Positions 1 to 64,000 of a DNA stretch of 64,000 nt are shown piece by piece. Source of the stretch: Labilibaculum euxinicum (lineage in GTDB: Bacteria; Bacteroidota; Bacteroidia; Bacteroidales; Marinifilaceae); the NCBI RefSeq assembly GCF_009795715.1, contig NZ_WTCR01000001.1, positions 434,001-498,000 of the forward strand. Reading direction: 5' to 3'. A program made the position numbers and the translations under genes. Numbering within the stretch: position 1 is the stretch's first letter; each line of letters opens with the position of its first letter. The notes under the pieces are model-generated. The model was given only the letters and a program-made list of their open reading frames with translations. It did not search any database and was not told where the DNA came from.

Positions 1-1
1 A

Positions 2-943
<942 letters not shown>

Positions 944-965
944 TCCTTATTTAGATATAGAATTT

Positions 966-994
966 AAAGCTCTCCTTTGGGGAGCTTTTTTTAT
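966..994 (+). terminator. Rho-independent terminator of gap
   Basis: Nine-pair stem (967-975 with 979-987, loop TTT) followed by a run of T, 23 bases after the gap stop codon. Confidence 0.85.
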
Positions 995-1132
995 GCCCTA
1001 AAACATGATGTAAAATACAGTTTTTTCTGAATCGTGTACTCAGAAAAACCATAAGTTTGTTACGAATAAAGGAGTAATTCTCTATTCAAAATTCACAAGT
1101 TACTTTTAAAAATTAATCGTATCAACAAACTA

Positions 1133-3685
1133 ATGATTGAAGCCTACTTAAAACACGAAGCATCCCGCGCTACCAAGGGTATCCCGGCTTTGCCATTAAA
1201 TGCAGTACAAACCGCAGAACTTTGCGAATTATTACAAAATCCTATTCCCGGAAAAGAGGATTTTCTTTTGCATTTATTCAAAGAAAGAATCGCTCCCGGA
1301 GTTGATGATTCATCAAAAGTTAAAGCCGAATTTTTAGGACAGCTTTTAAAAGACGAATTGAGTTCACCAATTATCACAAAATCTGAAGCAATTCAAATTT
1401 TAGGAACTATGATGGGTGGTTACAATGTAACCGTATTGGTTGAGGCATTAAAAGATGAATCGTTAGCTGAGGAAGCTGCCAAAGCTCTTAAAGGAATAAT
1501 TCTGGTATATGATTCGTTCCAAACGATTGCCGATCTTGCAAAGAACAGCACAGCCGCTAAAAGTGTGCTTGAATCATGGGCAAATGCTGAATGGTTTACA
1601 AAACGTGCTGAATTGCCGGAAGAAATTAAATTGAAAGTTTATAAGGTAGAAGGTGAAATCAACACAGATGATTTCTCTCCTGCATCTCAGGCTTTTACGC
1701 GTCCTGATATTCCATTGCACGCTTTAGCTATGGGTGCCGGCCGTTTCGAAGATGGTATCGAAACTATCGCTGGATGGAGAAAAGAAGGTCACAAAGTTGC
1801 CTTTGTTGGTGATGTTGTTGGTACTGGATCTTCTCGTAAATCTGCTGCAAACTCATTACTATGGCACATTGGTGAAGATATTTATGCTGTACCAAACAAG
1901 CGTACTGCTGGTGTGGTAATTGGTGGTGCCATTGCTCCAATTTTCTACAACACAACTCAAGATTCTGGTGGATTGCCAATTATAACTGATGTTTCAACTC
2001 TTAACACAGGCGACGAAATCATCATCAACAACAAAAAAGGTGAAATTACCCGCGATGGAGAAGTGATTTGCACTTACTCCTTAGCTCCTGATACATTGAC
2101 AGACGAGTACCGAGCTGGTGGTCGTATTCCTTTAATTATTGGAAAAGCATTAACTGAGAAATCACGTGCTTTATTAGGATTGCCCGCAACAGATATCTTT
2201 AAAGTTGCAAATAACCCGCAGCCAAATCCTAACCAAGGTTATACAATGGCTCAAAAAATGGTCGGAAAAGCTTGTGGTGTTGAAGGTGTATTGCCAGGAT
2301 CATCATGTGCTCCAAAAATGACAACCGTAGGATCTCAGGATACTACTGGTCCTATGACCAGAGACGAGATTAAAGAATTGGCATGTTTGAAATTTGAAGC
2401 ACCAATGTTCATGCAGTCTTTCTGTCATACTGCGGCTTACCCTAAAGCTACGGACGTTACAATGCACAAAAGTTTACCTAAGTTCATTTCTGAGCGTAAA
2501 GGTGTTCCTTTGAAGCAAGGTGATGGTGTAATTCACTCATGGTTGAACCGTTTATTGATTCCTGATACAGTTGGTACGGGTGGTGACTCGCATACACGTT
2601 TCCCATTGGGTATTTCTTTTCCTGCCGGTTCAGGTTTAGTTGCTTTTGCAGGAGCTTTAGGTTTTATGCCTTTGGATATGCCTGAATCTGTATTAATTAA
2701 ATTTAAAGGTAAACTAAATCCAGGTATCACTTTACGTGATGCGGTAAATGCAATTCCTTATTTTGCGATTCAGAACGGACAATTAACTGTACCTAAAAAG
2801 AACAAAATCAATATATTCAACGGTAAAATTATCGAGATGGAAGGTCTTGAGGACATTACTGTTGAGCAAGCTTTCGAATTAACCGATGCAACCGCTGAGC
2901 GCTCTGCTGCGGCTGGATGTATCAAGTTATCCGAAGCTCGTGTTATCGAGTACGTGAAGTCAAATATAGCCTTGATGGAATCAATGATTAATTTGGGTTA
3001 CGATGATGCAGCAACTATTCAGAACCGTATTGATGCTTGTAACGAGTGGTTGGCAAATCCTGTGTTGCTGTCAAGAGACGAAAATGCTGAATATGCAGCA
3101 ACTATCGAAATCGATCTTTCAGAGATTCACGAACCTATTCTTTGCTGTCCTAACGATCCTGATGATGTAAAATTACTTTCTGATGTTCAGAACACTGAAA
3201 TTCAGGATGTATTCATTGGTTCTTGTATGACAAACATTGGTCACTTCCGCGCCTGTGAAAGAGTTTGGAAAGGACATACTCCAAGCGATAAGGTGAGAAC
3301 ATATATTGCTCCTCCTACCCGTATGGATCAGGCTGTATTGAAAGAAGAAGCAACTTTTGCAACCTTCTCTCAATTAGGTGTTCGTATTGAAACTCCAGGA
3401 TGTTCATTGTGTATGGGAAACCAACTTCGTGTTCCTGATCATGCAAATGTTTATTCAACTTCAACCCGTAACTTCAACAATCGTATGGGAACAGGTGCAC
3501 AGGTTTATTTGGGCTCTGCGGAACTTGGTGCTGTTGTTTCAGTTTTGGGTAAATTACCTACTCCTGCTGAGTACATGGAAATTTACACGGAAAAGATTCA
3601 AGCGGACGAAAAGGAAATTTACAAATACATGCAGTTCGACGAAATGGATATGGAGGATGCTCTTTATCAAAGAAGAGATCTGTAA
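1133..3685 (+). CDS. acnB: Aconitate hydratase B (AcnB type)
   Basis: TCA-cycle enzyme interconverting citrate and isocitrate with a [4Fe-4S] cluster; AcnB proteins can also hydrate 2-methylaconitate. The 850 residues are close to the family length (about 865). The order is that of AcnB, not AcnA: an N-terminal HEAT-like region, then the swivel domain (GDVVGTGSSRKSAANS at about residues 226-241), then the catalytic domains. Cluster ligands Cys698 (IGSCMTN), Cys757 and Cys760 (PGCSLCMGN) keep the 59 and 3 spacing of E. coli Cys710/769/772. It is a single gene with its own terminator. Confidence 0.97.
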   Translation: MIEAYLKHEASRATKGIPALPLNAVQTAELCELLQNPIPGKEDFLLHLFKERIAPGVDDSSKVKAEFLGQLLKDELSSPIITKSEAIQILGTMMGGYNVTVLVEALKDESLAEEAAKALKGIILVYDSFQTIADLAKNSTAAKSVLESWANAEWFTKRAELPEEIKLKVYKVEGEINTDDFSPASQAFTRPDIPLHALAMGAGRFEDGIETIAGWRKEGHKVAFVGDVVGTGSSRKSAANSLLWHIGEDIYAVPNKRTAGVVIGGAIAPIFYNTTQDSGGLPIITDVSTLNTGDEIIINNKKGEITRDGEVICTYSLAPDTLTDEYRAGGRIPLIIGKALTEKSRALLGLPATDIFKVANNPQPNPNQGYTMAQKMVGKACGVEGVLPGSSCAPKMTTVGSQDTTGPMTRDEIKELACLKFEAPMFMQSFCHTAAYPKATDVTMHKSLPKFISERKGVPLKQGDGVIHSWLNRLLIPDTVGTGGDSHTRFPLGISFPAGSGLVAFAGALGFMPLDMPESVLIKFKGKLNPGITLRDAVNAIPYFAIQNGQLTVPKKNKINIFNGKIIEMEGLEDITVEQAFELTDATAERSAAAGCIKLSEARVIEYVKSNIALMESMINLGYDDAATIQNRIDACNEWLANPVLLSRDENAEYAATIEIDLSEIHEPILCCPNDPDDVKLLSDVQNTEIQDVFIGSCMTNIGHFRACERVWKGHTPSDKVRTYIAPPTRMDQAVLKEEATFATFSQLGVRIETPGCSLCMGNQLRVPDHANVYSTSTRNFNNRMGTGAQVYLGSAELGAVVSVLGKLPTPAEYMEIYTEKIQADEKEIYKYMQFDEMDMEDALYQRRDL

Positions 3686-3710
3686 TTATATTTTCACATG
3701 TTGGATTCTA

Positions 3711-3738
3711 AAGCCGATGTTTATGCATCGGCTTTTTT
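3711..3738 (+). terminator. Rho-independent terminator of acnB
   Basis: Nine-pair stem (3711-3719 with 3726-3734), six-base loop, then T8, 26 bases after the acnB stop. Confidence 0.9.
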
Positions 3739-3780
3739 TTGCGCCATTGTTTTTATAAATTAGACCATATCTTTAATCGA

Positions 3781-4086
3781 ATGTGGCAAAACATCATCAA
3801 TTGGCTCGAAAACAATCTGGCGACCTGTACTTTCCAGAAACACTTTGGAATTGCATGTCCTGGTTGTGGCTTGCAAACTTCTCTGCTTGCCCTGCTCAAA
3901 GGTGATATCTGGGAATCAATACATTTGTATCCTGCACTTATTCCTATGTTGAGCATGCTTTCTCTTTTACTTTTGCATTTAAAGTTCAAATTTTCATGGG
4001 GCACAGTTATTTTGAAATATCTTTTCTTTCTATCAGTACTGTTAATACTCTTCTCATACATTTATAGAATCAGTTCCTATTACTAA
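3781..4086 (+). CDS. DUF2752 family membrane protein
   Basis: Small inner-membrane protein of unknown function. The family hallmark is the cysteine motif ACPGCGLQTS near residue 27, followed by two hydrophobic helices (about 45-64 and 75-95), as seen here in 101 residues. The start is ATG 3781; an upstream in-frame TTG at 3739 lies in the tail of the acnB terminator and is unlikely. In many Bacteroidota such a gene sits directly before a CCC-motif membrane gene. Here that partner is present only as a decayed copy starting about 10 bases after this stop. Confidence 0.8.
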   Translation: MWQNIINWLENNLATCTFQKHFGIACPGCGLQTSLLALLKGDIWESIHLYPALIPMLSMLSLLLLHLKFKFSWGTVILKYLFFLSVLLILFSYIYRISSYY

Positions 4087-4094
4087 AAATCAGT

Positions 4095-4430
4095 ATAGAA
4101 AATAGTAATCAAACCTCAGACAATAAACAAGAAGTACTGCCTAACTCATCAACCATTTTGGTGCTTGGAATTCTCTCCGTCTTTTTATTCTGCTTTGCCG
4201 GAATTATCAGCTTAATAATGGCGATAATTGCCTTAATTTTATCGAAGCAAGCGACTAAATTGTATCAGGAAACACCTCTTTTGTAAACCTCAAGCTAATG
4301 GAATAATGTTACTACTGGTAAAACATGTGCATTTATCGGACTTCTGCTTGCTATTTCCTTTCTACTATCTGTAATTATTATTCTCATAGGAGCAGGATTT
4401 GCATTAGGTTTCCTTTCCAACTTTCTATAA
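4095..4430 (+). pseudogene. Decayed CCC-motif-like small membrane protein
   Basis: One frame reads as a complete two-helix membrane protein: ENSNQTSDNKQ, LPNSSTILVLGILSVFLF, a first helix, LSKQATKLYQETPLL, two stops (TAA 4284-4286 and 4296-4298), then WNNVTTGKTCAFIGLLLA, a second helix and a final stop at 4428-4430. No frameshift is needed. The codon where the family begins with Met-Glu-Asn is ATA (4095-4097) instead of ATG. Sequence before and after the stops fits small CCC-motif membrane proteins of Bacteroidota that commonly follow a DUF2752 gene. Three separate lesions (start and two stops) argue for real decay rather than one sequencing error. The family assignment is from memory of the pattern. 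Confidence 0.6.
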
Positions 4431-4466
4431 GAATTAAAATAGTTAAGATACTTTGATAACAATTTT

Positions 4467-4474
4467 TATCTTTG
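4467..4474 (+). promoter_or_regulatory. Bacteroidota -7 promoter box
   Basis: TATCTTTG matches the TAnnTTTG -7 consensus of the Bacteroidota primary sigma factor. It lies 77 bases before the ATG of the acyl-CoA reductase gene; no good -33 TTTG is seen at the usual spacing. Confidence 0.4.
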
Positions 4475-4550
4475 CGGAATAATAAATAAATCAAATTCTC
4501 CAGATATAACTTTAAAGTAAGGTTAATTGGAGATTTTTTTGAATTATACC

Positions 4551-5624
4551 ATGAACAAAACGGAAAGAATAAGGGCATTTGTTGAGTTAGGTAATTTTCT
4601 ATCTCAGTTTTCATCAAAAGATGCAAAACGTGCTGAACACAGACTAAATTCAACATATTATGATGAATTTGAAGCCTTGCTTAGCAGAGTCTCAAATGAG
4701 AATTTGTGGTTCACCCCACTCCATGTTCATGCATCCATAAATGGTATTTGCACTTTTTTAAAAGAGAAAAAACTGAATGAATGGTTAAACCGCTACTCTG
4801 TTTCTGGTAAAAATACGCAAATAAAAGTTGCGGTAATTATGGCAGGAAACATACCAATGGTTGGATTTCACGATATGCTATCTGTATTAATATCAGGTCA
4901 TTCTTTTATTGGGAAACTATCTTCAAAAGACAACCAATTACTTAATTTTGTCTCAAAACTACTGATTAAAATCAATTCTGAATTCGAAGAACTAATCTCA
5001 TTTCAATCAGAAAGATTAAGCGGCGAAAATAAATTTGATGCAATTATAGCTACCGGAAGTAATAATTCAGCCAGATATTTCGAAGCCTATTTCAAAAAGT
5101 ATGATCATATCATCCGCAGAAATAGAAATTCAGTTGCAGTACTATCAGGTAGCGAAACCAATGAAGAATTGGAAGCACTTGCAAAAGATGTATTTTTATA
5201 TTTTGGATTGGGATGCCGAAATGTTTCAAAGTTATATATCCCGAAAGGATATGATTTGGTACACCTTCTTGACTGCTGGAAAAATTATTCGTTTGTAAAC
5301 GATCACAATAAATACGCAAACAACTACGATTATCAGCGCTCAATGTTCTTAATGAATAGAATAGAACACCTTGATACCGGTTTTGTTCTTTTAAATGAAA
5401 ATACAGCAATTGCCTCTCCAATAGGAGTTGTAAACTATGAATATTATTCCGAAATTAATGATCTGAAAATCAATTTAAGCACAAATTCAGAACTTATCCA
5501 ATGCATTGTTGGGAATAAAATCCCTGATGCAATTCCATTTGGGAAAGCGCAAGAGCCAGAACTATGGGATTATGCTGACAATGTGGATACAATGGAGTTT
5601 CTATCACAATTAAAATCAAAATAA
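4551..5624 (+). CDS. LuxC-like acyl-CoA reductase
   Basis: Member of the aldehyde-dehydrogenase-like acyl-CoA reductase family (LuxC), which reduces fatty acyl groups to aldehydes with NADPH. Evidence: VAVIMAGNIPMVGFHD (about residues 93-108), GKLSSKD, IIATGSNNSARYF, RRNRNSVAVLSG and the catalytic-cysteine segment YFGLGCRNVSKL. The 357 residues are shorter than luminous-bacteria LuxC (about 480). ATG 4551 is preferred to a TTG eight codons upstream. There is no luxD, luxE or luciferase nearby, so light production is not suggested. The next gene starts five bases after this stop, so the two are probably co-transcribed. Confidence 0.8.
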   Translation: MNKTERIRAFVELGNFLSQFSSKDAKRAEHRLNSTYYDEFEALLSRVSNENLWFTPLHVHASINGICTFLKEKKLNEWLNRYSVSGKNTQIKVAVIMAGNIPMVGFHDMLSVLISGHSFIGKLSSKDNQLLNFVSKLLIKINSEFEELISFQSERLSGENKFDAIIATGSNNSARYFEAYFKKYDHIIRRNRNSVAVLSGSETNEELEALAKDVFLYFGLGCRNVSKLYIPKGYDLVHLLDCWKNYSFVNDHNKYANNYDYQRSMFLMNRIEHLDTGFVLLNENTAIASPIGVVNYEYYSEINDLKINLSTNSELIQCIVGNKIPDAIPFGKAQEPELWDYADNVDTMEFLSQLKSK

Positions 5625-5628
5625 AACC

Positions 5629-6198
5629 ATGATATATAAATTTAAAATAACCTCTCAAGAGGTCAAAAATTTTGTTCTTGAAATCGAAATTGATCATGAA
5701 CAAACTTATTTAGAATTCCACAATGCCATTCAGGAAACGATTGGATATGATAATTCTCAAATGGCTTCTTTTTATCAGGTTGGAGCCAATGATGAAAGAG
5801 GATTGGAAATAGCTCTTTTCGAAATGAATACCGAAGACGATGACAATTTTAATGTTGTTGCAATGGATGTTGCCATGATACGTGAATTTGTTTCCTCTGA
5901 AAGACCTGAGTTAATTTATGTTTTTGATTTCTTTTCTGATCGTTTTTTCAATGTTCAGTTAATTAAAAAGGGAATATCAAATGCCAAAACAAAATATCCT
6001 AAATGCACTCTATCTGAAGGCGATGCTCCCGAGCAAATTAAAATGGATGCAGAAGATTTTGAAGGTCTTGGATTCGGCGAATTTGAATCTCAATCTGAAA
6101 AAACAAAAACTGCCGACGATTATTTGGCCGATTTCGATGACGAATTTAACGAAGGTCCTGAATTTGAAAGTCTGGATGACTACGAAGACATTCTTTAG
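5629..6198 (+). CDS. pRiA4b ORF-3-like protein
   Basis: 189-residue soluble acidic protein of the PRiA4_ORF3 family (also called IS1096 TnpR-like in automatic annotations). Members are widespread in Bacteroidota and have no settled function. The N-terminal half has the pattern YKFKITSQ...LEIEIDHEQTYLEFHNAIQETIGYD...ASFYQVG; the C-terminal third is rich in Asp and Glu (DDYLADFDDEFNEGPEF). It lies between the acyl-CoA reductase (4-base gap) and miaA (80-base gap), a housekeeping setting that gives no support for a transposition role. Confidence 0.7.
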   Translation: MIYKFKITSQEVKNFVLEIEIDHEQTYLEFHNAIQETIGYDNSQMASFYQVGANDERGLEIALFEMNTEDDDNFNVVAMDVAMIREFVSSERPELIYVFDFFSDRFFNVQLIKKGISNAKTKYPKCTLSEGDAPEQIKMDAEDFEGLGFGEFESQSEKTKTADDYLADFDDEFNEGPEFESLDDYEDIL

Positions 6199-6278
6199 CA
6201 GTTAGCACAAAATTAAATTTTGCGTTTAATAAATGCAAAGGCCACAACTCATAATTTGCAATTCATAATTAACCTTAG

Positions 6279-7178
6279 ATGTCTAAAACCCTGATTGTTT
6301 TACTGGGTCCTACAGGTGTTGGCAAAACCGATTTAAGCATTAAAATCGCGCAACATTTCAATACAGTAATCTCATCATCCGATAGCCGTCAGGTTTACCG
6401 GGAAATGAGCATTGGAACTGCAGTACCTGAAAAAGAGCAATTGGAGGCAGTAAAACATCATTTCATTCATACTCATTCCATTCACGACTATTTTAGTTCC
6501 TGGGAATGCGAACAACAGACCTTAGACTTACTGGATCATCTTTTTAAAACAAAAAATGAAGTCCTTTTAGTAGGTGGAAGTATGATGTATATCGATGCTA
6601 TCTGCAATGGTATTGATGAAATTCCGACTATTGATCCGGATTTGCGCAATGAAGTTGCAGAGCGTGCCCAAAAAGAGGGAATTGAATCATTGCGCATACA
6701 GCTAAAAAAACTCGATCCGGTGTTTTACGATCAGGTAGATTTGAAAAATGCAAAAAGAGTGATTCATGCGGTTGAGGTTTGTTTAATGACTGGTAAACCC
6801 TATTCCGAACTAAGAACAAACACCAAGAAAAAGAGAGATTTCAATATTGTTAAAGTCGGCTTAAACCGGGACAGAGCAGAATTGTATGCAAGAATCAACT
6901 TACGGGTTGATTTAATGATGAAAGAAGGTTTACTTGAAGAAGCAGAAACCTTATTTGAATACCGTCATTACAACTCGCTAAACACAGTTGGCTACAAAGA
7001 ACTGTTTGAATATTTAGAGGGAAATATCAATCTTGATGAAGCCATTGAGTTGATTAAAAGAAATTCGAGAAGATATGCCAAACGTCAACTATCCTGGTTC
7101 AACAGAGACAAAGAGATTGAATGGTTTCATCCTGATCAGGAAAAAGAAATTATGCAATATTTAAAAAGGCAGCTTTAG
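6279..7178 (+). CDS. miaA: tRNA dimethylallyltransferase
   Basis: Transfers a dimethylallyl group to the N6 of A37 in tRNAs that read codons beginning with U, the first step of ms2i6A formation. The P-loop GPTGVGKT is at residues 10-17, followed by SSDSRQVYREMSIGTA, HHFIH, LVGGSMMYIDA and the C-terminal RNSRRYAKRQLSWFNRD. 299 residues is normal for the family. It closes the rightward run that begins at the acyl-CoA reductase, and faces the leftward two-component pair. Confidence 0.96.
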   Translation: MSKTLIVLLGPTGVGKTDLSIKIAQHFNTVISSSDSRQVYREMSIGTAVPEKEQLEAVKHHFIHTHSIHDYFSSWECEQQTLDLLDHLFKTKNEVLLVGGSMMYIDAICNGIDEIPTIDPDLRNEVAERAQKEGIESLRIQLKKLDPVFYDQVDLKNAKRVIHAVEVCLMTGKPYSELRTNTKKKRDFNIVKVGLNRDRAELYARINLRVDLMMKEGLLEEAETLFEYRHYNSLNTVGYKELFEYLEGNINLDEAIELIKRNSRRYAKRQLSWFNRDKEIEWFHPDQEKEIMQYLKRQL

Positions 7179-7220
7179 TAGGAGTCAATACTAAACACGA
7201 ATCATTCAGGTCTTATATCC

Positions 7221-7898
7221 TTAGGAATTCATCATATACCCTACTCCTCTTATGTTCCTGATTTTAAGAGAAGAATTATCTTTAAACAAATCTCTTAATT
7301 TCGATAAAATATTGTTTAAACTGGCACTGTTGTGCGTTTCCAAAGAATGATTCCATAGCTTTTCAGCCAACTGCTCTTTAGTTACTATTTCATTGGGATG
7401 CTCCATTAGTACTGCCAAAGCATTCTTCTCAAACGGACTCAGTTTCTTAATCAACTGCTTCTTATAAAAAAACTCATTTGTTCGCAAATTCAGCTGATAA
7501 TTAGCCAATTCTATTATCTGTGGCAAGCTTGTTTTTAAAGCAAAACGTTGAATGTAGGATACTAGTACAGGTATAGATAAAGGTTTTGGCAGATATGCGT
7601 TCCCCCCAATGCTTATTCCCTTGGTTATAAAATCATCTTCGGTATGCGAGGACACAAACAACAGAGGAATTTGCGGGTATTTTGCGATAATATCCTGAGC
7701 TTTATCCATTCCGTTCTCTTTACCTATTTCCACATCTAAAATAATAATATCCGGCATAAGAGTCTGTACAATCGAATCAATTCCCAGCAGTGTGTTTTGA
7801 AAATGCACTTTATAATTATAATCTGTCTCTAGTATGGTCGTAACAAAACTTCCTAAATTGAGATCATCATCCACAAATAATACTTTTAATTGTTCCAT
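7221..7898 (-). CDS. OmpR-type response regulator
   Basis: DNA-binding response regulator of 225 residues. The receiver domain has the acidic pocket Asp10-Asp12 (FVDDD), phospho-acceptor Asp55 (IIILDVEIG) and the conserved Lys in YLPKPLS. The C-terminal winged helix (about 130-225) has the NEIVTKEQLAEKLWNHS...ILSKLRDLF...IRNIRGVGYMM pattern of Trans_reg_C. The kinase gene ends 19 bases upstream, so the two form one leftward operon. The operon diverges from the GG-leader peptide locus; control of that locus is an inference from position only. Confidence 0.92.
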   Translation of the reverse strand: MEQLKVLFVDDDLNLGSFVTTILETDYNYKVHFQNTLLGIDSIVQTLMPDIIILDVEIGKENGMDKAQDIIAKYPQIPLLFVSSHTEDDFITKGISIGGNAYLPKPLSIPVLVSYIQRFALKTSLPQIIELANYQLNLRTNEFFYKKQLIKKLSPFEKNALAVLMEHPNEIVTKEQLAEKLWNHSLETHNSASLNNILSKLRDLFKDNSSLKIRNIRGVGYMMNS

Positions 7899-7917
7899 TT
7901 ACACTTCTTTTAATAGC

Positions 7918-9300
7918 TTAAACAATAACTTTTTCAGGAAGAACAATCCAAAATGTACTGCCTTTTCCAAGCTTACTTTCTAATCTGATGCGCCCTTTGT
8001 GGGCTTTTACGATTTGTTGGGTAAAAGCCAAACCAATACCATGTCCTTTGCTGTTGTTATCTGCGCGGTAAAATTCCTGAAAAATTTTCCGTTGTTCTTT
8101 TTGAGGAATCCCTTTGCCCGAATCTGTAATACAGATGTGTAATTGTTTTTGTTCCCGAATGGCTTTAATTTCCAGTTTTGCAATTGCATCTGAATACTTA
8201 AAGGCATTATCCAACAAATTTCGCAAGGCTGCTTCGAAATAAAGTGGATCTACATAAATATCCAAATTTTCAGAAATGGACAACTTGCATTCAGCTTGTT
8301 TGTCTTGATAGACGACCTCAAATTCCAAGAATAAATCCCTGCACTTTTGCGCCAGATTGAATGGCGCAGCCTCCAATACAATTTTCTTTTTCTTCGCACG
8401 GAATAAGGTTAATAAAATCTCCATTTTGTGTGTCAATTTGGAGACATTACTACTTGCACTCCTGAGCTGTTGCTGTATGGCGGGCTGTTGTTCTTTGCTG
8501 GCCAGATAATCCAATAATGTATAGACATAAGATAAAGGGGTTTTTAAATCATGTACCATACCACTCACGGCTCGTTCACGCCACAACAGTTGCGCCACCT
8601 GTTTTTGCAACGCCCACAAAAGCCACAACATAAAAACAGCAACTAAAATAACAGCTAATGCTGATATGCCTATAGAATATACCATTTCCCGTAAAAAAGG
8701 AAAGGTTTTCAACTGAAAATCGGCGGTAAAAATATAGGTCTCTTTTGTGCCTAAGGGAATACGTACATGCAATGTGGAGGGTGAGTTTATACTTACTTTC
8801 CCCATCCATTTCCCCTGATGCAAACTATCAATGGACAAACCATTTTTCACGAGCTCCATACAATAAGCTCGTATCCTTCCGATTTCATGAAAATTATTTT
8901 GAAACAATGAGTCTACAATACATAGATGAAATTTTTCTTTCTCTAAACTTTTATCTGCAAATGAAGCTTCGATCAATTTTCCTAATGCAAAATCAGGCAT
9001 ATATTTTTTTGTGCTAATTTCAGATCTACCCAATTCAACCGAAGTATCTTTATCTGTTTCTTCATTTGCTGTTTCGTCCATTAAAACAGTAGCCATATCT
9101 GGTTTTGTAGGATTAGGAGTGCTGTATCCTTGTAAAGCATGAAAATTGATCATGCCTTGCAAGGTGCTTTCCAGCTTCGATGTAAACGTCTGTTTTTCCT
9201 GCTCCAATTGTCGCCATAGCCACAAAGCCTGCGAACCAATAAGCACTACAAGCACCAGTACTGCCATTATACTGAGTCGTTTGAACAATTTGCTTTTCAT
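7918..9300 (-). CDS. Membrane sensor histidine kinase
   Basis: Partner of the adjacent regulator. Residues about 9-29 are a membrane helix, about 30-205 a periplasmic sensing region without a domain I recognise, and about 208-230 a second helix. The HisKA box is MVHDLKTPL, followed by the ATP-binding domain with N (LRNLLDNAFKYS), G1 (ITDSGKGIP), F (FQEFYR) and G2 (GHGIGLAF) boxes. The periplasmic region carries a Thr/Glu/Asp-rich loop (TANEETDKDTSVE). The 460 residues are complete. No promoter box was recognised upstream; the 455-base divergent spacer is described separately. Confidence 0.9.
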   Translation of the reverse strand: MKSKLFKRLSIMAVLVLVVLIGSQALWLWRQLEQEKQTFTSKLESTLQGMINFHALQGYSTPNPTKPDMATVLMDETANEETDKDTSVELGRSEISTKKYMPDFALGKLIEASFADKSLEKEKFHLCIVDSLFQNNFHEIGRIRAYCMELVKNGLSIDSLHQGKWMGKVSINSPSTLHVRIPLGTKETYIFTADFQLKTFPFLREMVYSIGISALAVILVAVFMLWLLWALQKQVAQLLWRERAVSGMVHDLKTPLSYVYTLLDYLASKEQQPAIQQQLRSASSNVSKLTHKMEILLTLFRAKKKKIVLEAAPFNLAQKCRDLFLEFEVVYQDKQAECKLSISENLDIYVDPLYFEAALRNLLDNAFKYSDAIAKLEIKAIREQKQLHICITDSGKGIPQKEQRKIFQEFYRADNNSKGHGIGLAFTQQIVKAHKGRIRLESKLGKGSTFWIVLPEKVIV

Positions 9301-9755
9301 CTGTTAATGATTTTCTTGTTAAGGTCAGATGGAACTTATCCTATAATCATCTCCCTGCATGCAAAAAACTTTACACACGGACTTTTCACAAAATAAAGGT
9401 ATATTACTTTTCATAAGAAAATCATTATTTTATCATTAGAACAATTCTAAATTGTGTTTTCAATCAAAAAAATACATTTCCTTTCTAACCAAAGCAGACC
9501 TCTTTTCCAATCAAGTTGCTATAGGAATCTAATCAGATGATTAAACAAGAACCAACACTTGCTATTTGTAATTTTCATTGGATCTCCTGTCTCTCTTCAC
9601 TATTTTATTCAATGTCTATTTTGTTTAAAAACTTATCATTTCGACTTTTTTTTGATTAGAAAACCGCCTGTTATTTGATTAGCTTTCTAATTGCAAGCAG
9701 TTAGAAAGTTAATCGTTTTTTTAGATTTTATGTTCTAATTTTAAAAGAGTTCCAA
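9301..9755. other. Divergent regulatory spacer, kinase / peptide locus
   Basis: No gene is visible. The spacer is very AT-rich and holds the direct repeats and large hairpin described at 9651-9721, just in front of the first precursor gene. Short TTTCTAA strings recur (for example near 9482 and 9684). No TAnnTTTG box was found; TAATTTTA at 9736-9743 is the closest and lies only 12 bases before the ATG. Confidence 0.6.
9651..9721 (+). promoter_or_regulatory. Direct repeats plus hairpin before precursor 1
   Basis: TTTGATTAG occurs at 9651-9659 and 9674-9682, 23 bases apart, about two helical turns on one DNA face. The second copy runs into an inverted repeat: GATTAGCTTTCTAA (9677-9690) against TTAGAAAGTTAATC (9701-9714), 13 of 14 pairs, ten-base loop, followed by GTTTTTTT. 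It can be read as an operator pair for a response regulator, as an attenuator-type terminator, or as both; the sequence does not decide. Confidence 0.5.
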
Positions 9756-9917
9756 ATGAATACTTCACTTAAAAAAGTAAAAATCATGAAAACGAAAAAA
9801 GACAGCAAAGTAATGGAGGTATTAAACCGAAACAAATTAGGCCAAGTAAAAGGCGGAGAAGATAGAGATTACTACACAGTTATTATTGATGGAAAAGAGG
9901 TAAGAATATATGTGTAG
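9756..9917 (+). CDS. GG-leader precursor peptide 1
   Basis: 53-residue peptide, probably a substrate of the C39 exporter downstream. From the second Met (residue 11) the leader reads MKTKKDSKVMEVLNRNKLGQ then VKGG, a double-glycine leader of the L...LxxVKGG type with the Gly pair at 33-34. The remaining 19-residue core is EDRDYYTVIIDGKEVRIYV: no Cys, Ser or Trp, a single Thr, three Tyr, alternating charged and beta-branched residues. A core without Cys cannot carry thioethers; Tyr, Lys, Arg or Asp would be the candidate sites for a radical SAM enzyme. The ATG could be 9756 or 9786. It is the first gene of the locus and directly follows the hairpin at 9677-9721. Confidence 0.75.
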   Translation: MNTSLKKVKIMKTKKDSKVMEVLNRNKLGQVKGGEDRDYYTVIIDGKEVRIYV

Positions 9918-10018
9918 TAAAAAAGAATCTAACTAAACTGAGAAATTAACCCAATATAATATGACAATCTATTTTTTAGGAAAAAATAACTTAGGAAAGT
10001 AGCCGCCCCGGATTACGC

Positions 10019-10075
10019 ATGAATATAAATCCATCCTCTACCGGAGGTGGCTATAGTAGCCATAGCTACCTGTAA
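10019..10075 (+). pseudogene. Possible remnant of a third precursor peptide
   Basis: Between the two precursor genes a short frame reads MNINPSSTGGGYSSHSYL and stop. It is Gly, Ser and Tyr rich, like many GG-peptide cores. Just upstream in another frame, 9961-10002 encodes KNNLGK before a stop, resembling the NKLGQV of precursor 1's leader. A frameshift near 9995 would join them, but the joined peptide lacks the GG. The same DNA forms a hairpin (near-perfect inverted repeat about 10046-10070). Weak; it may be only a structured spacer. Confidence 0.25.
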
Positions 10076-10163
10076 GCAAGGACAAAGCTACTAGAAAGAG
10101 GTGAATTTTGCAATTGTGAAAGGAAGGATATTTAATACAATTAAACATACAAATAAAAATATC

Positions 10164-10334
10164 ATGAAAAAGCAAATTAACATTACCAACCCATTAACAA
10201 AAGAACAATTGAAAAACCTTAAAGGTGGAAAAAATATTTGGTCGAATACAAGTGAAGCGACACCAGGTCTTGAAGGCTGGAATACATGTTGTAATACAGG
10301 TACTACTCCTGTTGAACCAACAAAAAAGGACTAA
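10164..10334 (+). CDS. GG-leader precursor peptide 2
   Basis: 56-residue peptide with a clear double-glycine leader, MKKQINITNPLTKEQLKNLK then GG (residues 21-22). The 34-residue core is Thr/Asn rich, contains two Trp and an adjacent Cys pair at core positions 20-21 (GWNTCCNTGTT), and ends PTKKD. Adjacent Cys after Thr/Asn offers thiol chemistry absent from precursor 1. ATG 10164 is preferred over an in-frame GTG at 10101 because the leader then has the normal length. It lies 90 bases before the radical SAM gene, separated by a strong hairpin. Confidence 0.8.
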   Translation: MKKQINITNPLTKEQLKNLKGGKNIWSNTSEATPGLEGWNTCCNTGTTPVEPTKKD

Positions 10335-10354
10335 GTAAATATTAAGAAAATAAT

Positions 10355-10382
10355 AGGAGCATACCACTTTAGGTATGTTCCT
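10355..10382 (+). promoter_or_regulatory. Stem-loop between precursor 2 and the maturase gene
   Basis: AGGAGCATACC (10355-10365) pairs over all 11 positions (one G-U) with GGTATGTTCCT (10372-10382) around a six-base loop. There is no T-run, so it is not a classic terminator. In peptide loci, hairpins here commonly stabilise the precursor part of the message or partly block read-through; that role is inferred. Confidence 0.6.
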
Positions 10383-10424
10383 AGATTATGTTAGTGTGTT
10401 AATTAAAATTTCAGGAATCAAAAT

Positions 10425-11768
10425 ATGAATATCAATCCTAATACTCAATATACTTTATCCTCTAATTATTTATTAAGAGATGATTATGCTAATGGTAATA
10501 AAAGAGAAAAATTCACTCTTCACGATATAACTAAAGATGAGGTTACAACATTAAGTGAGTCGTTATATCGAATATTAAATATTCTAGAATATAACAAAAT
10601 TACGTTGAATGAATTAGAAGAGTATGTAACTGAGCATAATAATAAAATCAAAAAAGGAGAAATAATAGAGATTTTCAACGAAAAAAAATATTTTAGATTT
10701 CTATCGAATAAAGGCAATCCTAAAAAATATTACTCTCTTCCAGATTATCATCATGATTTACCAGTAAGAATATGTAATACTCCATCATTAGTTGAAATTC
10801 ACCCAACAAATGCATGCAATCTAAACTGTCCTCATTGCTACATGGAAAGTTCACCTCAAAGTGGTTTTGGCGATTCCCTACCATTAATTAAATGGAAAGA
10901 AATTATTGATGAAATAGAATATTTAAAAGTGCCCAATTTAAATATTTCCGGAGGAGAACCGTTAGTTTATCCTCACATGAAAGAATTGCTAAATTATCTT
11001 ACTAAAAAAAGAATAAGAACTACTCTTATCTCTAATGGTATGCTAATTGATGATGAGATTATTATGAGTCTATCTCATCCTCATATGTCTGTAAGTATAT
11101 CCTTGGATGGCATAACTGCAGAGACTCATGACCAAATAAGAGGTAAAGGGAGTTTTGACAGATTGATTCAAATTATTAACAAGCTAAAAAATAAAGTAAA
11201 TTTCAATTTATGCTTTACTATTTCTAAAGTAAATAAACATGAAACTGAAGGTTTTTTAAAATTCTGTATTCAAAATAATGCTACCGTTGCAAGTTTAATT
11301 ATGCTGTCAAATATTGGAAGGTGTAAGGAAAACCCTTTCCTCCATAATGATGATAAAGAATCAGATTTAATTAAAACTCAAAAACTTATTGATAAGTACG
11401 AGTCGTCTATTAGAATAAACTTTATATCTGGAGATCCAAAAGGTGAGAATGCGGGTAGTAATCCAGAATCTTGTGTTTCTTGTACTGGACTAACATCAAC
11501 ATTATTCATAAATGAAAAAGGAGATGTGTATCCATGTGTGGTAGCTTCAAAATCAACTTTTTTTAAGGTTGGTAACTTAAATCAAAATTCAATAGCAGAA
11601 ATGTGGCAAAAGCCAGATCATAATAGTCCTTTTAGAGGTAGTATTAAATATAAAGAATTAACTGAATGTATTGATTGTTCCTTTTATGAGACATGCTCTT
11701 TAAAAAACTGTAGAGCAAAAGCATTTATTCTGGAAGACAATATTTATGGTAAACCTTGCATGCTATAA
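10425..11768 (+). CDS. Radical SAM/SPASM peptide maturase
   Basis: Predicted iron-sulfur enzyme that uses S-adenosylmethionine radicals to modify a ribosomal peptide. The radical SAM cluster motif is Cys131-x3-Cys135-x2-Cys138 (CNLNCPHCYM), followed by SGGEPL and SISLDG. The C-terminal SPASM region has Cys350, 353, 371, 415, 418, 424, 429 and 445, enough for two auxiliary clusters. Residues 1 to about 100 precede the barrel and could be a RiPP recognition element (PqqD-like); I infer this from position and size. Gene order after two GG peptides supports a maturase role. The product chemistry (thioether, C-C or Tyr-based) cannot be read from sequence. Visibly more AT-rich than the housekeeping genes. 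Confidence 0.85.
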   Translation: MNINPNTQYTLSSNYLLRDDYANGNKREKFTLHDITKDEVTTLSESLYRILNILEYNKITLNELEEYVTEHNNKIKKGEIIEIFNEKKYFRFLSNKGNPKKYYSLPDYHHDLPVRICNTPSLVEIHPTNACNLNCPHCYMESSPQSGFGDSLPLIKWKEIIDEIEYLKVPNLNISGGEPLVYPHMKELLNYLTKKRIRTTLISNGMLIDDEIIMSLSHPHMSVSISLDGITAETHDQIRGKGSFDRLIQIINKLKNKVNFNLCFTISKVNKHETEGFLKFCIQNNATVASLIMLSNIGRCKENPFLHNDDKESDLIKTQKLIDKYESSIRINFISGDPKGENAGSNPESCVSCTGLTSTLFINEKGDVYPCVVASKSTFFKVGNLNQNSIAEMWQKPDHNSPFRGSIKYKELTECIDCSFYETCSLKNCRAKAFILEDNIYGKPCML

Positions 11769-11807
11769 AGAAACTATACTACTAATAGTCATTCAAATGC
11801 TACTTTT

Positions 11808-14222
11808 ATGAAATCTAATTTCATTTCAAAAATGGTCTTCTCTTGCTTCGGAAAGAAGACCATTTATACAAATAATTTAATCAAATACTGTGTCAGTATT
11901 TACATTGTATTCTCCGTCTCTTTCTTTAGCTCTGCGCAGAAAATTACAATTACTGGGAACTTAAATGATCAGACACATAACCCAATTGAGTATTTTCACG
12001 CAATGCTCCTCTCGTCAAATGATTCTATTCTAATTGTAGGAGGTGCATTTTTAGATGGTAATTTCGAATTGATTGCCCCTAATAAAGGAGATTACATTTT
12101 GTCATTTTCATGTTTGGGTTATCAATCAAGACATGAGAATATGAGTATTACACAAAATACAGATTTAGGAGAAATACGACTAAAACAAACAAATTTAAAT
12201 CTCAAGGAAGTAAACATTGCAGCGCGTAGGCCAAGTTTTAAGGAAAAACGGGGTAAGATAATAATGAATGTTGTAAACACTTCAATAAGTGATCTTGGAT
12301 CAACAATAGATGTGTTGGAAAGAGCACCCGGTGTGATAATTGATAACCAAAACAATATTTCGGTATTTGGTAAAGGTTCACCATTAATTTTTATTGATGA
12401 TAAAGAAGTCGTTGTAAACAATGAATTGGAAAGTATACAATCAGATGATATTGCAAGTATAGAAATTGATAGAAATCCTTCTGCCGTTTATAGTTCCAAT
12501 GCTCGTTCGGTTATCAGAATTAAAACGAAAAAAGCCAAAAGAGATCAATTAAACGTACAAGCCTACAATTATGCTACTTTCGCAAGAAAGTTTCAGAATT
12601 TTACTGGTGTTAAAGTAAATAATACAAAGGGGAAGTTGTCCAATTTTTTTCAATTTGCTTATGAAAACACGAAGCTTAAAACACCAACAGAGAATTTTCA
12701 ATACAACTATCAGCAAAATTACACCATTCAGAATAATTCTAATACCACTGAAAATTTAAAAAGAAATAGATATATTTTATTTCTCGGAAGTAAGTATTCA
12801 ATCAACACTAAGAATGAAATAAATTTTCAATACAGCTATAATGGATTATATGATGAAAATAATACACTTTCAGTTCAAAAAATCAATAAGACCAATGAAT
12901 TGGAAGATATACGTAGAATTACCAATCATACCAATGAAGATAGAGAACAGCACAATTCTAATATCAATTATAAGTTAGAAATTGATAGTATTTCATACTA
13001 TAGCTTATCTATGGATTTTGCAAGAATATCAGCTCCAAGCAAATCAAACATTCAAGAACTGAACCCGACACAAAACTCAGAATTACAATCGAAAATTCTT
13101 AATTCAAATACTTATCACGTTTATACCTTAAACAGTAGATACCAATATTCTTTGTTAAGTCAATTCAAATCAGCGGTAGGAATAAAACTGGCTCAAATAG
13201 AAAATAGTGGTAATACGGAATCAACTTATCTACCCAATAATGATATTTTCTACCAAGGGCGAAATGTAATTAAGGACAAAGTTCTTGCAGGTTATTTTAC
13301 TGTTAACAAACAATTAAGAAATGTAAATTTCGATGTAGGAATAAGATTAGAACATTCAATAACCAAAATTAAAAGCAATCGTGAAACTGTTGTTGACTGC
13401 AATTCAACAGATGTTTTCCCATCCTTACTGATTAATTATCAGATTGATAAAAACAAGCATATTACATTCAGTTATGCAAAAAAAAATAGCAGACCTTCTT
13501 TTTCTGAATTAAACCCTTCTTTGGATTATATAGATTCTCTTTCTTACGAACAAGGTAATCCGTTATTGAAGCCAACAATATATCACTCATTTGCACTAGA
13601 TTATTGTCCATTAAAAAAACTCTCTTTCTCTGCAGAATATACAAATCTAAAAAACACAATTTTATTTACAGGTATAAACGATCCGGTAAATCCAGATATC
13701 ATTAAACATACTGCCATTAATATAGACCGATCTGAAAAAATAAATTTCATGTCGAATTACAGTTATTCTGTTAATAATTACAGTTTTTTTATTAGTAATG
13801 GTGTTGAATTCCCCATAATCAATGCACCATACCTAAATTCAGAAATAAAGATTAGAAGAGCATCCTGGTATAGCCAGATAAAAAATGACATCTATTTAAA
13901 TAAAAACATACTTCTTTATTGCAAGTTTAAATATCAAAGTAAAACTAATTACGATTTGACAATAATGCGAAACAGATATAATTTATCATGTGGCATACAA
14001 ACAAAAATTTTACAAAAAAAACTGCTCATATCTCTATCAGCAAATGATATCCTCAATAATTATAATGCTGATTGGTATAACAAATATCAGAACATTAAAA
14101 GTGGACAACTTAGAGATCATGATACCTCCTACTTGAGACTATATATTCGTTATAATTTCAACAATTTTAAAAATGTTTTTAATAAAAAAAATATGAATAG
14201 TGAAGAATTGAATCGCTTATAG
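11808..14222 (+). CDS. Outer-membrane beta-barrel receptor (OMP_b-brl_3 type)
   Basis: 804-residue outer-membrane protein. A late signal segment (about residues 26-43, SIYIVFSVSFFSSAQ) is followed by a carboxypeptidase-regulatory-like domain (ITITGNLNDQTHNPIEYFHAMLL), a plug-like region with DVLERAPGVIIDNQNNISVFG and a long barrel rich in aromatic residues and Asn. It resembles TonB-dependent receptor-like proteins; I do not see a clear TonB box. It starts 39 bases after the maturase and is probably in the same transcript. Import of the modified peptide, export across the outer membrane, or self-sensing are all possible. Confidence 0.8.
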   Translation: MKSNFISKMVFSCFGKKTIYTNNLIKYCVSIYIVFSVSFFSSAQKITITGNLNDQTHNPIEYFHAMLLSSNDSILIVGGAFLDGNFELIAPNKGDYILSFSCLGYQSRHENMSITQNTDLGEIRLKQTNLNLKEVNIAARRPSFKEKRGKIIMNVVNTSISDLGSTIDVLERAPGVIIDNQNNISVFGKGSPLIFIDDKEVVVNNELESIQSDDIASIEIDRNPSAVYSSNARSVIRIKTKKAKRDQLNVQAYNYATFARKFQNFTGVKVNNTKGKLSNFFQFAYENTKLKTPTENFQYNYQQNYTIQNNSNTTENLKRNRYILFLGSKYSINTKNEINFQYSYNGLYDENNTLSVQKINKTNELEDIRRITNHTNEDREQHNSNINYKLEIDSISYYSLSMDFARISAPSKSNIQELNPTQNSELQSKILNSNTYHVYTLNSRYQYSLLSQFKSAVGIKLAQIENSGNTESTYLPNNDIFYQGRNVIKDKVLAGYFTVNKQLRNVNFDVGIRLEHSITKIKSNRETVVDCNSTDVFPSLLINYQIDKNKHITFSYAKKNSRPSFSELNPSLDYIDSLSYEQGNPLLKPTIYHSFALDYCPLKKLSFSAEYTNLKNTILFTGINDPVNPDIIKHTAINIDRSEKINFMSNYSYSVNNYSFFISNGVEFPIINAPYLNSEIKIRRASWYSQIKNDIYLNKNILLYCKFKYQSKTNYDLTIMRNRYNLSCGIQTKILQKKLLISLSANDILNNYNADWYNKYQNIKSGQLRDHDTSYLRLYIRYNFNNFKNVFNKKNMNSEELNRL

Positions 14223-14419
14223 AATGAATTCGTTGTGCTAATAAAGTTAGATATCTATTTCAATACATGAACCTAAAGTAAAAACATCCATAAAAACAAA
14301 ACACTTTTATGAAACTAAATAAGGCCCCTAGGAATAAGTAAGTCGATCTGAGGAATGGTTAACCCAACTCCAGTGTGATGATACCTTAATAAATTTAGTA
14401 ATAACAAAAAAAAAACACC

Positions 14420-14911
14420 ATGAGTACAATAAAAAACCTAATCAACATCCATTTAAGTGCAGAACGAGTAGAGAGTGTGAACACGGCTTTAGCAACTTTA
14501 GAAACAGCCTTGGCTACTAAGATGAGTAACCTTAGTGGAGATGAACGTCGCAAATATGGCAGTATAAGCGAGCAAAACAAACTGTTTGTAAATAAGGTAA
14601 ACAATTATGCCATGAATCAAACTGCATTGCGAAGTCCTGATGTTGATTGGGATGAGTTTGCCAAAGACTTTAATAGTCGTACTGTTTTGGAAGGAACCAT
14701 TTCACGTTTGCAAAATCTGCTCACAGGCATAAACAATGCGAAAACTCTGCACGACTACGACAACTACCAGGCCGCTTTAGACGATTATGCCTATACCAAT
14801 TACAAAACAGGAACATCTGCTCCGGGCTACGAGGCCAAACGCAATGAACTGAAACAATTCTTTAGCCGTATCAAAAAAGTTGATGAAAAGGAAACAGCGG
14901 ATAAGAAGTGA
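14420..14911 (+). CDS. Unknown helical 163-residue protein
   Basis: I do not recognise this family. The 163 residues contain no signal peptide or membrane helix. The composition suggests an all-alpha soluble protein: HLSAERVESVNTALATLETALATKMSN..., many Ala, Asn, Asp and Lys, ending in a charged tail (KKVDEKETADKK). It is flanked by 197 bases without a gene on the left and by its own terminator on the right, so it may be a separate transcript. Codon use and GC look more like the exporter than the AT-rich maturase. Position in the peptide locus makes immunity or regulation conceivable, without direct support. Confidence 0.6.
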   Translation: MSTIKNLINIHLSAERVESVNTALATLETALATKMSNLSGDERRKYGSISEQNKLFVNKVNNYAMNQTALRSPDVDWDEFAKDFNSRTVLEGTISRLQNLLTGINNAKTLHDYDNYQAALDDYAYTNYKTGTSAPGYEAKRNELKQFFSRIKKVDEKETADKK

Positions 14912-14935
14912 TACTTAGTTTAAGTGACACTGCTT

Positions 14936-14993
14936 AAAACCTGACTGGATTAATTTATATCTCGCAAATTTAACTTGTCAGGTTATTTTTTTA
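14936..14993 (+). terminator. Terminator after the 163-residue protein gene
   Basis: AACCTGAC (14938-14945) pairs with GTCAGGTT (14977-14984), followed by A and T7. The loop is long (31 bases). Confidence 0.6.
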
Positions 14994-15040
14994 TAGATGT
15001 CTGATCGTTTGTTTTTATACTAAATATGCTTTGCAACATA

Positions 15041-15380
15041 AAGACTTCGGTTCTGTATCGAAATACTTTGCTTCATAACCAAAGTATTCAGGTTAGCGAA
15101 GCTAAACCTTGGGCTTAGAAAGCGAAACCAAGAGGTTCTGTACCAAACAGAAGAGGTTAAAGAACCTGAAATTTCAGGTTTGTAACCCCTAACTTATATT
15201 CCTAAATCCCAACGGAAATATGGGGAACCGAAGGGGAAACATAAGGAACCGAAAAAGAATGGTAGGCATACGTAAAAAAATAGGTTCGCAAACCTAAAAG
15301 TTGGAGTCATAAACCAGAACGGAATAATCTGGAACGATAAATTAAGGACAAATAACCGAAACAGAATGGTAGAGAACCTC
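15041..15380 (+). repeat. Block of clustered small hairpins
   Basis: No gene is visible in 14994-15563. About 340 bases contain many short inverted repeats, often built on AGGTT/AACCT: AATACTTTG/CAAAGTATT (15062-15070 with 15080-15088), AGGTTAGC/GCTAAACCT (15090-15109), GGTTCT/AGAACC (15134-15166), CCTGAAATTTCAGG (15165-15178), TAGGTT-CGCA-AACCTA (15281-15296) and CCAGA/TCTGG (15314-15332). Words such as GGAACCGAA and AGAATGGTAG also recur directly. It could be an array of decayed palindromic repeats or a structured leader for the exporter gene. Confidence 0.5.
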
Positions 15381-15408
15381 AAACCCTAAGAAAATTATTA
15401 TGAAGCGT

Positions 15409-15542
15409 GAACACAGATCTAACAGATAAAAGATTCGTGAAAATTCGTGCCATCTGTGTTATTCGTGTTTCATAAAAAGGACACGGATGTAACGAATAAA
15501 ATAATCTTTGGAAATCCGTTTCATTCGTCCAATTCGTGTTCC
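15409..15542. repeat. GAACAC...GTGTTC repeats, copies A1 and A2
   Basis: Two units in tandem: A1 15409-15471 (GAACACAGATCTAAC...ATTCGTGTTTC) and A2 15479-15542 (GGACACGGATGTAAC...AATTCGTGTTCC). Each is quasi-palindromic, with internal AGATTCGTG/AATTCGTG-like words. The array ends 22 bases before the exporter ATG. Related copies at 17787, 18459 and 19071 bracket the following genes. Confidence 0.75.
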
Positions 15543-15563
15543 GTTCTAAAAAATGAGTAATCA

Positions 15564-17780
15564 ATGAAATATGCTTTCTACAAACAATTCGATGTCATGG
15601 ACTGCGGGCCAACCTGTGTACGGATGATTGCCAAATACTACGGCAGGCACTATTCACTGGAGCAACTTCGAAAAAAAAGTTTCGTTACCCGCGAAGGTGT
15701 TTCGATGCTAGGCATTAGCGATTGTGCCGAAAGTATAGGTTTTCATACTTTGGCAGGTCGTTTTACGTTCGATAAATTGGCAGAGCAAGCTCCCCTGCCC
15801 TGTATTGTTCATTGGCGACAAGATCATTTTGTGGTGGTATATGCTCTAAGGAAGAAAAAATCATTATTTAAAAAAACAGAAATTCAAATTATAGTTGCCG
15901 ATCCTGGTAAAGACATCATAAAATATAGTAAAGATGAGTTTCTGGAAAACTGGATTAGTACCAAAACCAATGGCGAAGATAAAGGAGTAGCCCTACTGTT
16001 AGAACCAACGCCCAGGTTTTATGAACAGGAAGGAGAGAAAAAAAACACAGGAAGTTTTGCTCTTCTTTTCTCCTATTTTGGACGTTACAAAAAGTATTTC
16101 ACCCAATTGCTTCTGGGTTTACTTTTGGGCAGTATATTGCAACTCATCTTTCCTTTTTTAACTCAGGCAATTGTAGATGTTGGTATATCCGACCAAAACC
16201 TTAGTTTCATCTATCTAATACTACTTGCACAACTAATTCTGTTCGTTAGTCGCATGTCGGTCGATTTTATACGCAGGTGGATTCTTTTGCACATCAGTAC
16301 ACGAATAAACGTTTCTCTTATTTCCGATTTCCTAATAAAATTGATGAAACTCCCCATGAGTTTTTTTGACACCAAACTAGTAGGTGATATCTTGCAGCGT
16401 ATTGAGGACCACCGGCGCATTGAACGTTTTCTAACAGCACAATCATTAGGTGTGATTTTCTCACTCTTCAATTTTATTATATTTGGTATTGTTCTGTTGA
16501 TTTACAGCCTTAAAATATTTTTAATATTCTTAGCAGGCAGTATCTTATATGTTTTATGGATTTTCATCTTTCTAAAGAAAAGACGTACTCTCGATTATCA
16601 GTTTTTTGAACAGCAAGCTTTAAATCAGAGCAAAACTTACCAGTTAATTAATGGGATGCAGGAGATCAAACTTCAAAACTGTGAAAAGCGGAAGCGCTGG
16701 GAATGGGAAGATGTGCAAGCCGATTTGTTTCATGTAAATATAGCATCTTTATCGCTTCAACAGTCACAGGAAGGCGGAACTGTATTTATCAACGAATTGA
16801 AAAACATTCTAATTACCATTGTAGCCGCCACAGCAGTTATCAATGGCTCCCTTACACTGGGAATGATGCTTGCCATACAATATATCATCGGACAATTGAA
16901 TAGTCCGTTAGAACAGATGGTCGGTTTTATTCACAACATGCAGGATGTGAAAATCAGTCTCGACCGTTTGTCCGAAATTCATCAAAAAGAGAATGAGGAT
17001 GAGAAAAACGAAACAAAATTTCAGAATTTCTCTCATGGAAACCGAAGCATCGAAATCGAAAATATGTGCTTTCAATATGAAGGTCCCCACTCGCCCAAAG
17101 TTCTAAACAATATCAATCTAACTATTCCAAAAGGCAAAGTAACAGCTATTGTTGGAGCCAGCGGAAGTGGCAAAACCACATTGGTAAAATTATTACTGGG
17201 ATATTATCTGCCCACAAATGGCCATATAAAGATAGATCAGCATCAGCTTTCTGAATATGATTTGCGGTGGTGGAGAAACCAGTGTGGAGCTGTAATGCAG
17301 GATGGATTTATCTTTTCAGAATCAATAGCCAAAAATATAGCTGTATCGGACGAAGAAATAGATAAGGAGAAATTATTGCATGCGGCTAAAGTTGCCAATA
17401 GCCACAACTTTATCAGCGAATTGCCCTTAGCATACAACACCATTATAGGACAAGAGGGACAAGGTGTTAGTCAGGGGCAAAGACAGCGCATATTAATAGC
17501 GAGAGCTGTGTACAAAAATCCTGATTTTCTCTTTCTGGATGAAGCAACGAATGCCTTGGATGCCAACAACGAAAAAGAAATCAGCAGAAATTTGGATCGC
17601 TTTGTGGCAGGAAAAACTGTAGTTATCGTTGCTCATCGCTTAAGTACTGTTAAAAATGCAGATCAAATAATTGTTTTAGATAAAGGGGAAATCGTAGAAA
17701 AAGGAACCCATACTGATTTGACCAGAAATAAAGATCATTATTATGAATTGGTGAAAAATCAACTTGAGTTGGGTAATTAA
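15564..17780 (+). CDS. C39-peptidase bacteriocin-type ABC exporter
   Basis: 738-residue peptidase-containing ABC transporter: cuts a double-glycine leader and exports the released peptide across the inner membrane. The C39 domain (about 1-135) has Gln8, Cys14 (MDCGPTC), His88 (RQDHFVVV) and Asp113 (VADPGKD) in the expected order. The membrane domain spans about 160-450. The ATPase has Walker A GASGSGKTT, signature VSQGQRQRI (Gln for the usual Gly) and Walker B FLFLDEATNALD. Precursors 1 and 2 with GG leaders are obvious substrates. Repeats stop just before its start and resume six bases after its stop. Confidence 0.93.
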   Translation: MKYAFYKQFDVMDCGPTCVRMIAKYYGRHYSLEQLRKKSFVTREGVSMLGISDCAESIGFHTLAGRFTFDKLAEQAPLPCIVHWRQDHFVVVYALRKKKSLFKKTEIQIIVADPGKDIIKYSKDEFLENWISTKTNGEDKGVALLLEPTPRFYEQEGEKKNTGSFALLFSYFGRYKKYFTQLLLGLLLGSILQLIFPFLTQAIVDVGISDQNLSFIYLILLAQLILFVSRMSVDFIRRWILLHISTRINVSLISDFLIKLMKLPMSFFDTKLVGDILQRIEDHRRIERFLTAQSLGVIFSLFNFIIFGIVLLIYSLKIFLIFLAGSILYVLWIFIFLKKRRTLDYQFFEQQALNQSKTYQLINGMQEIKLQNCEKRKRWEWEDVQADLFHVNIASLSLQQSQEGGTVFINELKNILITIVAATAVINGSLTLGMMLAIQYIIGQLNSPLEQMVGFIHNMQDVKISLDRLSEIHQKENEDEKNETKFQNFSHGNRSIEIENMCFQYEGPHSPKVLNNINLTIPKGKVTAIVGASGSGKTTLVKLLLGYYLPTNGHIKIDQHQLSEYDLRWWRNQCGAVMQDGFIFSESIAKNIAVSDEEIDKEKLLHAAKVANSHNFISELPLAYNTIIGQEGQGVSQGQRQRILIARAVYKNPDFLFLDEATNALDANNEKEISRNLDRFVAGKTVVIVAHRLSTVKNADQIIVLDKGEIVEKGTHTDLTRNKDHYYELVKNQLELGN

Positions 17781-17786
17781 GCGAGG

Positions 17787-18048
17787 GAACACAAATTTGA
17801 CGAATTTAACGGATAAACACCGATAAAGAAATTCGTGATAATTCGTATTGGCTGTGTAATTTGTGTTCTAATAAAAAGATTTGTGGAAATCGATGTGATT
17901 CGCGCTTCAATAAAAGAGAACACAGATCTAACGAATTTTACAGATGAACACGGATAAAAAGATTCGTGTTAATTCGTATTGTCTGTGTAATTTGTGTTCT
18001 AATAAAAAGATTTGTAGAAACCTGTTTAATCAATATTGTTAGTGCTCC
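17787..18048. repeat. GAACAC...GTGTTC repeats, copies B1 and B2
   Basis: Two near-identical tandem units of about 131 bases: B1 from 17787 and B2 from 17918. Each has a core GAACACA...GTGTTC (17787-17868 and 17918-17999) and a trailing segment starting TAATAAAAAGATTTGT. The cores share AACGAATTTAAC/ACGAATTTTAC, GATTCGTG and TCTGTGTAATTTGTGTTC words with copies A, C and D. No coding frame crosses them. They fill the gap between the exporter and the GxxExxY gene. Confidence 0.75.
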
Positions 18049-18068
18049 ATCATTTTTATCTTTAATCT

Positions 18069-18458
18069 ATGCTCGAAAAAGAAATAACAAACAAAATCAT
18101 CAAAGCCTACTATAAAGTGTACAACACATTAGGTTATGGATTTCTTGAAAAGGTTTATGAAAACGCAATGTGTTTAGAATTACACAAACAGGCTTTGTTT
18201 TGTAAGCAACAAGAACGAATTAAAGTGTTTTACGATGGCAAACAAGTTGGAGAATACTTTGCAGATATTATTGTAGAAAACAGAGTTATTATAGAATTAA
18301 AAGCTGCTGAAAATTTATGTTATGACCATGAATGCCAATTGATCAATTATCTAAAAGCAACCAATATTGAAGTAGGCTTACTACTCAACTTTGGAAAAGA
18401 ACCACAATTCAGAAGAAAAATATTTACCAACGACCGAAAAACAATAGGGCAAGAATAG
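18069..18458 (+). CDS. GxxExxY protein (PDDEXK-like)
   Basis: 129-residue protein named for the motif Gly24-x2-Glu27-x2-Tyr30 (GYGFLEKVY). Members are assigned to the PDDEXK nuclease-like superfamily; here EYFADIIVENRVIIELKA gives the Asp...ExK pattern at about residues 80-97. Biological function is not established. The gene lies between repeat copies B2 and C, 20 bases after one and directly before the other, inside what should be an export operon (exporter and adaptor). This placement suggests a mobile cassette carrying the gene with its repeats, rather than a part of the peptide pathway. Confidence 0.85.
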   Translation: MLEKEITNKIIKAYYKVYNTLGYGFLEKVYENAMCLELHKQALFCKQQERIKVFYDGKQVGEYFADIIVENRVIIELKAAENLCYDHECQLINYLKATNIEVGLLLNFGKEPQFRRKIFTNDRKTIGQE

Positions 18459-18530
18459 TACGAATTTATTACCTAAAAATCAATTAAAAAATTCGTGGAA
18501 ATCTGTTTAATCAGTGCTATTCGTGTTCCA
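18459..18530. repeat. GAACAC...GTGTTC repeat, copy C
   Basis: Right-hand half of a unit: AAATTCGTGGAAATCTGTTTAATCAGTGCTATTCGTGTTC-like sequence ending with GTGTTC at 18523-18528. It begins at the GxxExxY stop codon and ends 15 bases before the adaptor ATG. The matching left arm (GAACAC...) is the B2 copy on the far side of the GxxExxY gene. Confidence 0.65.
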
Positions 18531-18545
18531 TTAAAAGTGAAAGAT

Positions 18546-19079
18546 ATGGCAGAGCAAAAAGATAATATAGAACTAAGGAGTGAAAAGGTAAGAAATATCA
18601 TAGGGCAAATCCCTTCACGGATAATTCGGAGTGGAATAACCACATTATTTATAGTTGTAATGATTCTTTTGACTGGCAGCTACTTTTTTCGTTACCCGGA
18701 TACTCTAAAAGGGGCTGCGCATTTGCACTCCGATTCAAGCTCTCTCTATTTCGCAAATATCAACTTGCCCTATCATTTTATTGGAAAGATAAAATCAGGA
18801 CAAAAAGTAAATATTGAACTGGAAGGTTATCCTGCAAATAATTTTGGTTTGCTAAAAGGAGAAGTCTCTCAGGTATTCCCTACCCCATTAGAAACGAATG
18901 AAAAAAGCTATTTTATTGTAAAAGCAACATTAATCAATGGAATGAAAAGCACTCAAAACAAATGCATTCCATTTTATCCAAACCTGAAAGGGAATGCAAA
19001 AATAACAATTGGAGAACACAGATTGCTTGAAAAATTACTCTCTCCGATTGTCAGTGTTTTTAAATCAAAAGAACGCTGA
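18546..19079 (+). CDS. Very short HlyD-like export adaptor
   Basis: 177 residues beginning MAEQKDNIELRSEKVRNIIG, a start typical of Bacteroidota HlyD-type adaptors of peptide exporters, then a membrane helix (about 27-47) and FRYPDTLKG. The usual lipoyl and long alpha-hairpin part (about 200 residues) is absent; the sequence goes straight to the C-terminal beta-barrel-like part (HFIGKIKSGQKVNIELEGYP...FGLLKGEV...GNAKITIGEHRLLEKLLSPI). It is either an internal-deletion product or a reduced adaptor unable to reach TolC. The start is ATG 18546, because the in-frame upstream codons belong to repeat copy C. The last codons run into repeat copy D. Confidence 0.7.
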   Translation: MAEQKDNIELRSEKVRNIIGQIPSRIIRSGITTLFIVVMILLTGSYFFRYPDTLKGAAHLHSDSSSLYFANINLPYHFIGKIKSGQKVNIELEGYPANNFGLLKGEVSQVFPTPLETNEKSYFIVKATLINGMKSTQNKCIPFYPNLKGNAKITIGEHRLLEKLLSPIVSVFKSKER

Positions 19080-19130
19080 TGACACAGATATACTAAGCAA
19101 ATCTGTAAAAATCCGTATTATTTCGTGTTC
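19071..19130. repeat. GAACAC...GTGTTC repeat, copy D
   Basis: Begins GAACGCTGATGACACAGAT, ends ATTTCGTGTTC at 19130. It overlaps the last nine bases of the adaptor gene (GAA CGC TGA), so the repeat supplies the stop codon, and it ends five bases from the 3' end of the convergent glycosyltransferase gene. Confidence 0.6.
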
Positions 19131-19134
19131 AGCT

Positions 19135-20142
19135 CTAGTAAAACCCTTTCCCAAATACTCCAAACTCATCTTTCCCCAAAACTTTGTGTTTCCAAACGGC
19201 ATCCATAAATCCGATGCCATAAGCGAAGAGCTGTACAAAACTTGCGGCAAGCGCTTTTATTGCAATGGCAAACGATTTGTGCTTCGTGAGTGCATCAGCA
19301 AACACAAGGAAAGCGTACAAAAGAACTGGAAATGCAAAAATTCGGTGAACAGCTATTCCTAAAACTAATGCTCCAATTGTCCCAATTGCGAACAAAGATG
19401 GAAACAGAAAGAAGATTTTGAAGGTTTCCGGGTAATGTTTTGAGATGATGTAGCGGGTTTTTCCAAATCCGAAAACCTGTTTGTAGAATTTTTTAAAGGA
19501 AACCCTCCGCTTGTGAAACACGTACGCTTCGTGCACCAAACGAGTTTCGAAACCACGCTTAATTACCTCTATGGCAAAAACCATATCTTCGCCCGGATGC
19601 ATGGTAGTTACCGGAAATCCACCAGTATCTGCATAAACAGCTTTCGAAAAGCCCAAATTAAAACTACGCGGATGAAATTTGTGAACCTGATTCTTCCCTC
19701 CCCGAATGCCTCCGGTGGTGAAAAAGGAAGTCATGGCATAGGAAACCGCTTTCTGGAAATCCGAGAAATCGTCCATCGCGCCATCGGGGCCACCATAACA
19801 ATCCACAAAATTCTCACTTAGCTCCTTATGAATGGTCTGCATGTATTGAGGAGGAAGAATACAATCGGAATCAAAAAATAGATAATAATTCCCTTTTGCT
19901 CTGGCCAATCCGTAGTTACGCCCAATGCTGGGTCCTTCGTTTTGTTTGTAGAAATACGATATATGTATTCGATCGCGGTACGTATCACAAAGCTCCTCAC
20001 TTTTTATCGATGAACCATCCTCAACCACCACCAATTCAAAATCTTTAAAAGTCTGCTCGGATAAACTATCCAGCAATTCTTTCATCTCATCCGGACGATT
20101 GTACACCGGAATAATAATTGAAAATTTAATTTCTTCGGTCAT
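19135..20142 (-). CDS. Family 2 glycosyltransferase with C-terminal membrane helices
   Basis: Predicted inner-membrane-associated transferase of an activated sugar (GT-A fold). The N-terminal domain has SIIIPVYNRPDEM, VVEDGSS, NEGPSIGRNYGL and the metal-binding FFDSDC motif; hydrophobic helices occupy about residues 235-310. Start MTEEIKF (ATG at 20142) is chosen because the eleven extra upstream codons overlap the preceding methyltransferase gene; this leaves a two-base gap. It is the last gene of a leftward run with the methyltransferase, consistent with surface polysaccharide or glycolipid synthesis; acceptor unknown. Confidence 0.85.
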   Translation of the reverse strand: MTEEIKFSIIIPVYNRPDEMKELLDSLSEQTFKDFELVVVEDGSSIKSEELCDTYRDRIHISYFYKQNEGPSIGRNYGLARAKGNYYLFFDSDCILPPQYMQTIHKELSENFVDCYGGPDGAMDDFSDFQKAVSYAMTSFFTTGGIRGGKNQVHKFHPRSFNLGFSKAVYADTGGFPVTTMHPGEDMVFAIEVIKRGFETRLVHEAYVFHKRRVSFKKFYKQVFGFGKTRYIISKHYPETFKIFFLFPSLFAIGTIGALVLGIAVHRIFAFPVLLYAFLVFADALTKHKSFAIAIKALAASFVQLFAYGIGFMDAVWKHKVLGKDEFGVFGKGFY

Positions 20143-20143
20143 C

Positions 20144-20920
20144 TTATCGTTTTTGATTGAAATAGAAAATTTCATTCATTGGCAAGCGATACTTTTCGGC
20201 CAAATCGGAAGAAATTTCTTTTGCATACTGAGATTGGGAAACAGAAAATCCCACTTTGGACAATTTATCGGCATAGTCTAATCCGTACAAACGAACATGA
20301 TCTTTTTGACGGTACAGTCTTTCCCTCTCCTTGGGATCGGTAACCGTTGGATCTTCCATCGTTAACGGATTTTTGGTGTCCATAGGAACTTGCAAAATGG
20401 CAAATCCTTCAGGTTTTAACACACGGTAAATCTCACTCATGGCTTTTGCATCATCTGTTACGTGCTCCAAAACATGGTTGCAGATCACCACATCGTATGA
20501 TGCTTCGGAAAAGGGGATTTTCTGCACATCAAAATGCACATCAGCAATGGGAGATTCCAAATCAGCTGTGGTATAATCCAAATTAGGCAACTTTCTAAAC
20601 CGCTTGTAAAAGCATTGTTCGGGAGCTATGTGCAGAACCTTAAGTTCCTTCGTGAAAAACTCTGTCTTTTCATTTAGATACAACCACATTAACCGATGAC
20701 GTTCCAAAGAAAGGCATTTCGGACACAAAACATTATCACGCCCCGAGGATTTAGTGTATCCGTAAGGAAGAAATTTACGAAAATGCCCGCCACATACCGG
20801 ACATTCAACTTTATTTCCAATAAGAAATACGGCAAGCATACGATTTATTATCAGACTCATTCGAATCAAAATCGGACGAGGAAATATTTGCAGTAAAATT
20901 CGAATGATTCTCTTTATCAT
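20144..20920 (-). CDS. SAM-dependent methyltransferase with N-terminal zinc ribbon
   Basis: 258 residues. Near the N-terminus are two Cys pairs, CPVC and CPKC, about 25 residues apart, probably a zinc ribbon. The class I methyltransferase core follows: LKVLHIAPEQ, DYTTADLESP, VDVHFD-like and DVVICNHVLEHV, then YRVLKPEGFAILQVPM. Family members occur in polysaccharide and cell-surface loci; the substrate is unknown. Nearly touches the downstream glycosyltransferase. Confidence 0.8.
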   Translation of the reverse strand: MIKRIIRILLQIFPRPILIRMSLIINRMLAVFLIGNKVECPVCGGHFRKFLPYGYTKSSGRDNVLCPKCLSLERHRLMWLYLNEKTEFFTKELKVLHIAPEQCFYKRFRKLPNLDYTTADLESPIADVHFDVQKIPFSEASYDVVICNHVLEHVTDDAKAMSEIYRVLKPEGFAILQVPMDTKNPLTMEDPTVTDPKERERLYRQKDHVRLYGLDYADKLSKVGFSVSQSQYAKEISSDLAEKYRLPMNEIFYFNQKR

Positions 20921-20925
20921 TTTTC

Positions 20926-20970
20926 CAGTAAACAGTTATCAGTAAACAGCTATCAGTAAACAGCTATCAG
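20926..20970. repeat. Tandem repeat of a 14-base unit
   Basis: CAGTAAACAGTTAT followed by two exact copies of CAGTAAACAGCTAT and a partial CAG, 3.2 units in all. It lies in the 72-base gap between the glycosyltransferase (20993-21940) and the methyltransferase, six bases before the latter's start. Confidence 0.85.
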
Positions 20971-20992
20971 TTTTTACACATTCACTGATTAT

Positions 20993-21940
20993 TTAAATTT
21001 CTTTTTCGATTTGGTAGGTATTGCGCTCTGATGAGCTGCGACTTACCAATTCAGCTATAAATCCGGTAAGGAACAACTGAGTTCCAATAATCATTGTTGT
21101 TAATGCAATAAAAAAGTACGGACTGTTGGTTACGCGGGGGGCTATTTCTCCTAAACTCATGCTATACAGTTTCTGAGCGCCAATCCACGCAGAAGCAAAA
21201 AAACCGACCAGAAACATTAATGTTCCCAGCAATCCAAAAAAGTGCATTGGCTTTTTACCAAACTTGCTGATAAAACTAATGGATAATAAATCGAGAAAAC
21301 CATTGATGAAGCGACTCAAACCAAACTTGGTTACACCATATTTTCGTTCCTGATGCTGCACTACTTTTTCAGTAATTTTAACAAAACCCGCCTCTTTAGC
21401 CAAAATTGGAATGTATCTGTGCATTTCGCCATACACCTCAACACTTTTCACAACCTTTTTCTTATAGGCTTTTAAACCGCAATTAAAATCGTGCAGTTTA
21501 ATACCAGACATGGCTCTTGCTGTTCTATTAAAAAATTTACTTGGAATTGTCTTGGAAATTGGATCGTAACGCTTCTGTTTCCATCCTGAAACCAAATCGA
21601 AATCCTCTTCCTTTATCATACGGTACAGTTCCGGAATCTCATCCGGAGAATCCTGAAGGTCTGCATCCATAGTTATAACAACATCGCCTTTAACAATTTC
21701 AAATCCGCTAAAAAGCGCTGCCGATTTCCCGTAATTTCGTCGGAATTTAATTCCTTTAACAGAAGAATACTTAGTTTGTAAATCCTCTATCACAGTCCAG
21801 GAAGTATCATTACTTCCATCATCAACTAAAACAACCTCATAGCTAAAACTATTTGCCTGCATCACCCGATCAATCCAGGCCAGTAATTCAGGAAGCGATT
21901 CTTCCTCATTATACAAAGGAACTACAACGGAGATATCCAT
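20993..21940 (-). CDS. Family 2 glycosyltransferase (dolichyl-phosphate-mannose synthase-like)
   Basis: 315-residue polyprenyl-phosphate sugar transferase-like protein. Motifs: ISVVVPLYNEEESLPEL, VVLVDDGSNDTS, FRRNYGKSAAL, VITMDADLQDSPDEIP (DxD) and DFNCGLKAYKK. Two membrane helices (about 230-250 and 270-295) close the protein, as in the ArnC/DPM1-like group that attaches sugars to undecaprenyl phosphate. DUF4199 lies nine bases upstream, so they are co-transcribed. Confidence 0.9.
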   Translation of the reverse strand: MDISVVVPLYNEEESLPELLAWIDRVMQANSFSYEVVLVDDGSNDTSWTVIEDLQTKYSSVKGIKFRRNYGKSAALFSGFEIVKGDVVITMDADLQDSPDEIPELYRMIKEEDFDLVSGWKQKRYDPISKTIPSKFFNRTARAMSGIKLHDFNCGLKAYKKKVVKSVEVYGEMHRYIPILAKEAGFVKITEKVVQHQERKYGVTKFGLSRFINGFLDLLSISFISKFGKKPMHFFGLLGTLMFLVGFFASAWIGAQKLYSMSLGEIAPRVTNSPYFFIALTTMIIGTQLFLTGFIAELVSRSSSERNTYQIEKEI

Positions 21941-21949
21941 ATTGAAATT

Positions 21950-22513
21950 TTACTGATTATTCGATTCGTTAAATTTATCAATAGAGTTCTTATTAAACAA
22001 ATTTCTATTCTGACGAAAGAAAAAGGCCAAAATAAGAGAAAAAAGCAGCCCTGACAATGCTTTACTGAACCACTGTCCAAAAGCAAATAATCCAGGTGTG
22101 ATATTCTTATAGATTCCCATCAGCAAATCGATATCTTTTTGCTGATATCCCATTTCATGCAGGCCCTTTTCCAGAAAAATTATAGCTTCTTTAATAATAG
22201 CCGTATCAAAAAAACTTGTTAAAACATAAATGAAAATGGAATAAAACATAGATGCAAATCCTATAATAAGAACTCCGGTTGCTAATGCCTTACCATAGCT
22301 AATTGCACCACCCAATTCATCATCGCGATATTTTTTCACGCCAAAAAAGATCCCGCTAACTATTAAAAATAGATTTATGGATCGAAGATTCGGATCAAAA
22401 TTAACCGATAAATCTTTTAGGTAAACCACAAAGGCCGCTAAAATTAGTGCTCCTCCAACCAATGCCCCAAAAAGAAAAGTGTGTCTAAGTAATGAATTTT
22501 TAAAAATCTGCAT
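21950..22513 (-). CDS. DUF4199 membrane protein
   Basis: 187-residue inner-membrane protein with about four hydrophobic helices (around 13-30, 43-58, 75-97 and 145-165) and the family-like GALVGGALILAAF and SYGKALATGVLIIGFASMFYSIF segments. Function unknown; in Bacteroidota it is regularly found just upstream of a DPM1-like glycosyltransferase, as here. Confidence 0.85.
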   Translation of the reverse strand: MQIFKNSLLRHTFLFGALVGGALILAAFVVYLKDLSVNFDPNLRSINLFLIVSGIFFGVKKYRDDELGGAISYGKALATGVLIIGFASMFYSIFIYVLTSFFDTAIIKEAIIFLEKGLHEMGYQQKDIDLLMGIYKNITPGLFAFGQWFSKALSGLLFSLILAFFFRQNRNLFNKNSIDKFNESNNQ

Positions 22514-22538
22514 GAAAGATAAATTTGTTTTTCGAGCA

Positions 22539-22546
22539 CAAAGATA
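22539..22546 (-). promoter_or_regulatory. -7 promoter box for the DUF4199 operon
   Basis: TATCTTTG on the minus strand, 25 bases before the DUF4199 ATG; matches TAnnTTTG. No -33 box at the standard distance. Confidence 0.4.
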
Positions 22547-22727
22547 TCCGTTTTTACAAGAAAGCCGTACTCAAAAAAGCTTAATTCTGATTTCAATTGC
22601 TCATTGTTTATATCCAAAATGAATGCTTCCTGAAAAAAAACATCGTTTTTAAAAAAAATTATTTCTCTGAGAATAAAACCATTGGCTATTCACCACCTAA
22701 AATTTAGATAAGAAGTTGCATAATTTG

Positions 22728-22758
22728 TTTGCGAGGAATCAGGATTTTTCTACTTTTG
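22728..22758 (+). promoter_or_regulatory. Promoter of the SRP RNA gene
   Basis: TTTG (22728-22731), 19 bases, TACTTTTG (22751-22758): an exact match to the Bacteroidota TTTG-N19-TAnnTTTG promoter, placing transcription start within a few bases of the SRP RNA 5' end. Confidence 0.8.
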
Positions 22759-22761
22759 TCG

Positions 22762-22862
22762 TCGGGTAAGCACTATGCGACTAGCTCCTACTGAATCCCC
22801 CCAGGGTCGGAAGGCAGCAAGGGTAGGTGGTCGAAGCAGTGCGACGTAGCTGTTTACCCACT
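22762..22862 (+). ncRNA. ffs: Small signal recognition particle RNA (4.5S-like)
   Basis: About 100-base RNA of the bacterial SRP, which with Ffh directs membrane proteins to the Sec translocon. The apical loop has GGTCGGAAGGCAGCAAGG (22805-22822), the Ffh-binding signature, and the ends pair (GGGTAA 22764-22769 with TTACCC 22854-22859). The ends are approximate. No protein frame overlaps. Confidence 0.9.
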
Positions 22863-22891
22863 TTTTATACTTTAATTATTTGTATAAAAAT

Positions 22892-22965
22892 GCCGATATA
22901 GCTCAGTTGGTCAGAGCAGCTGATTTGTAATCAGCAGGTCGCGGGTTCGAATCCCCCTATCGGCT
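22892..22965 (+). tRNA. tRNA-Thr (anticodon TGT), copy 1
   Basis: 74-base cloverleaf: acceptor GCCGATA/TATCGGC, anticodon arm GCTGA-TTTGTAA-TCAGC with TGT, T loop GTTCGAATC. The next three bases happen to be CCA. Confidence 0.95.
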
Positions 22966-22978
22966 CCAATAAAATTAA

Positions 22979-23010
22979 AAGAAAGCTTGCGGGCTTTCTT
23001 TCGTTCTTTA
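22979..23010 (+). terminator. Hairpin after tRNA-Thr copy 1
   Basis: GAAAGC (22981-22986) pairs with GCTTTC (22993-22998), then TTTCGTTCTTT. Possible terminator or tRNA-processing spacer; a weaker version recurs at 23256-23275. Confidence 0.4.
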
Positions 23011-23056
23011 CAAGATTATTTGAAGAGTCGTTTAGCCTTCAAAAAAGTAACAAAAC

Positions 23057-23130
23057 GCCGATGTAGCTCAGTTGGTCAGAGCAGCTGATTTGTAATCAGC
23101 AGGTCGTGGGTTCGAATCCCTCCATCGGCT
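23057..23130 (+). tRNA. tRNA-Thr (anticodon TGT), copy 2
   Basis: 74-base cloverleaf with acceptor GCCGATG/CATCGGC and the same TGT anticodon arm as copy 1. Its sequence is identical to copy 3 at 23331. Confidence 0.95.
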
Positions 23131-23167
23131 CAATTTAAGGAAGATGATCTCCTTTTATTTTGTTACT

Positions 23168-23239
23168 GCCGTTGTAGCTCAGGGGTAGAGCGCTTCCTTG
23201 GTAAGGAAGAGGTCATGAGTTCAATTCTCATCAATGGCT
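23168..23239 (+). tRNA. tRNA-Thr (anticodon GGT)
   Basis: 72-base cloverleaf, acceptor GCCGTTG/CAATGGC (one G-T pair), anticodon arm CTTCC-TTGGTAA-GGAAG with GGT, T loop GTTCAATTC. Lies between two identical TGT copies. Confidence 0.93.
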
Positions 23240-23330
23240 CAATTAAAACTATAAAGAAAGCTTCCGGGCTTGTTTTCGTTCTTTACAAGATTATTTGAAG
23301 GATCGTTTTACCTTCTAAAAATAACAAAAC

Positions 23331-23404
23331 GCCGATGTAGCTCAGTTGGTCAGAGCAGCTGATTTGTAATCAGCAGGTCGTGGGTTCGAATCCCTCCATC
23401 GGCT
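23331..23404 (+). tRNA. tRNA-Thr (anticodon TGT), copy 3
   Basis: Identical in sequence to copy 2. Its 75-base leader also closely matches copy 2's leader, showing that a spacer-plus-tRNA unit (about 150 bases: 22980-23130 and 23255-23404) was duplicated. Confidence 0.95.
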
Positions 23405-23507
23405 CTTTTTTTACCCCCACCAACTTCATGTTTTTCGAATCTCTATGATGCGAAAATAGTTTCGCGTCTATATGTTTTATTTCTTGAGTTCAAAACATAT
23501 GCTATTC

Positions 23508-23538
23508 TTTGTATGTAAAAGAAATTAGTGTATTTTCG
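23508..23538 (+). promoter_or_regulatory. Promoter of the transaldolase-like gene
   Basis: TTTG (23508-23511), 19 bases, TATTTTCG (23531-23538, one mismatch to TAnnTTTG), ending 32 bases before the ATG. Confidence 0.5.
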
Positions 23539-23570
23539 TTTTGAACAAATAACAAACTAAAAATCGTAAA

Positions 23571-24227
23571 ATGAAGTTTTTTATCGACACAGCAAATCTT
23601 GATCAGATTAAAGAAGCGCAGGATTTAGGAATCCTTGACGGCGTTACCACTAACCCATCTCTTATGGCTAAGGAGGGGATTAAAGGGGAAGTAAACATCA
23701 AAAAGCACTATGTTGATATTTGCGAAATTGTAGATGGTGATGTAAGTGCTGAGGTTATTGCAACCGATTTTGAAGGAATGATTTCTGAAGGCTTGGAATT
23801 AGCCGCTCTTCATCCACAAATTGTTGTGAAGGTTCCTTGTACCAAAAATGGTATTAAAGCAGTAAAATACCTAAGCTCACAGGATATCAGAACTAACTGT
23901 ACCTTGATATTCTCAGTAGGTCAGGCATTGTTGGCAGCTAAAGCGGGAGCAACATATGTATCTCCTTTTGTTGGCCGTTTAGATGATATTTGTACTGATG
24001 GTATTGACTTAATTCGTCAAATTGTAGATATGAACAGCTACTATGGTTTCGAAACTCAGGTTCTGGCTGCTTCAGTTCGTCACACCATGCACATGGTTCA
24101 ATGTATCGAAGCTGGTGCTGATGTTACAACCAGTCCGCTTAGTGCCATTACAGGTCTGCTAAATCACCCTTTAACCGATAAAGGTTTGGAGCAATTCCTT
24201 GCTGATTACAACAAACTAAATGGTTAA
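23571..24227 (+). CDS. Small transaldolase / fructose-6-phosphate aldolase family enzyme
   Basis: 218-residue cytosolic TIM-barrel enzyme of the TalC/FSA class in the pentose phosphate pathway. The Schiff-base lysine is Lys87 (VVKVPCT). At the position matching Tyr131 of E. coli FSA this protein has Phe133 (SPFVGRLDD), the residue found in true transaldolases; E. coli FSA itself is known to gain transaldolase activity with that change. I therefore favour transaldolase (sedoheptulose 7-phosphate plus glyceraldehyde 3-phosphate) over fructose-6-phosphate aldolase. Single gene with promoter and terminator. Confidence 0.9.
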
Positions 24228-24245
24228 ACATTAGATGATATTATA

Positions 24246-24277
24246 AAAAAGGAGTGCTTCGGCACTCCTTTTTTGTT
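24246..24277 (+). terminator. Terminator of the transaldolase-like gene
   Basis: Stem AAGGAGTGC/GCACTCCTT around TTCG, then T-run, 19 bases after the stop. Confidence 0.9.
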
Positions 24278-24410
24278 TGTATCAAATCCCAATCCGGCAG
24301 TACTCCAACCTCTTTCCTTTTCAAGCGGCAAAATAAATAGGCATCAGTACATTAGCTATTTCAAAGAATCTTTTATCTTTATCATCCGTAATAACCCAAA
24401 ACCACTACAA

Positions 24411-25022
24411 ATGCTTTTAAAATTGTATCCTGACAACCCCAACCATCGGGAATTCAGGAAAATTGCTGATATTTTAAAGGATGGCGGAATTATCATCTAC
24501 CCAACTGATACCGTCTATGCCATTGGCTGTGACATAAACAATAATAAGGCCATACAGAAGATTGCTAATTTAAAAGGAATAAATGCTGAACAAGCAAATT
24601 TTTCCTTAATATGCAGTAGTTTAAGCAACCTGTCGGAATACGCCAAAGTAGACAATACAACCTTTAAAATGATGAAGAAAAATTTACCTGGAGCCTTCAC
24701 ATTTATTCTACAGGCAAGTAGTAATGTTCCTAAATTATTCAAGAGTAAAAAGAAAACTGTTGGTATTCGTGTGCCTGATCATTACATCCCGATAAGTATT
24801 GTTGAGGAATTAGGGAATCCAATACTAACTACTTCAATTCATGATCCGGATGAAGTTGTTGAATACACCACCGATCCTGAATTAATTCATGAGAAATACA
24901 GCAAACAAGTTGATCTTGTTATTGATGGAGGTTACGGCAGAAACACTGCTTCTACAATTGTTGACTGTACTACTGATTCCTTTGAAATTATCCGACCAGG
25001 AATTGCTGAGTTAATACTATAA
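24411..25022 (+). CDS. YciO/Sua5-like protein (threonylcarbamoyl-AMP synthase fold)
   Basis: 203-residue member of the YrdC/YciO/Sua5 family. TsaC/Sua5 enzymes make threonylcarbamoyl-AMP for the t6A37 modification of ANN-reading tRNAs; YciO members have a related fold with less certain activity. Seen here: GGIIIYPTDTVYAIGCD (about 25-41), NFSLICSSLSNLSEYA, LPGAFTFILQAS, KKTVGIRVPDH and STIVDCTTDSFEIIRPG. Length and NFSLIC favour the YciO branch. ATG 24411 is used: the frame is open back to 24273 but that part overlaps the terminator of the previous gene. Confidence 0.85.
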   Translation: MLLKLYPDNPNHREFRKIADILKDGGIIIYPTDTVYAIGCDINNNKAIQKIANLKGINAEQANFSLICSSLSNLSEYAKVDNTTFKMMKKNLPGAFTFILQASSNVPKLFKSKKKTVGIRVPDHYIPISIVEELGNPILTTSIHDPDEVVEYTTDPELIHEKYSKQVDLVIDGGYGRNTASTIVDCTTDSFEIIRPGIAELIL

Positions 25023-25035
25023 AACCAAACTTAAA

Positions 25036-25077
25036 AAGCAATGCCATCAACTGAATATTGACGGCATTGTTTTTAGT
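25036..25077 (+). terminator. Terminator of the YciO-like gene
   Basis: CAATGCC (25039-25045) pairs with GGCATTG (25063-25069), then TTTTTAG. Confidence 0.6.
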
Positions 25078-25079
25078 AA

Positions 25080-25360
25080 TTATCTGGAAGCTGCAATCTC
25101 TGATGATCTGAGCAAACTAACGCGAAGCGCTACATGACCATCTGGCTTATTACCTATCAGTTCGGGTCTGAATCCCACTTCTTCGAGCTCTGATTTTACC
25201 AAACTTATTAACTCCGGACTTGCATTGTTAAAATGGTGAGTTGCAACAATACTTCCCTTGTTAAATTTATTTTCAAATTGCTCAAGAATTTTCCGCGTAT
25301 CTGCCTGTATTTTGCCATCTCTTTCTCAATTAGATGATTGTACTCTGTAATGTTCTTCAT
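25080..25360 (-). pseudogene. Frameshifted small gene of unknown family
   Basis: Minus strand. It begins MKNITEYNHLIEKE (ATG at 25360), then after a one-base shift near 25316 continues DGKIQADTRKILEQFENKFNK..., SIVATHHFNNASPELISL..., VGFRPELIGNKPDGHVALRVSL and stops at 25080-25082. The span is 281 bases, one short of a whole number of codons. Without the shift the first frame gives only a 50-residue peptide of unlikely composition. The rejoined protein (about 93 residues, soluble) is not one I can name. Either a true frameshift or a base lost in sequencing. The rest of 25361-25578 shows no gene. Confidence 0.6.
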
Positions 25361-25578
25361 AAATTTTTAATTGTAATGTTATTCAAAATGAATAAGACGA
25401 AATATTGATCAATATTAAACAAAATAATTGCAAAAAAACATGTTAAAGCATTCAAATTCTTACACGAACAGATGATTTTCAAACACAAAAATTACATTAA
25501 CAGACTTACCAAAATAGCCCGCAACAAACATAATATATTGATAATTGTATAACCAAAATAATTCTGCTGTTCAAATGC

Positions 25579-27027
25579 TTAATGTTTCCAAAAAGAAGGA
25601 GAAAATAATATTAGCACTGTAAATAATTCCAATCGACCAAGCAGCATTAAAAAGGATAAAAACCATTTTGCCAATGCAGGTAAGTGAAAGAAATTTTCCA
25701 TTGGCCCAACCTCACCAAATCCAGGACCAATATTACCAAGCGTTGTTGCTACAGCACTAAATGCTGAATAAATATCAGGAGTCCATAAAGACATTAATAT
25801 TGAGGAGATCATGAAAATGATAATATAAAAAACAAAAAACGCCAGAATGTTGGTAACTGTCTTTTGATCTACGACATGTCCATTGTAACGAATTGGAATT
25901 ACTGCATTTGGATGCACCAAACGTTTTAGTTCGTAAAAACTGTTTTTAAAAAGCAATAAAATCCGCACTACTTTTACTCCTCCTCCTGTTGATCCAGCTG
26001 ACCCTCCAACAAAGAACAATACAAAAACCAACATTCCTAAAAATGGTGTCCAAAGCAAATAATCGGCAGTTGCATAACCTGTTGTGGTTATAATTGAAAC
26101 TACCGTAAACAAACTATCGCGAAATGCACGTTCGAGTCCAAAATTATCTCCTACAACCAAAACAAGTGTAATAATACCAGTAAACAACAGAACTACCAAT
26201 GCGTAAAAACGAAACTCCTCATCCCTAAACACCTTTGTAGCTTTTCCCGTTACCATCGCATAAGCAAGGGTAAAGTTTGTTCCGGCAACAAACATGAAAA
26301 AGATAATAACATATTGCAGATATGGGGATGTAAAAAATCCCGCACTGGCTTGTTTGGTTGAATAACCACCTGTTGCCATAGTTGTTAACGAGTGGTTAAT
26401 TGCATCAAAAAAATTCATTCCTCCAATAAAAAGCAGAATCGTTTCAGCGAAGGTAAACAGAATGTATAATCCCCATAAATTGCGAGCAGTCTCTTTAATT
26501 CTGGGAGTTAATTTATCAGGTGCAGGACCCGGGACTTCTGCGATAAACAATTCTCGTCCTCCTATCCCCAAAGTTGGAAGTATTGCAAGAAACATCACAA
26601 TGATCCCCATTCCACCCATCCATTGAGTAAGTGATCGCCAAAAAAGAATCCCATGAGGCAATTCTTCAATATTATTAAGTATAGAAGAACCAGTAGTTGT
26701 GAAACCAGACATTGTTTCAAAAAAAGCATCTGTAACCGACGGAATAGCACCGCTAAAAAGATATGGCAAACATCCAAATATTGAAAAAACCACCCAAACA
26801 ATGCTTACAATAATATAGCCTTCTCGTTTCCCAAGGTCTTTTCCAACACCTTTTGAAAGCATATAACTCATGCCGCCAACAGTAAAAGTAATCAGACCAG
26901 ACTTCACGAAAGCCATACTATCAGATTCTTGATACAACAGCGAAACCAACAGTGACAGAAACAAGAAGAGGCTTTCCCCAATCAGGAGTTTACCAAGAAT
27001 ATTTAGTATTATTTTGTGCTTTACCAC
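25579..27027 (-). CDS. TrkH-type potassium uptake channel, paralogue 2
   Basis: 482-residue inner-membrane subunit of a Trk/Ktr potassium system, with about ten membrane helices. The four pore loops carry the filter glycines: TTGSSIL, MATGGYST, ITTTGYAT and ATTLGNIGPGFG. It is the same length as, and collinear with, the TrkH at 27085-28533, showing gene duplication. A TATCTTTG promoter box precedes it, so it can be transcribed alone; the TrkA gene lies beyond the other copy. Confidence 0.93.
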   Translation of the reverse strand: MVKHKIILNILGKLLIGESLFLFLSLLVSLLYQESDSMAFVKSGLITFTVGGMSYMLSKGVGKDLGKREGYIIVSIVWVVFSIFGCLPYLFSGAIPSVTDAFFETMSGFTTTGSSILNNIEELPHGILFWRSLTQWMGGMGIIVMFLAILPTLGIGGRELFIAEVPGPAPDKLTPRIKETARNLWGLYILFTFAETILLFIGGMNFFDAINHSLTTMATGGYSTKQASAGFFTSPYLQYVIIFFMFVAGTNFTLAYAMVTGKATKVFRDEEFRFYALVVLLFTGIITLVLVVGDNFGLERAFRDSLFTVVSIITTTGYATADYLLWTPFLGMLVFVLFFVGGSAGSTGGGVKVVRILLLFKNSFYELKRLVHPNAVIPIRYNGHVVDQKTVTNILAFFVFYIIIFMISSILMSLWTPDIYSAFSAVATTLGNIGPGFGEVGPMENFFHLPALAKWFLSFLMLLGRLELFTVLILFSPSFWKH

Positions 27028-27049
27028 TTTGATTGCCTTAATATTTAAC

Positions 27050-27057
27050 CAAAGATA
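27050..27057 (-). promoter_or_regulatory. -7 promoter box before TrkH paralogue 2
   Basis: TATCTTTG on the minus strand, 22 bases before the ATG at 27027. Confidence 0.4.
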
Positions 27058-27084
27058 TAATTCTAAGGCTTTTTTTAATAATAT

Positions 27085-28533
27085 CTATTGATTCTTCCAA
27101 AAAGAAGGAATAAAAATAATTAAAAAGGTGAACAACTCTAATCTACCTAATATCATTAAAAATGAAAGTATCCATTTACCTGCTTCCGGTACTGAAGCAA
27201 AATTATTCATGGGGCCAACAACTCCTAATCCAGGACCAATTCCTCCCATAGTTGTTGCCACTGCACCCATAGCCGAAATTAGATCCAAACCAATTAGTGT
27301 CATCGCAAAACAACCAATAAAAAAAACCATTATGTACAAAATAACAAAAGCCAGAATTTTAGAAATCACATCCTGTCCCACCATTTCTTTATTATAACGA
27401 ACCGGTAATACTGCCGAAGGATGAATCATTCGCTTAAATTCCAGTATACTGTTTTTGAAGAGAAGTAAATGGCGAAGAATTTTAACTCCCCCCGATGTAG
27501 AACCAACACAAGCGCCTGTAAACATCAAGCCAAAAATGAGAAACACCAAATATGGATGCCATTGTGTGTAATCAGCACTTACAAAACCTGTACTTGTAAT
27601 TATTGAAGTAACTTGAAATAAAGCATCACGAAATGATTTCTCGAAGGGCCCGTGATCCAAATAGACCAAGGTCAAAGTAATTATACTTGTTACCAATATA
27701 ATTAAACCGGTATATACTCTAAATTCCTCATTCTTCCAGACCTTTTTCAACCTTCCTTTTATTGCAAAGTAATGAAGGGTAAAATTTACCCCGGCTAAAA
27801 ACATAAATACAATAATCACATACTGGATGTAAGGAGAATAATTAGCAATACTCGAATTTTTAGTAGAAAACCCACCTGAAGCTAATGTTCCGAATGAATG
27901 ACAAACAGCATCAAACAAATCCATTTCTCCAAACACCAAAAATAAGGTTTCGACTGCAACCAAAAGCATATATATACCCCAAAGACGTTGCGCTGTTTCT
28001 TTAATACGCGGGTGTAATTTATCAGTAGTAATACCTGCGGCCTCAGCATTAAACATAGCCATTCCTCCAATTCCAAAAACGGGTAAAACAGCAACAGTCA
28101 ACACCAAAATCCCCATTCCTCCTAATAAATGAGTCAAAGATCTCCAAAATAAGATGCCATGAGGTAAGGCTTCTATATCATTCACAATTGAAGCACCGGT
28201 AGTGGTAAAGCCAGATATGGTTTCAAAAAAAGCATCGGTGAAATTTGGGATATAGCCACCCAAAAGGAAAGGAAATGCTCCAAAGACAGAGAAGACAACC
28301 CAAACCAAGCTTACAACCAAAAATGCTTCCCGTTTACCAATATCTCTGCTGCAACCCCGGGTATATAGATATACAATGCCCCCAAATATAAAGCAAATAC
28401 CCGCCGATTGTACAAAGTATATAAAATCACCCTCTCCATATAAAAGGGCTACTGCGGAACTAATAATCAGGAAAAAGCTTTCCACGATCATTAAAACCGA
28501 CATCACATAAAAAACAAATTTCCAGTTGAGCAT
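27085..28533 (-). CDS. trkH: TrkH-type potassium uptake channel, paralogue 1
   Basis: 482 residues, multi-helix inner-membrane channel. Filter loops: TTGASIV, LASGGFST, ITSTGFVS and ATTMGGIGPGLG. The second and third loops differ from the neighbouring paralogue (LASGGF against MATGGY, STGFVS against TTGYAT). The gene follows trkA after 110 bases that include a terminator, so the two need not be expressed together. Needs a cytosolic TrkA-type gating subunit, the likely one being the product at 28644-29984. Confidence 0.93.
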   Translation of the reverse strand: MLNWKFVFYVMSVLMIVESFFLIISSAVALLYGEGDFIYFVQSAGICFIFGGIVYLYTRGCSRDIGKREAFLVVSLVWVVFSVFGAFPFLLGGYIPNFTDAFFETISGFTTTGASIVNDIEALPHGILFWRSLTHLLGGMGILVLTVAVLPVFGIGGMAMFNAEAAGITTDKLHPRIKETAQRLWGIYMLLVAVETLFLVFGEMDLFDAVCHSFGTLASGGFSTKNSSIANYSPYIQYVIIVFMFLAGVNFTLHYFAIKGRLKKVWKNEEFRVYTGLIILVTSIITLTLVYLDHGPFEKSFRDALFQVTSIITSTGFVSADYTQWHPYLVFLIFGLMFTGACVGSTSGGVKILRHLLLFKNSILEFKRMIHPSAVLPVRYNKEMVGQDVISKILAFVILYIMVFFIGCFAMTLIGLDLISAMGAVATTMGGIGPGLGVVGPMNNFASVPEAGKWILSFLMILGRLELFTFLIIFIPSFWKNQ

Positions 28534-28602
28534 TTCGAACCAGCTTATTTTACAATTTCCAAAAAGGAAAAATATTGTTTAAAATTCGTTCTGTAAAAAG
28601 AT

Positions 28603-28637
28603 AAAAAAGAGCCTGAATTTATTAAATTCGGCTCTTA
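28603..28637 (-). terminator. Terminator of trkA
   Basis: Minus-strand stem AAGAGCCGAATTT/AAATTCAGGCTCTT (one bulge) followed by TTTTTTAT, in the gap between trkA and trkH. Confidence 0.8.
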
Positions 28638-28643
28638 GTACTA

Positions 28644-29984
28644 TTATTTGAAGAACTTCTCAACTTTTTTAATTGCAGACGGAAGAGTAAACACAACAAC
28701 CTTATCATTAGCCTGAATTTGAGTTTCACCTGTTGCAATAATACCTTTATCTTCCCTTATAATTCCACCAATATTGGCATCATCAGGAAAATCCATATCT
28801 TTTAATATACCTCTGGTAATTTTGGAATCGGGCTTAGCCACCAATTCAATAACCTCAGCCTCCGAAACAGTCAGCCATTTACAATGTTGAACATCGGCAT
28901 CCATTGTAAATCGATAGATATAACTGGCAGCCAATAATTTTTTATTAATCATGGTACCAACACCAATATTATCAGCCAAATCGATATAATCAATATTTTC
29001 TACCTCCGCAATGGTTCTCTTCACCCCCATTTTTTTAGCCAACAAACAAGCTAAAATGTTCGTTTCCGAATTTCCTGTAACAGCAACGAAGGCATCCATT
29101 TTGTGAATCCCTTCTTCTTTCAGCAATTCCTTATCACGGCCATCACCGTTAATAACTAATGTATCCTGAAGTAAATCTGCAAGTTTTAAGCTTTTATCTT
29201 TATCAATTTCTATCAATTTAAGATTCATCTTCTTGCCCAGTTCCATCGCTGTTTTCTGACCAATACGACTACCTCCCAAAATCATCGCATTTTTAATTTC
29301 ATATTTCTCTTTTCCGGCAAGACTCATCACCCGCTCCATTGCATCGGGTTTGCTTACCACAAAAACTAAATCGCCGCGGGAAAAACGATTGTGCCCTCTT
29401 GGGATGATCGTTACATCCTCACGTTTTATGGCAACGGCTCTAAAATCCAAATCAGCAGTCATCTCAGCAACTTCAGCCATGGTTTTATCCATAAATACTG
29501 ACTTGCTGCTTATTTTTATTCCATACAAAAGAAGTTTACCTCCTGAAAACTCATACAATTGTCTTGTTCCCGATCTGGATAAATAACTTATTACCTCTTT
29601 TGAAGCCAATCGCTCCGGATAAATCAATTCATCAATTCCCAAACTTTTAAGGTATTCTTTATTTTCAGGAATCAAATATTCTTGATTATCAATACGGGCA
29701 ATTGTTCGAATAGCACCCAACTTTTTAGCAAGAATAGATGACGTTATATTGGTCTCCTCTGATTGAGTTACAGCAATAAAAAGATCTGCTTTTTTGACCC
29801 GAGCTTCTTTAAGATCATTTAGTGATGAACTTGACCCTACAATGGTTAATAAATCCAGATGGGAATCAATCTCCTTTAATTTCTCTTCATCACTATCCAA
29901 TAAGATAATATCATGATCTTCATTACTCAGCATTTTCGCCAAGTGTATTCCTACTGCCCCTGCGCCAGCAATTACAATCTTCAT
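28644..29984 (-). CDS. trkA: Trk potassium uptake regulatory subunit
   Basis: Cytosolic gating subunit that binds NAD(H)/nucleotides and controls TrkH. 446 residues form two tandem RCK units: first Rossmann IVIAGAGAVGIHLAKML (2-18) with LLDSD and a TrkA_C domain around residues 140-215; second Rossmann MILGGSRIGQKTAMEL (about 233-248) with IEIDKDKS and a second TrkA_C to the end. That is the full-length TrkA arrangement. Upstream of both TrkH genes on the same strand. Confidence 0.95.
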   Translation of the reverse strand: MKIVIAGAGAVGIHLAKMLSNEDHDIILLDSDEEKLKEIDSHLDLLTIVGSSSSLNDLKEARVKKADLFIAVTQSEETNITSSILAKKLGAIRTIARIDNQEYLIPENKEYLKSLGIDELIYPERLASKEVISYLSRSGTRQLYEFSGGKLLLYGIKISSKSVFMDKTMAEVAEMTADLDFRAVAIKREDVTIIPRGHNRFSRGDLVFVVSKPDAMERVMSLAGKEKYEIKNAMILGGSRIGQKTAMELGKKMNLKLIEIDKDKSLKLADLLQDTLVINGDGRDKELLKEEGIHKMDAFVAVTGNSETNILACLLAKKMGVKRTIAEVENIDYIDLADNIGVGTMINKKLLAASYIYRFTMDADVQHCKWLTVSEAEVIELVAKPDSKITRGILKDMDFPDDANIGGIIREDKGIIATGETQIQANDKVVVFTLPSAIKKVEKFFK

Positions 29985-30153
29985 AACTTTGTTCCGTTAA
30001 ATAAATGGAATTCGAAGCGGCAAATTAACACATAATCAAGCAAAATCTAAAGCTATTTGTTAAAAATTATTAATTAGCCAAGCTCTCTAAATTACCAAAA
30101 GACTTTATGAAATCAAAGAGGGAATCCGAAAGCTTTTCTTTCAATGATGAAAG

Positions 30154-32229
30154 TTAATTCACAGTTGACAAAACACAAAAATAAGCTCCATTATTCTGTA
30201 CATCAAAAAGATTCGTTTCTCCCTCGTTTTCCTTTGAAAGATATTTTTTACGGTCTCCGCTATAAATTGAAGCATCAAGTATCATTTTACAATTTGGAAA
30301 TTCTTTTGTTATCATTTTTTTAGATTGCAAACCTCCCAAACGCAAAATAATATAGTCTGGCTGAATTAATTTTAATATTTTCTCCAAATTATTATCCCTT
30401 TTTCCGATTATGGCAACAACATCTTTACCCACCAACTTAATATCGATAGGTCTTAATGTATCAAAGCTTATTTTATTAATATTTTCCTTCAGAACAAAAG
30501 GTTGAATTATTCTATCACTTATTTCTGATGACATTTTCCCATCAACCAAGAACAATCCTTTGCTTCCCTCAACAAAACCAATAACACTATGCCCTTTGGA
30601 ATTAAAAACCAGCATTTCATTTTTAGGAATCTGAAAAATTCGAATTGTAATTGGTAATTGAATGCCAATTAAAATAACTACAAATGCATAAACAGCTTTT
30701 TTTCGTTTAAATGACAAAAGCGCAATCAATGAAAAGAGAAGAAAATAAGTAAACAACAATTGATATTGGCTTAAGGATAATTCTCTAATAACCGAACCTG
30801 GCAGAGCTTGAATTTTTACAATCAGAAAATTCATTCCTTCAACAAGATTTCGCAATATCCACCCTAAACCTTCGGAAAGAATTCCAATTGGAGACAGAAT
30901 AAGCAATAATGCAGAGAGATAAATAAGTATCCCTGCCATAGTTATTACGACATATCCGGAAAGTAAAAAGTAAGATGGAAACTGATGGAAGTAATAAACA
31001 GCCAAGGGGAATGTTCCAATTTGTGCAGCCAATGAAACCGTCGTGAGTTGCCACAACTTTTTCAAAATTGGATTTCCTATATAAAGAAGTTTATCGAACT
31101 GAGGTTGAAAAAACACAATACTTACAACTGCCAGATACGAGAACTGAAAACCCACTGTAAACAGTAAAAAAGGATCAATTAATAACAGAAAAAATGCCGA
31201 TATAGCTAAGGAATTATAAATACTTCCGTCTCTTTTAAGTGCTTTTCCAATCACAATAAAACTAAACATGGTTGCTGATCTCATCACCGATGGGGACATT
31301 CCAGTTAAAAGTGCATAAGTCCAGAGCGTTAGTAAAAGAAGAATACCCTGCAAATAACGTCCGTATTTGAAACGAGCTAAAAACCGAATCAAATAATTCA
31401 TAATCATATAAATAATCCCAACATGTAAGCCGGAAACCGCCAGAACATGCATTGCGCCGGCATCACCCCAAGTTCTTTTAATTTCCGGATCCATTCCGGT
31501 TTTGTATCCTAATGTAAGGGCTGCCAGAATGTCAAAACTCTCATTTTGCATTCCATTTCTTCGGTAAATCGATAATAAATGATCCCTCCATTTTGAAGCC
31601 ATCACTTTAATTGAAAAATCAGAAGCATTTCCTATCTGTTTCCATGATAAAGAGTCGGCGTAGGCAGAATACAAAATGTGTTGAGTTTTAAGATAAGATG
31701 CATAATCAAATTCATGCGGATTACCAGCGTTTTTTACTCTTTGAAGTTCAGTTTTTAGTACAAGCAGATCACCTATTCCAAGTTCCCTGGCCTTCGTGTC
31801 CTTTTGAAGGTAAATCATTGTTTTACCCAACACATTTTGCCACTTATCTGAAACTTTAATACTCTGAACATCCAATACAAAAGCAAAGCTCCTGCCCTTC
31901 TCTGCAGGTGTATCCAGCACCCTACCCTTTAAAATAATTTTAGATTTTGAAATGGGCAGATACATTTGGGACTGAATGTCATTGTAACGGATATTTCCAA
32001 ATCCAAAACACAGAATAAATATAAAAAGCCCAAATAAACTGCGTAATGAATATGATTTACGGAGTTTCTCACTTAATGCAAAAAGAACAACTCCCAAAAG
32101 ACCAAACAGAACCAAAATCCAATTTAAAATTTGAGGGATACTAACAATATCAGACAAAATAACTCCACACACCAATGGAAGTAAAAGCCGAAGAAAAGGA
32201 TTTTGACGGAGCAACTCTCTAAAAGTCAT
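30154..32229 (-). CDS. ComEC/Rec2-type DNA-uptake channel protein
   Basis: 691-residue polytopic inner-membrane protein. It has the N-terminal DUF4131-like part (FGNIRYNDIQ...RVLDTPAEKGRSFAFVLDVQ) and the Competence domain with HVLAVSGLHVGIIYMI (about 248-263) and TGMSPSVMRSATMF. ComEC carries single-stranded DNA across the inner membrane during transformation. After about residue 545 the C-terminal part has no HxHxDH, so the metallo-beta-lactamase-like nuclease domain of longer ComEC proteins is absent or too divergent to see; shorter forms are common in this phylum. Confidence 0.85.
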   Translation of the reverse strand: MTFRELLRQNPFLRLLLPLVCGVILSDIVSIPQILNWILVLFGLLGVVLFALSEKLRKSYSLRSLFGLFIFILCFGFGNIRYNDIQSQMYLPISKSKIILKGRVLDTPAEKGRSFAFVLDVQSIKVSDKWQNVLGKTMIYLQKDTKARELGIGDLLVLKTELQRVKNAGNPHEFDYASYLKTQHILYSAYADSLSWKQIGNASDFSIKVMASKWRDHLLSIYRRNGMQNESFDILAALTLGYKTGMDPEIKRTWGDAGAMHVLAVSGLHVGIIYMIMNYLIRFLARFKYGRYLQGILLLLTLWTYALLTGMSPSVMRSATMFSFIVIGKALKRDGSIYNSLAISAFFLLLIDPFLLFTVGFQFSYLAVVSIVFFQPQFDKLLYIGNPILKKLWQLTTVSLAAQIGTFPLAVYYFHQFPSYFLLSGYVVITMAGILIYLSALLLILSPIGILSEGLGWILRNLVEGMNFLIVKIQALPGSVIRELSLSQYQLLFTYFLLFSLIALLSFKRKKAVYAFVVILIGIQLPITIRIFQIPKNEMLVFNSKGHSVIGFVEGSKGLFLVDGKMSSEISDRIIQPFVLKENINKISFDTLRPIDIKLVGKDVVAIIGKRDNNLEKILKLIQPDYIILRLGGLQSKKMITKEFPNCKMILDASIYSGDRKKYLSKENEGETNLFDVQNNGAYFCVLSTVN

Positions 32230-32275
32230 TAATAATTCAATTTATGGTTAATTGAATTTAACACTAATCTTCTTA

Positions 32276-32316
32276 AAAAACAAAAGTCCCTGTTCACTTC
32301 ACAGGAACAAGGACTT
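32276..32316 (-). terminator. Terminator between ComEC and the DUF6588 gene
   Basis: AAGTCCCTGTTC (32284-32295) pairs with GAACAAGGACTT (32304-32315) with one mismatch; on the minus strand TTTTGTTTTTT follows. It lies after the end of the DUF6588 gene and is oriented with it only if read from 32358 leftward. Confidence 0.65.
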
Positions 32317-32357
32317 ATTTATCTAATAAACAGAAAGCTGCAATACATTCAAAAAAA

Positions 32358-33386
32358 TTATCTGAAACTGAATGCAATTCCTGCAGTAACCGTATTGTAT
32401 TCTTGAAGAGTATAATCTCCGAAAATTTTAAAGAAACCCAGATTTAATCGAGTTCCAATGGTTGCTCTTACACCGCTTGCTTTAAAATCAACAGAAACCG
32501 GATCGACTAAAGTACCGGCATCGCCACTAATGTTTGTATTCACATCAGTATATTCTAATTTATATGTTCCCTTAATGTCTGCATCCATTTTTGCTGTATT
32601 GTAACCAACTGCACCATAAAACTCAATCAATTTTAAATTCACCGAAGCAATTGCCTGAATTGTATAGGCATTGGTTGTAAATTCCATCAACTGACCCTTT
32701 CCGTCAAAACCTGAATCTCCTTGAATATCATATTCTGAGGTCAGTTTTGTATAAGCGATCAGTGCGGAAACATCCACCGGAGTTTTATCAATTTTCAAGA
32801 TTTTCGTTAAGCTTTTCTGAATTCCAATACCAAACATTCCAACTTCTAAGTCTGATGATCCGACTTTAGGAAGGTATCTCAATTTTAAATCGGCATCAAT
32901 TCCAGGAATTCCAATACCTACCTGCAATGTAGCCGTTGGAACTGCATTCATGGGTAAATCACTGCCAATACCATCAGGAACACTAAATTCAGCAACATCA
33001 AAACTTCCATCACCTGATTCAATTCTGGCAAGCAAAGTTTCATTATTATTTCCTCCCATTAAAGTTTGAATTTGAGCAGAATTTCCCCCACTTTTTAGAC
33101 TAATATTATTGTAATCACTTGCAACAAATTGAAACACTTCGTCTTTTCCCGGAACCTTTGCCAAATTGGCAACAAAAGTGATATCAAAGCCTAATTTCTT
33201 GTGAGTTCGACCAGTTGAATACCAACCATTATTTAATCCGTACATAAAACCTTTAGCAACCGGATTCACATAATTTTCAGTCAATTTAGATGCGTCTTCT
33301 GTTCCTGCCAATAAGAATTGTTCAATATCCTGGGATTTACCTAAAAATGGAACAAGAAAAATAAGTAGTAGTAATAATTTTTTCAT
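32358..33386 (-). CDS. DUF6588 family outer-membrane-like protein
   Basis: 342 residues. The N-terminus MKKLLLLLIFLVPFLGKSQ is a signal peptide (cleavage near residue 19). It continues DIEQFLLAGTEDASKLTENYVNPVAKGFMYGLNNGWYSTGRTHKKLGFD-type family start (given here as a description of residues 20-68), then alternating hydrophobic beta strands ending with FSFR, the C-terminal Phe/Arg end of an outer-membrane barrel. Function unknown. Single leftward gene. Confidence 0.75.
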   Translation of the reverse strand: MKKLLLLLIFLVPFLGKSQDIEQFLLAGTEDASKLTENYVNPVAKGFMYGLNNGWYSTGRTHKKLGFDITFVANLAKVPGKDEVFQFVASDYNNISLKSGGNSAQIQTLMGGNNNETLLARIESGDGSFDVAEFSVPDGIGSDLPMNAVPTATLQVGIGIPGIDADLKLRYLPKVGSSDLEVGMFGIGIQKSLTKILKIDKTPVDVSALIAYTKLTSEYDIQGDSGFDGKGQLMEFTTNAYTIQAIASVNLKLIEFYGAVGYNTAKMDADIKGTYKLEYTDVNTNISGDAGTLVDPVSVDFKASGVRATIGTRLNLGFFKIFGDYTLQEYNTVTAGIAFSFR

Positions 33387-33530
33387 CCTAAGAGATTTAA
33401 GTTAGTTTATCAGTCAACATCTGCTAATACGGAGGTTTCTAGTATTTGTTTAATTAAATTATAAATATTCTGCAGCACAACACCTATTTTCAGGATTTCC
33501 CTAAAAATATAAACAAACCGTTTCCAAATA

Positions 33531-33560
33531 AAAAAAAACCTACCGAAATGGTAAGGTTTT
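33531..33560 (-). terminator. Terminator of the ruvX-def pair
   Basis: Minus strand AAAACCTTACC/GGTAGGTTTT (one bulge) with TTTTTTT after it, five bases from the def stop. Confidence 0.75.
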
Positions 33561-33564
33561 GAAA

Positions 33565-34119
33565 TTATTTTGCGAGTGTAAATCGATATTTAGCTTTAAA
33601 AATCCCTTTCGATATACCTGTTAACTTTCCTTTTAAGAGCCTCTTTTTTAAAGGTGCACAATGATCTGTAAACAAGATTCCGTCCAAGTGATCGTATTCA
33701 TGTTGAATAACCCGGGCTGCATATCCTGAGTACTCCTCTTCATGAAATTCCCAATTCTCATCGTAATACTCAATTTTAATGGTTTCAGGACGAATAACAT
33801 CCTCATTTATGCCAGGAATACTTAAACATCCTTCAGACATAGACCATTCCTCTCCCGTACGTTCAGTAATTTTCGCATTAATGAACATTTTCTTAAAACC
33901 TTCCAATTCGGGTTCATCTTCGGCAAAAGAAGAACAGTCGAGCACAAACATTCTTATTGACCGCCCAACTTGTGGAGCTGCTAATCCAACTCCATCGGCA
34001 AAATACATGGTTTGCCACATATCATCCATAAATTTCTGCAATTCAGGATAATCCTTATCAATATCTTTAGCGACCTTCCTTAAAACAGGATGACCGTAAA
34101 TGGTAATCGGTAAAATCAT
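33565..34119 (-). CDS. def: Peptide deformylase
   Basis: Removes the formyl group from the N-terminal Met of new proteins. The three metal-site motifs are intact: GVGLAAPQVG (about 43-52), EGCLSIPG (about 95-102) and QHEYDHLDG (about 139-147). 184 residues is normal. It follows ruvX by 37 bases on the same strand and ends at a terminator. Confidence 0.97.
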   Translation of the reverse strand: MILPITIYGHPVLRKVAKDIDKDYPELQKFMDDMWQTMYFADGVGLAAPQVGRSIRMFVLDCSSFAEDEPELEGFKKMFINAKITERTGEEWSMSEGCLSIPGINEDVIRPETIKIEYYDENWEFHEEEYSGYAARVIQHEYDHLDGILFTDHCAPLKKRLLKGKLTGISKGIFKAKYRFTLAK

Positions 34120-34156
34120 TCTTTTCTCTCTCTAATTATCTAAATCCAAATAAATC

Positions 34157-34579
34157 CTAAAACAGATTCCTTTTGGTTTCCATATACGATTGCAATATAA
34201 TAGCAGCACTCACTTTATCAATCATCGCTTTATCTCTTCTTGCCTTTTTTCCTAAACCACCATCAATCATGGTTTGAAAAGCAATTTTAGAGGTAAACCG
34301 TTCATCTACCAATTCGATTGGTATTTCGGGAAACTTCTTTTTCAATTGCCCCAAAAAAGGTTTTAGATATTTTACAGATTCACTATCCTCATTATTCATT
34401 TGCTTTGGATAGCCTACAACAATGCATTCAACCTCTTCTGTCTGAAAATATTTCTCCAAATAAGTCAATACATCTTTTGCTGCAACAGTATCCAAACCGT
34501 TTGCAATAATCTGAAATGGGTCTGTAACAGCCAGCCCAACCCTTTTCCTTCCGTAATCAATCGCTACAATTCGTGCCAA
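34157..34579 (-). CDS. ruvX: YqgF/RuvX putative Holliday junction resolvase
   Basis: 140-residue RNase H-fold protein. Motifs: IVAIDYGRKRVGLAVTD (3-19), ECIVVGYPKQMN and VDERFTSKIA, with the acidic residues of the family (Asp7, Glu and Asp in VDER and the C-terminal RRDKAMIDKVSAAIIL). Roles in pre-16S rRNA processing or recombination are reported for the family. First gene of a ruvX-def transcript. Confidence 0.92.
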   Translation of the reverse strand: MARIVAIDYGRKRVGLAVTDPFQIIANGLDTVAAKDVLTYLEKYFQTEEVECIVVGYPKQMNNEDSESVKYLKPFLGQLKKKFPEIPIELVDERFTSKIAFQTMIDGGLGKKARRDKAMIDKVSAAIILQSYMETKRNLF

Positions 34580-34607
34580 ATTTCTTATTTAAACTAATTT
34601 TGAATTA

Positions 34608-34615
34608 CAAAGATA
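34608..34615 (-). promoter_or_regulatory. -7 promoter box before ruvX
   Basis: TATCTTTG on the minus strand, 28 bases before the ruvX ATG. Confidence 0.4.
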
Positions 34616-34705
34616 TAAGAAACTGATTAAATTTTATCTATTTCTACAAAAATGAAGAGCAGTGAAGCTTATATAGAGAAAAAATCTACCATCCATAGAA
34701 CTAAA

Positions 34706-34740
34706 TAAAAAAAATCAGGACTCATCCTGATTTTATTTTT
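34706..34740 (-). terminator. Terminator after the 35.5-kb beta-barrel gene
   Basis: Perfect AAAATCAGGA/TCCTGATTTT stem (34711-34720 with 34725-34734), loop CTCA, T-rich on both sides, so it could act in both directions. Confidence 0.8.
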
Positions 34741-34786
34741 GAAAGTAAATACAATCTCCGAAACAATTCAAATCCAGAGTACTTTT

Positions 34787-35560
34787 TTAGAAAATTATAC
34801 CAACATGAATAGAAAGTCGATTAATTTCCTGTTTTAAATATTCCGTATCATCCGAGTAAGTATTGTGCCATTTGTGCTCCATTTTCTGATAGCGATAACC
34901 AATATTTAAAGTAAAATTAGTTTTAGAGCTATTTCCTAACACAAAACCAATTCCGGGATTAATCAACCAACCGCCCTTCGAATCGATATCTTCATTAGTA
35001 ATGTAATAATAGCTTTGACCATCAATATTATCTAACGAAAAAGAATATCCCGACTGACAATACAAAAAGGCTTTAACTCCTTTAATCTTGGAATGGTATT
35101 TAACCTCTCCAAACAAAGGCATTTGTGCCTCATCATACGCTTCATAGCCACCACCTATTCCAAAAGACACTCCACTCTTAAACAAGTAGCTTCCAGATAG
35201 TAACACACTAAAAGGAGCATTGTTTTTATTATCGTTATTTCCAACCAGTGCCCCCATACGAACTTCATAAAACATTCCCTCATTCTTCATGGGAAGACTA
35301 TCCTTAGCCGTTTTTTGCATTCTTTTAGCCTCAAAGCGTATATCCGAAATATCTTCCATATCGAACTGCCAAAAATTCTTATCTCTGGTTTCCAGTTCAA
35401 TAAATTGACCAGGAACTTGTCTGACAATTTTTCCTTTCAGAACATTACCATTTTTTAAGGTAACTACATCTACATTTCTCTGTGCCATTGTTCCGGCAAC
35501 AGATAATATAACAAGAGCCATTATTAAAATTGGCTTAATTAATACGTTAGGAGTCTTCAT
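34787..35560 (-). CDS. Secreted outer-membrane beta-barrel protein, unknown role
   Basis: 257 residues from MKTPNVLIKPILIMALVILS; ATG 35566, two codons further up, is equally possible. Signal peptide ends near TMAQ. A short segment follows (VVTLKNGNVLKGKIVRQVPG...FWQFDMEDISDIRFE) that resembles the KxGxxxxGxI beta-fold repeats also present three times in the protein at 53523-54776. The remainder (about 95-257) is an eight-stranded-barrel-like sequence with alternating aromatic residues, ending in HVGIIF. The frame is open further upstream, but those codons precede the signal peptide and are ignored. Single gene, divergent from the LVIVD lipoprotein. Confidence 0.7.
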   Translation of the reverse strand: MKTPNVLIKPILIMALVILSVAGTMAQRNVDVVTLKNGNVLKGKIVRQVPGQFIELETRDKNFWQFDMEDISDIRFEAKRMQKTAKDSLPMKNEGMFYEVRMGALVGNNDNKNNAPFSVLLSGSYLFKSGVSFGIGGGYEAYDEAQMPLFGEVKYHSKIKGVKAFLYCQSGYSFSLDNIDGQSYYYITNEDIDSKGGWLINPGIGFVLGNSSKTNFTLNIGYRYQKMEHKWHNTYSDDTEYLKQEINRLSIHVGIIF

Positions 35561-35712
35561 AATCATGGTTTTGTTTTTTTTTATTGATGATGCATCACGG
35601 TAATGGTTGCGTTGAATAAAACAATAAAAATGAAATAGAAGAACGCAACCCTCTGAATCTATTTGCATCATGAAATAAAACAAACCACTAAATCGATTTT
35701 AAATAAATTCAC

Positions 35713-36996
35713 ATGAAAACTACAAAATATTTCACCTTCCTATCGGTGCTTATTTTATTATGTGCAGGAATTTGGTCTTGCGAAGATAAATTAGAGCATG
35801 AATACACAATAAATGAACCAGTCTATATGCCAACTGAGGAATTTAAGAATGCTGTTAAGACAGAAAGTGCCAAGGAAATGTTGGTTACCGGAAAAATCTA
35901 TTTCTATCAGGATTATATTTTAGTAAATGAGAAATTCGAAGGAATTCATGTTATCGATAATTCAGATCCTACAAAACCAATAAACTCAAAATTCATTTCT
36001 ATTCCGGGGAACATCGACATGGCCATAAAAGATGATATTCTTTATGCTGACTCCTACACCGATTTAATAGCTATAGATATCAGTGATATCAATACCATTT
36101 CAATAGAAAAACGATTCGCCGATATTTTCCCGTTTTCATTACCACCAACCGACAATAATTATCAAATTGGGCAAATTGATCCAGAAAAAGGTGTCGTAGT
36201 TGGTTGGAAAGTGAAAAGAATCAGCGAAAAGTACGTAGAGCCTAAATACTATCCTTACTATGATGATATCATGTTCTCAGAAGCATCTATGTCGAATGGT
36301 GCAAAAGCCTCCGCTGGAGGAACAGGAAAAGCCGGCTCTATGGCTAAATTCATGATAAATTCGAACACTCTTTATACGCTTGACTCCAGCTCATCACTTC
36401 GATTGTTTGATATCTCTAATCCGGATCAAATATCGAAAAACGGCACACTAAACGTTGGCTGGGGAATGGAAACATTATTTGTCTATGAATCAAACCTATA
36501 TATAGGAGCTAGAAATGGAATGTATATTTTCGATATCACAAACCCATTTGCACCACAATTCGTTTCACAATATTCTCATTTTATGAGTTGCGACCCTGTG
36601 GTGGTGCACAATGATTTGGCATACATCACACTTCGTGCAGGAAATTTTTGCGGACAAAATACCAGTCAGCTAGATGTTGTCGACTTGAGTGACATCACTG
36701 CTCCCACATTGCTAAAATCATACAGTATGGAAAATCCGTACGGATTGGGTATTGATGATGATATGTTGTTTGTTTGCGACGGAACTGCCGGATTGAAAAT
36801 TTACGATGCTTCGGATCCCTTAAACTTAGGTTCCAATTTAGTGAAAGTGTACTCTGACATGACTCCTTATGACGTTATTCCCTTGGGTTCAATTTTAGTT
36901 TTGATATCTCCGGAAGGCTTGTTCCAATACGATTACTCGGATATCAATAACATTCAATTGCTTAGTTTTATTACTATTGCTCCAAAATTAGATTAA
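35713..36996 (+). CDS. LVIVD-repeat lipoprotein
   Basis: 427-residue predicted surface lipoprotein. The signal ends in the lipobox LCAGIWSC (Cys about residue 23). The mature part is a beta-propeller-like series of LVIVD repeats: FEGIHVIDNSDPTKPINSKF, DLIAIDISDINTIS, SLRLFDISNPDQIS, GMYIFDITNPFAPQFVSQY, LDVVDLSDITAPTLLKSY and GLKIYDASDPLNLG. Such proteins bind or coat at the cell surface in Bacteroidota; no precise role is known. A hairpin terminator follows. Confidence 0.85.
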   Translation: MKTTKYFTFLSVLILLCAGIWSCEDKLEHEYTINEPVYMPTEEFKNAVKTESAKEMLVTGKIYFYQDYILVNEKFEGIHVIDNSDPTKPINSKFISIPGNIDMAIKDDILYADSYTDLIAIDISDINTISIEKRFADIFPFSLPPTDNNYQIGQIDPEKGVVVGWKVKRISEKYVEPKYYPYYDDIMFSEASMSNGAKASAGGTGKAGSMAKFMINSNTLYTLDSSSSLRLFDISNPDQISKNGTLNVGWGMETLFVYESNLYIGARNGMYIFDITNPFAPQFVSQYSHFMSCDPVVVHNDLAYITLRAGNFCGQNTSQLDVVDLSDITAPTLLKSYSMENPYGLGIDDDMLFVCDGTAGLKIYDASDPLNLGSNLVKVYSDMTPYDVIPLGSILVLISPEGLFQYDYSDINNIQLLSFITIAPKLD

Positions 36997-37018
36997 ACCA
37001 TTAACTTCAATAAACAAC

Positions 37019-37051
37019 TAAGCATGCTTCATTTGAGGCAAGCTTTTCTTT
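37019..37051 (+). terminator. Terminator of the LVIVD lipoprotein gene
   Basis: AAGCATGC/GCAAGCTT stem with one bulge around TTCATTTGAG, then TTCTTTTTATT. Confidence 0.55.
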
Positions 37052-37227
37052 TTATTGATGAACCTGAGCATTTTACTTGCTGAATTACACCAAATTAATA
37101 TCAAAACTCATTTTACAAATCAGTTCTTTCAGAATCAAGTCACAAATTAACAATGGCGACTAGGTATGGCCAGAGGATGACTGGCTTGACTTGTAAATAA
37201 ATATCACAATAAGGATACCATAAAACA

Positions 37228-37256
37228 CGAAAGGCTGCCCCGAGGGACAACCTTTC
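37228..37256 (-). terminator. Terminator of ppdK
   Basis: Minus strand AAGGTTGTCCC-TCG-GGGCAGCCTT stem with bulges, followed by TCGTGTTTTAT, 24 bases after the ppdK stop. Confidence 0.5.
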
Positions 37257-37279
37257 TATATATTGAGAATATAATTCTC

Positions 37280-40000
37280 TTAGTTTTGCTTCAAGTTTGC
37301 TTGAGCAGCAGCTAAACGTGCAATAGGCACACGGAAAGGAGAACAAGAAACGTAATCCATACCTACTGAGTTACAGAACTCAACAGAAGATGGCTCACCA
37401 CCATGCTCACCACAAATACCTAATTTGATATCTGGACGAGTAGATTTTCCTTTTTCACAACCCATACGTACCAATTGTCCGATACCTTCTTGATCTAATA
37501 CTTGGAAAGGATCATTTTTCAAGATTCCTTTTTCAATATAGATAGGTAAGAATTTACCAGCATCATCACGAGAATAACCAAATCCCATTTGAGTCAGGTC
37601 ATTGGTTCCGAAAGAGAAGAATTCAGCATATTCAGCAATTGCATCCGCAGTAAGAGCAGCACGAGGAATCTCAATCATAGTACCTACTAAGAAATCCACT
37701 TTCACACCTTTCTCAGCGAAAACAGCAGCTGCAGTTTCTCTGATGATAGCTTCCTGCATTTGGAATTCTTTCAAAGTTCCGATTAATGGAACCATGATCT
37801 CTGGCTTAGGATCTTTTCCTTTAGCTTTCAAATCACAAGCAGCTTCGATAATAGCACGAGCCTGCATTTCAGTGATTTCAGGATATGTATTTCCTAAACG
37901 ACAACCTCTGTGACCTAACATTGGGTTGAATTCGTGTAGAGACTCAACTTTTGCTTTCACGATAGATACATCGATACCTAATTTTTCAGCCATTTCAATT
38001 TGAGAAGCTTCATCGTTAGGAGTAAACTCGTGCAATGGTGGATCCAGTAAACGGATAGTTACACCAAAACCGTCCATAGCTCCCAAAATTCCAGAGAAAT
38101 CTTCACGTTGAACAGGAAGCAATTTAGCCAAGGCAGCTTTACGACCTTCCACATTTTCTGCAAGAATCATCTCACGCATTTTCCAAATCTTATCGCCTTC
38201 GAAGAACATATGCTCTGTACGACAAAGACCAATACCTTTAGCTCCGAATTCACGGGCAGCTTTAGCATCAGCAGGAGTATCAGCGTTAGTACGAACGTAC
38301 ATACGAGTGTTGTTCTCTGCAACGTCCATCAATTTACCAAAATCACCATCTAATGAAGGAGTGATAGTTGCAACTTTACCTTCGTAAACTTTACCGGTAG
38401 TACCGTTCAATGAGATAAAATCACCTTCTTTAAAATCAACTCCATTGATAGTCATTGATTTTCCTGTTACCAAAACACCAGCAGCAGAAGAAATACAACA
38501 TTTACCCATACCACGAGCAACAACAGCAGCGTGAGAAGTCATACCACCACGTTCTGTTAAAATACCTTCAGCAGCGTACATACCTTTCAAATCTTCTGGA
38601 GAAGTTTCGCGACGTACTAAAATTACTTTTTTACCTGCAGCAGCCCACTCTTCAGCAACTTCAGCAGAGAATACGATTTGACCAGTAGCAGCACCTGGAG
38701 AAGCTGGAAGACCTTTAGAAAGTTCTTTTGCAGCATCAATAGCTGATTGCTCAAATACAGGGTGAAGTAATTCATCCAATTTGTTAGGCTCCTGACGTAA
38801 GATTGCAGTTTTCTCATCAATCATACCTTGAGCTAACATATCAACAGCCATTTTTACCATAGCTGCACCAGTACGTTTACCATTACGTGTTTGCAACATC
38901 CAAAGTTTACCATCCTGAATGGTGAACTCCATATCCTGCATATCTGAATAATGATCTTCTAATTTTTGTTGAATTGTATTCAATTCGTTATATAATTCAG
39001 GCATAGCTTCTTCCATAGAAAGGAATTCAGCTTGACGAACTTCTTCAGAAGTACCGTTACGCTCAGCCCAACGCAATGAACCAACTTTAGTAATCTCAAG
39101 AGGAGTACGAACACCAGACACAACATCTTCACCTTGTGCATTGATCAAATACTCACCGTTGAATTGGTCTTCACCAGTAGCAGCATCACGAGAGAAACAA
39201 ACTCCTGTAGCAGAAGTATCACCCATGTTACCATATACCATAGCTTGTACATTTACAGCAGTACCCCACTCAGAAGGGATGTTTTCCATTTTACGGTAAA
39301 GAATAGCTCTTTCAGTATTCCAGGAATCGAATACAGCACAAACAGAACCCCAAAGTTGATCCCAAGGATTAGTAGGGAAATCAACACCAGCGTGCTCACG
39401 AACTACTGCTTTGTAACCTTCAACAAGATTTTTAAGGTCTTCTACAGTTAATTCTGTATCAACTTTATATCCTTTAGCTGCTTTTAACTCATCCAAAACA
39501 ACTTCGAATGGGTTGTGATGACCTTCTTCAGCCTCAACACCCATAACTACATCACCGTACATGTGAATGAAACGACGATATGAATCGTAAGCAAATTTTT
39601 CGTTACCTGATTTTTCAGCAACAATTTTCACGGTATCATCATTCATACCAAGGTTTAGAACAGTGTTCATCATACCTGGCATAGAAGCACGAGCACCAGA
39701 ACGAACTGATACCAATAATGGAAACGAACCATCTTTAGCATCGAATTTAGCGTTCATTGCAACTTCTGTATCTTTCACAGCAGCTTCAACTTGTTCTTTA
39801 ATCATTGCTACAACAGCATCTTTTCCAAGATTGTTGTAATCAGTACAAACTTCAGTAGTGATAGTGAAACCTGCAGGTACAGGAACACCAATTAGGTTCA
39901 TTTCAGCAAGGTTAGCACCCTTACCTCCAAGCAAATTCTTCATGTCTGCTTTACCTTCGGCCTTACCGTCACCAAAAGTATAAACGTACTTAGTACTCAT
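37280..40000 (-). CDS. ppdK: Pyruvate, phosphate dikinase
   Basis: 906-residue cytosolic enzyme interconverting pyruvate + ATP + phosphate and phosphoenolpyruvate + AMP + pyrophosphate. N-terminal ATP-grasp region: GKGANLAEM, SVRSGARASMPGMMNTVLNLG. Central swivelling phosphohistidine domain: GGMTSHAAVVARGMGK. C-terminal pyruvate barrel: GLCRTEHMFF, FGTNDLTQMGFGYSRDD and LGICGEHGGEPSS with the catalytic Cys. Length is as in the family (about 870-910). In anaerobes it makes glycolysis pyrophosphate-linked or supports gluconeogenesis. Confidence 0.97.
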   Translation of the reverse strand: MSTKYVYTFGDGKAEGKADMKNLLGGKGANLAEMNLIGVPVPAGFTITTEVCTDYNNLGKDAVVAMIKEQVEAAVKDTEVAMNAKFDAKDGSFPLLVSVRSGARASMPGMMNTVLNLGMNDDTVKIVAEKSGNEKFAYDSYRRFIHMYGDVVMGVEAEEGHHNPFEVVLDELKAAKGYKVDTELTVEDLKNLVEGYKAVVREHAGVDFPTNPWDQLWGSVCAVFDSWNTERAILYRKMENIPSEWGTAVNVQAMVYGNMGDTSATGVCFSRDAATGEDQFNGEYLINAQGEDVVSGVRTPLEITKVGSLRWAERNGTSEEVRQAEFLSMEEAMPELYNELNTIQQKLEDHYSDMQDMEFTIQDGKLWMLQTRNGKRTGAAMVKMAVDMLAQGMIDEKTAILRQEPNKLDELLHPVFEQSAIDAAKELSKGLPASPGAATGQIVFSAEVAEEWAAAGKKVILVRRETSPEDLKGMYAAEGILTERGGMTSHAAVVARGMGKCCISSAAGVLVTGKSMTINGVDFKEGDFISLNGTTGKVYEGKVATITPSLDGDFGKLMDVAENNTRMYVRTNADTPADAKAAREFGAKGIGLCRTEHMFFEGDKIWKMREMILAENVEGRKAALAKLLPVQREDFSGILGAMDGFGVTIRLLDPPLHEFTPNDEASQIEMAEKLGIDVSIVKAKVESLHEFNPMLGHRGCRLGNTYPEITEMQARAIIEAACDLKAKGKDPKPEIMVPLIGTLKEFQMQEAIIRETAAAVFAEKGVKVDFLVGTMIEIPRAALTADAIAEYAEFFSFGTNDLTQMGFGYSRDDAGKFLPIYIEKGILKNDPFQVLDQEGIGQLVRMGCEKGKSTRPDIKLGICGEHGGEPSSVEFCNSVGMDYVSCSPFRVPIARLAAAQANLKQN

Positions 40001-40272
40001 AATTATCGCTTTTTAGTTTTAATGTTATTTTCATGCAATAAATTAAAGCATTCAATAACAATTATATATTAACTTATAATCTTCAAAAACATAAATTTTC
40101 AAGACATTATTCAATAATACGCCCTGAAAATTGTACACAAAAGTAGTGTTCTTTTTTTTAAAAAGGAAGTAAAGGACTGACAATCTAACTGTCTTTTTCC
40201 AAATGATTTAGACTTTTATTTTTCAAACGTTTGCAGCACATTTATACACTCTTTTACGGAAGGTTATTCCAT
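40001..40272. other. Spacer between ppdK and the DHOD-like gene
   Basis: AT-rich; presumably holds the leftward ppdK promoter and leader. I see no gene, no riboswitch fold and no clear TAnnTTTG box. Confidence 0.5.
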
Positions 40273-40302
40273 AAAAACAGCCGATCTTTTGATCGGCTGT
40301 TT
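40273..40302 (-). terminator. Terminator of the DHOD-like gene
   Basis: Twelve-pair stem AAACAGCCGATC/GATCGGCTGTTT (40276-40287 with 40291-40302), minus strand continues TTTAT. Confidence 0.9.
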
Positions 40303-40320
40303 CATCAAATTATCAAACCT

Positions 40321-41334
40321 TTATCTCATTGGATACTTATTAATTATTTCTTCAGGATGAAGAATAAAATCCAAATATTGTGCTCTGTAATAAATATCAG
40401 AAGCTTTTAATTCATTATCGGACAGTTTACCTCTGAATTCGTCAATGCTTTTGTATCCTTTTTTATCCATCCACTGCTCCAGTTCCGAAAGAATCTGTGC
40501 TATGTATGCAGGATCATTCTTGTACAGTGCACTCACCATCTGAACAATACAGGCACCACTCAATAACATTTGCAATACATCTTCGTAAGTGTAAATTCCA
40601 TTGGTACCACACAATCCTCCGGCAATCTTCTTATACAGCAAACCAACATAACGCAATCCCAATTTATAATCCCCTTGATGACTCAAATTAAAATTAGTGA
40701 CATGACGCTCTGTATGAATATCAATTTCCGGTTGAAATAAACGATTAAACAACACAAAAGCCGAAGCTCCAGCCTGATCTAAACGATTTACAAAATTCAA
40801 TGTATTTGTATAGTATGGACTTAATTTGATACAAAAGGGAATTGATAATCTCTTTTTAAGAGTTTTAACAATTTCCACTTTCTCATCTTCTAATTGAGCG
40901 GCTGTTTTATCTACAGTCCCCGGCATTTGGTAAAAATTCAATTCCAAAGCATCCACACCGGCATCTTCCAATTGCTTGGCGTAATCGAACCAGGTAACAT
41001 CGTAAATACAATTTAAGCTGGCAATTACAGGAATACTAACCGCCTTCTTAACTTCAGACAACCTCATGATATGAGCCTTGGCACCAGCATGCTCAATTGC
41101 AGGGAAAATGGAGATCATCTCTGCATTTCTATCTGTATACTCATCAAGTTCGTCGGCTAATTGCGCTCGTTCCATTTGAATTTGCTCTTCGAAAAGAGAT
41201 TTGTAAACAATTGCTGCGGCTCCCGCTCTTTCCAATTCCCGGGCTCCTTCTACGGTAGCTGAAAGGGTGCATGCTCCAACAATTATGGGATTTTTAAGTT
41301 GCAATCCCATGAATTCAACGTTTAAATTTGCCAT
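40321..41334 (-). CDS. Dihydroorotate dehydrogenase-like flavoprotein
   Basis: 337-residue TIM-barrel FMN protein of the DHOD-like group. LKNPIIVGACTLSATVEGARELERAGAAAIVYKSLFEEQ starts the barrel (residues 12-50); other segments are VIASLNCIYDVTWFDYAKQLEDAGVDALELNFY, FCIKLSPYYTNTLNFV (with the Lys) and the FMN-phosphate end GLCGTNGIYTYEDVLQMLLSGA. The members annotated this way in Bacteroidota are usually extra to the true PyrD, so a role in pyrimidine synthesis is not assured. Motifs given are descriptive of longer regions. Confidence 0.8.
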   Translation of the reverse strand: MANLNVEFMGLQLKNPIIVGACTLSATVEGARELERAGAAAIVYKSLFEEQIQMERAQLADELDEYTDRNAEMISIFPAIEHAGAKAHIMRLSEVKKAVSIPVIASLNCIYDVTWFDYAKQLEDAGVDALELNFYQMPGTVDKTAAQLEDEKVEIVKTLKKRLSIPFCIKLSPYYTNTLNFVNRLDQAGASAFVLFNRLFQPEIDIHTERHVTNFNLSHQGDYKLGLRYVGLLYKKIAGGLCGTNGIYTYEDVLQMLLSGACIVQMVSALYKNDPAYIAQILSELEQWMDKKGYKSIDEFRGKLSDNELKASDIYYRAQYLDFILHPEEIINKYPMR

Positions 41335-41655
41335 ATGATTTTCGATTTTAAATTTCTGTTCTTACTAAATTTAATAAATGGACTTGATATATTCAACCAA
41401 AAATCAAATTTAATAATCTGAAAATCAATATAAAACAATTAAAAGCCCACAAATAAAGGACTTGCGAGTCTTATTAGAAATATAACTAAAAAAATCCCAC
41501 CTCCTAATTATCCTCTCATTTCAATACCTACAGATTATATCAGCGGGATCGTACTAATTATAGTCTGATAATATCACACTTCTCTTTATACAATATAATA
41601 AGTAGAAGAGGCATCAAGCAAATATTTCCATTTGCCGCTATCCCCAAATACGCAT
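41335..41655. other. Spacer between the DHOD-like and PFOR genes
   Basis: No gene is visible. A frame that begins in PFOR and runs on here (41558-41965, minus) is a shadow. The sequence is AT-rich; no recognised promoter box. Confidence 0.5.
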
Positions 41656-41690
41656 AAAAAAAAGGGGCTCCAAACTGGAACCCCTTCACT
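41656..41690 (-). terminator. Terminator of nifJ
   Basis: Minus strand GGGGTTCC-AGTTT-GGAGCCCC stem followed by T8, 20 bases after the stop. Confidence 0.9.
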
Positions 41691-41708
41691 ATATATTCAG
41701 AATAATGT

Positions 41709-44700
41709 TTACTCTTCAGTATAATCCATAGAAGCCTGACGCTTATATGTTTTATATCTCCACTTAGCATTCTCTTCTGCAGCAACAAACAATTCTTTCG
41801 CTTGCTCTGGGAATGATTTCTGTAATGAAGTGTAACGAACTTCGCCCAATAGGAAATTCTGGAAATTCTCCCAAACAGGCTCTTTTGAATCAAGAGTAAA
41901 TGGGTTTTTACCTTCATTTTCCAAAGCTGGATTGTTACGATACAAATGCCAGTAACCTGCCTCAACAGCTTTCTTCTCTTCAGCTTGTGATTTACCCATA
42001 GATGCTTTCAATCCGTGAGAAATACAAGGAGAATAAGCAATAATTAAAGATGGTCCTGGATAAGCTTCTGCTTCTTTAACAGCTTTCATGTATTGAGCTT
42101 GATTTGCTCCCATAGCCACCTGAGCTACGTAAACATATCCGTAAGACATTGCTATCATACCAAGATCTTTCTTTCTGATACGTTTACCTGCAGCAGCAAA
42201 TTTAGCAACAGCACCAACAGGAGTTGCTTTAGAAGCTTGTCCTCCTGTGTTAGAGTAAATCTCAGTATCCATTACCAATACATTTACATCTTCACCTGAA
42301 GCCAATACGTGATCCAATCCACCGAATCCGATATCATAAGCCCAACCGTCACCACCGAAAATCCACTGAGATTTCTTAATCAGGAAGTTTTTAAGATCAA
42401 GAACTTCTTTAGCAACAGGATGAGTTTCATTTGCAAGAGCAGACTCAACTTTGGCCGAAGCTTCAATTGACAACTCACCGTTATCTTTATTCTCTAACCA
42501 CTCAGTAAAAGCAGCTTTTGTTTCAGCATTTACAGCTTCCATTGCAGCTTCCATACGAAGAGCAATACGGTTACGCATTTTACGTACACCTTCGTTCATA
42601 CCAAAACCAAACTCAGCATTGTCTTCGAATAATGAGTTAGCCCAAGCCGGACCTTTACCACTCTTATTGTTTTTACAATATGGAGTTGCAGGAGCAGAAC
42701 CACCGTAGATAGAAGAACAACCTGTTGCATTTGCAACCATCATTCTCTCACCAAACAATTGAGTGATTAATTTAATATATGGAGTCTCACCACAACCAGC
42801 ACAAGCTCCAGAGAACTCGAATAATGGCTGAGCAAATTGTGAGTTTTTCACATTATTTTTAGGCAACAAATCTTTGTAACCTACTTTCTCGTCCATATAA
42901 TGCCATCTTTCCTTCTCAACATCCTGAGTTTCAAGATGCTTTAAAACCAAAGCTTTTGCTTTAGGAGCAGGACAAACATCAACACAGTTACCACAACCGG
43001 TACAATCTTCAACAGCAACCTGAATTCTGAAATGTAAACCTTTCAATTCTTTACCTGTTGCAGGCTTAACAGCAGTTCCAGCAGGAGCCGCAGCTAATTC
43101 TTCTTCAGTTAAAATGAACGGACGAATAGCTGCGTGTGGACAAACGTAAGCACATTGGTTACACTGAATACAAGTTTCTTCTTGCCATTCAGGAACACTA
43201 ACAGCTACACCACGCTTTTCAAACTTAGTTGTACCTGCAGGGAAAGTTCCGTCTTCACGACCCGCGAAAACAGAAACCGGAAGGTCATCACCTTTTTGAG
43301 CGTTCATTGGATCACAAACCTCAGCAATAAACTTAGGGCGATTATTCGTAGTTGCAGCTTCTTTCTCTTCAGGTAAGTTTTTCCAATCTGCAGAAACTTT
43401 AACTTCAACAACATTTTCTCCACCAGCATCAACAGCTGAGAAGTTCATGTTTACAACTTTTTCACCTTTGTTACCATACGATTTAACAATCGCTTTCTTC
43501 ATCTCTTCAGCAGCCTTTTCGAAAGGAATCACATTTGTGATTTTGAAGAATGCAGCCTGCATAATAGTATTGGTACGGTTACCAAGACCAAGCTCTTCAC
43601 CCAATTTAGTACCGTTAATAATGTAGAATTTAATCTCATTCTCAGCCAAGTACTTTTTCATATGATTTGGAAGATTCTTAACAGTTTCTTCTGCGTCATA
43701 AATTGAATTCAACAAGAAAGAACCACCTTTTTTCAATCCTTTTAGCACATCGTAAAGATATACGTAAGCAGGAACGTGACATGCAACGAAGTCAGGAGTA
43801 GTTACCAGATATGTTGAGCGAATTGGTTCATCACCAAAACGAAGGTGAGAAGCAGTAAATCCACCTGATTTTTTAGAATCGTAAGCAAAATATGCCTGAC
43901 AATATTTATCAGTTGAACCACCAATAATTTTAATCGAGTTTTTGTTAGCACCTACAGTACCATCAGAACCCAAACCATAGAATTTCGCTTCGTAAAGAGA
44001 CTCTGAATTCATCTTAACCTCTGGTAACATTGGAAGTGAAGTAAAAGTCACATCATCAACAATACCTAAAGTGAATTGATTTTTAGGTTCGTTCATTGCA
44101 AGATTTTTGTAAACTGCAACAATTTGAGATGGAGTCACCTCTTTTGAACCTAAACCATAACGTCCGCCAATCACCATTGGAGCATTCTCTCTTCCGTAGA
44201 ACACTTCTCTTACATCAAGATACAAAGGATCTCCGTTAGCACCAGTTTCTTTAGTACGATCAAGTACACAAATACGTTTTACTGATTCTGGAATAACGCT
44301 TAAGAAATGCTTGGCTGAAAATGGACGGTACAAATGAACACAAACAAGACCAACTTTCTCGCCGTTTGCCATTTTATAGTCAACCGCTTCTTTAATGGTT
44401 TCGTTAACAGACCCCATTGCAATAATGATATTTTCAGCATCAGCAGCACCATAATACATGAAAGGCTTGTATTCTCTTCCTGTAATTTTAGTCATTTCCT
44501 TCATGTAGTCAGCTACAATATCCGGAACCGCATTGTAAAATGGGTTAGCAGCTTCACGAGACTGGAAGTAAACATCAGGATTCTGAGCAGTACCTCTGGT
44601 TACAGGAGATTCCGGATTCAAAGCACGATCACGGAAAGCCTGAAGAGCCTCTTGATCAACAAGATCTCTCATATCTTCCATATCAACAGCTTCAATTTTT

Positions 44701-45248
44701 TGAATTTCGTGAGATGTACGGAATCCATCGAAGAAGTTCATGAAAGGAACTCTTGATTTAATTGCAGTTAAGTGAGATACAGCAGAAAGATCCATTACTT
44801 CCTGAACCGAACCTGAAGCCAACATAGCGAAACCTGTCTGACGTGCAGAATATACATCAGAGTGATCACCAAAAATACTCAATGCCTGAGCAGCAAGAGC
44901 ACGGGCACTAATATGAAATACACATGGTAATAATTCACCAGCGATTTTATACATGTTAGGAATCATTAACAATAATCCCTGAGATGCAGTATAAGTAGTT
45001 GTTAATGCACCAGCTTGTAATGCACCGTGAACAGCACCTGCAGCACCGGCTTCAGATTGCATTTCTACTAATTGTACTGTTTCTCCAAATAGATTTTTAC
45101 GTCCTTGTGCAGCCCACTCATCAACATTCTCAGCCATTGGCGAAGATGGGGTGATTGGGTAAATACAAGAAACCTCACTAAACATATATGCTACGTGAGC
45201 GGCAGCGGCATTACCATCACAGGTAATGAATTTTTTTTCTCTTGCCAT
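41709..45248 (-). CDS. nifJ: Pyruvate:ferredoxin oxidoreductase
   Basis: 1179-residue single-chain PFOR: pyruvate + CoA + oxidised ferredoxin to acetyl-CoA + CO2 + reduced ferredoxin. N-terminal domain begins MAREKKFITCDGNAAAAHVAY with YPITPSSPMAE; two [4Fe-4S] motifs are CIQCNQCAYVCPHA and CTGCGNCVDVCPAP; a third, proximal cluster and TPP site follow (CAGCGETPY, NATGCSSIYGGS, GDGWAYDIGFGG, NTGGQASKATP). Start 45248 fits the family; the frame is open a further 35 codons, but those overlap the downstream end of the ATPase gene. Key to anaerobic energy metabolism. Confidence 0.97.
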   Translation of the reverse strand: MAREKKFITCDGNAAAAHVAYMFSEVSCIYPITPSSPMAENVDEWAAQGRKNLFGETVQLVEMQSEAGAAGAVHGALQAGALTTTYTASQGLLLMIPNMYKIAGELLPCVFHISARALAAQALSIFGDHSDVYSARQTGFAMLASGSVQEVMDLSAVSHLTAIKSRVPFMNFFDGFRTSHEIQKIEAVDMEDMRDLVDQEALQAFRDRALNPESPVTRGTAQNPDVYFQSREAANPFYNAVPDIVADYMKEMTKITGREYKPFMYYGAADAENIIIAMGSVNETIKEAVDYKMANGEKVGLVCVHLYRPFSAKHFLSVIPESVKRICVLDRTKETGANGDPLYLDVREVFYGRENAPMVIGGRYGLGSKEVTPSQIVAVYKNLAMNEPKNQFTLGIVDDVTFTSLPMLPEVKMNSESLYEAKFYGLGSDGTVGANKNSIKIIGGSTDKYCQAYFAYDSKKSGGFTASHLRFGDEPIRSTYLVTTPDFVACHVPAYVYLYDVLKGLKKGGSFLLNSIYDAEETVKNLPNHMKKYLAENEIKFYIINGTKLGEELGLGNRTNTIMQAAFFKITNVIPFEKAAEEMKKAIVKSYGNKGEKVVNMNFSAVDAGGENVVEVKVSADWKNLPEEKEAATTNNRPKFIAEVCDPMNAQKGDDLPVSVFAGREDGTFPAGTTKFEKRGVAVSVPEWQEETCIQCNQCAYVCPHAAIRPFILTEEELAAAPAGTAVKPATGKELKGLHFRIQVAVEDCTGCGNCVDVCPAPKAKALVLKHLETQDVEKERWHYMDEKVGYKDLLPKNNVKNSQFAQPLFEFSGACAGCGETPYIKLITQLFGERMMVANATGCSSIYGGSAPATPYCKNNKSGKGPAWANSLFEDNAEFGFGMNEGVRKMRNRIALRMEAAMEAVNAETKAAFTEWLENKDNGELSIEASAKVESALANETHPVAKEVLDLKNFLIKKSQWIFGGDGWAYDIGFGGLDHVLASGEDVNVLVMDTEIYSNTGGQASKATPVGAVAKFAAAGKRIRKKDLGMIAMSYGYVYVAQVAMGANQAQYMKAVKEAEAYPGPSLIIAYSPCISHGLKASMGKSQAEEKKAVEAGYWHLYRNNPALENEGKNPFTLDSKEPVWENFQNFLLGEVRYTSLQKSFPEQAKELFVAAEENAKWRYKTYKRQASMDYTEE

Positions 45249-45303
45249 TTTACTCCTCCGATTAAATTTTATTATTTGGTATTTTATTTTTCTATCTAAT
45301 TCT

Positions 45304-46491
45304 CTAATACAAAAAGCCGAACAACCAAAGAGGTATTTTATTTCCCTCTCCACGTTCTATCATATCGGCAGCAATAAAAAAGTCTTCTGTTCTAAATTTC
45401 GATTCAGACGTATCATCACTACCTGTAATTTCAAAATTAAATTTATCATTCACTAAAAAATGACCTCTGTCGGTGCTTGTAATGCTTCTGTTAGGTCCCA
45501 CCTGATTGTAAAAGAAAGTTTCCCTTAGATTACTTTCATTTACATTTTCCGGTGCAATTGCATATAATAAATTCGTATTGTGCAGATAAACTTTATTTGG
45601 TTTCTTCGACGCATCGTTAAAACTCCCCTGAGAATTCAACAAACGAATTAATCTGGCATTCTTTAAATACTTCAAATAATTCATAATTGTAGCTCTGGAT
45701 GTTTCTACATCGTTTGCCAGCTTACTTACATTTGGTTGAAAAGGAACATTACAGGAAATAATATACAGAAGTTTCTTTAACTTGGACAGGTATTTTAGTT
45801 CAATTTGGTTTAAGTAAGTGATATCAAATTCTAAAATCAAATTGATCATCTTCAAAAGATTATCCATAAAGCTTTTCTCCTCCTGATAACAAGGATAATA
45901 TCCAAACCTCAGGTAATCATTAAAATAAGCTAACGGACGAACCTTGCCAAGAATTTCTTCAACAATGCCCTCATGATTCTCTAACAGTTCTTCCAGTGTG
46001 TAGCGAGTAAATTGATTTCCCGACTCGTAATTTAAAAATTCTCTAAAAGACAAGCCATTTAGGTAATAGACATTCACACAATTTTTCAAATCTTCATTCG
46101 TCTTAATGCGAAGAATAGATGAACCGGTAAAAATAATCTTCAAATCGGGATATTGCTCGTAACAAGTTCGCAGACCTTTTGCCCATTCCGGATATTTATG
46201 AATCTGATCCAGAAGTAATATTTTACCTCCTCTTTTGTAAAATTCATCGATAAAGGGAACCAATCCTTTCTCAGTAAAAAATAAATTATTTAGGTTGATG
46301 TATAAGCAACTCTTATCGTTGGCATGATGCTCACGAATATAATCCAGTAAAAAAGTTGTTTTCCCAACTCCTCTGGATCCTTTAATGGCTATCAAGCGCT
46401 GTGACCAATCAATTTCATCAGCCAACTCACGTCTAATGGTGCCTTTCTTATGCTTCAACAAACTATTATGAGTCTGTACTAAAGTGTTCAT
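45304..46491 (-). CDS. AAA_14/DUF4143 ATPase
   Basis: 395-residue ATPase. Walker A GSRGVGKTT (about 34-42), Walker B KILLLDQIHKYPEW (with His where many have Glu), sensor FTGSS and the C-terminal DUF4143 part (FYNQVGPNRSITSTDRGHFLVNDKFNFEITG and AADMIERGEGNKIPLWLFGF, listed as regions). Such proteins are abundant in anaerobic Bacteroidota in many copies; function unclear. A TAAATTTG box 20 bases upstream may serve as promoter. Possible co-transcription with nifJ (56-base gap) but no reason to link the functions. Confidence 0.85.
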   Translation of the reverse strand: MNTLVQTHNSLLKHKKGTIRRELADEIDWSQRLIAIKGSRGVGKTTFLLDYIREHHANDKSCLYINLNNLFFTEKGLVPFIDEFYKRGGKILLLDQIHKYPEWAKGLRTCYEQYPDLKIIFTGSSILRIKTNEDLKNCVNVYYLNGLSFREFLNYESGNQFTRYTLEELLENHEGIVEEILGKVRPLAYFNDYLRFGYYPCYQEEKSFMDNLLKMINLILEFDITYLNQIELKYLSKLKKLLYIISCNVPFQPNVSKLANDVETSRATIMNYLKYLKNARLIRLLNSQGSFNDASKKPNKVYLHNTNLLYAIAPENVNESNLRETFFYNQVGPNRSITSTDRGHFLVNDKFNFEITGSDDTSESKFRTEDFFIAADMIERGEGNKIPLWLFGFLY

Positions 46492-46511
46492 TTTCTGTCG
46501 AATTTACTTCG

Positions 46512-46519
46512 CAAATTTA
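46512..46519 (-). promoter_or_regulatory. -7 promoter box before the AAA ATPase gene
   Basis: TAAATTTG on the minus strand, 20 bases before the ATG; a TTG 21 bases further upstream could be the -33 element. Confidence 0.35.
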
Positions 46520-46714
46520 TAGAATAAAAGCGGCATTTTGCAATCTAGAGATTACAAAAAGCTTTTCTTTTTGCTATTTATACTTATTTAAAATAAGATA
46601 CCACAAATTGATAAGTTGCTAGGAATAAGAAAACTAAGCTCAAATACATTTTTAAAACTAGTCTTATTAATTTATGAAATTTCATTGTAAATTAACACTT
46701 TAAGTTTAACACAA

Positions 46715-46752
46715 AAAGAAAGGGCAATGACTGATATCATTACCCTTTTATA
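46715..46752 (-). terminator. Terminator of rho
   Basis: Minus strand AAAGGGTAATGA...TCATTGCCCTTT stem with T-rich tail, 22 bases after the rho stop. Confidence 0.85.
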
Positions 46753-46774
46753 TCTTTTTAACACAAAAAGCGAT

Positions 46775-48592
46775 TTACTTATCGTTCATTGAGATTAAAA
46801 ATTCTTCGTTCGATTTTGTTTTTCTTAAGCGATCCTGCAAGAATTGCATTGCCTCAATAGAGTTCATATCTGTCAGATAGTTTCTAAGAATCCAGATGCG
46901 GTTCAATTGATTTGGATCAAGAAGCAGATCATCACGACGAGTACTTGATGCTGTAATATCAATTGCCGGGAAAATTCGTTTGTTAGATAACTTACGATCT
47001 AACTGAAGCTCCATATTACCAGTTCCTTTAAATTCTTCAAAGATAACATCATCCATTTTAGAACCTGTATCAGTTAATGCTGTTGCTAAAATTGTAAGCG
47101 ATCCACCATTCTCAATATTTCTTGCCGCACCAAAGAAACGTTTTGGTTTGTGCAATGCATTAGCATCCACACCACCCGAAAGCACTTTACCTGAAGCAGG
47201 AGAAACAGTATTGTAAGCACGAGCCAATCTTGTTATTGAATCCAATAGAATTACAACATCATGACCACACTCAACCATTCGTTTTGCTTTCTCTAAAACG
47301 ATATTAGCAACACGAACATGACGTTCAGCCGGCTCATCAAAAGTAGATGAAATAACCTCAGCATTTACGCTTCGAGCCATATCGGTAACCTCTTCAGGAC
47401 GCTCATCGATCAACAAAATAATCATATAAGCTTCTGGATTGTTAGCTGCAATAGCATTGGCTATCTCTTTCAAAAGAACAGTTTTACCTGTTTTTGGCTG
47501 TGCAACAATCAGTCCTCTTTGTCCTTTACCAATTGGAGCAAACATGTCAACAAGACGTGTTGACATTGAATTCATTCCTTTTCCTGTCAAATTAAATTTC
47601 TCATCCGGGAATAAAGGTGTCAAATGATCAAAAGGTACACGATCCCGTATTACCTCAGGTAGTCTGCCGTTAATCTTTGCAACTTTAATTAATGGAAAAT
47701 ACTTCTCACCTTCTTTCGGCGGACGAATTGTTCCATTAACAGTATCTCCGGTTTTTAAACCGAATAATTTGATTTGCGACTGCGACACATATATATCATC
47801 GGGAGAATTTAAATAATTGTAATCCGACGAACGCAGGAAACCATAGCCATCAGGCATAATTTCCAAAACACCCGAATTGTCAATTATTCCATCAAACTCA
47901 AACAATTTCTCTTTCTCACGTTTCTCAAAACGTTTTCTACTTGGATTCTCTTGTCTTTCCGTCTTCTCTGACTTCTCTGGTTTATCAGACACTTCCCGGC
48001 CTTCTGTTTTCACCAGCTCTTCAGCAACATCCGCCCCCTCAGGCTTATCCTGACGCTCTGGTTTATCCTGACGTTCTGTTCTTGGCGGTCTTGGTGGTCT
48101 AGCAGGTCTCGGTGGCCTTGCAGATCTTTCGCTTCTCTGTGCATTTTCATTTGCAACAGGAGGCACTGAAACTGAGGTTTGTGATTGCTCTTCCATTTTC
48201 TCCTCAACAGGAGTACTTTCAGCTTTTTCAACAACCGGTCTTGTTCCTCGTATGGGTTTTCTTGGGGCGTCTTTTGGTGCTGTATCTTCTTCTTGAGTAG
48301 TCTCATTACTTACAGCATCCCTAACTGGTTGTTCCGGCTTTTTTCTTTTGTGCAGAAGCGATCTGGATCGCCCTTCATCGGCCTTACTATCTCCCATTGG
48401 ACTCTTAGGTCTTTTTAGGGGAGTCTTTTTTTCTGGTGTTTTTCTTTCAGAAGCTACAATTGCCTGTTGATCAAGGATTCTGTAAATTAAATCCTGTTTC
48501 TTAAAAGACTCAATTTTTTTAACATTGAGTTCTTTAGCGATTTCTCGTAATTCAGGCACAAGCTTCTTGTTTAATTCAAGAATATCGTACAT
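46775..48592 (-). CDS. rho: Transcription termination factor Rho with long insertion
   Basis: 605-residue hexameric RNA helicase that ends transcription. N-terminal Rho_N helix bundle ([22 protein letters not shown]...), a low-complexity insertion rich in Arg, Pro, Glu and Lys (about residues 50-225), the cold-shock RNA-binding domain ([22 protein letters not shown]) and the ATPase with [26 protein letters not shown] and [11 protein letters not shown]. coli Rho has 419 residues; the extra length is all in the charged insertion, typical of Bacteroidota. Divergent from rpoD. Confidence 0.95.
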
Positions 48593-48906
48593 AAATGATA
48601 TATTAATATTTTTCGGGTGATTTTTTTAGATAGAAATTGTTTTGAACAATTGGGAACCTGATCTTTCGACCTCTAAATGAGAAGAATTAATCTGAATTCA
48701 ATTGCAATATTACGGAATTAGTTATAAATCACAAAAAATAAATGATTTTATTATTCAAATTGATGCCTGAAGTCGCTATATAAGTTTATTAATCTCAAAA
48801 TAAACCTCTTGAAAGTACCACAAATTTCTTTTTCAAAATGATTTTGCTATATTTAAATATAAACGAGAATAGTCAACTCGTATATAAATACCATTCAAAA
48901 CCCACT
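48593..48906. other. Divergent spacer rho / rpoD
   Basis: 314 bases without a gene; contains the probable rpoD promoter at 48825-48855. No box found for rho. Confidence 0.5.
48825..48855 (+). promoter_or_regulatory. Probable promoter of rpoD
   Basis: TTTC (48825-48828), 19 bases, TATATTTA (48848-48855): one mismatch in each Bacteroidota promoter box, correct spacing, 51 bases before the ATG. Confidence 0.4.
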
Positions 48907-49773
48907 ATGAGACAGCTAAAAATTACTAAACAGGTAACCAATAGAGAAACTCCGTCACTGGACAAGTACCTTCATGAAATTGGGAAAGTCGATCTTATTT
49001 CTGCAGAGGAAGAGGTTCAACTTGCCAGAGAGATCAAAAAAGGTAATAAAAAAGCTCTGGATCGACTTATTAAATGCAATCTACGTTTTGTTGTTTCCGT
49101 ATCAAAGCAATATCAAAACCAAGGCCTTAGTCTGCCCGATTTGATTAATGAAGGAAACTTAGGACTAATTAAAGCGGCTCAAAGATTTGATGAAACCAGA
49201 GGTTTTAAATTCATATCATATGCTGTTTGGTGGATTAGGCAATCCATTTTGCAGGCATTGGCCGAGCAAGCCCGAATTGTTCGCCTGCCGTTAAACAAAA
49301 TTGGTTCTATTAACAAAATCAACAAAACATTCGCTCAATTGGAACAGGAGTATCAGCGGGAACCTTCACCTGAAGAAATTGCTACCATACTGGAAATGAG
49401 TCCAAAAGATGTAAAAGAAGCACTTAAGGCTTCAGGAAGACACATCTCTATGGATGCTCCTATAAACCCTGATGAAGAGAATACTCTTTACGATATATTG
49501 CTTAGCAATGATGAAATTAGTCCGGATAAAAAGCTAATTCGGGACTCACTTCGCAAAGAAATTGACCGATCTTTATCAACACTTTCAAAAAGGGAGGCTG
49601 CGATTATTAGATTGTATTTTGGATTAAATGAAAAGCCACCATACTCTCTCGAAGAAATTGGAAAAGAATTTGGCTTAACGCGGGAACGTGTTCGCCAGAT
49701 TAAAGAGAAGGCAATCAAGCGAATGAAGACAACATTTAGAAGCAAAATACTAAAAACTTATTTAGGAGAATAA
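48907..49773 (+). CDS. rpoD: Primary sigma factor, short Bacteroidota form
   Basis: 288-residue sigma-70 that directs housekeeping transcription. It starts [20 protein letters not shown] and goes directly into region 1.2; region 1.1 and the non-conserved insertion are missing as in this phylum. Region 2: [36 protein letters not shown]; region 3 follows; region 4 helix-turn-helix: [23 protein letters not shown]. The frame is open 23 codons upstream, but length and the MRQLKITK start of relatives fix ATG 48907. Confidence 0.95.
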
Positions 49774-49794
49774 TATTTATTTTAGGGTGAAAAG

Positions 49795-49845
49795 AAAGGA
49801 TAAGAACAGATGGTGAATTTTCATTTACCTCCTCTTATCCTTTTT
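49795..49845 (+). terminator. Terminator of rpoD
   Basis: AAAGGATAAG (49795-49804) pairs with CTTATCCTTT (49834-49843), 29-base loop, T6 tail. Confidence 0.6.
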
Positions 49846-49849
49846 TACT

Positions 49850-49857
49850 TATATTTG
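49850..49857 (+). promoter_or_regulatory. -7 promoter box of rpe
   Basis: TATATTTG matches TAnnTTTG, 31 bases before the rpe ATG; it immediately follows the rpoD terminator. Confidence 0.5.
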
Positions 49858-49888
49858 CGCCATATTTAAACGAAACGTAAACAACCAA

Positions 49889-50539
49889 ATGCAAACATTA
49901 ATTTCACCTTCACTGTTAGCTGCCGATTTCACAAATCTAAAGGCCGATATCGAAATGGTAAACAACAGTCAGGCCGATTGGTTTCACTTAGACATTATGG
50001 ATGGGGTTTTTGTACCTAACATATCATATGGTCTGCCTGTTGTAGAGCAAATAAACAAAATTGCTGAAAAACCGTTGGATGTTCATCTGATGATTATTGA
50101 TCCGGATAGATATGTTGCAGCTTTTAAAAAAGCCGGCGCTGACATTCTAACAGTTCATTACGAAGCTTGCACTCATCTTCACCGTACTATTCAGAACATT
50201 CACAGTCAAGGAATGAAAGCCGGCGTATCACTAAACCCTCATACCCCGGTTTCTGTTTTAGAAGAAATTATTACTGATATTGATTTGGTTCTTTTAATGA
50301 GCGTAAATCCTGGTTTTGGCGGACAGAGTTTTATTGAGAACACTTATGCTAAAGTTGAAAAACTGGCTGAATTGATCAAAGAAAAAAATGCTTCTGTCGT
50401 AATTGAAATCGATGGAGGTGTGAATTTGGAAACAGGAAAAAAATTAGTTGAAGCCGGAGCCAATGCTTTGGTTGCCGGAAGTTTTGTTTTTGGAGCTAAT
50501 GATCCAAATCAAACAATATCCGACTTAAAAAAACTATAA
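49889..50539 (+). CDS. rpe: Ribulose-phosphate 3-epimerase
   Basis: 216-residue TIM-barrel metalloenzyme interconverting ribulose 5-phosphate and xylulose 5-phosphate. Motifs: PSLLAADFTNLKADIEMV, HLDIMDGVFVPNISYG (metal His/Asp), DVHLMI, MSVNPGFGGQSF, EIDGGVN and AGSFVFG. Works with the transaldolase-like enzyme at 23571 in the pentose phosphate pathway. Convergent with the gene at 50580 across a shared terminator. Confidence 0.97.
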   Translation: MQTLISPSLLAADFTNLKADIEMVNNSQADWFHLDIMDGVFVPNISYGLPVVEQINKIAEKPLDVHLMIIDPDRYVAAFKKAGADILTVHYEACTHLHRTIQNIHSQGMKAGVSLNPHTPVSVLEEIITDIDLVLLMSVNPGFGGQSFIENTYAKVEKLAELIKEKNASVVIEIDGGVNLETGKKLVEAGANALVAGSFVFGANDPNQTISDLKKL

Positions 50540-50544
50540 AATAC

Positions 50545-50582
50545 AAAAGACCAAATGCACACACATTTGGTCTTTCTTTTTA
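50545..50582. terminator. Bidirectional terminator between rpe and the 410-residue dehydrogenase
   Basis: Perfect twelve-pair stem AAAGACCAAATG/CATTTGGTCTTT (50546-50557 with 50564-50575), T-run on the right. It serves rpe; it partly overlaps the last codon of the leftward gene. Confidence 0.85.
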
Positions 50583-51812
50583 TACTTTCGCAACATCTTT
50601 CCCTTCCAAATACGCATGAAGATAAGCAAATTGAGGAGTCAGCCTGCCATCTTTTGCAATTGTTGCCCTCTCAATTATTCCATCCGAATCATCGTCTAAA
50701 AGGGCTTCATACACATTCTGATACAAAGCCTCTCCAAAATCAATTGATGAATCACGAGGTAATTCACCCGGTAAATTATCTACAGCCATAACTGTTACGT
50801 TTTTTTTATCCACGAAAGGAATTGCTTCTTCTTCGTTAAACCGATCATATCCATAAAACGACGAAGCAATTGTTGAAGCCCTCAATGTTGATGCAATTGG
50901 ACCATTTAAATCACAGCTTACATCGGCAATTACCGAAATTTTAAAATCATCTTCTTTGTAATCTTCCGGAATTAGAAATTTAGGCGATTTTGGATCCCAA
51001 TAATGGCAGGCAATAAATAAATCTGTCACTTTAGTAAAAGGCTTAAATATTGATCGGTACTGTTCCGGATTCTCGTAAAAATCCTTTAAATTAAATTCAC
51101 CTCTGTCTTTACGTTCCACATAATATTCAGGATCAATCCGACAAACAACAGGTTCGTTAAAACTTTCATGTAAAAATTGTTCCGGTGTAACCTCTTTCAA
51201 ATTTAAAACACGTAGGGTCTGCATTGCTCCCATGGCAACACGACCACCTCCGGTAATTAATATTTTTATGGGTTTTAAACTAACTTTTTTAAGATGTAAA
51301 TACATCTCCTCCATATCCTTGCAATAACTGGCTGGTGGCAAATCAAAAAAATCAGTACGCACACCGCGGGCTCTAAGTGCTTTATACGCTCCCACAACAC
51401 CAGCCCAATGACCAAATGCCACAAGCCTTTGGTGCTTGTTATCCGTTAAATATTCATAATCAATAAGAGTTATATTTCTTTTAATTATTTGTTGCAGCAA
51501 TTCACGATTGTAAAGCTGCTGTTTTGCTGTATGAGAAAAAAACAAATAGGTTTTATTTGGGATCAGAGTTGGAATAGAAACTTCCTTTACTCCAATCAAG
51601 ATATCACAATCTCGCAAATCATCCGTTAAAAAATATCCCTGCTCCCGATATTCCGAATCAGTAAAACAACGAATATCACTCGGCTGAATGAATATACTGA
51701 CATTAGGATATTTATTGAGAATTTGTAAGCCTGTTAGCGGTGGTATCGCAACTCTTCTGTCAGGTGGATTTTTAGTTTCCCGAAGGACTCCAATTCTAAT
51801 TCTTTTTTTCAT
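50580..51812 (-). CDS. Alanine/saccharopine dehydrogenase-like NAD(P) enzyme
   Basis: 410 residues. The N-terminal domain, KRIRIGVLRETKNPPDRRVAIPP, is of the AlaDh/PNT type shared by alanine dehydrogenase, transhydrogenase and LYS1 saccharopine dehydrogenase. A Rossmann segment, ILITGGGRVAMGAMQTLRV, follows at about residues 182-200; ADVSCDLNGPIASTLRAST is typical of the saccharopine-dehydrogenase-like branch. Bacteroidota relatives are usually labelled NAD(P)-dependent oxidoreductase; the substrate is not known. Confidence 0.8.
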   Translation of the reverse strand: MKKRIRIGVLRETKNPPDRRVAIPPLTGLQILNKYPNVSIFIQPSDIRCFTDSEYREQGYFLTDDLRDCDILIGVKEVSIPTLIPNKTYLFFSHTAKQQLYNRELLQQIIKRNITLIDYEYLTDNKHQRLVAFGHWAGVVGAYKALRARGVRTDFFDLPPASYCKDMEEMYLHLKKVSLKPIKILITGGGRVAMGAMQTLRVLNLKEVTPEQFLHESFNEPVVCRIDPEYYVERKDRGEFNLKDFYENPEQYRSIFKPFTKVTDLFIACHYWDPKSPKFLIPEDYKEDDFKISVIADVSCDLNGPIASTLRASTIASSFYGYDRFNEEEAIPFVDKKNVTVMAVDNLPGELPRDSSIDFGEALYQNVYEALLDDDSDGIIERATIAKDGRLTPQFAYLHAYLEGKDVAKV

Positions 51813-52123
51813 ACGATTCCTTATTTATATGCAAGTGTGTGATTTTATGCAGGTAATGAGTATTAAGATAATAATAAAAAGAACGATTATCCACATTCCA
51901 ACCGAATTGATTTACGAACATTCCAGATATCAAACTCTTTCGTTAGCAATTCCCGAACCTATTGTTTCCCACTATACATTATAAAAAGACCGTTAAGCAC
52001 TCTTTATTTGTAATTGATACTTAAGGTCTATCGATACAAACTTAAATTTAATACATATTCTAAAAGGTTTCTATGAAAAAATCATGTAAAATGTATGAAT
52101 TTTACTAATTTTACAACAATTCT
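51813..52123. other. Spacer between the dehydrogenase and ssrA
   Basis: 311 AT-rich bases. An open frame of about 98 codons (51688-51984) is mostly antisense to the dehydrogenase and not credible. TAATTTTA at 52106-52113 is a weak -7 box for ssrA. Confidence 0.45.
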
Positions 52124-52525
52124 GGGGCTGACGTGGATTTTGACAGCATGATGAATTAGTATGTAAGCATGTCGAGCGTTGTTATTCCAGCTCGTAAATA
52201 TCGGATATCAAACTTTTTAATTGGCGAAAATAACTACGCTCTTGCTGCTTAATCGAATAAAGTAGATTAATGCTTCATCACCACTCCAGGAGTGGAGACG
52301 AGACATCCAACTTATGGTTCCACCTTGTTCCGGTAAGTAATTGGATGCTATCAATTCAGGGTTAGTCTGCTTCAGGCTTTGGGGAGTAGGCGAAATTAAA
52401 AAGATAAGATAAAGTATCGGGTGTGCTTTCCCTAACTTTGTACGAAAATCAATAAATCACTACACATGTAGAAAGCCTATTGATCGCGTGTTTGGACCAG
52501 GGTTCGATTCCCTGCAGCTCCACCA
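52124..52525 (+). ncRNA. ssrA: tmRNA
   Basis: 402-base transfer-messenger RNA that rescues stalled ribosomes. 5' GGGGCTG pairs with 3' CAGCTCC and the encoded ACCA. The T arm is GACCAGGGTTCGATTCCCTG-like (about 52495-52515). The tag reading frame near 52224-52253 gives GENNYALAA then TAA, the form of Bacteroidota tags. A perfect terminator follows. Confidence 0.95.
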
Positions 52526-52545
52526 GAAGAACCTCAAACTTCATC

Positions 52546-52586
52546 AAAACCGCTCAAACCAAAAGGTTTGAGCGGTTTTCTTTTTA
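52546..52586 (+). terminator. Terminator of ssrA
   Basis: Perfect 15-pair stem, AAACCGCTCAAACC/GGTTTGAGCGGTTT core, loop AAAA, then CTTTTTAT. Confidence 0.95.
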
Positions 52587-52681
52587 TATTGCAATCAAGA
52601 AAAATTGAAAATAATTCTATTTTCTTTAAGCATTATCTTGAAATTACACCAATTAAAAATCAAAACATTCATTAAAGCAAT

Positions 52682-53500
52682 TTAGAAAAAAGCATTTTGA
52701 GGAATTGATTTAACAAGTTTCTTTTTCAGCTTATTTTCAGTGAATTTGTGCCGCCATTGTTTCACAGCATCTAATGTTGCGAATACTTTATTTTTATAAT
52801 ATTGCTTTATGTATTGCCATATTTTCTCAGAAGGATTTAACTCTTGCATGTATGGAGGGATTCGTATTAATCTAATATTCTCTGGTGTTGTGCAATGCTT
52901 AAAGGAATGAAAGCCAGTATTGTTAATTACCACTATCTTTAGTTCTGTTGGTTTGTATTGAGAGAATCGTTCTAAATATTTGTAGAAGATATCGCTGGAA
53001 ACGCCTTAAATTTCATAGACAAAAGAATCGCCATTCATAGGAGAGAAGCTTACATATAGGTAAGTATTCTTAAAAGCAAGTTGATATCTCACAACTGGCT
53101 TTATTCCTTTTATTGTTAAACATTTCCCAATAAGTGTCATTAAACCAAATCTGCTTTCATCTTGATAATATAAATTAACTGACTCATGCTTATCTTTATC
53201 AAGATTAATTCTATTTGAATGTAACCAATCAGGTAGTTTTTTAAAGACATCAATGGTCTGTTCGTTTTTTTTTGTAATGAGATTTTGTCGGAGTTTTAAG
53301 TTTGCACTTGAAGTGTTTAGTCATATAAGCTCTTAAACTATAATATTCAATATCAGTGTTATATGTTGATTTAACCCAAATTACAGCATCCCAATACACT
53401 CGCAATGGATTCTTAGAATCTGCACGCTTTTCTTTAAGTCAGTATGAATATCAGTTAATTACAAAAAAATATCCCATTTTGAAAAAATCAAGATGGGACA
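52682..53500 (-). mobile_element. Inactive IS630-type transposase gene
   Basis: Minus strand. Pieced frames give DIHTDLKEKRADSKNPLRVYW-like N-terminal, HFKCKLKTPTKSHYKK, NEQTIDVFKKLPDWL, NLYYQDESRFGLMTLIGKC, KNTYLYVSFSPMNGDSF, then a stop (TAA at 53008-53006), YLERFSQYKPTELKIVVINN, PPYMQELNPSEKIWQYIKQY. At least two frameshifts (near 53270 in a run of nine A, and near 53442) and one stop. The second catalytic Asp (usual V-D-N) is Asn in VINN, so it would be dead even if joined. No terminal repeats were found. It lies just after the tmRNA terminator. Confidence 0.8.
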
Positions 53501-53522
53501 TCTATTCTAAATATGACAATTT

Positions 53523-54776
53523 TCACATAAAATCGATACGTTCGATATCTTCCCATTTAAAGTTTTGGTATTCATCTTCATTTACAAAAATAATTACTCC
53601 CGCATTTTTATTGGAAACATCGGTTTGGTCGCCAAGATACAGCTTCATCCCATTTTTTAGTTCAACAAGACAGTAGTTGTATGCCATTGGTTTAATACTG
53701 CCAATATTTCTGAAAGGGATAGCAAATTCCAATTTATCATTTAAACCATTTAAAATTTCCGAATCCATTGCCTCATCTAAATCGTAAACAATTACTCCTT
53801 TATACGATTTACCTTCCTTTGTAACTAATGTACCAAACAACCTTTGCGATACCCTAAATTCAGATAAACAATCTGTATTTTTGGAAAGAGGAAGAATCTC
53901 TAAAGAAAGAAAGTGACTCCAGGGAAAATCTACTCTTCCAACATTAGGAATACTAACTATAATTCCTCTATTGTATTTATTAACATCATTCTCTCCGGTC
54001 AATTCGAACTGTCGTTCGGAATGCAAAGTAATGAGACTTCCATTTTCTGTTTTTTCAATTTTTTTTATTTTATCAAAAGAGATGGATACGTCTCCATCAC
54101 GGCTTCTTCCATCCAATTTATCTCCCAAAAGACGCTCATCGTGATCCCATTGAATAAAACCTGTAAACTCTCCTTTCGTTGTTGTAATCTTTCCATAAAT
54201 TGGGTCTCCAAAAGTCTCCATATGATCAGTAGGTGTTGTTTCAAAATTGACTATATCAATACGATCCCAATCAATTTTCAACAAGCCTAATTCCTGATCA
54301 ATGATCCAAACTTTTGTTCCCACATCATTTGAACCGCCGCTTAAGTTAATATACTTTCCATTTTTAAGTTCTAAACTTACCGATTCGCTTCCAGTTACAG
54401 ATATTGATTTTATATCGCCAAACCGACATTGAAATTTTCGATCGTAAACACTGGTTAAATTTCTCCTCTCATCATTAATTGTGACTTCGAAGCGATCCCA
54501 TGTTCTATTTCTACTGTATCTCTCTTCATTATTTTTAATTTTGGATTCCGGAAGGTATTTCAGGTACGGATTTTCTTCTTTGTCAGCATTAAACACATCT
54601 GTTAAAAACACCTCTTCATCATCCCAACGAATGGCACCCTTATACACATCACCATCAATTGTAGTGATACTACCGTATAAATAACATGGATATGTTTGAC
54701 CCAAAACAGAGTATGAGCCAAAAAACAGTTGAATTAGAAGAAAAAAGAATACGAGATTTTTTGCTAGACGATCCAT
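53523..54776 (-). CDS. Secreted protein with three GxI/KG beta repeats
   Basis: 417 residues from MDRLAKNLVFFFLLIQLFFG (ATG 54776; the frame opens 17 codons earlier but without a signal). Signal cleaved near VLGQ. The mature protein is three copies of a two-part repeat: YGSITTIDGDVYKGAIRWDDEE, YGKITTTKGEFTGFIQWDHDER and FGTLVTKEGKSYKGVIVYDLDE start each; LELKNGKYINLSGGSNDV, ITLHSERQFELTGENDV and VELKNGMKLYLGDQTDV are the second halves, each followed by a W/F-ED-I segment. Function unknown. The repeats resemble a segment of the 34787-35560 protein. Confidence 0.75.
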   Translation of the reverse strand: MDRLAKNLVFFFLLIQLFFGSYSVLGQTYPCYLYGSITTIDGDVYKGAIRWDDEEVFLTDVFNADKEENPYLKYLPESKIKNNEERYSRNRTWDRFEVTINDERRNLTSVYDRKFQCRFGDIKSISVTGSESVSLELKNGKYINLSGGSNDVGTKVWIIDQELGLLKIDWDRIDIVNFETTPTDHMETFGDPIYGKITTTKGEFTGFIQWDHDERLLGDKLDGRSRDGDVSISFDKIKKIEKTENGSLITLHSERQFELTGENDVNKYNRGIIVSIPNVGRVDFPWSHFLSLEILPLSKNTDCLSEFRVSQRLFGTLVTKEGKSYKGVIVYDLDEAMDSEILNGLNDKLEFAIPFRNIGSIKPMAYNYCLVELKNGMKLYLGDQTDVSNKNAGVIIFVNEDEYQNFKWEDIERIDFM

Positions 54777-54862
54777 ACTTCCTGATTTAAATTTATTGTT
54801 CTTTCCGCTCGTATGACGAATAGACACAACAAAAGTTACACAAGAAATAAATATATCTTCAG

Positions 54863-55150
54863 CTATTTTTTACGAAAAAGAACCTGAATGTTCTTTGATG
54901 ACTCTGAAGGAGTAAAAATCTGTATTAATTCCCAATCTGAATCATAGTCGGCGATGAGCTTTTTTAAATTATAGATCTTGAGTAATTTCTCTGTTATATC
55001 ATCTGATTTATCTGCCATTTCTTTGGATACATCCCAAGAAAATGATTCCAATCTAAAAAACACAGATATTTTCTTATTCGCAAGTTTAACTTCCACTTCT
55101 GCAACTTCATTATCATCACCAAGTGGTATTGGCACACATATTTCTCTCAT
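54863..55150 (-). CDS. Unknown 95-residue soluble protein
   Basis: I do not recognise this family. It has 95 residues, no signal or membrane segment, a beta-rich N-terminal half (VAEVEVKLANKKISVFFRLES) and a helical centre (DKSDDITEKLLKIYNLKKLIADYD), and ends with VLFRKK. It starts 36 bases after the last permease of the efflux operon and may be its last gene, or may have its own promoter. Confidence 0.55.
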   Translation of the reverse strand: MREICVPIPLGDDNEVAEVEVKLANKKISVFFRLESFSWDVSKEMADKSDDITEKLLKIYNLKKLIADYDSDWELIQIFTPSESSKNIQVLFRKK

Positions 55151-55186
55151 GAGTAAATGATTTAGAAGATTTATACCATATTGAGT

Positions 55187-57625
55187 TTATTCATATTTAA
55201 TTGCCTTAATTGGGTCGGAACTTGCTGCCCGGTAAGACTGCCATGCTACAGTAAACAGCCCAATCACTAAAGAAACAATTAGGGTGACAACAAATATCCA
55301 AATGCCTATTGAAATGTGATAAGGAAAATCGCTCAACCAAGCACTTAAAGCCCAATAAGATATTGGAACAGCTATGATATTCGCAATTACAATTAACCTG
55401 ATAAATTCACGAGTCAGCAAATACACCAACTTCGCTACCGATGCACCCAATACTTTCCGAACACCCAGCTCTTTGGTTCGTTGCTCGGCCATAAAAGAGG
55501 ACAATCCAAAAAGCCCCATGGATGCAATTAAAATGCTTATCAAAGAAAATATTGAAAAAATCCATGTCAGTCTTTCTTCCGGTTCATAATTTTCTTTCAT
55601 TCTATCATCTAAAAAGGAATAACCAAATGACATATTGGGACAGAACTCATTCCATACTTTCTGAATATATAGTAGCGTTTCTTTTCTATTTTCAGAATTA
55701 ATTTTCACGTGCAAATTCCTTCGGTAATCAGGATTTTCCGAAACAATGAGGTTCATCGGCTCAATTAAATCTTTAAGAGGCTGATAATTAAAATCCCGAA
55801 TTACACCAATCACCTCTCCCAATTGAACTTCTCCTCCTTCATCAACACCATCAATTTCAACTCCCAACTGAAGCTTTTTCCCTAAGGCATTTTCGCCCCA
55901 GTTAAATTTAATTGCGGCCGACTCATTAACGATAAATGCATTGATTGTATCTGATGGAATCTCACGACTAAAATTTCTTCCTTTCAGAATATCCATTTCC
56001 ATTAAATCGATATAATCGAAATCAATAACATTGAAATTTAATGCATATTGCTGCATCCCTTCATCACTCTCGTACAAATGCACCGTTTTCGATCCTCCAA
56101 AACCAATTAATGAACTAGAAGTTGCAACAGCCTTTATGTTGGGATTTTTCTTCAGCTCCATTTTCAATGCATCTATTCTGGTCCGCAATACTGAATCGCG
56201 AATAACCGAGACTACAATATCTTTTTTATTAAATCCCACATCCATACTATTCATGTACAGGAATTGAGATGCAACAATGATAGTTCCGCTAATCATCATG
56301 GCTGAAACTGTAAACTGTGAAATCACAAGCAATTTTCGCAAAAAACCATTTGCTCCACCTCTGCCATTTCTTCCTTTTAGAATAAAAACCGGCTGAATTG
56401 AAGACAAGTAAAGAGCAGGATAACTCCCCGAGAAAAGACCTAAGAGGACGGCAAGAATTACATTAAACAAAATCACCTCCGGAGTATCCAAAAAACTCAA
56501 TGTAAGATCCTTATTTACCAATTGATTAAACAGTGGCAGCAACAACTCAACGCATATTAAGGCTATAATAAGGGCAAAAACTGTTAACGATATACTCTCC
56601 ATCATAAACTGACGAATGATATTTTCTCTTTGTGCGCCAACCACCTTACGAATACCTACCTCTTTTGCCCGCTTTGAAGATCGCGCAGTTGCCATGTTCA
56701 TATAGTTAATACTGGCTATGGACAGGATAAAAATGGCAATTGCTGTTAGAATATAAATGTATTTTATATTGCCGGTTGGAGCATCCCATTGCAATTGTGA
56801 TCTTAAATGAATATCCCCAAGATGCTGAATTATTAATTTGTAGGAAACCCCCAGTTGATCTCCAAGCTCCTTCATGTATTTCTCATAGTAAGCCGGAAAC
56901 TTTTCGAGAATAGCATCAGCCTCTGAATTTTCTTTTAACAACAAAAAAGTATAATTATTAAAAGACCAAAATGAAATTGGTTGCTGACTGTTAAATTGCT
57001 CCGCTCCCCTTATGCTTTCCAATGTTTTCATGGAATAGAAAGCATTATATTTAAAGTGGCTGTTGGAAGGGAGATCTTTCATTACTCCACTAACAGTATA
57101 GGCTGCATTTTCACCAACAAGCAATATCTTTCCTATTGGATCCTCGTTGCTAAAATACTTCTTAGCCAGAGTTTCATTTAGCACTATTGAGTATGGTTGA
57201 GTAAGAGCTTTTTTTGGATCTCCTTTAAGCAGGGGAAAGCTAAAAATAGTAAATACAGAAGAATCAACAAAGGCGATATGTTCTTCATAAAACTCTTTAT
57301 CATCATATTTAAACTGCTGTCTTCCTGAACCTTGAAACCGAACAAACTGCTCCACCTCAGGAAATTCCTCAGCAAAGGTTGGCCCGAATGGCAAAGGCGA
57401 TGTCGCAACACGGTCTCTCTTTCCACTCAAAGTAAAATCTGATCCCAAACGAATGATCCGTTCATGATTCACATTGTACTTATCGTATGATAATTCATCC
57501 TGAACAAACAGTAAAATCAGAATTGTACAAATTAATCCTACAGATAAACCGACAACATTAATTGTTGTATAGAATTTATTTCTGGAAAAATTTCGAAAAA
57601 GTGTAATGAAGAAATTCTTAAACAT
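55187..57625 (-). CDS. MacB-like ABC permease 2
   Basis: 812-residue inner-membrane subunit, permease of a MacB/FtsX-type mechanotransmission ABC system. Four membrane helices: one near residue 20, a periplasmic MacB_PCD-like domain (about 45-250), helices at about 285-440, then a second periplasmic domain (about 440-650) and helices near 690-800. The repeated coupling motif is SKRAKEVGIRKVVGAQRENI and EQRTKELGVRKVLGASVAKL. A double-unit architecture with eight helices is common in Bacteroidota. In the same operon as the ATPase and permease 1. Confidence 0.9.
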   Translation of the reverse strand: MFKNFFITLFRNFSRNKFYTTINVVGLSVGLICTILILLFVQDELSYDKYNVNHERIIRLGSDFTLSGKRDRVATSPLPFGPTFAEEFPEVEQFVRFQGSGRQQFKYDDKEFYEEHIAFVDSSVFTIFSFPLLKGDPKKALTQPYSIVLNETLAKKYFSNEDPIGKILLVGENAAYTVSGVMKDLPSNSHFKYNAFYSMKTLESIRGAEQFNSQQPISFWSFNNYTFLLLKENSEADAILEKFPAYYEKYMKELGDQLGVSYKLIIQHLGDIHLRSQLQWDAPTGNIKYIYILTAIAIFILSIASINYMNMATARSSKRAKEVGIRKVVGAQRENIIRQFMMESISLTVFALIIALICVELLLPLFNQLVNKDLTLSFLDTPEVILFNVILAVLLGLFSGSYPALYLSSIQPVFILKGRNGRGGANGFLRKLLVISQFTVSAMMISGTIIVASQFLYMNSMDVGFNKKDIVVSVIRDSVLRTRIDALKMELKKNPNIKAVATSSSLIGFGGSKTVHLYESDEGMQQYALNFNVIDFDYIDLMEMDILKGRNFSREIPSDTINAFIVNESAAIKFNWGENALGKKLQLGVEIDGVDEGGEVQLGEVIGVIRDFNYQPLKDLIEPMNLIVSENPDYRRNLHVKINSENRKETLLYIQKVWNEFCPNMSFGYSFLDDRMKENYEPEERLTWIFSIFSLISILIASMGLFGLSSFMAEQRTKELGVRKVLGASVAKLVYLLTREFIRLIVIANIIAVPISYWALSAWLSDFPYHISIGIWIFVVTLIVSLVIGLFTVAWQSYRAASSDPIKAIKYE

Positions 57626-57701
57626 ACTTGCCTTATTAATATGCAGCTCAATTTTCAGAATATGAACCTAAGAATTGATTAATAACGATAATATTTTCGT
57701 T

Positions 57702-58391
57702 CTAAAGCTTTTGTCTCATATTCTCAGTTACAATATGTCCGTCAAACAATTGAATAATACGATGACTTCTATCGGCATCTGATGGCGAGTGAGTGACCAT
57801 AATTATTGTAGTTCCTTCCTCATTAAGCTGAGTTAAAAGATTCATCACCTCTTCTCCGTTAGCAGAATCCAAATTACCCGTTGGCTCATCCGCTAAAATC
57901 AATTTGGGATTGGAAATAACTGCTCGTGCAATTGCAACCCTTTGCTGCTGTCCTCCAGATAATTGCTGAGGAAAATGCTTAGCTCTATGGGCAATATTCA
58001 TTCTTTCCAATGCCTCATTTACTCTTCTTTTTCTCTCTGCCCCAGATACTTTCATATACAAAAGAGGCAACTCAACATTCTCAAAAACGGTCAATTCATC
58101 AATCAAATTAAAACTTTGAAAAACAAAACCAATGTTTTCTTTTCTCAAATTTGTTCTTTGCCTTTCAGTGTAGTTCTCTACCTGATAGCCATTAAAATGA
58201 AGCTCTCCTTCACTTGGATTGTCAAGCAAGCCAATAATATTCAGCAAAGTTGACTTGCCACATCCCGATGGCCCCATTATCGCAACAAATTCGCCTTTAT
58301 TAATTTCCAGATTGACATTATTTAATGCCGTAGTTTCCACTTCGTCGGTTCTGAAAACTTTAATTAAATTTTTAGTATTAATCATAGCCAT
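57702..58391 (-). CDS. MacB-like ABC ATPase
   Basis: 229-residue cytosolic ATPase. Walker A GPSGCGKST, Q loop FVFQSF, signature LSGGQQQRVAIARA, Walker B LILADEPTGNLD, H loop MVTHSP. The EPTGNLDSANGEEVM pattern marks the MacB/LolD group. It powers the two adjacent permeases; as in MacAB, they move substrates from the periplasm rather than from the cytosol. Spacing is 18 bases from permease 1 and 76 to permease 2. Confidence 0.95.
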   Translation of the reverse strand: MAMINTKNLIKVFRTDEVETTALNNVNLEINKGEFVAIMGPSGCGKSTLLNIIGLLDNPSEGELHFNGYQVENYTERQRTNLRKENIGFVFQSFNLIDELTVFENVELPLLYMKVSGAERKRRVNEALERMNIAHRAKHFPQQLSGGQQQRVAIARAVISNPKLILADEPTGNLDSANGEEVMNLLTQLNEEGTTIIMVTHSPSDADRSHRIIQLFDGHIVTENMRQKL

Positions 58392-58409
58392 ATCTATTTA
58401 TACAATCAC

Positions 58410-60758
58410 TTATTCATATTTTAGCACTCGCACCGGAGTTTTTAAAGCCAATTTCCATATTTGCTGATAAACTGTAAGAAAGGTTATCAACAGAGATACA
58501 AATCCTGACAAGATAAAAATTCCAATTCCAATATCTATTCGATAGGCAAACCCCTTTAACCACCACTCCATCACAAAAAATGAAAGTACCCAAGCAATGA
58601 AATTGGAAAGCATTACCCATTTAAAAAATTCTTTTAACAACAATTGAAATACAGTATCCATATTAGCTCCAAAGACCTTCCTTAGTGCCATCTCACGGGA
58701 TTTCCGTTCTGTAACAAAGGAAACAAGCCCAAACAAGCCCAAATATGAAATAATAAAAGCTATTATTGTAAATGAAATAAATATTTTACTCATTCGTGAT
58801 TCAGCCGTATAAAAATACTTAAAGTCCTCTTCCAAAAATCGATAAGTAAACGGAATATCAGGAACTGTTGAGTCCCAAACTGTTCTTATTTTATTTAGAA
58901 TTGGCTCCACATCTTCTCCAATTCGAATAGCTATATATTTAAATGCTGCCGGGTTTCGCATCATGATTAAGGGTTCCACTCCAACCTGAAGACTATTAAA
59001 ATTAAAATCTTTAACAATACCTATCACCTCGCCCGAATAATCCCAAATCTGCAAAGGTTCTCCAATGATATGGACCATATTCATCTTTTCTGCCGCCGAT
59101 TCATTAATAATAAATTTCAAGCTATCCCCGCCATGCAATTTGGAAAATCCCCTTCCCTGAATCACATCCATTTCAAATGTTTCAATGAAATCATAATCCA
59201 CAAAAGACAATTGAAACAAGATATCTTCAGAATCTTTTATTTTTCCGGGCCAATCTACATCCCAAGTTGAATTTGTAAAATTCACCGGCATTTGGTTTGC
59301 TGCAGTTACCCAGTAAACTCCCTGGATTTTAGTCAACTCATTTTTCAACTTAGGATAAATCGAATTAAAATCATCTGCCATCTCAATATAAATCAAATCG
59401 CTCTTATTGTAACCAACATCCGATTCCCTTAAAAATTTCAGTTGCTGATAAATAATCCCTGAACAAATAAACAGAGATATCGACATACTAAATTGAATGA
59501 CTACCAACACCTTCCTGAGCAGAGCAGAATCTTTTCTTGAAATGCCTTTAATTACATGAATTGGCAGAAAAGAAGACAGAAACAAGGCAGGATAACTTCC
59601 TGACACAATTCCTGTAAGAAGTACAATGCCCGAAACGCTAAATAAAAATTTTATATTATTTATCCCCAATGACAAATCCCTATCCGTTAAATCACTAAAA
59701 ACAGGCAGTAATAATTCAACCAAAACAACGGCAATTCCTAAGGATATTAATGTAAAAAATATCGATTCGCCAAGAAACAAACCGATTAATCCTTTTCGCT
59801 GAGCTCCAACTACTTTTCTGATAGCCACTTCTTTTGCTCTTCTTTCTGATCTGGCAGTTGCCAGATTCATATAGTTAAAACAGGCAATTAAAAGTATCAA
59901 AACAGCTACCAGCAGGAATACTCTCACATACCAAATTGAACCCACTTTATTCGTGTTAATGGCATACAAATGATATTTCACGAAAGCCTGAAGATCAAGA
60001 TCTACATTTGAATTCTTAATACGATCTTTAATATACGTTTGTAACTGAGCCGCCAAATCATCCGAATCAACTCCTTCTTCTACTTTAATAAAAGTGTGAA
60101 AAGTATTTGCCTCCCAATCATTTAAATCATAAGACCACAACTTCCCAAAAAATTGAAAAGGAAGAATAAAGTCGAAAGTTATTGATGAATTAGCCGGCGG
60201 ATTTTGAATCACAGCCGAAACTACATAATCAAATTTGGAATTTATTTCAATCTTTCTTCCAATCGGATCCAATTCGCCGAACAATTTCTGAGCGAGCTTC
60301 TCTGTAAGCACAATTGAATTTTCCTCCTTAAAAGGATTCTCTTTTTCTCCTTCTACGATAGGAAAAGTAAAAATCTGAAAGAAATCTGCGTCAACAATTT
60401 TCCCGCCATCCTCAACAAAACTTTTCCCATCCGCAGAAAGAATCAATTGCCCCCAGGTAGTAACCATTCTGGTGGAATACTTAATTTCCGGAAATGTTCT
60501 TTTTATTGATTCGGCTAATGGCGCAGGTGTTGAATATACCGAAAACACATCCCCGTCTGCATAGTTCTGATTCTCATAAACACTATAAACCTGATCAATA
60601 TCCTCGTGAAACTTATCAAATCCCGTTTCATATTCTACCCATATTAATATGAGTAACGTACAAGTCACACCAGTTGCCAATCCTAAAATATTCATTAAAG
60701 AATAGGCTTTTTGCCGATATAAACTTCGTAAAACGGTATTCAATAGAATTTTTAACAT
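58410..60758 (-). CDS. MacB-like ABC permease 1
   Basis: 782 residues with the same duplicated plan as permease 2: N-terminal helix, periplasmic domain, three helices with SERRAKEVAIRKVVGAQRKGL, second periplasmic domain, three helices with ERKSREMALRKVFGANMDTV. The start is four bases after the adaptor stop, and the ATPase begins 18 bases later, so the operon is tightly packed. The pair of related permeases probably forms a heterodimer around the ATPase dimer. Confidence 0.9.
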   Translation of the reverse strand: MLKILLNTVLRSLYRQKAYSLMNILGLATGVTCTLLILIWVEYETGFDKFHEDIDQVYSVYENQNYADGDVFSVYSTPAPLAESIKRTFPEIKYSTRMVTTWGQLILSADGKSFVEDGGKIVDADFFQIFTFPIVEGEKENPFKEENSIVLTEKLAQKLFGELDPIGRKIEINSKFDYVVSAVIQNPPANSSITFDFILPFQFFGKLWSYDLNDWEANTFHTFIKVEEGVDSDDLAAQLQTYIKDRIKNSNVDLDLQAFVKYHLYAINTNKVGSIWYVRVFLLVAVLILLIACFNYMNLATARSERRAKEVAIRKVVGAQRKGLIGLFLGESIFFTLISLGIAVVLVELLLPVFSDLTDRDLSLGINNIKFLFSVSGIVLLTGIVSGSYPALFLSSFLPIHVIKGISRKDSALLRKVLVVIQFSMSISLFICSGIIYQQLKFLRESDVGYNKSDLIYIEMADDFNSIYPKLKNELTKIQGVYWVTAANQMPVNFTNSTWDVDWPGKIKDSEDILFQLSFVDYDFIETFEMDVIQGRGFSKLHGGDSLKFIINESAAEKMNMVHIIGEPLQIWDYSGEVIGIVKDFNFNSLQVGVEPLIMMRNPAAFKYIAIRIGEDVEPILNKIRTVWDSTVPDIPFTYRFLEEDFKYFYTAESRMSKIFISFTIIAFIISYLGLFGLVSFVTERKSREMALRKVFGANMDTVFQLLLKEFFKWVMLSNFIAWVLSFFVMEWWLKGFAYRIDIGIGIFILSGFVSLLITFLTVYQQIWKLALKTPVRVLKYE

Positions 60759-60762
60759 CCAC

Positions 60763-62013
60763 TTACTTTAAAACCAATTTGTCAACATCCCCGTAAGATT
60801 CATAGCTATTTGTTACAACTCTCTCTCCCGGTTTCAAGCCCTCAAGAACCTCATAATACATCGGATTTTGATTTCCCAATTTAATTGCACGTTTTGTAGC
60901 AAACTCACCACTGGGATCCACAACGAATATCCATTGCCCTCCTGTACTTTGAAAAAAACCTCCTCTTTGAATCAACACAGCCTCCCTGGGCTCTCCCAAT
61001 TCAATTTTTGTTCTAAATGTTTGCCCGGTTCTAATTCCAGGAGGAAGTTCACCAACAAATTTCATATCAATTTCGAACTGACCACTACGTACTTCCGGAT
61101 AAACTTTATAAACCACTAAATTATAATCAACGCCGCTAAAACTAAATTTAGCCTTCAATCCTTTATTTAATCGTGCAATGTAGAGTTCGTCAACCATCGC
61201 ATTTATTTTATAATTATCCAATACATTCACCTGTCCTAAACGCTGCCCTCTTGACTTTGACTCTCCCAATTCAACATTTAAAGATCCTAACTGACCATCA
61301 ACAGGTGCTTTTACATTTAGATTCTGGAGTTTTGCACGAACCATTTCCAGATTGTTTTCCATGTTTTTCAAATTGGCATCCAATCGTTGAATTTGAATTG
61401 TTCGCGCAAGAGAATCGGTTTTTTGTCTCTCCAAAAGCAACTCCCTGGTTTTTTTATAGTAATTGTAATTATCATTTGACTCGTCGAATTCTTCCCGGGA
61501 AATTAAATCCTTCTCAAAGAAAATTTTATTTCTCTGATAAGCCCTTTTACTCTTTGCCAAATTTAAATCAATATCCAACAAACTTCTTCTTACATTTAAA
61601 CGATCCTGTTCCATACTCAAACGGGTATCCCGTAATCTATTTACTTGCTCAGTAAAGCCAGCTTCCGAATTTAATATTTGTAAGTTCAACTCTGAATTGC
61701 TTAAACGAAGAATCACATCGCCCTTTTTAACCATACTTCCCTCTTCCAGCAGGATCTCTTCAACCCGGCCTCCTTCAATAGCATCTAAATAAACAGTGGT
61801 AATTGGATTGACCGTTCCCGTTCGGGCAATGTATTCCTGAAAATAATCAGTCTTCACATCTCCAATTGAAATTTTCTCTGCATCAACACGTAATCGGGAT
61901 CCTGACTCTCCCAAAAATGCTGCATACAAAACAACGACGCCTAGAACAGCTCCCGCTAAGTACCAATTTTTCCTTAGTAAATACCAGGCTTTCTTTTCAA
62001 TAATTCTATCCAT
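60763..62013 (-). CDS. Efflux periplasmic adaptor (MacA/HlyD type)
   Basis: 416 residues, first gene of the efflux operon. Membrane helix at about 18-35, then barrel-lipoyl: YIARTGTVNPITTVYLDAIEGGRVEEILLEEGSMVKKGDVILRLSN (described region 55-105), a long coiled-coil hairpin (about 110-235, LNIQ/NLKNMENNLEMVRAKLQNL), second lipoyl half VKAPVDGQLGSLNVELGESKSRG and C-terminal membrane-proximal domain. It links the permeases to an outer-membrane channel not present here. Controlled probably by the sigma-54 promoter at 62059-62074. Confidence 0.9.
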   Translation of the reverse strand: MDRIIEKKAWYLLRKNWYLAGAVLGVVVLYAAFLGESGSRLRVDAEKISIGDVKTDYFQEYIARTGTVNPITTVYLDAIEGGRVEEILLEEGSMVKKGDVILRLSNSELNLQILNSEAGFTEQVNRLRDTRLSMEQDRLNVRRSLLDIDLNLAKSKRAYQRNKIFFEKDLISREEFDESNDNYNYYKKTRELLLERQKTDSLARTIQIQRLDANLKNMENNLEMVRAKLQNLNVKAPVDGQLGSLNVELGESKSRGQRLGQVNVLDNYKINAMVDELYIARLNKGLKAKFSFSGVDYNLVVYKVYPEVRSGQFEIDMKFVGELPPGIRTGQTFRTKIELGEPREAVLIQRGGFFQSTGGQWIFVVDPSGEFATKRAIKLGNQNPMYYEVLEGLKPGERVVTNSYESYGDVDKLVLK

Positions 62014-62058
62014 TATAATTTGACTTTTTTAATCCTTTTTCAAACACAACCGCAATGT

Positions 62059-62074
62059 AGCCACTTTCATGCCA
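62059..62074 (-). promoter_or_regulatory. Sigma-54 promoter of the efflux operon
   Basis: Minus strand TGGCATGAAAGTGGCT. Compared with the -24/-12 consensus TGGCACG-N4-TTGCW it keeps GG and GC at the exact spacing; only C6 and T13 differ. Transcription would start near 62047, about 34 bases before the adaptor ATG. The divergent gene at 62263 encodes an NtrC-type sigma-54 activator, which makes a chance match unlikely. Confidence 0.7.
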
Positions 62075-62262
62075 AAACACTTTTAACATTGATTAACAAC
62101 TCCTTGAAAAACCAAAACCTATTGATTTCCACGCATCTGTGAACGAAAACAATACAAGAACTGTACGTATGCGAACATTTTTCTTTTAATATTAAAATTT
62201 AAATGATAACTTGGATTCCTATTTAAGATACTAAAACCTGAAACGACAAATTAATTCAAATT

Positions 62263-63642
62263 ATGGCAAATCAAAAAAACGGCAAAATATTAGCTATTGA
62301 TGATAACGAAGATATCCTGTTTTCTTTAAAGTTGCTGCTTAAACAACACGTAGAATTAATACACACAGAGTCTGATCCGGAAATGATTCCCAAACTCATG
62401 AAACAGGATGATTACGATGTTGTGTTGCTTGACATGAATTTTACAAAAGACGCAATTAGCGGTCAGGAAGGATATCATTGGCTAAACAAAATACTTGAAA
62501 TTGACCCACAGGCAGTTGTACTATTTATTACTGCATATGGTGATATCGAAAAATCGGTAAAAGCTATAAAAGCGGGCGCTACAGACTTCATATTAAAACC
62601 ATGGCAGAACGAAAAACTTCTTGCCACCATCTCGTCAGCAATAAAACTACGCAGATCGAAAGATGAAGTAAAAGAACTAAAGACAAAACAAAAAGAATTA
62701 AATGCAGTTCTTGACCAACCATTTAATGACTTTATTGGTACATCTCCTGAAATGCAGCAGGTATTCTCAACCATCACAAAAGTGGCGGTAACAGATGCCA
62801 ACGTCTTGATTCTTGGCGAAAACGGTACAGGCAAAGAATTGGTTGCAAGAGCACTACACCGAAACTCATCAAGAAAAGATGAAGTTTTTATCAGCGTTGA
62901 CCTTGGATCCATAAATGAAAACTTATTCGAAAGTGAACTGTTTGGACATGTGAAAGGTGCATTTACAGATGCCCGCGCCGACCGTCCCGGCCGATTCGAA
63001 ATTGCTTCAGGCGGAACACTATTCCTAGATGAAATTGGGAATTTAAGCCTGCCGATGCAAGCAAAACTATTAACAGTTTTAGAGCGAAGAGAAGTGATTC
63101 GGGTTGGATCAAACAAACCAATTCCTATCGATATCCGTTTAATATGTGCAACCAATATGCCACTAAAACAAATGGCATCAGAAGACAGATATCGTCAGGA
63201 TCTTCTGTACAGAATTAATACTGTTGAAATAAGTCTTCCTGCTTTAAGAGAACGATACGAAGACATCCCACTTTTGGCAAATCATTTTCTTGAAATATAT
63301 TCTAAAAAGTATAAAAAAGGCATCAACCCTCTATCAAAAGCATGCCTAAACAAACTTTACGATTACAGTTGGCCTGGAAATGTGAGAGAACTTCAACATT
63401 TAATGGAGCGGGCAATCATTATGGCAGACGATCGAAATCTGGACCCGGCCGATTTCCAAGTAAGTATTGAAAGAAATGGTCAGGATGATGTTGAATTTGA
63501 TTCCTATAACCTTGAGGAAGTTGAAAAGAACATCATACAGAAAGTATTGAAAACAAATAAAGGAAATATTTCCAAAGCTGCTGGAGAATTAGGTCTTACG
63601 CGCACATCTCTTTATCGAAGACTAGAAAAATATGGTTTATAA
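62263..63642 (+). CDS. NtrC-type sigma-54-dependent response regulator
   Basis: 459 residues. Receiver domain with Asp13-Asp14 and phospho-acceptor Asp57 (VVLLDMNF); AAA+ domain with Walker A GENGTGKELVA, the sigma-54-contacting GAFTDA loop, GGTLFLDEIGNLSLPMQ and ATNMPL; Fis-type helix-turn-helix at the C-terminus (NKGNISKAAGELGLTRTSLYRRLEKYGL region). It binds upstream of and activates sigma-54 promoters, the obvious target being the divergent efflux operon. Overlaps the next kinase gene by 11 bases. Confidence 0.95.
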   Translation: MANQKNGKILAIDDNEDILFSLKLLLKQHVELIHTESDPEMIPKLMKQDDYDVVLLDMNFTKDAISGQEGYHWLNKILEIDPQAVVLFITAYGDIEKSVKAIKAGATDFILKPWQNEKLLATISSAIKLRRSKDEVKELKTKQKELNAVLDQPFNDFIGTSPEMQQVFSTITKVAVTDANVLILGENGTGKELVARALHRNSSRKDEVFISVDLGSINENLFESELFGHVKGAFTDARADRPGRFEIASGGTLFLDEIGNLSLPMQAKLLTVLERREVIRVGSNKPIPIDIRLICATNMPLKQMASEDRYRQDLLYRINTVEISLPALRERYEDIPLLANHFLEIYSKKYKKGINPLSKACLNKLYDYSWPGNVRELQHLMERAIIMADDRNLDPADFQVSIERNGQDDVEFDSYNLEEVEKNIIQKVLKTNKGNISKAAGELGLTRTSLYRRLEKYGL

Positions 63643-64000
63643 AAGCTTCCGGATTAATTTTATAATAAGAATCATCGTGCTCTCAGCAACGATATTCTTA
63701 TTATTTTACTTGATTGCAAAAAAGAGCCTCTACTTCACAGCAAGCCTTACTTTTATTGCGATTATTTATCAAATATATGAAATTATTAAGTACGTTGAAA
63801 AAACCAACCGCCTGCTAAAGAATTTTCTGGAATCCATACGATATTCTGATTTCACACGAAATTTTCAGGTTCAGGGTCTTGGAAGCTCATTCGACAAGCT
63901 ACAGGAATCTTTCAATGCAGTAATTACTGATTTTCAGAAAATAAGAGCAGAAAAAGAAGAACATTATTTCTATTTACAAACCGTAATTCAACACATTGGA
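63632..64000 (+). CDS. Sensor histidine kinase, 3' end cut off
   Basis: 123 residues seen. Two hydrophobic segments near the N-terminus (about 9-27 and 35-48), then a linker helix (YVEKTNRLLKNFLESIRYSDFTR) and the start of a region (YFYLQTVIQHIG) that precedes the HisKA in related kinases. The catalytic domains lie beyond the window. ATG 63632 overlaps the regulator gene's end, so translation is coupled; it is the expected partner of the NtrC-type regulator. Confidence 0.8.
   Translation, partial: MVYKSFRINFIIRIIVLSATIFLLFYLIAKKSLYFTASLTFIAIIYQIYEIIKYVEKTNRLLKNFLESIRYSDFTRNFQVQGLGSSFDKLQESFNAVITDFQKIRAEKEEHYFYLQTVIQHIG

Follow-up and report, generated by a model that had tools for sequence, protein, structure and literature searches.

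Two small genes with GG leaders lie side by side in the window (the whole 64,000-nucleotide stretch of DNA analysed here, from the source genome of a marine bacterium, 39 contigs and 5.06 Mb in size), with a sensor kinase and response regulator on one side and a single radical SAM (rSAM) enzyme on the other. This raises the question of which partner each peptide serves. The earlier note had described a peptide natural-product locus in which one maturase handles two unlike precursors beside a kinase/regulator pair. All the genes it named were confirmed in place, with corrected starts for the two peptide genes, PRE1 and PRE2, and a natural-product locus with one rSAM is supported. The division of labour that we favour, with modest confidence, is nevertheless another one. 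The locus may represent an undescribed GG-peptide three-component signalling unit of Gram-negative bacteria that drives exchangeable peptide cassettes, the signalling itself being deduced from sequence.

PRE1 and the divergent kinase/regulator pair

The response regulator (RR; 7221–7898) and sensor histidine kinase (HK; 7918–9300) are encoded on the reverse strand. The regulator combines a receiver with an OmpR/PhoB-type DNA-binding domain (Pfam Response_reg 59.3 and Trans_reg_C 50.4 bits), and the kinase is of HisKA/HATPase type (HATPase_c 87.2 bits) with two membrane segments predicted by hydrophobicity, from residues 10 and 210, and an extracytoplasmic domain in between. PRE1 (9786–9917, forward strand) most likely starts at ATG 9786 rather than 9756, because its homologues start at MKT and the upstream ATG in G007 runs into a stop. 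It encodes a GG leader and a 19-residue core without cysteine, EDRDYYTVIIDGKEVRIYV, the proposed kinase signal. Purifying selection on PRE1 (pN/pS about 0.3 for five Labilibaculum copies and 0.42–0.48 for ten family copies), together with its presence in 11 of 56 family genomes, makes it more than a chance frame. That count comes from a profile of five PRE1 peptides at E below 1e-9; weaker matches in 16 more genomes (E 0.007–0.5) were excluded as leader-only or long frames. A kinase profile (E ≤ 1e-70) matches exactly the same 11 genomes and no others, and in all of them PRE1 is upstream of and divergent from the kinase across a gap of 355–508 bp. The pair is thus not a mere neighbour, as first supposed, since PRE1 tracks it, and as judged from gene order and co-occurrence PRE1 belongs to the divergent kinase/regulator pair. 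Relatives named below include Labilibaculum manganireducens (G005), L. filiforme (G003), Labilibaculum sp. K2S (G002), Ancylomarina sp. DW003 (G045) and a Marinifilaceae MAG (G049).

The linkage extends to more distant relatives of the regulator. The narrow PRE1 profile has no match at E ≤ 1e-4 outside the source genome in 393 genomes of the order, where the family is sparsely sampled. A scan of named genomes with an RR alignment, which listed at least 593 stretches and used the best 80 of 164 relatives, gave 14 relatives of at least 34% identity among the matches listed, and 13 were scored after exclusion of L073, whose kinase lies off the contig. By one fixed rule, 11 of these 13 among the matches listed have a short GG-peptide gene that diverges from the kinase, and the carriers include Marinifilum breve, a Bacteroidia MAG, Massilibacteroides, Bacteroides timonensis, B. 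fluxus and Phocaeicola faecalis. The exceptions among these matches are L066 (Ancylomarina sp. 16SWW S1-10-2), which has a possible leader remnant, and L071 (Phocaeicola massiliensis). Such a peptide was found in none of the 24 controls with the kinase upstream of the regulator (66 controls in total) and beside none of 26 other kinases of the source genome, one of which has a GG-containing ORF, but on the kinase strand. The own-genome controls were 34 of 91 HATPase_c matches picked by eye (open frames of 351–736 codons, E ≤ 2.2e-14; C11:498673 excluded for a stop), reduced to 26 as eight had no recognised kinase ORF.

A profile built from 13 kinase-linked peptides, with kinase information unused, offers a partly independent check of the linkage from the peptide side. 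It matches 15 of the 393 order genomes at E ≤ 0.01, source genome included. When leader-only matches and frames of more than 100 codons are excluded, matches covering the core occur in the source genome, G070, G169, G057 (three tandem copies) and G283 (two copies), and each of the latter four has an HK/RR pair adjoining and divergent from a copy. G070 is no independent test because it is itself a row in the profile; among the non-profile genomes G169 and G283 had already been met in an earlier kinase search and G057 is new. As that earlier search scored four candidates per genome, its misses carry no weight. The kinase-adjacent copy of G283 has an in-frame stop, and the intact copy lies about 6.6 kb farther.

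Copy number and integrity vary among the relatives. Additional PRE1 copies distant from the kinase are present in G049 (L055:13367–13480, broken), G002 (L057:9487–9594) and G283 (L171:9074–9304). In G014 a frame-broken PRE1 adjoins a regulator split into two frames (L023:11858–12548), which may reflect decay or assembly errors. G057 carries three tandem, near-identical, hairpin-like GG peptides divergent from its HK/RR pair (L168:10260–10797), and neither a C39 exporter nor an rSAM was recognised within 20 kb around them.

The spacer between kinase and PRE1 contains a candidate operator (9654–9715). Seven aligned HK–PRE1 spacers conserve GATTAGAAA repeats near PRE1, spaced by approximately 23 bp, with an inverted pair after them; in several spacers there is also a mirrored set close to the kinase. 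Counted in both directions over at most the last 250 bases of each spacer, GATTA[GT] occurs at 44 sites in 20 spacers versus 7.4 ± 2.6 (maximum 18) in 300 dinucleotide shuffles, with related spacers counted separately. The exact GATTAG or CTAATC word is present in 14 of the 20 and missing in G054, L069, L070, L072, G070 and G169. The exact spaced GATTAG pair occurs once genome-wide, at PRE1. We infer that the regulator binds these repeats.

PRE2, its radical SAM/SPASM enzyme and the exchangeable cassettes

Downstream of PRE1, PRE2 (10164–10334, forward strand, as are all genes that follow) encodes a GG-leader precursor with a Cys-Cys core. Its start is placed at ATG 10164 and not GTG 10101, because the 22-residue leader so defined is identical in Ancylomarina G045. 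PRE2 and this rSAM (10425–11768; Pfam Radical_SAM 92.0 and SPASM 48.0 bits) were found together only in the window and G045, adjoining in both. Between the two genomes the rSAM is 54% identical and the PRE2 leader is identical at 22 of 22 positions while the PRE2 core has diverged, a pattern that fits the expectation for a RiPP precursor with a leader-reading enzyme. The PRE1 peptides are 63% identical, and the PRE1 and PRE2 leaders are unlike. A stem-loop between PRE2 and the rSAM (10354–10383), perhaps a partial terminator, has a counterpart of altered sequence at the equivalent position in G045, where a T run follows it.

Radical SAM and SPASM domains next to a precursor, as in rSAM/SPASM RiPP maturases, are present here, and PRE2 is the proposed substrate. 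The CxxxCxxC motif reported earlier is confirmed (C131xxxC135xxC138); the eight further cysteines become twelve, of which eight lie in the SPASM part (350, 353, 371, 415, 418, 424, 429 and 445). For each of the 25 best-scoring of 82 NCBIfam families, the enzyme stays below the curated cut-off (top score 130.7 bits against 500), so the claim of a new precursor–maturase pair stands. Its predicted model (mean pLDDT 63.2) matches SuiB and SkfB, and the N-terminal part, strands followed by helices at low pLDDT, suggests with low confidence a PqqD-like domain, a candidate leader-binding (RRE) domain. A thioether at the PRE2 Cys pair would be a guess.

Next to the rSAM are genes for an OMP_b-brl_3 outer-membrane barrel protein (11808–14222; 183.2 bits), a 163-residue protein over no Pfam or NCBIfam cut-off (14420–14911), a C39 peptidase ABC exporter (15564–17780; Peptidase_C39 106.9 and ABC_tran 115.5 bits) and a short HlyD-like adaptor (18495–19079). 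Radical_SAM, SPASM, OMP_b-brl_3 and Peptidase_C39 all score above their Pfam cut-offs. The adaptor was rightly called reduced: it has 194 codons from GTG 18495, or perhaps starts at ATG 18546, and scores under HlyD cut-offs (TIGR01843 47.8 bits, cut-off 208.65), and comparable short proteins recur among relatives. Between exporter and adaptor is a GxxExxY (PDDEXK_3) gene absent from the earlier description (18069–18458; TIGR04256 136.7 bits, cut-off 35), probably a passenger. Imperfect ATTCGTG, CACGGAT and ACACAGAT-type repeats are dense in the spacers near these last three genes (about 15400–15545, 17785–18010, 18460–18530 and 19080–19130). Bins 15000 and 17500 contain 13 of the 30 words of this kind counted in the 64 kb, and the repeats are perhaps connected with the GxxExxY gene. 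Further downstream (22892–23405) are four consecutive tRNA-Thr genes, three with anticodon TGT.

What follows PRE1 differs between genomes. In G003, G049, G005, G002 and G016 it is succeeded by different GG precursors and different rSAMs. In G026 the 163-residue gene is followed by SagD (268.8 bits, cut-off 219.25), SagB (139.5, cut-off 78.4) and a SagC-like protein (TIGR03882 47.0, over 36.9; SagC model 50.4, under 187.65). L067 (6654–8261) and L068 (2395–3954) encode C39–VKOR–thioredoxin fusions next to GG peptides as well as the kinase-linked peptide, which suggests disulfide-bonded products. No rSAM was found by tblastn, profile or Pfam searches at the PRE1 loci of G007, G026, G014, L067, G070 and G057, the Pfam recheck covering larger cassette-side ORFs that had no clear match. 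It was added because the other searches missed rSAMs of L171 and L072 that Pfam shows. L059, L068 and L170, where no rSAM was found either, are kept out of the six because their cassette-side DNA is short (about 7.0, 4.1 and 1.1 kb). No product precursor was recognised at the G070 locus. The earlier note had named a precursor occurring without the rSAM as evidence against its pairing, and this is what the six loci present for PRE1. The 163-residue gene, whose co-occurrence in relatives it had asked about, does recur, at 6 of 11 family loci and as a gene family in 18 of 59 relatives searched; it is not bound to an rSAM, because it directly follows PRE1 in rSAM-free G026 and G014.

The window is itself a mosaic. 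Its miaA, RR, HK, adaptor and glycosyltransferase genes are closest to G007 (88–99%), and PRE1, the 163-residue gene, the exporter and the GxxExxY gene are closest to G003 (94–99%), which fits exchange by recombination.

A proposed signalling mechanism and its rivals

Our proposal separates a conserved control unit, formed by kinase, regulator and the divergent PRE1, from an exchangeable product cassette, here PRE2, the rSAM/SPASM enzyme and the barrel protein. The genome provides both a GG leader and a C39 exporter, the combination known from C39-processed GG peptides, so that the PRE1 leader may be cut and the core exported. The extracytoplasmic domain of the kinase would then sense the 19-residue core and the regulator would act on the GATTAG repeats between kinase and PRE1, resulting in autoinduction and the switching on of genes downstream of PRE1. 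The rSAM/SPASM enzyme would read the PRE2 leader and modify its Cys-Cys core, giving a product with a putative antagonistic role.

The core that would be sensed has a recognisable form. In a hairpin group of 13 it follows E-x-R-x-Y-I-x-V-I-I-D-G-K-x-V-R-I-Y-V, which looks like a β-hairpin with two short alternating strands flanking an Asp/Asn-Gly turn; those of Bacteroides and Phocaeicola are rich in Trp and less similar. Across 19 loci, core distance tracks sensor distance given kinase-domain distance (partial r 0.43, equalled or exceeded in 1 of 2000 permutations), and leader distance does not (partial r −0.005), although the partial Mantel test is a liberal one and the loci include close relatives, which are not independent.

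Conservation of the core counts against a signal, being unlike what is seen in hypervariable pheromones: the cores of the window and L. filiforme G003 are identical though the sensors are 77% identical. It would instead suit a secreted effector, for example an unmodified bacteriocin, with a kinase that senses envelope stress or competitors and regulates both PRE1 and cassette, and the tandem copies of G057 and additional copies of G049, G002 and G283 likewise recall effector arrays. Against this, PRE1 is always the kinase-proximal gene while cassettes vary, and its core co-varies with the sensor; we consider this explanation unlikely. Tight linkage to the kinase, and the lack of any C39 gene seen near the G057 peptides, would also be compatible with a PRE1 that is not exported and serves as a small intracellular regulator of the kinase or the response regulator. 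This is improbable given that K-G-G is invariant across 17 aligned PRE1-type members and that C39 exporters are present in 11 of 11 PRE1-carrying family genomes. That the single rSAM modifies both peptides, as first proposed from two adjacent GG peptides and in keeping with their co-occurrence with it in the window and G045, is very improbable when PRE1 is retained in at least six loci without an rSAM, when the two leaders are unlike, and when the PRE2 leader is 22/22 identical between the two rSAM loci but the PRE1 peptide 63%.

With the signalling unit preferred, a broader proposal may tentatively be added, to which we give slightly less than an even chance. PRE1 would found a family of hairpin-like peptide pheromones, so far undescribed, in which every kinase/regulator pair of these Bacteroidales has a GG signal of its own. 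The unit would act as a portable, autoinducing control socket, and recombination would exchange cassettes of rSAM, SagBCD or disulfide type in it, also in Bacteroides and Phocaeicola of the human gut. If the signalling proposal is right, silent peptide clusters of marine and gut Bacteroidales could be activated with a short synthetic peptide. It would also be a warning that genome mining may take a signal peptide of this sort for an additional precursor.

Comparison with known systems

On the product side, the rSAM is 18–26% identical to the rSAM/SPASM RiPP maturases SuiB and SkfB, a match from which the linkage chemistry is not readable. PRE2 shares a CFB-type GG leader with the TIGR04148/TIGR04149 rSAM RiPP family, but its match is weak (16.2 bits to TIGR04149, under the cut-off of 25), and TIGR04148 (cut-off 300 bits) is outside the 25 best of 82 families for the rSAM, the last of which scores 70.5 bits.

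The Bacteroidales GG/PCAT/rSAM clusters of Fernandez-Cantos et al. 2023 have in common with this locus GG precursors, C39 exporters, rSAM or YcaO enzymes and barrel and adaptor genes (PMC10352776). In the portions of that paper available to us, an HK/RR pair accompanies one of nine clusters and the authors raise the possibility that certain precursors encoded close to signalling proteins act as signals; those portions describe neither a dedicated short kinase-linked peptide across clusters nor the swapping of adjoining cassettes (PMC10352776). A kinase-linked GG signal peptide in Bacteroidota was not found in the open-licence literature as partly accessible, a body poor in subscription journals and preprints.

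That peptide pheromones control bacteriocin genes in Gram-positive bacteria is textbook knowledge. HPK10 kinases have many membrane segments, and the regulators of the streptococcal systems are of LytTR type. Streptococcal ComD/BlpH-type kinases are HPK10 and, in the sections available, ComCDE and BlpC/BlpRH likewise place a small GG-leader gene by a kinase and regulator, with bacteriocin-type genes linked (PMC9638458). The same arrangement of GG-peptide gene, kinase and regulator is found here in 11 of 11 family genomes and in 11 of 13 relatives among the matches listed. The kinase, with two predicted membrane segments and HisKA/HATPase domains, is not of the many-segment HPK10 type, the regulator is OmpR/PhoB-type (Trans_reg_C 50.4 bits) rather than LytTR-type, and the host is a Gram-negative member of the Bacteroidales. 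The locus would thus work like a GG-peptide pheromone system that departs from the streptococcal kind in the type of both its kinase and its regulator.
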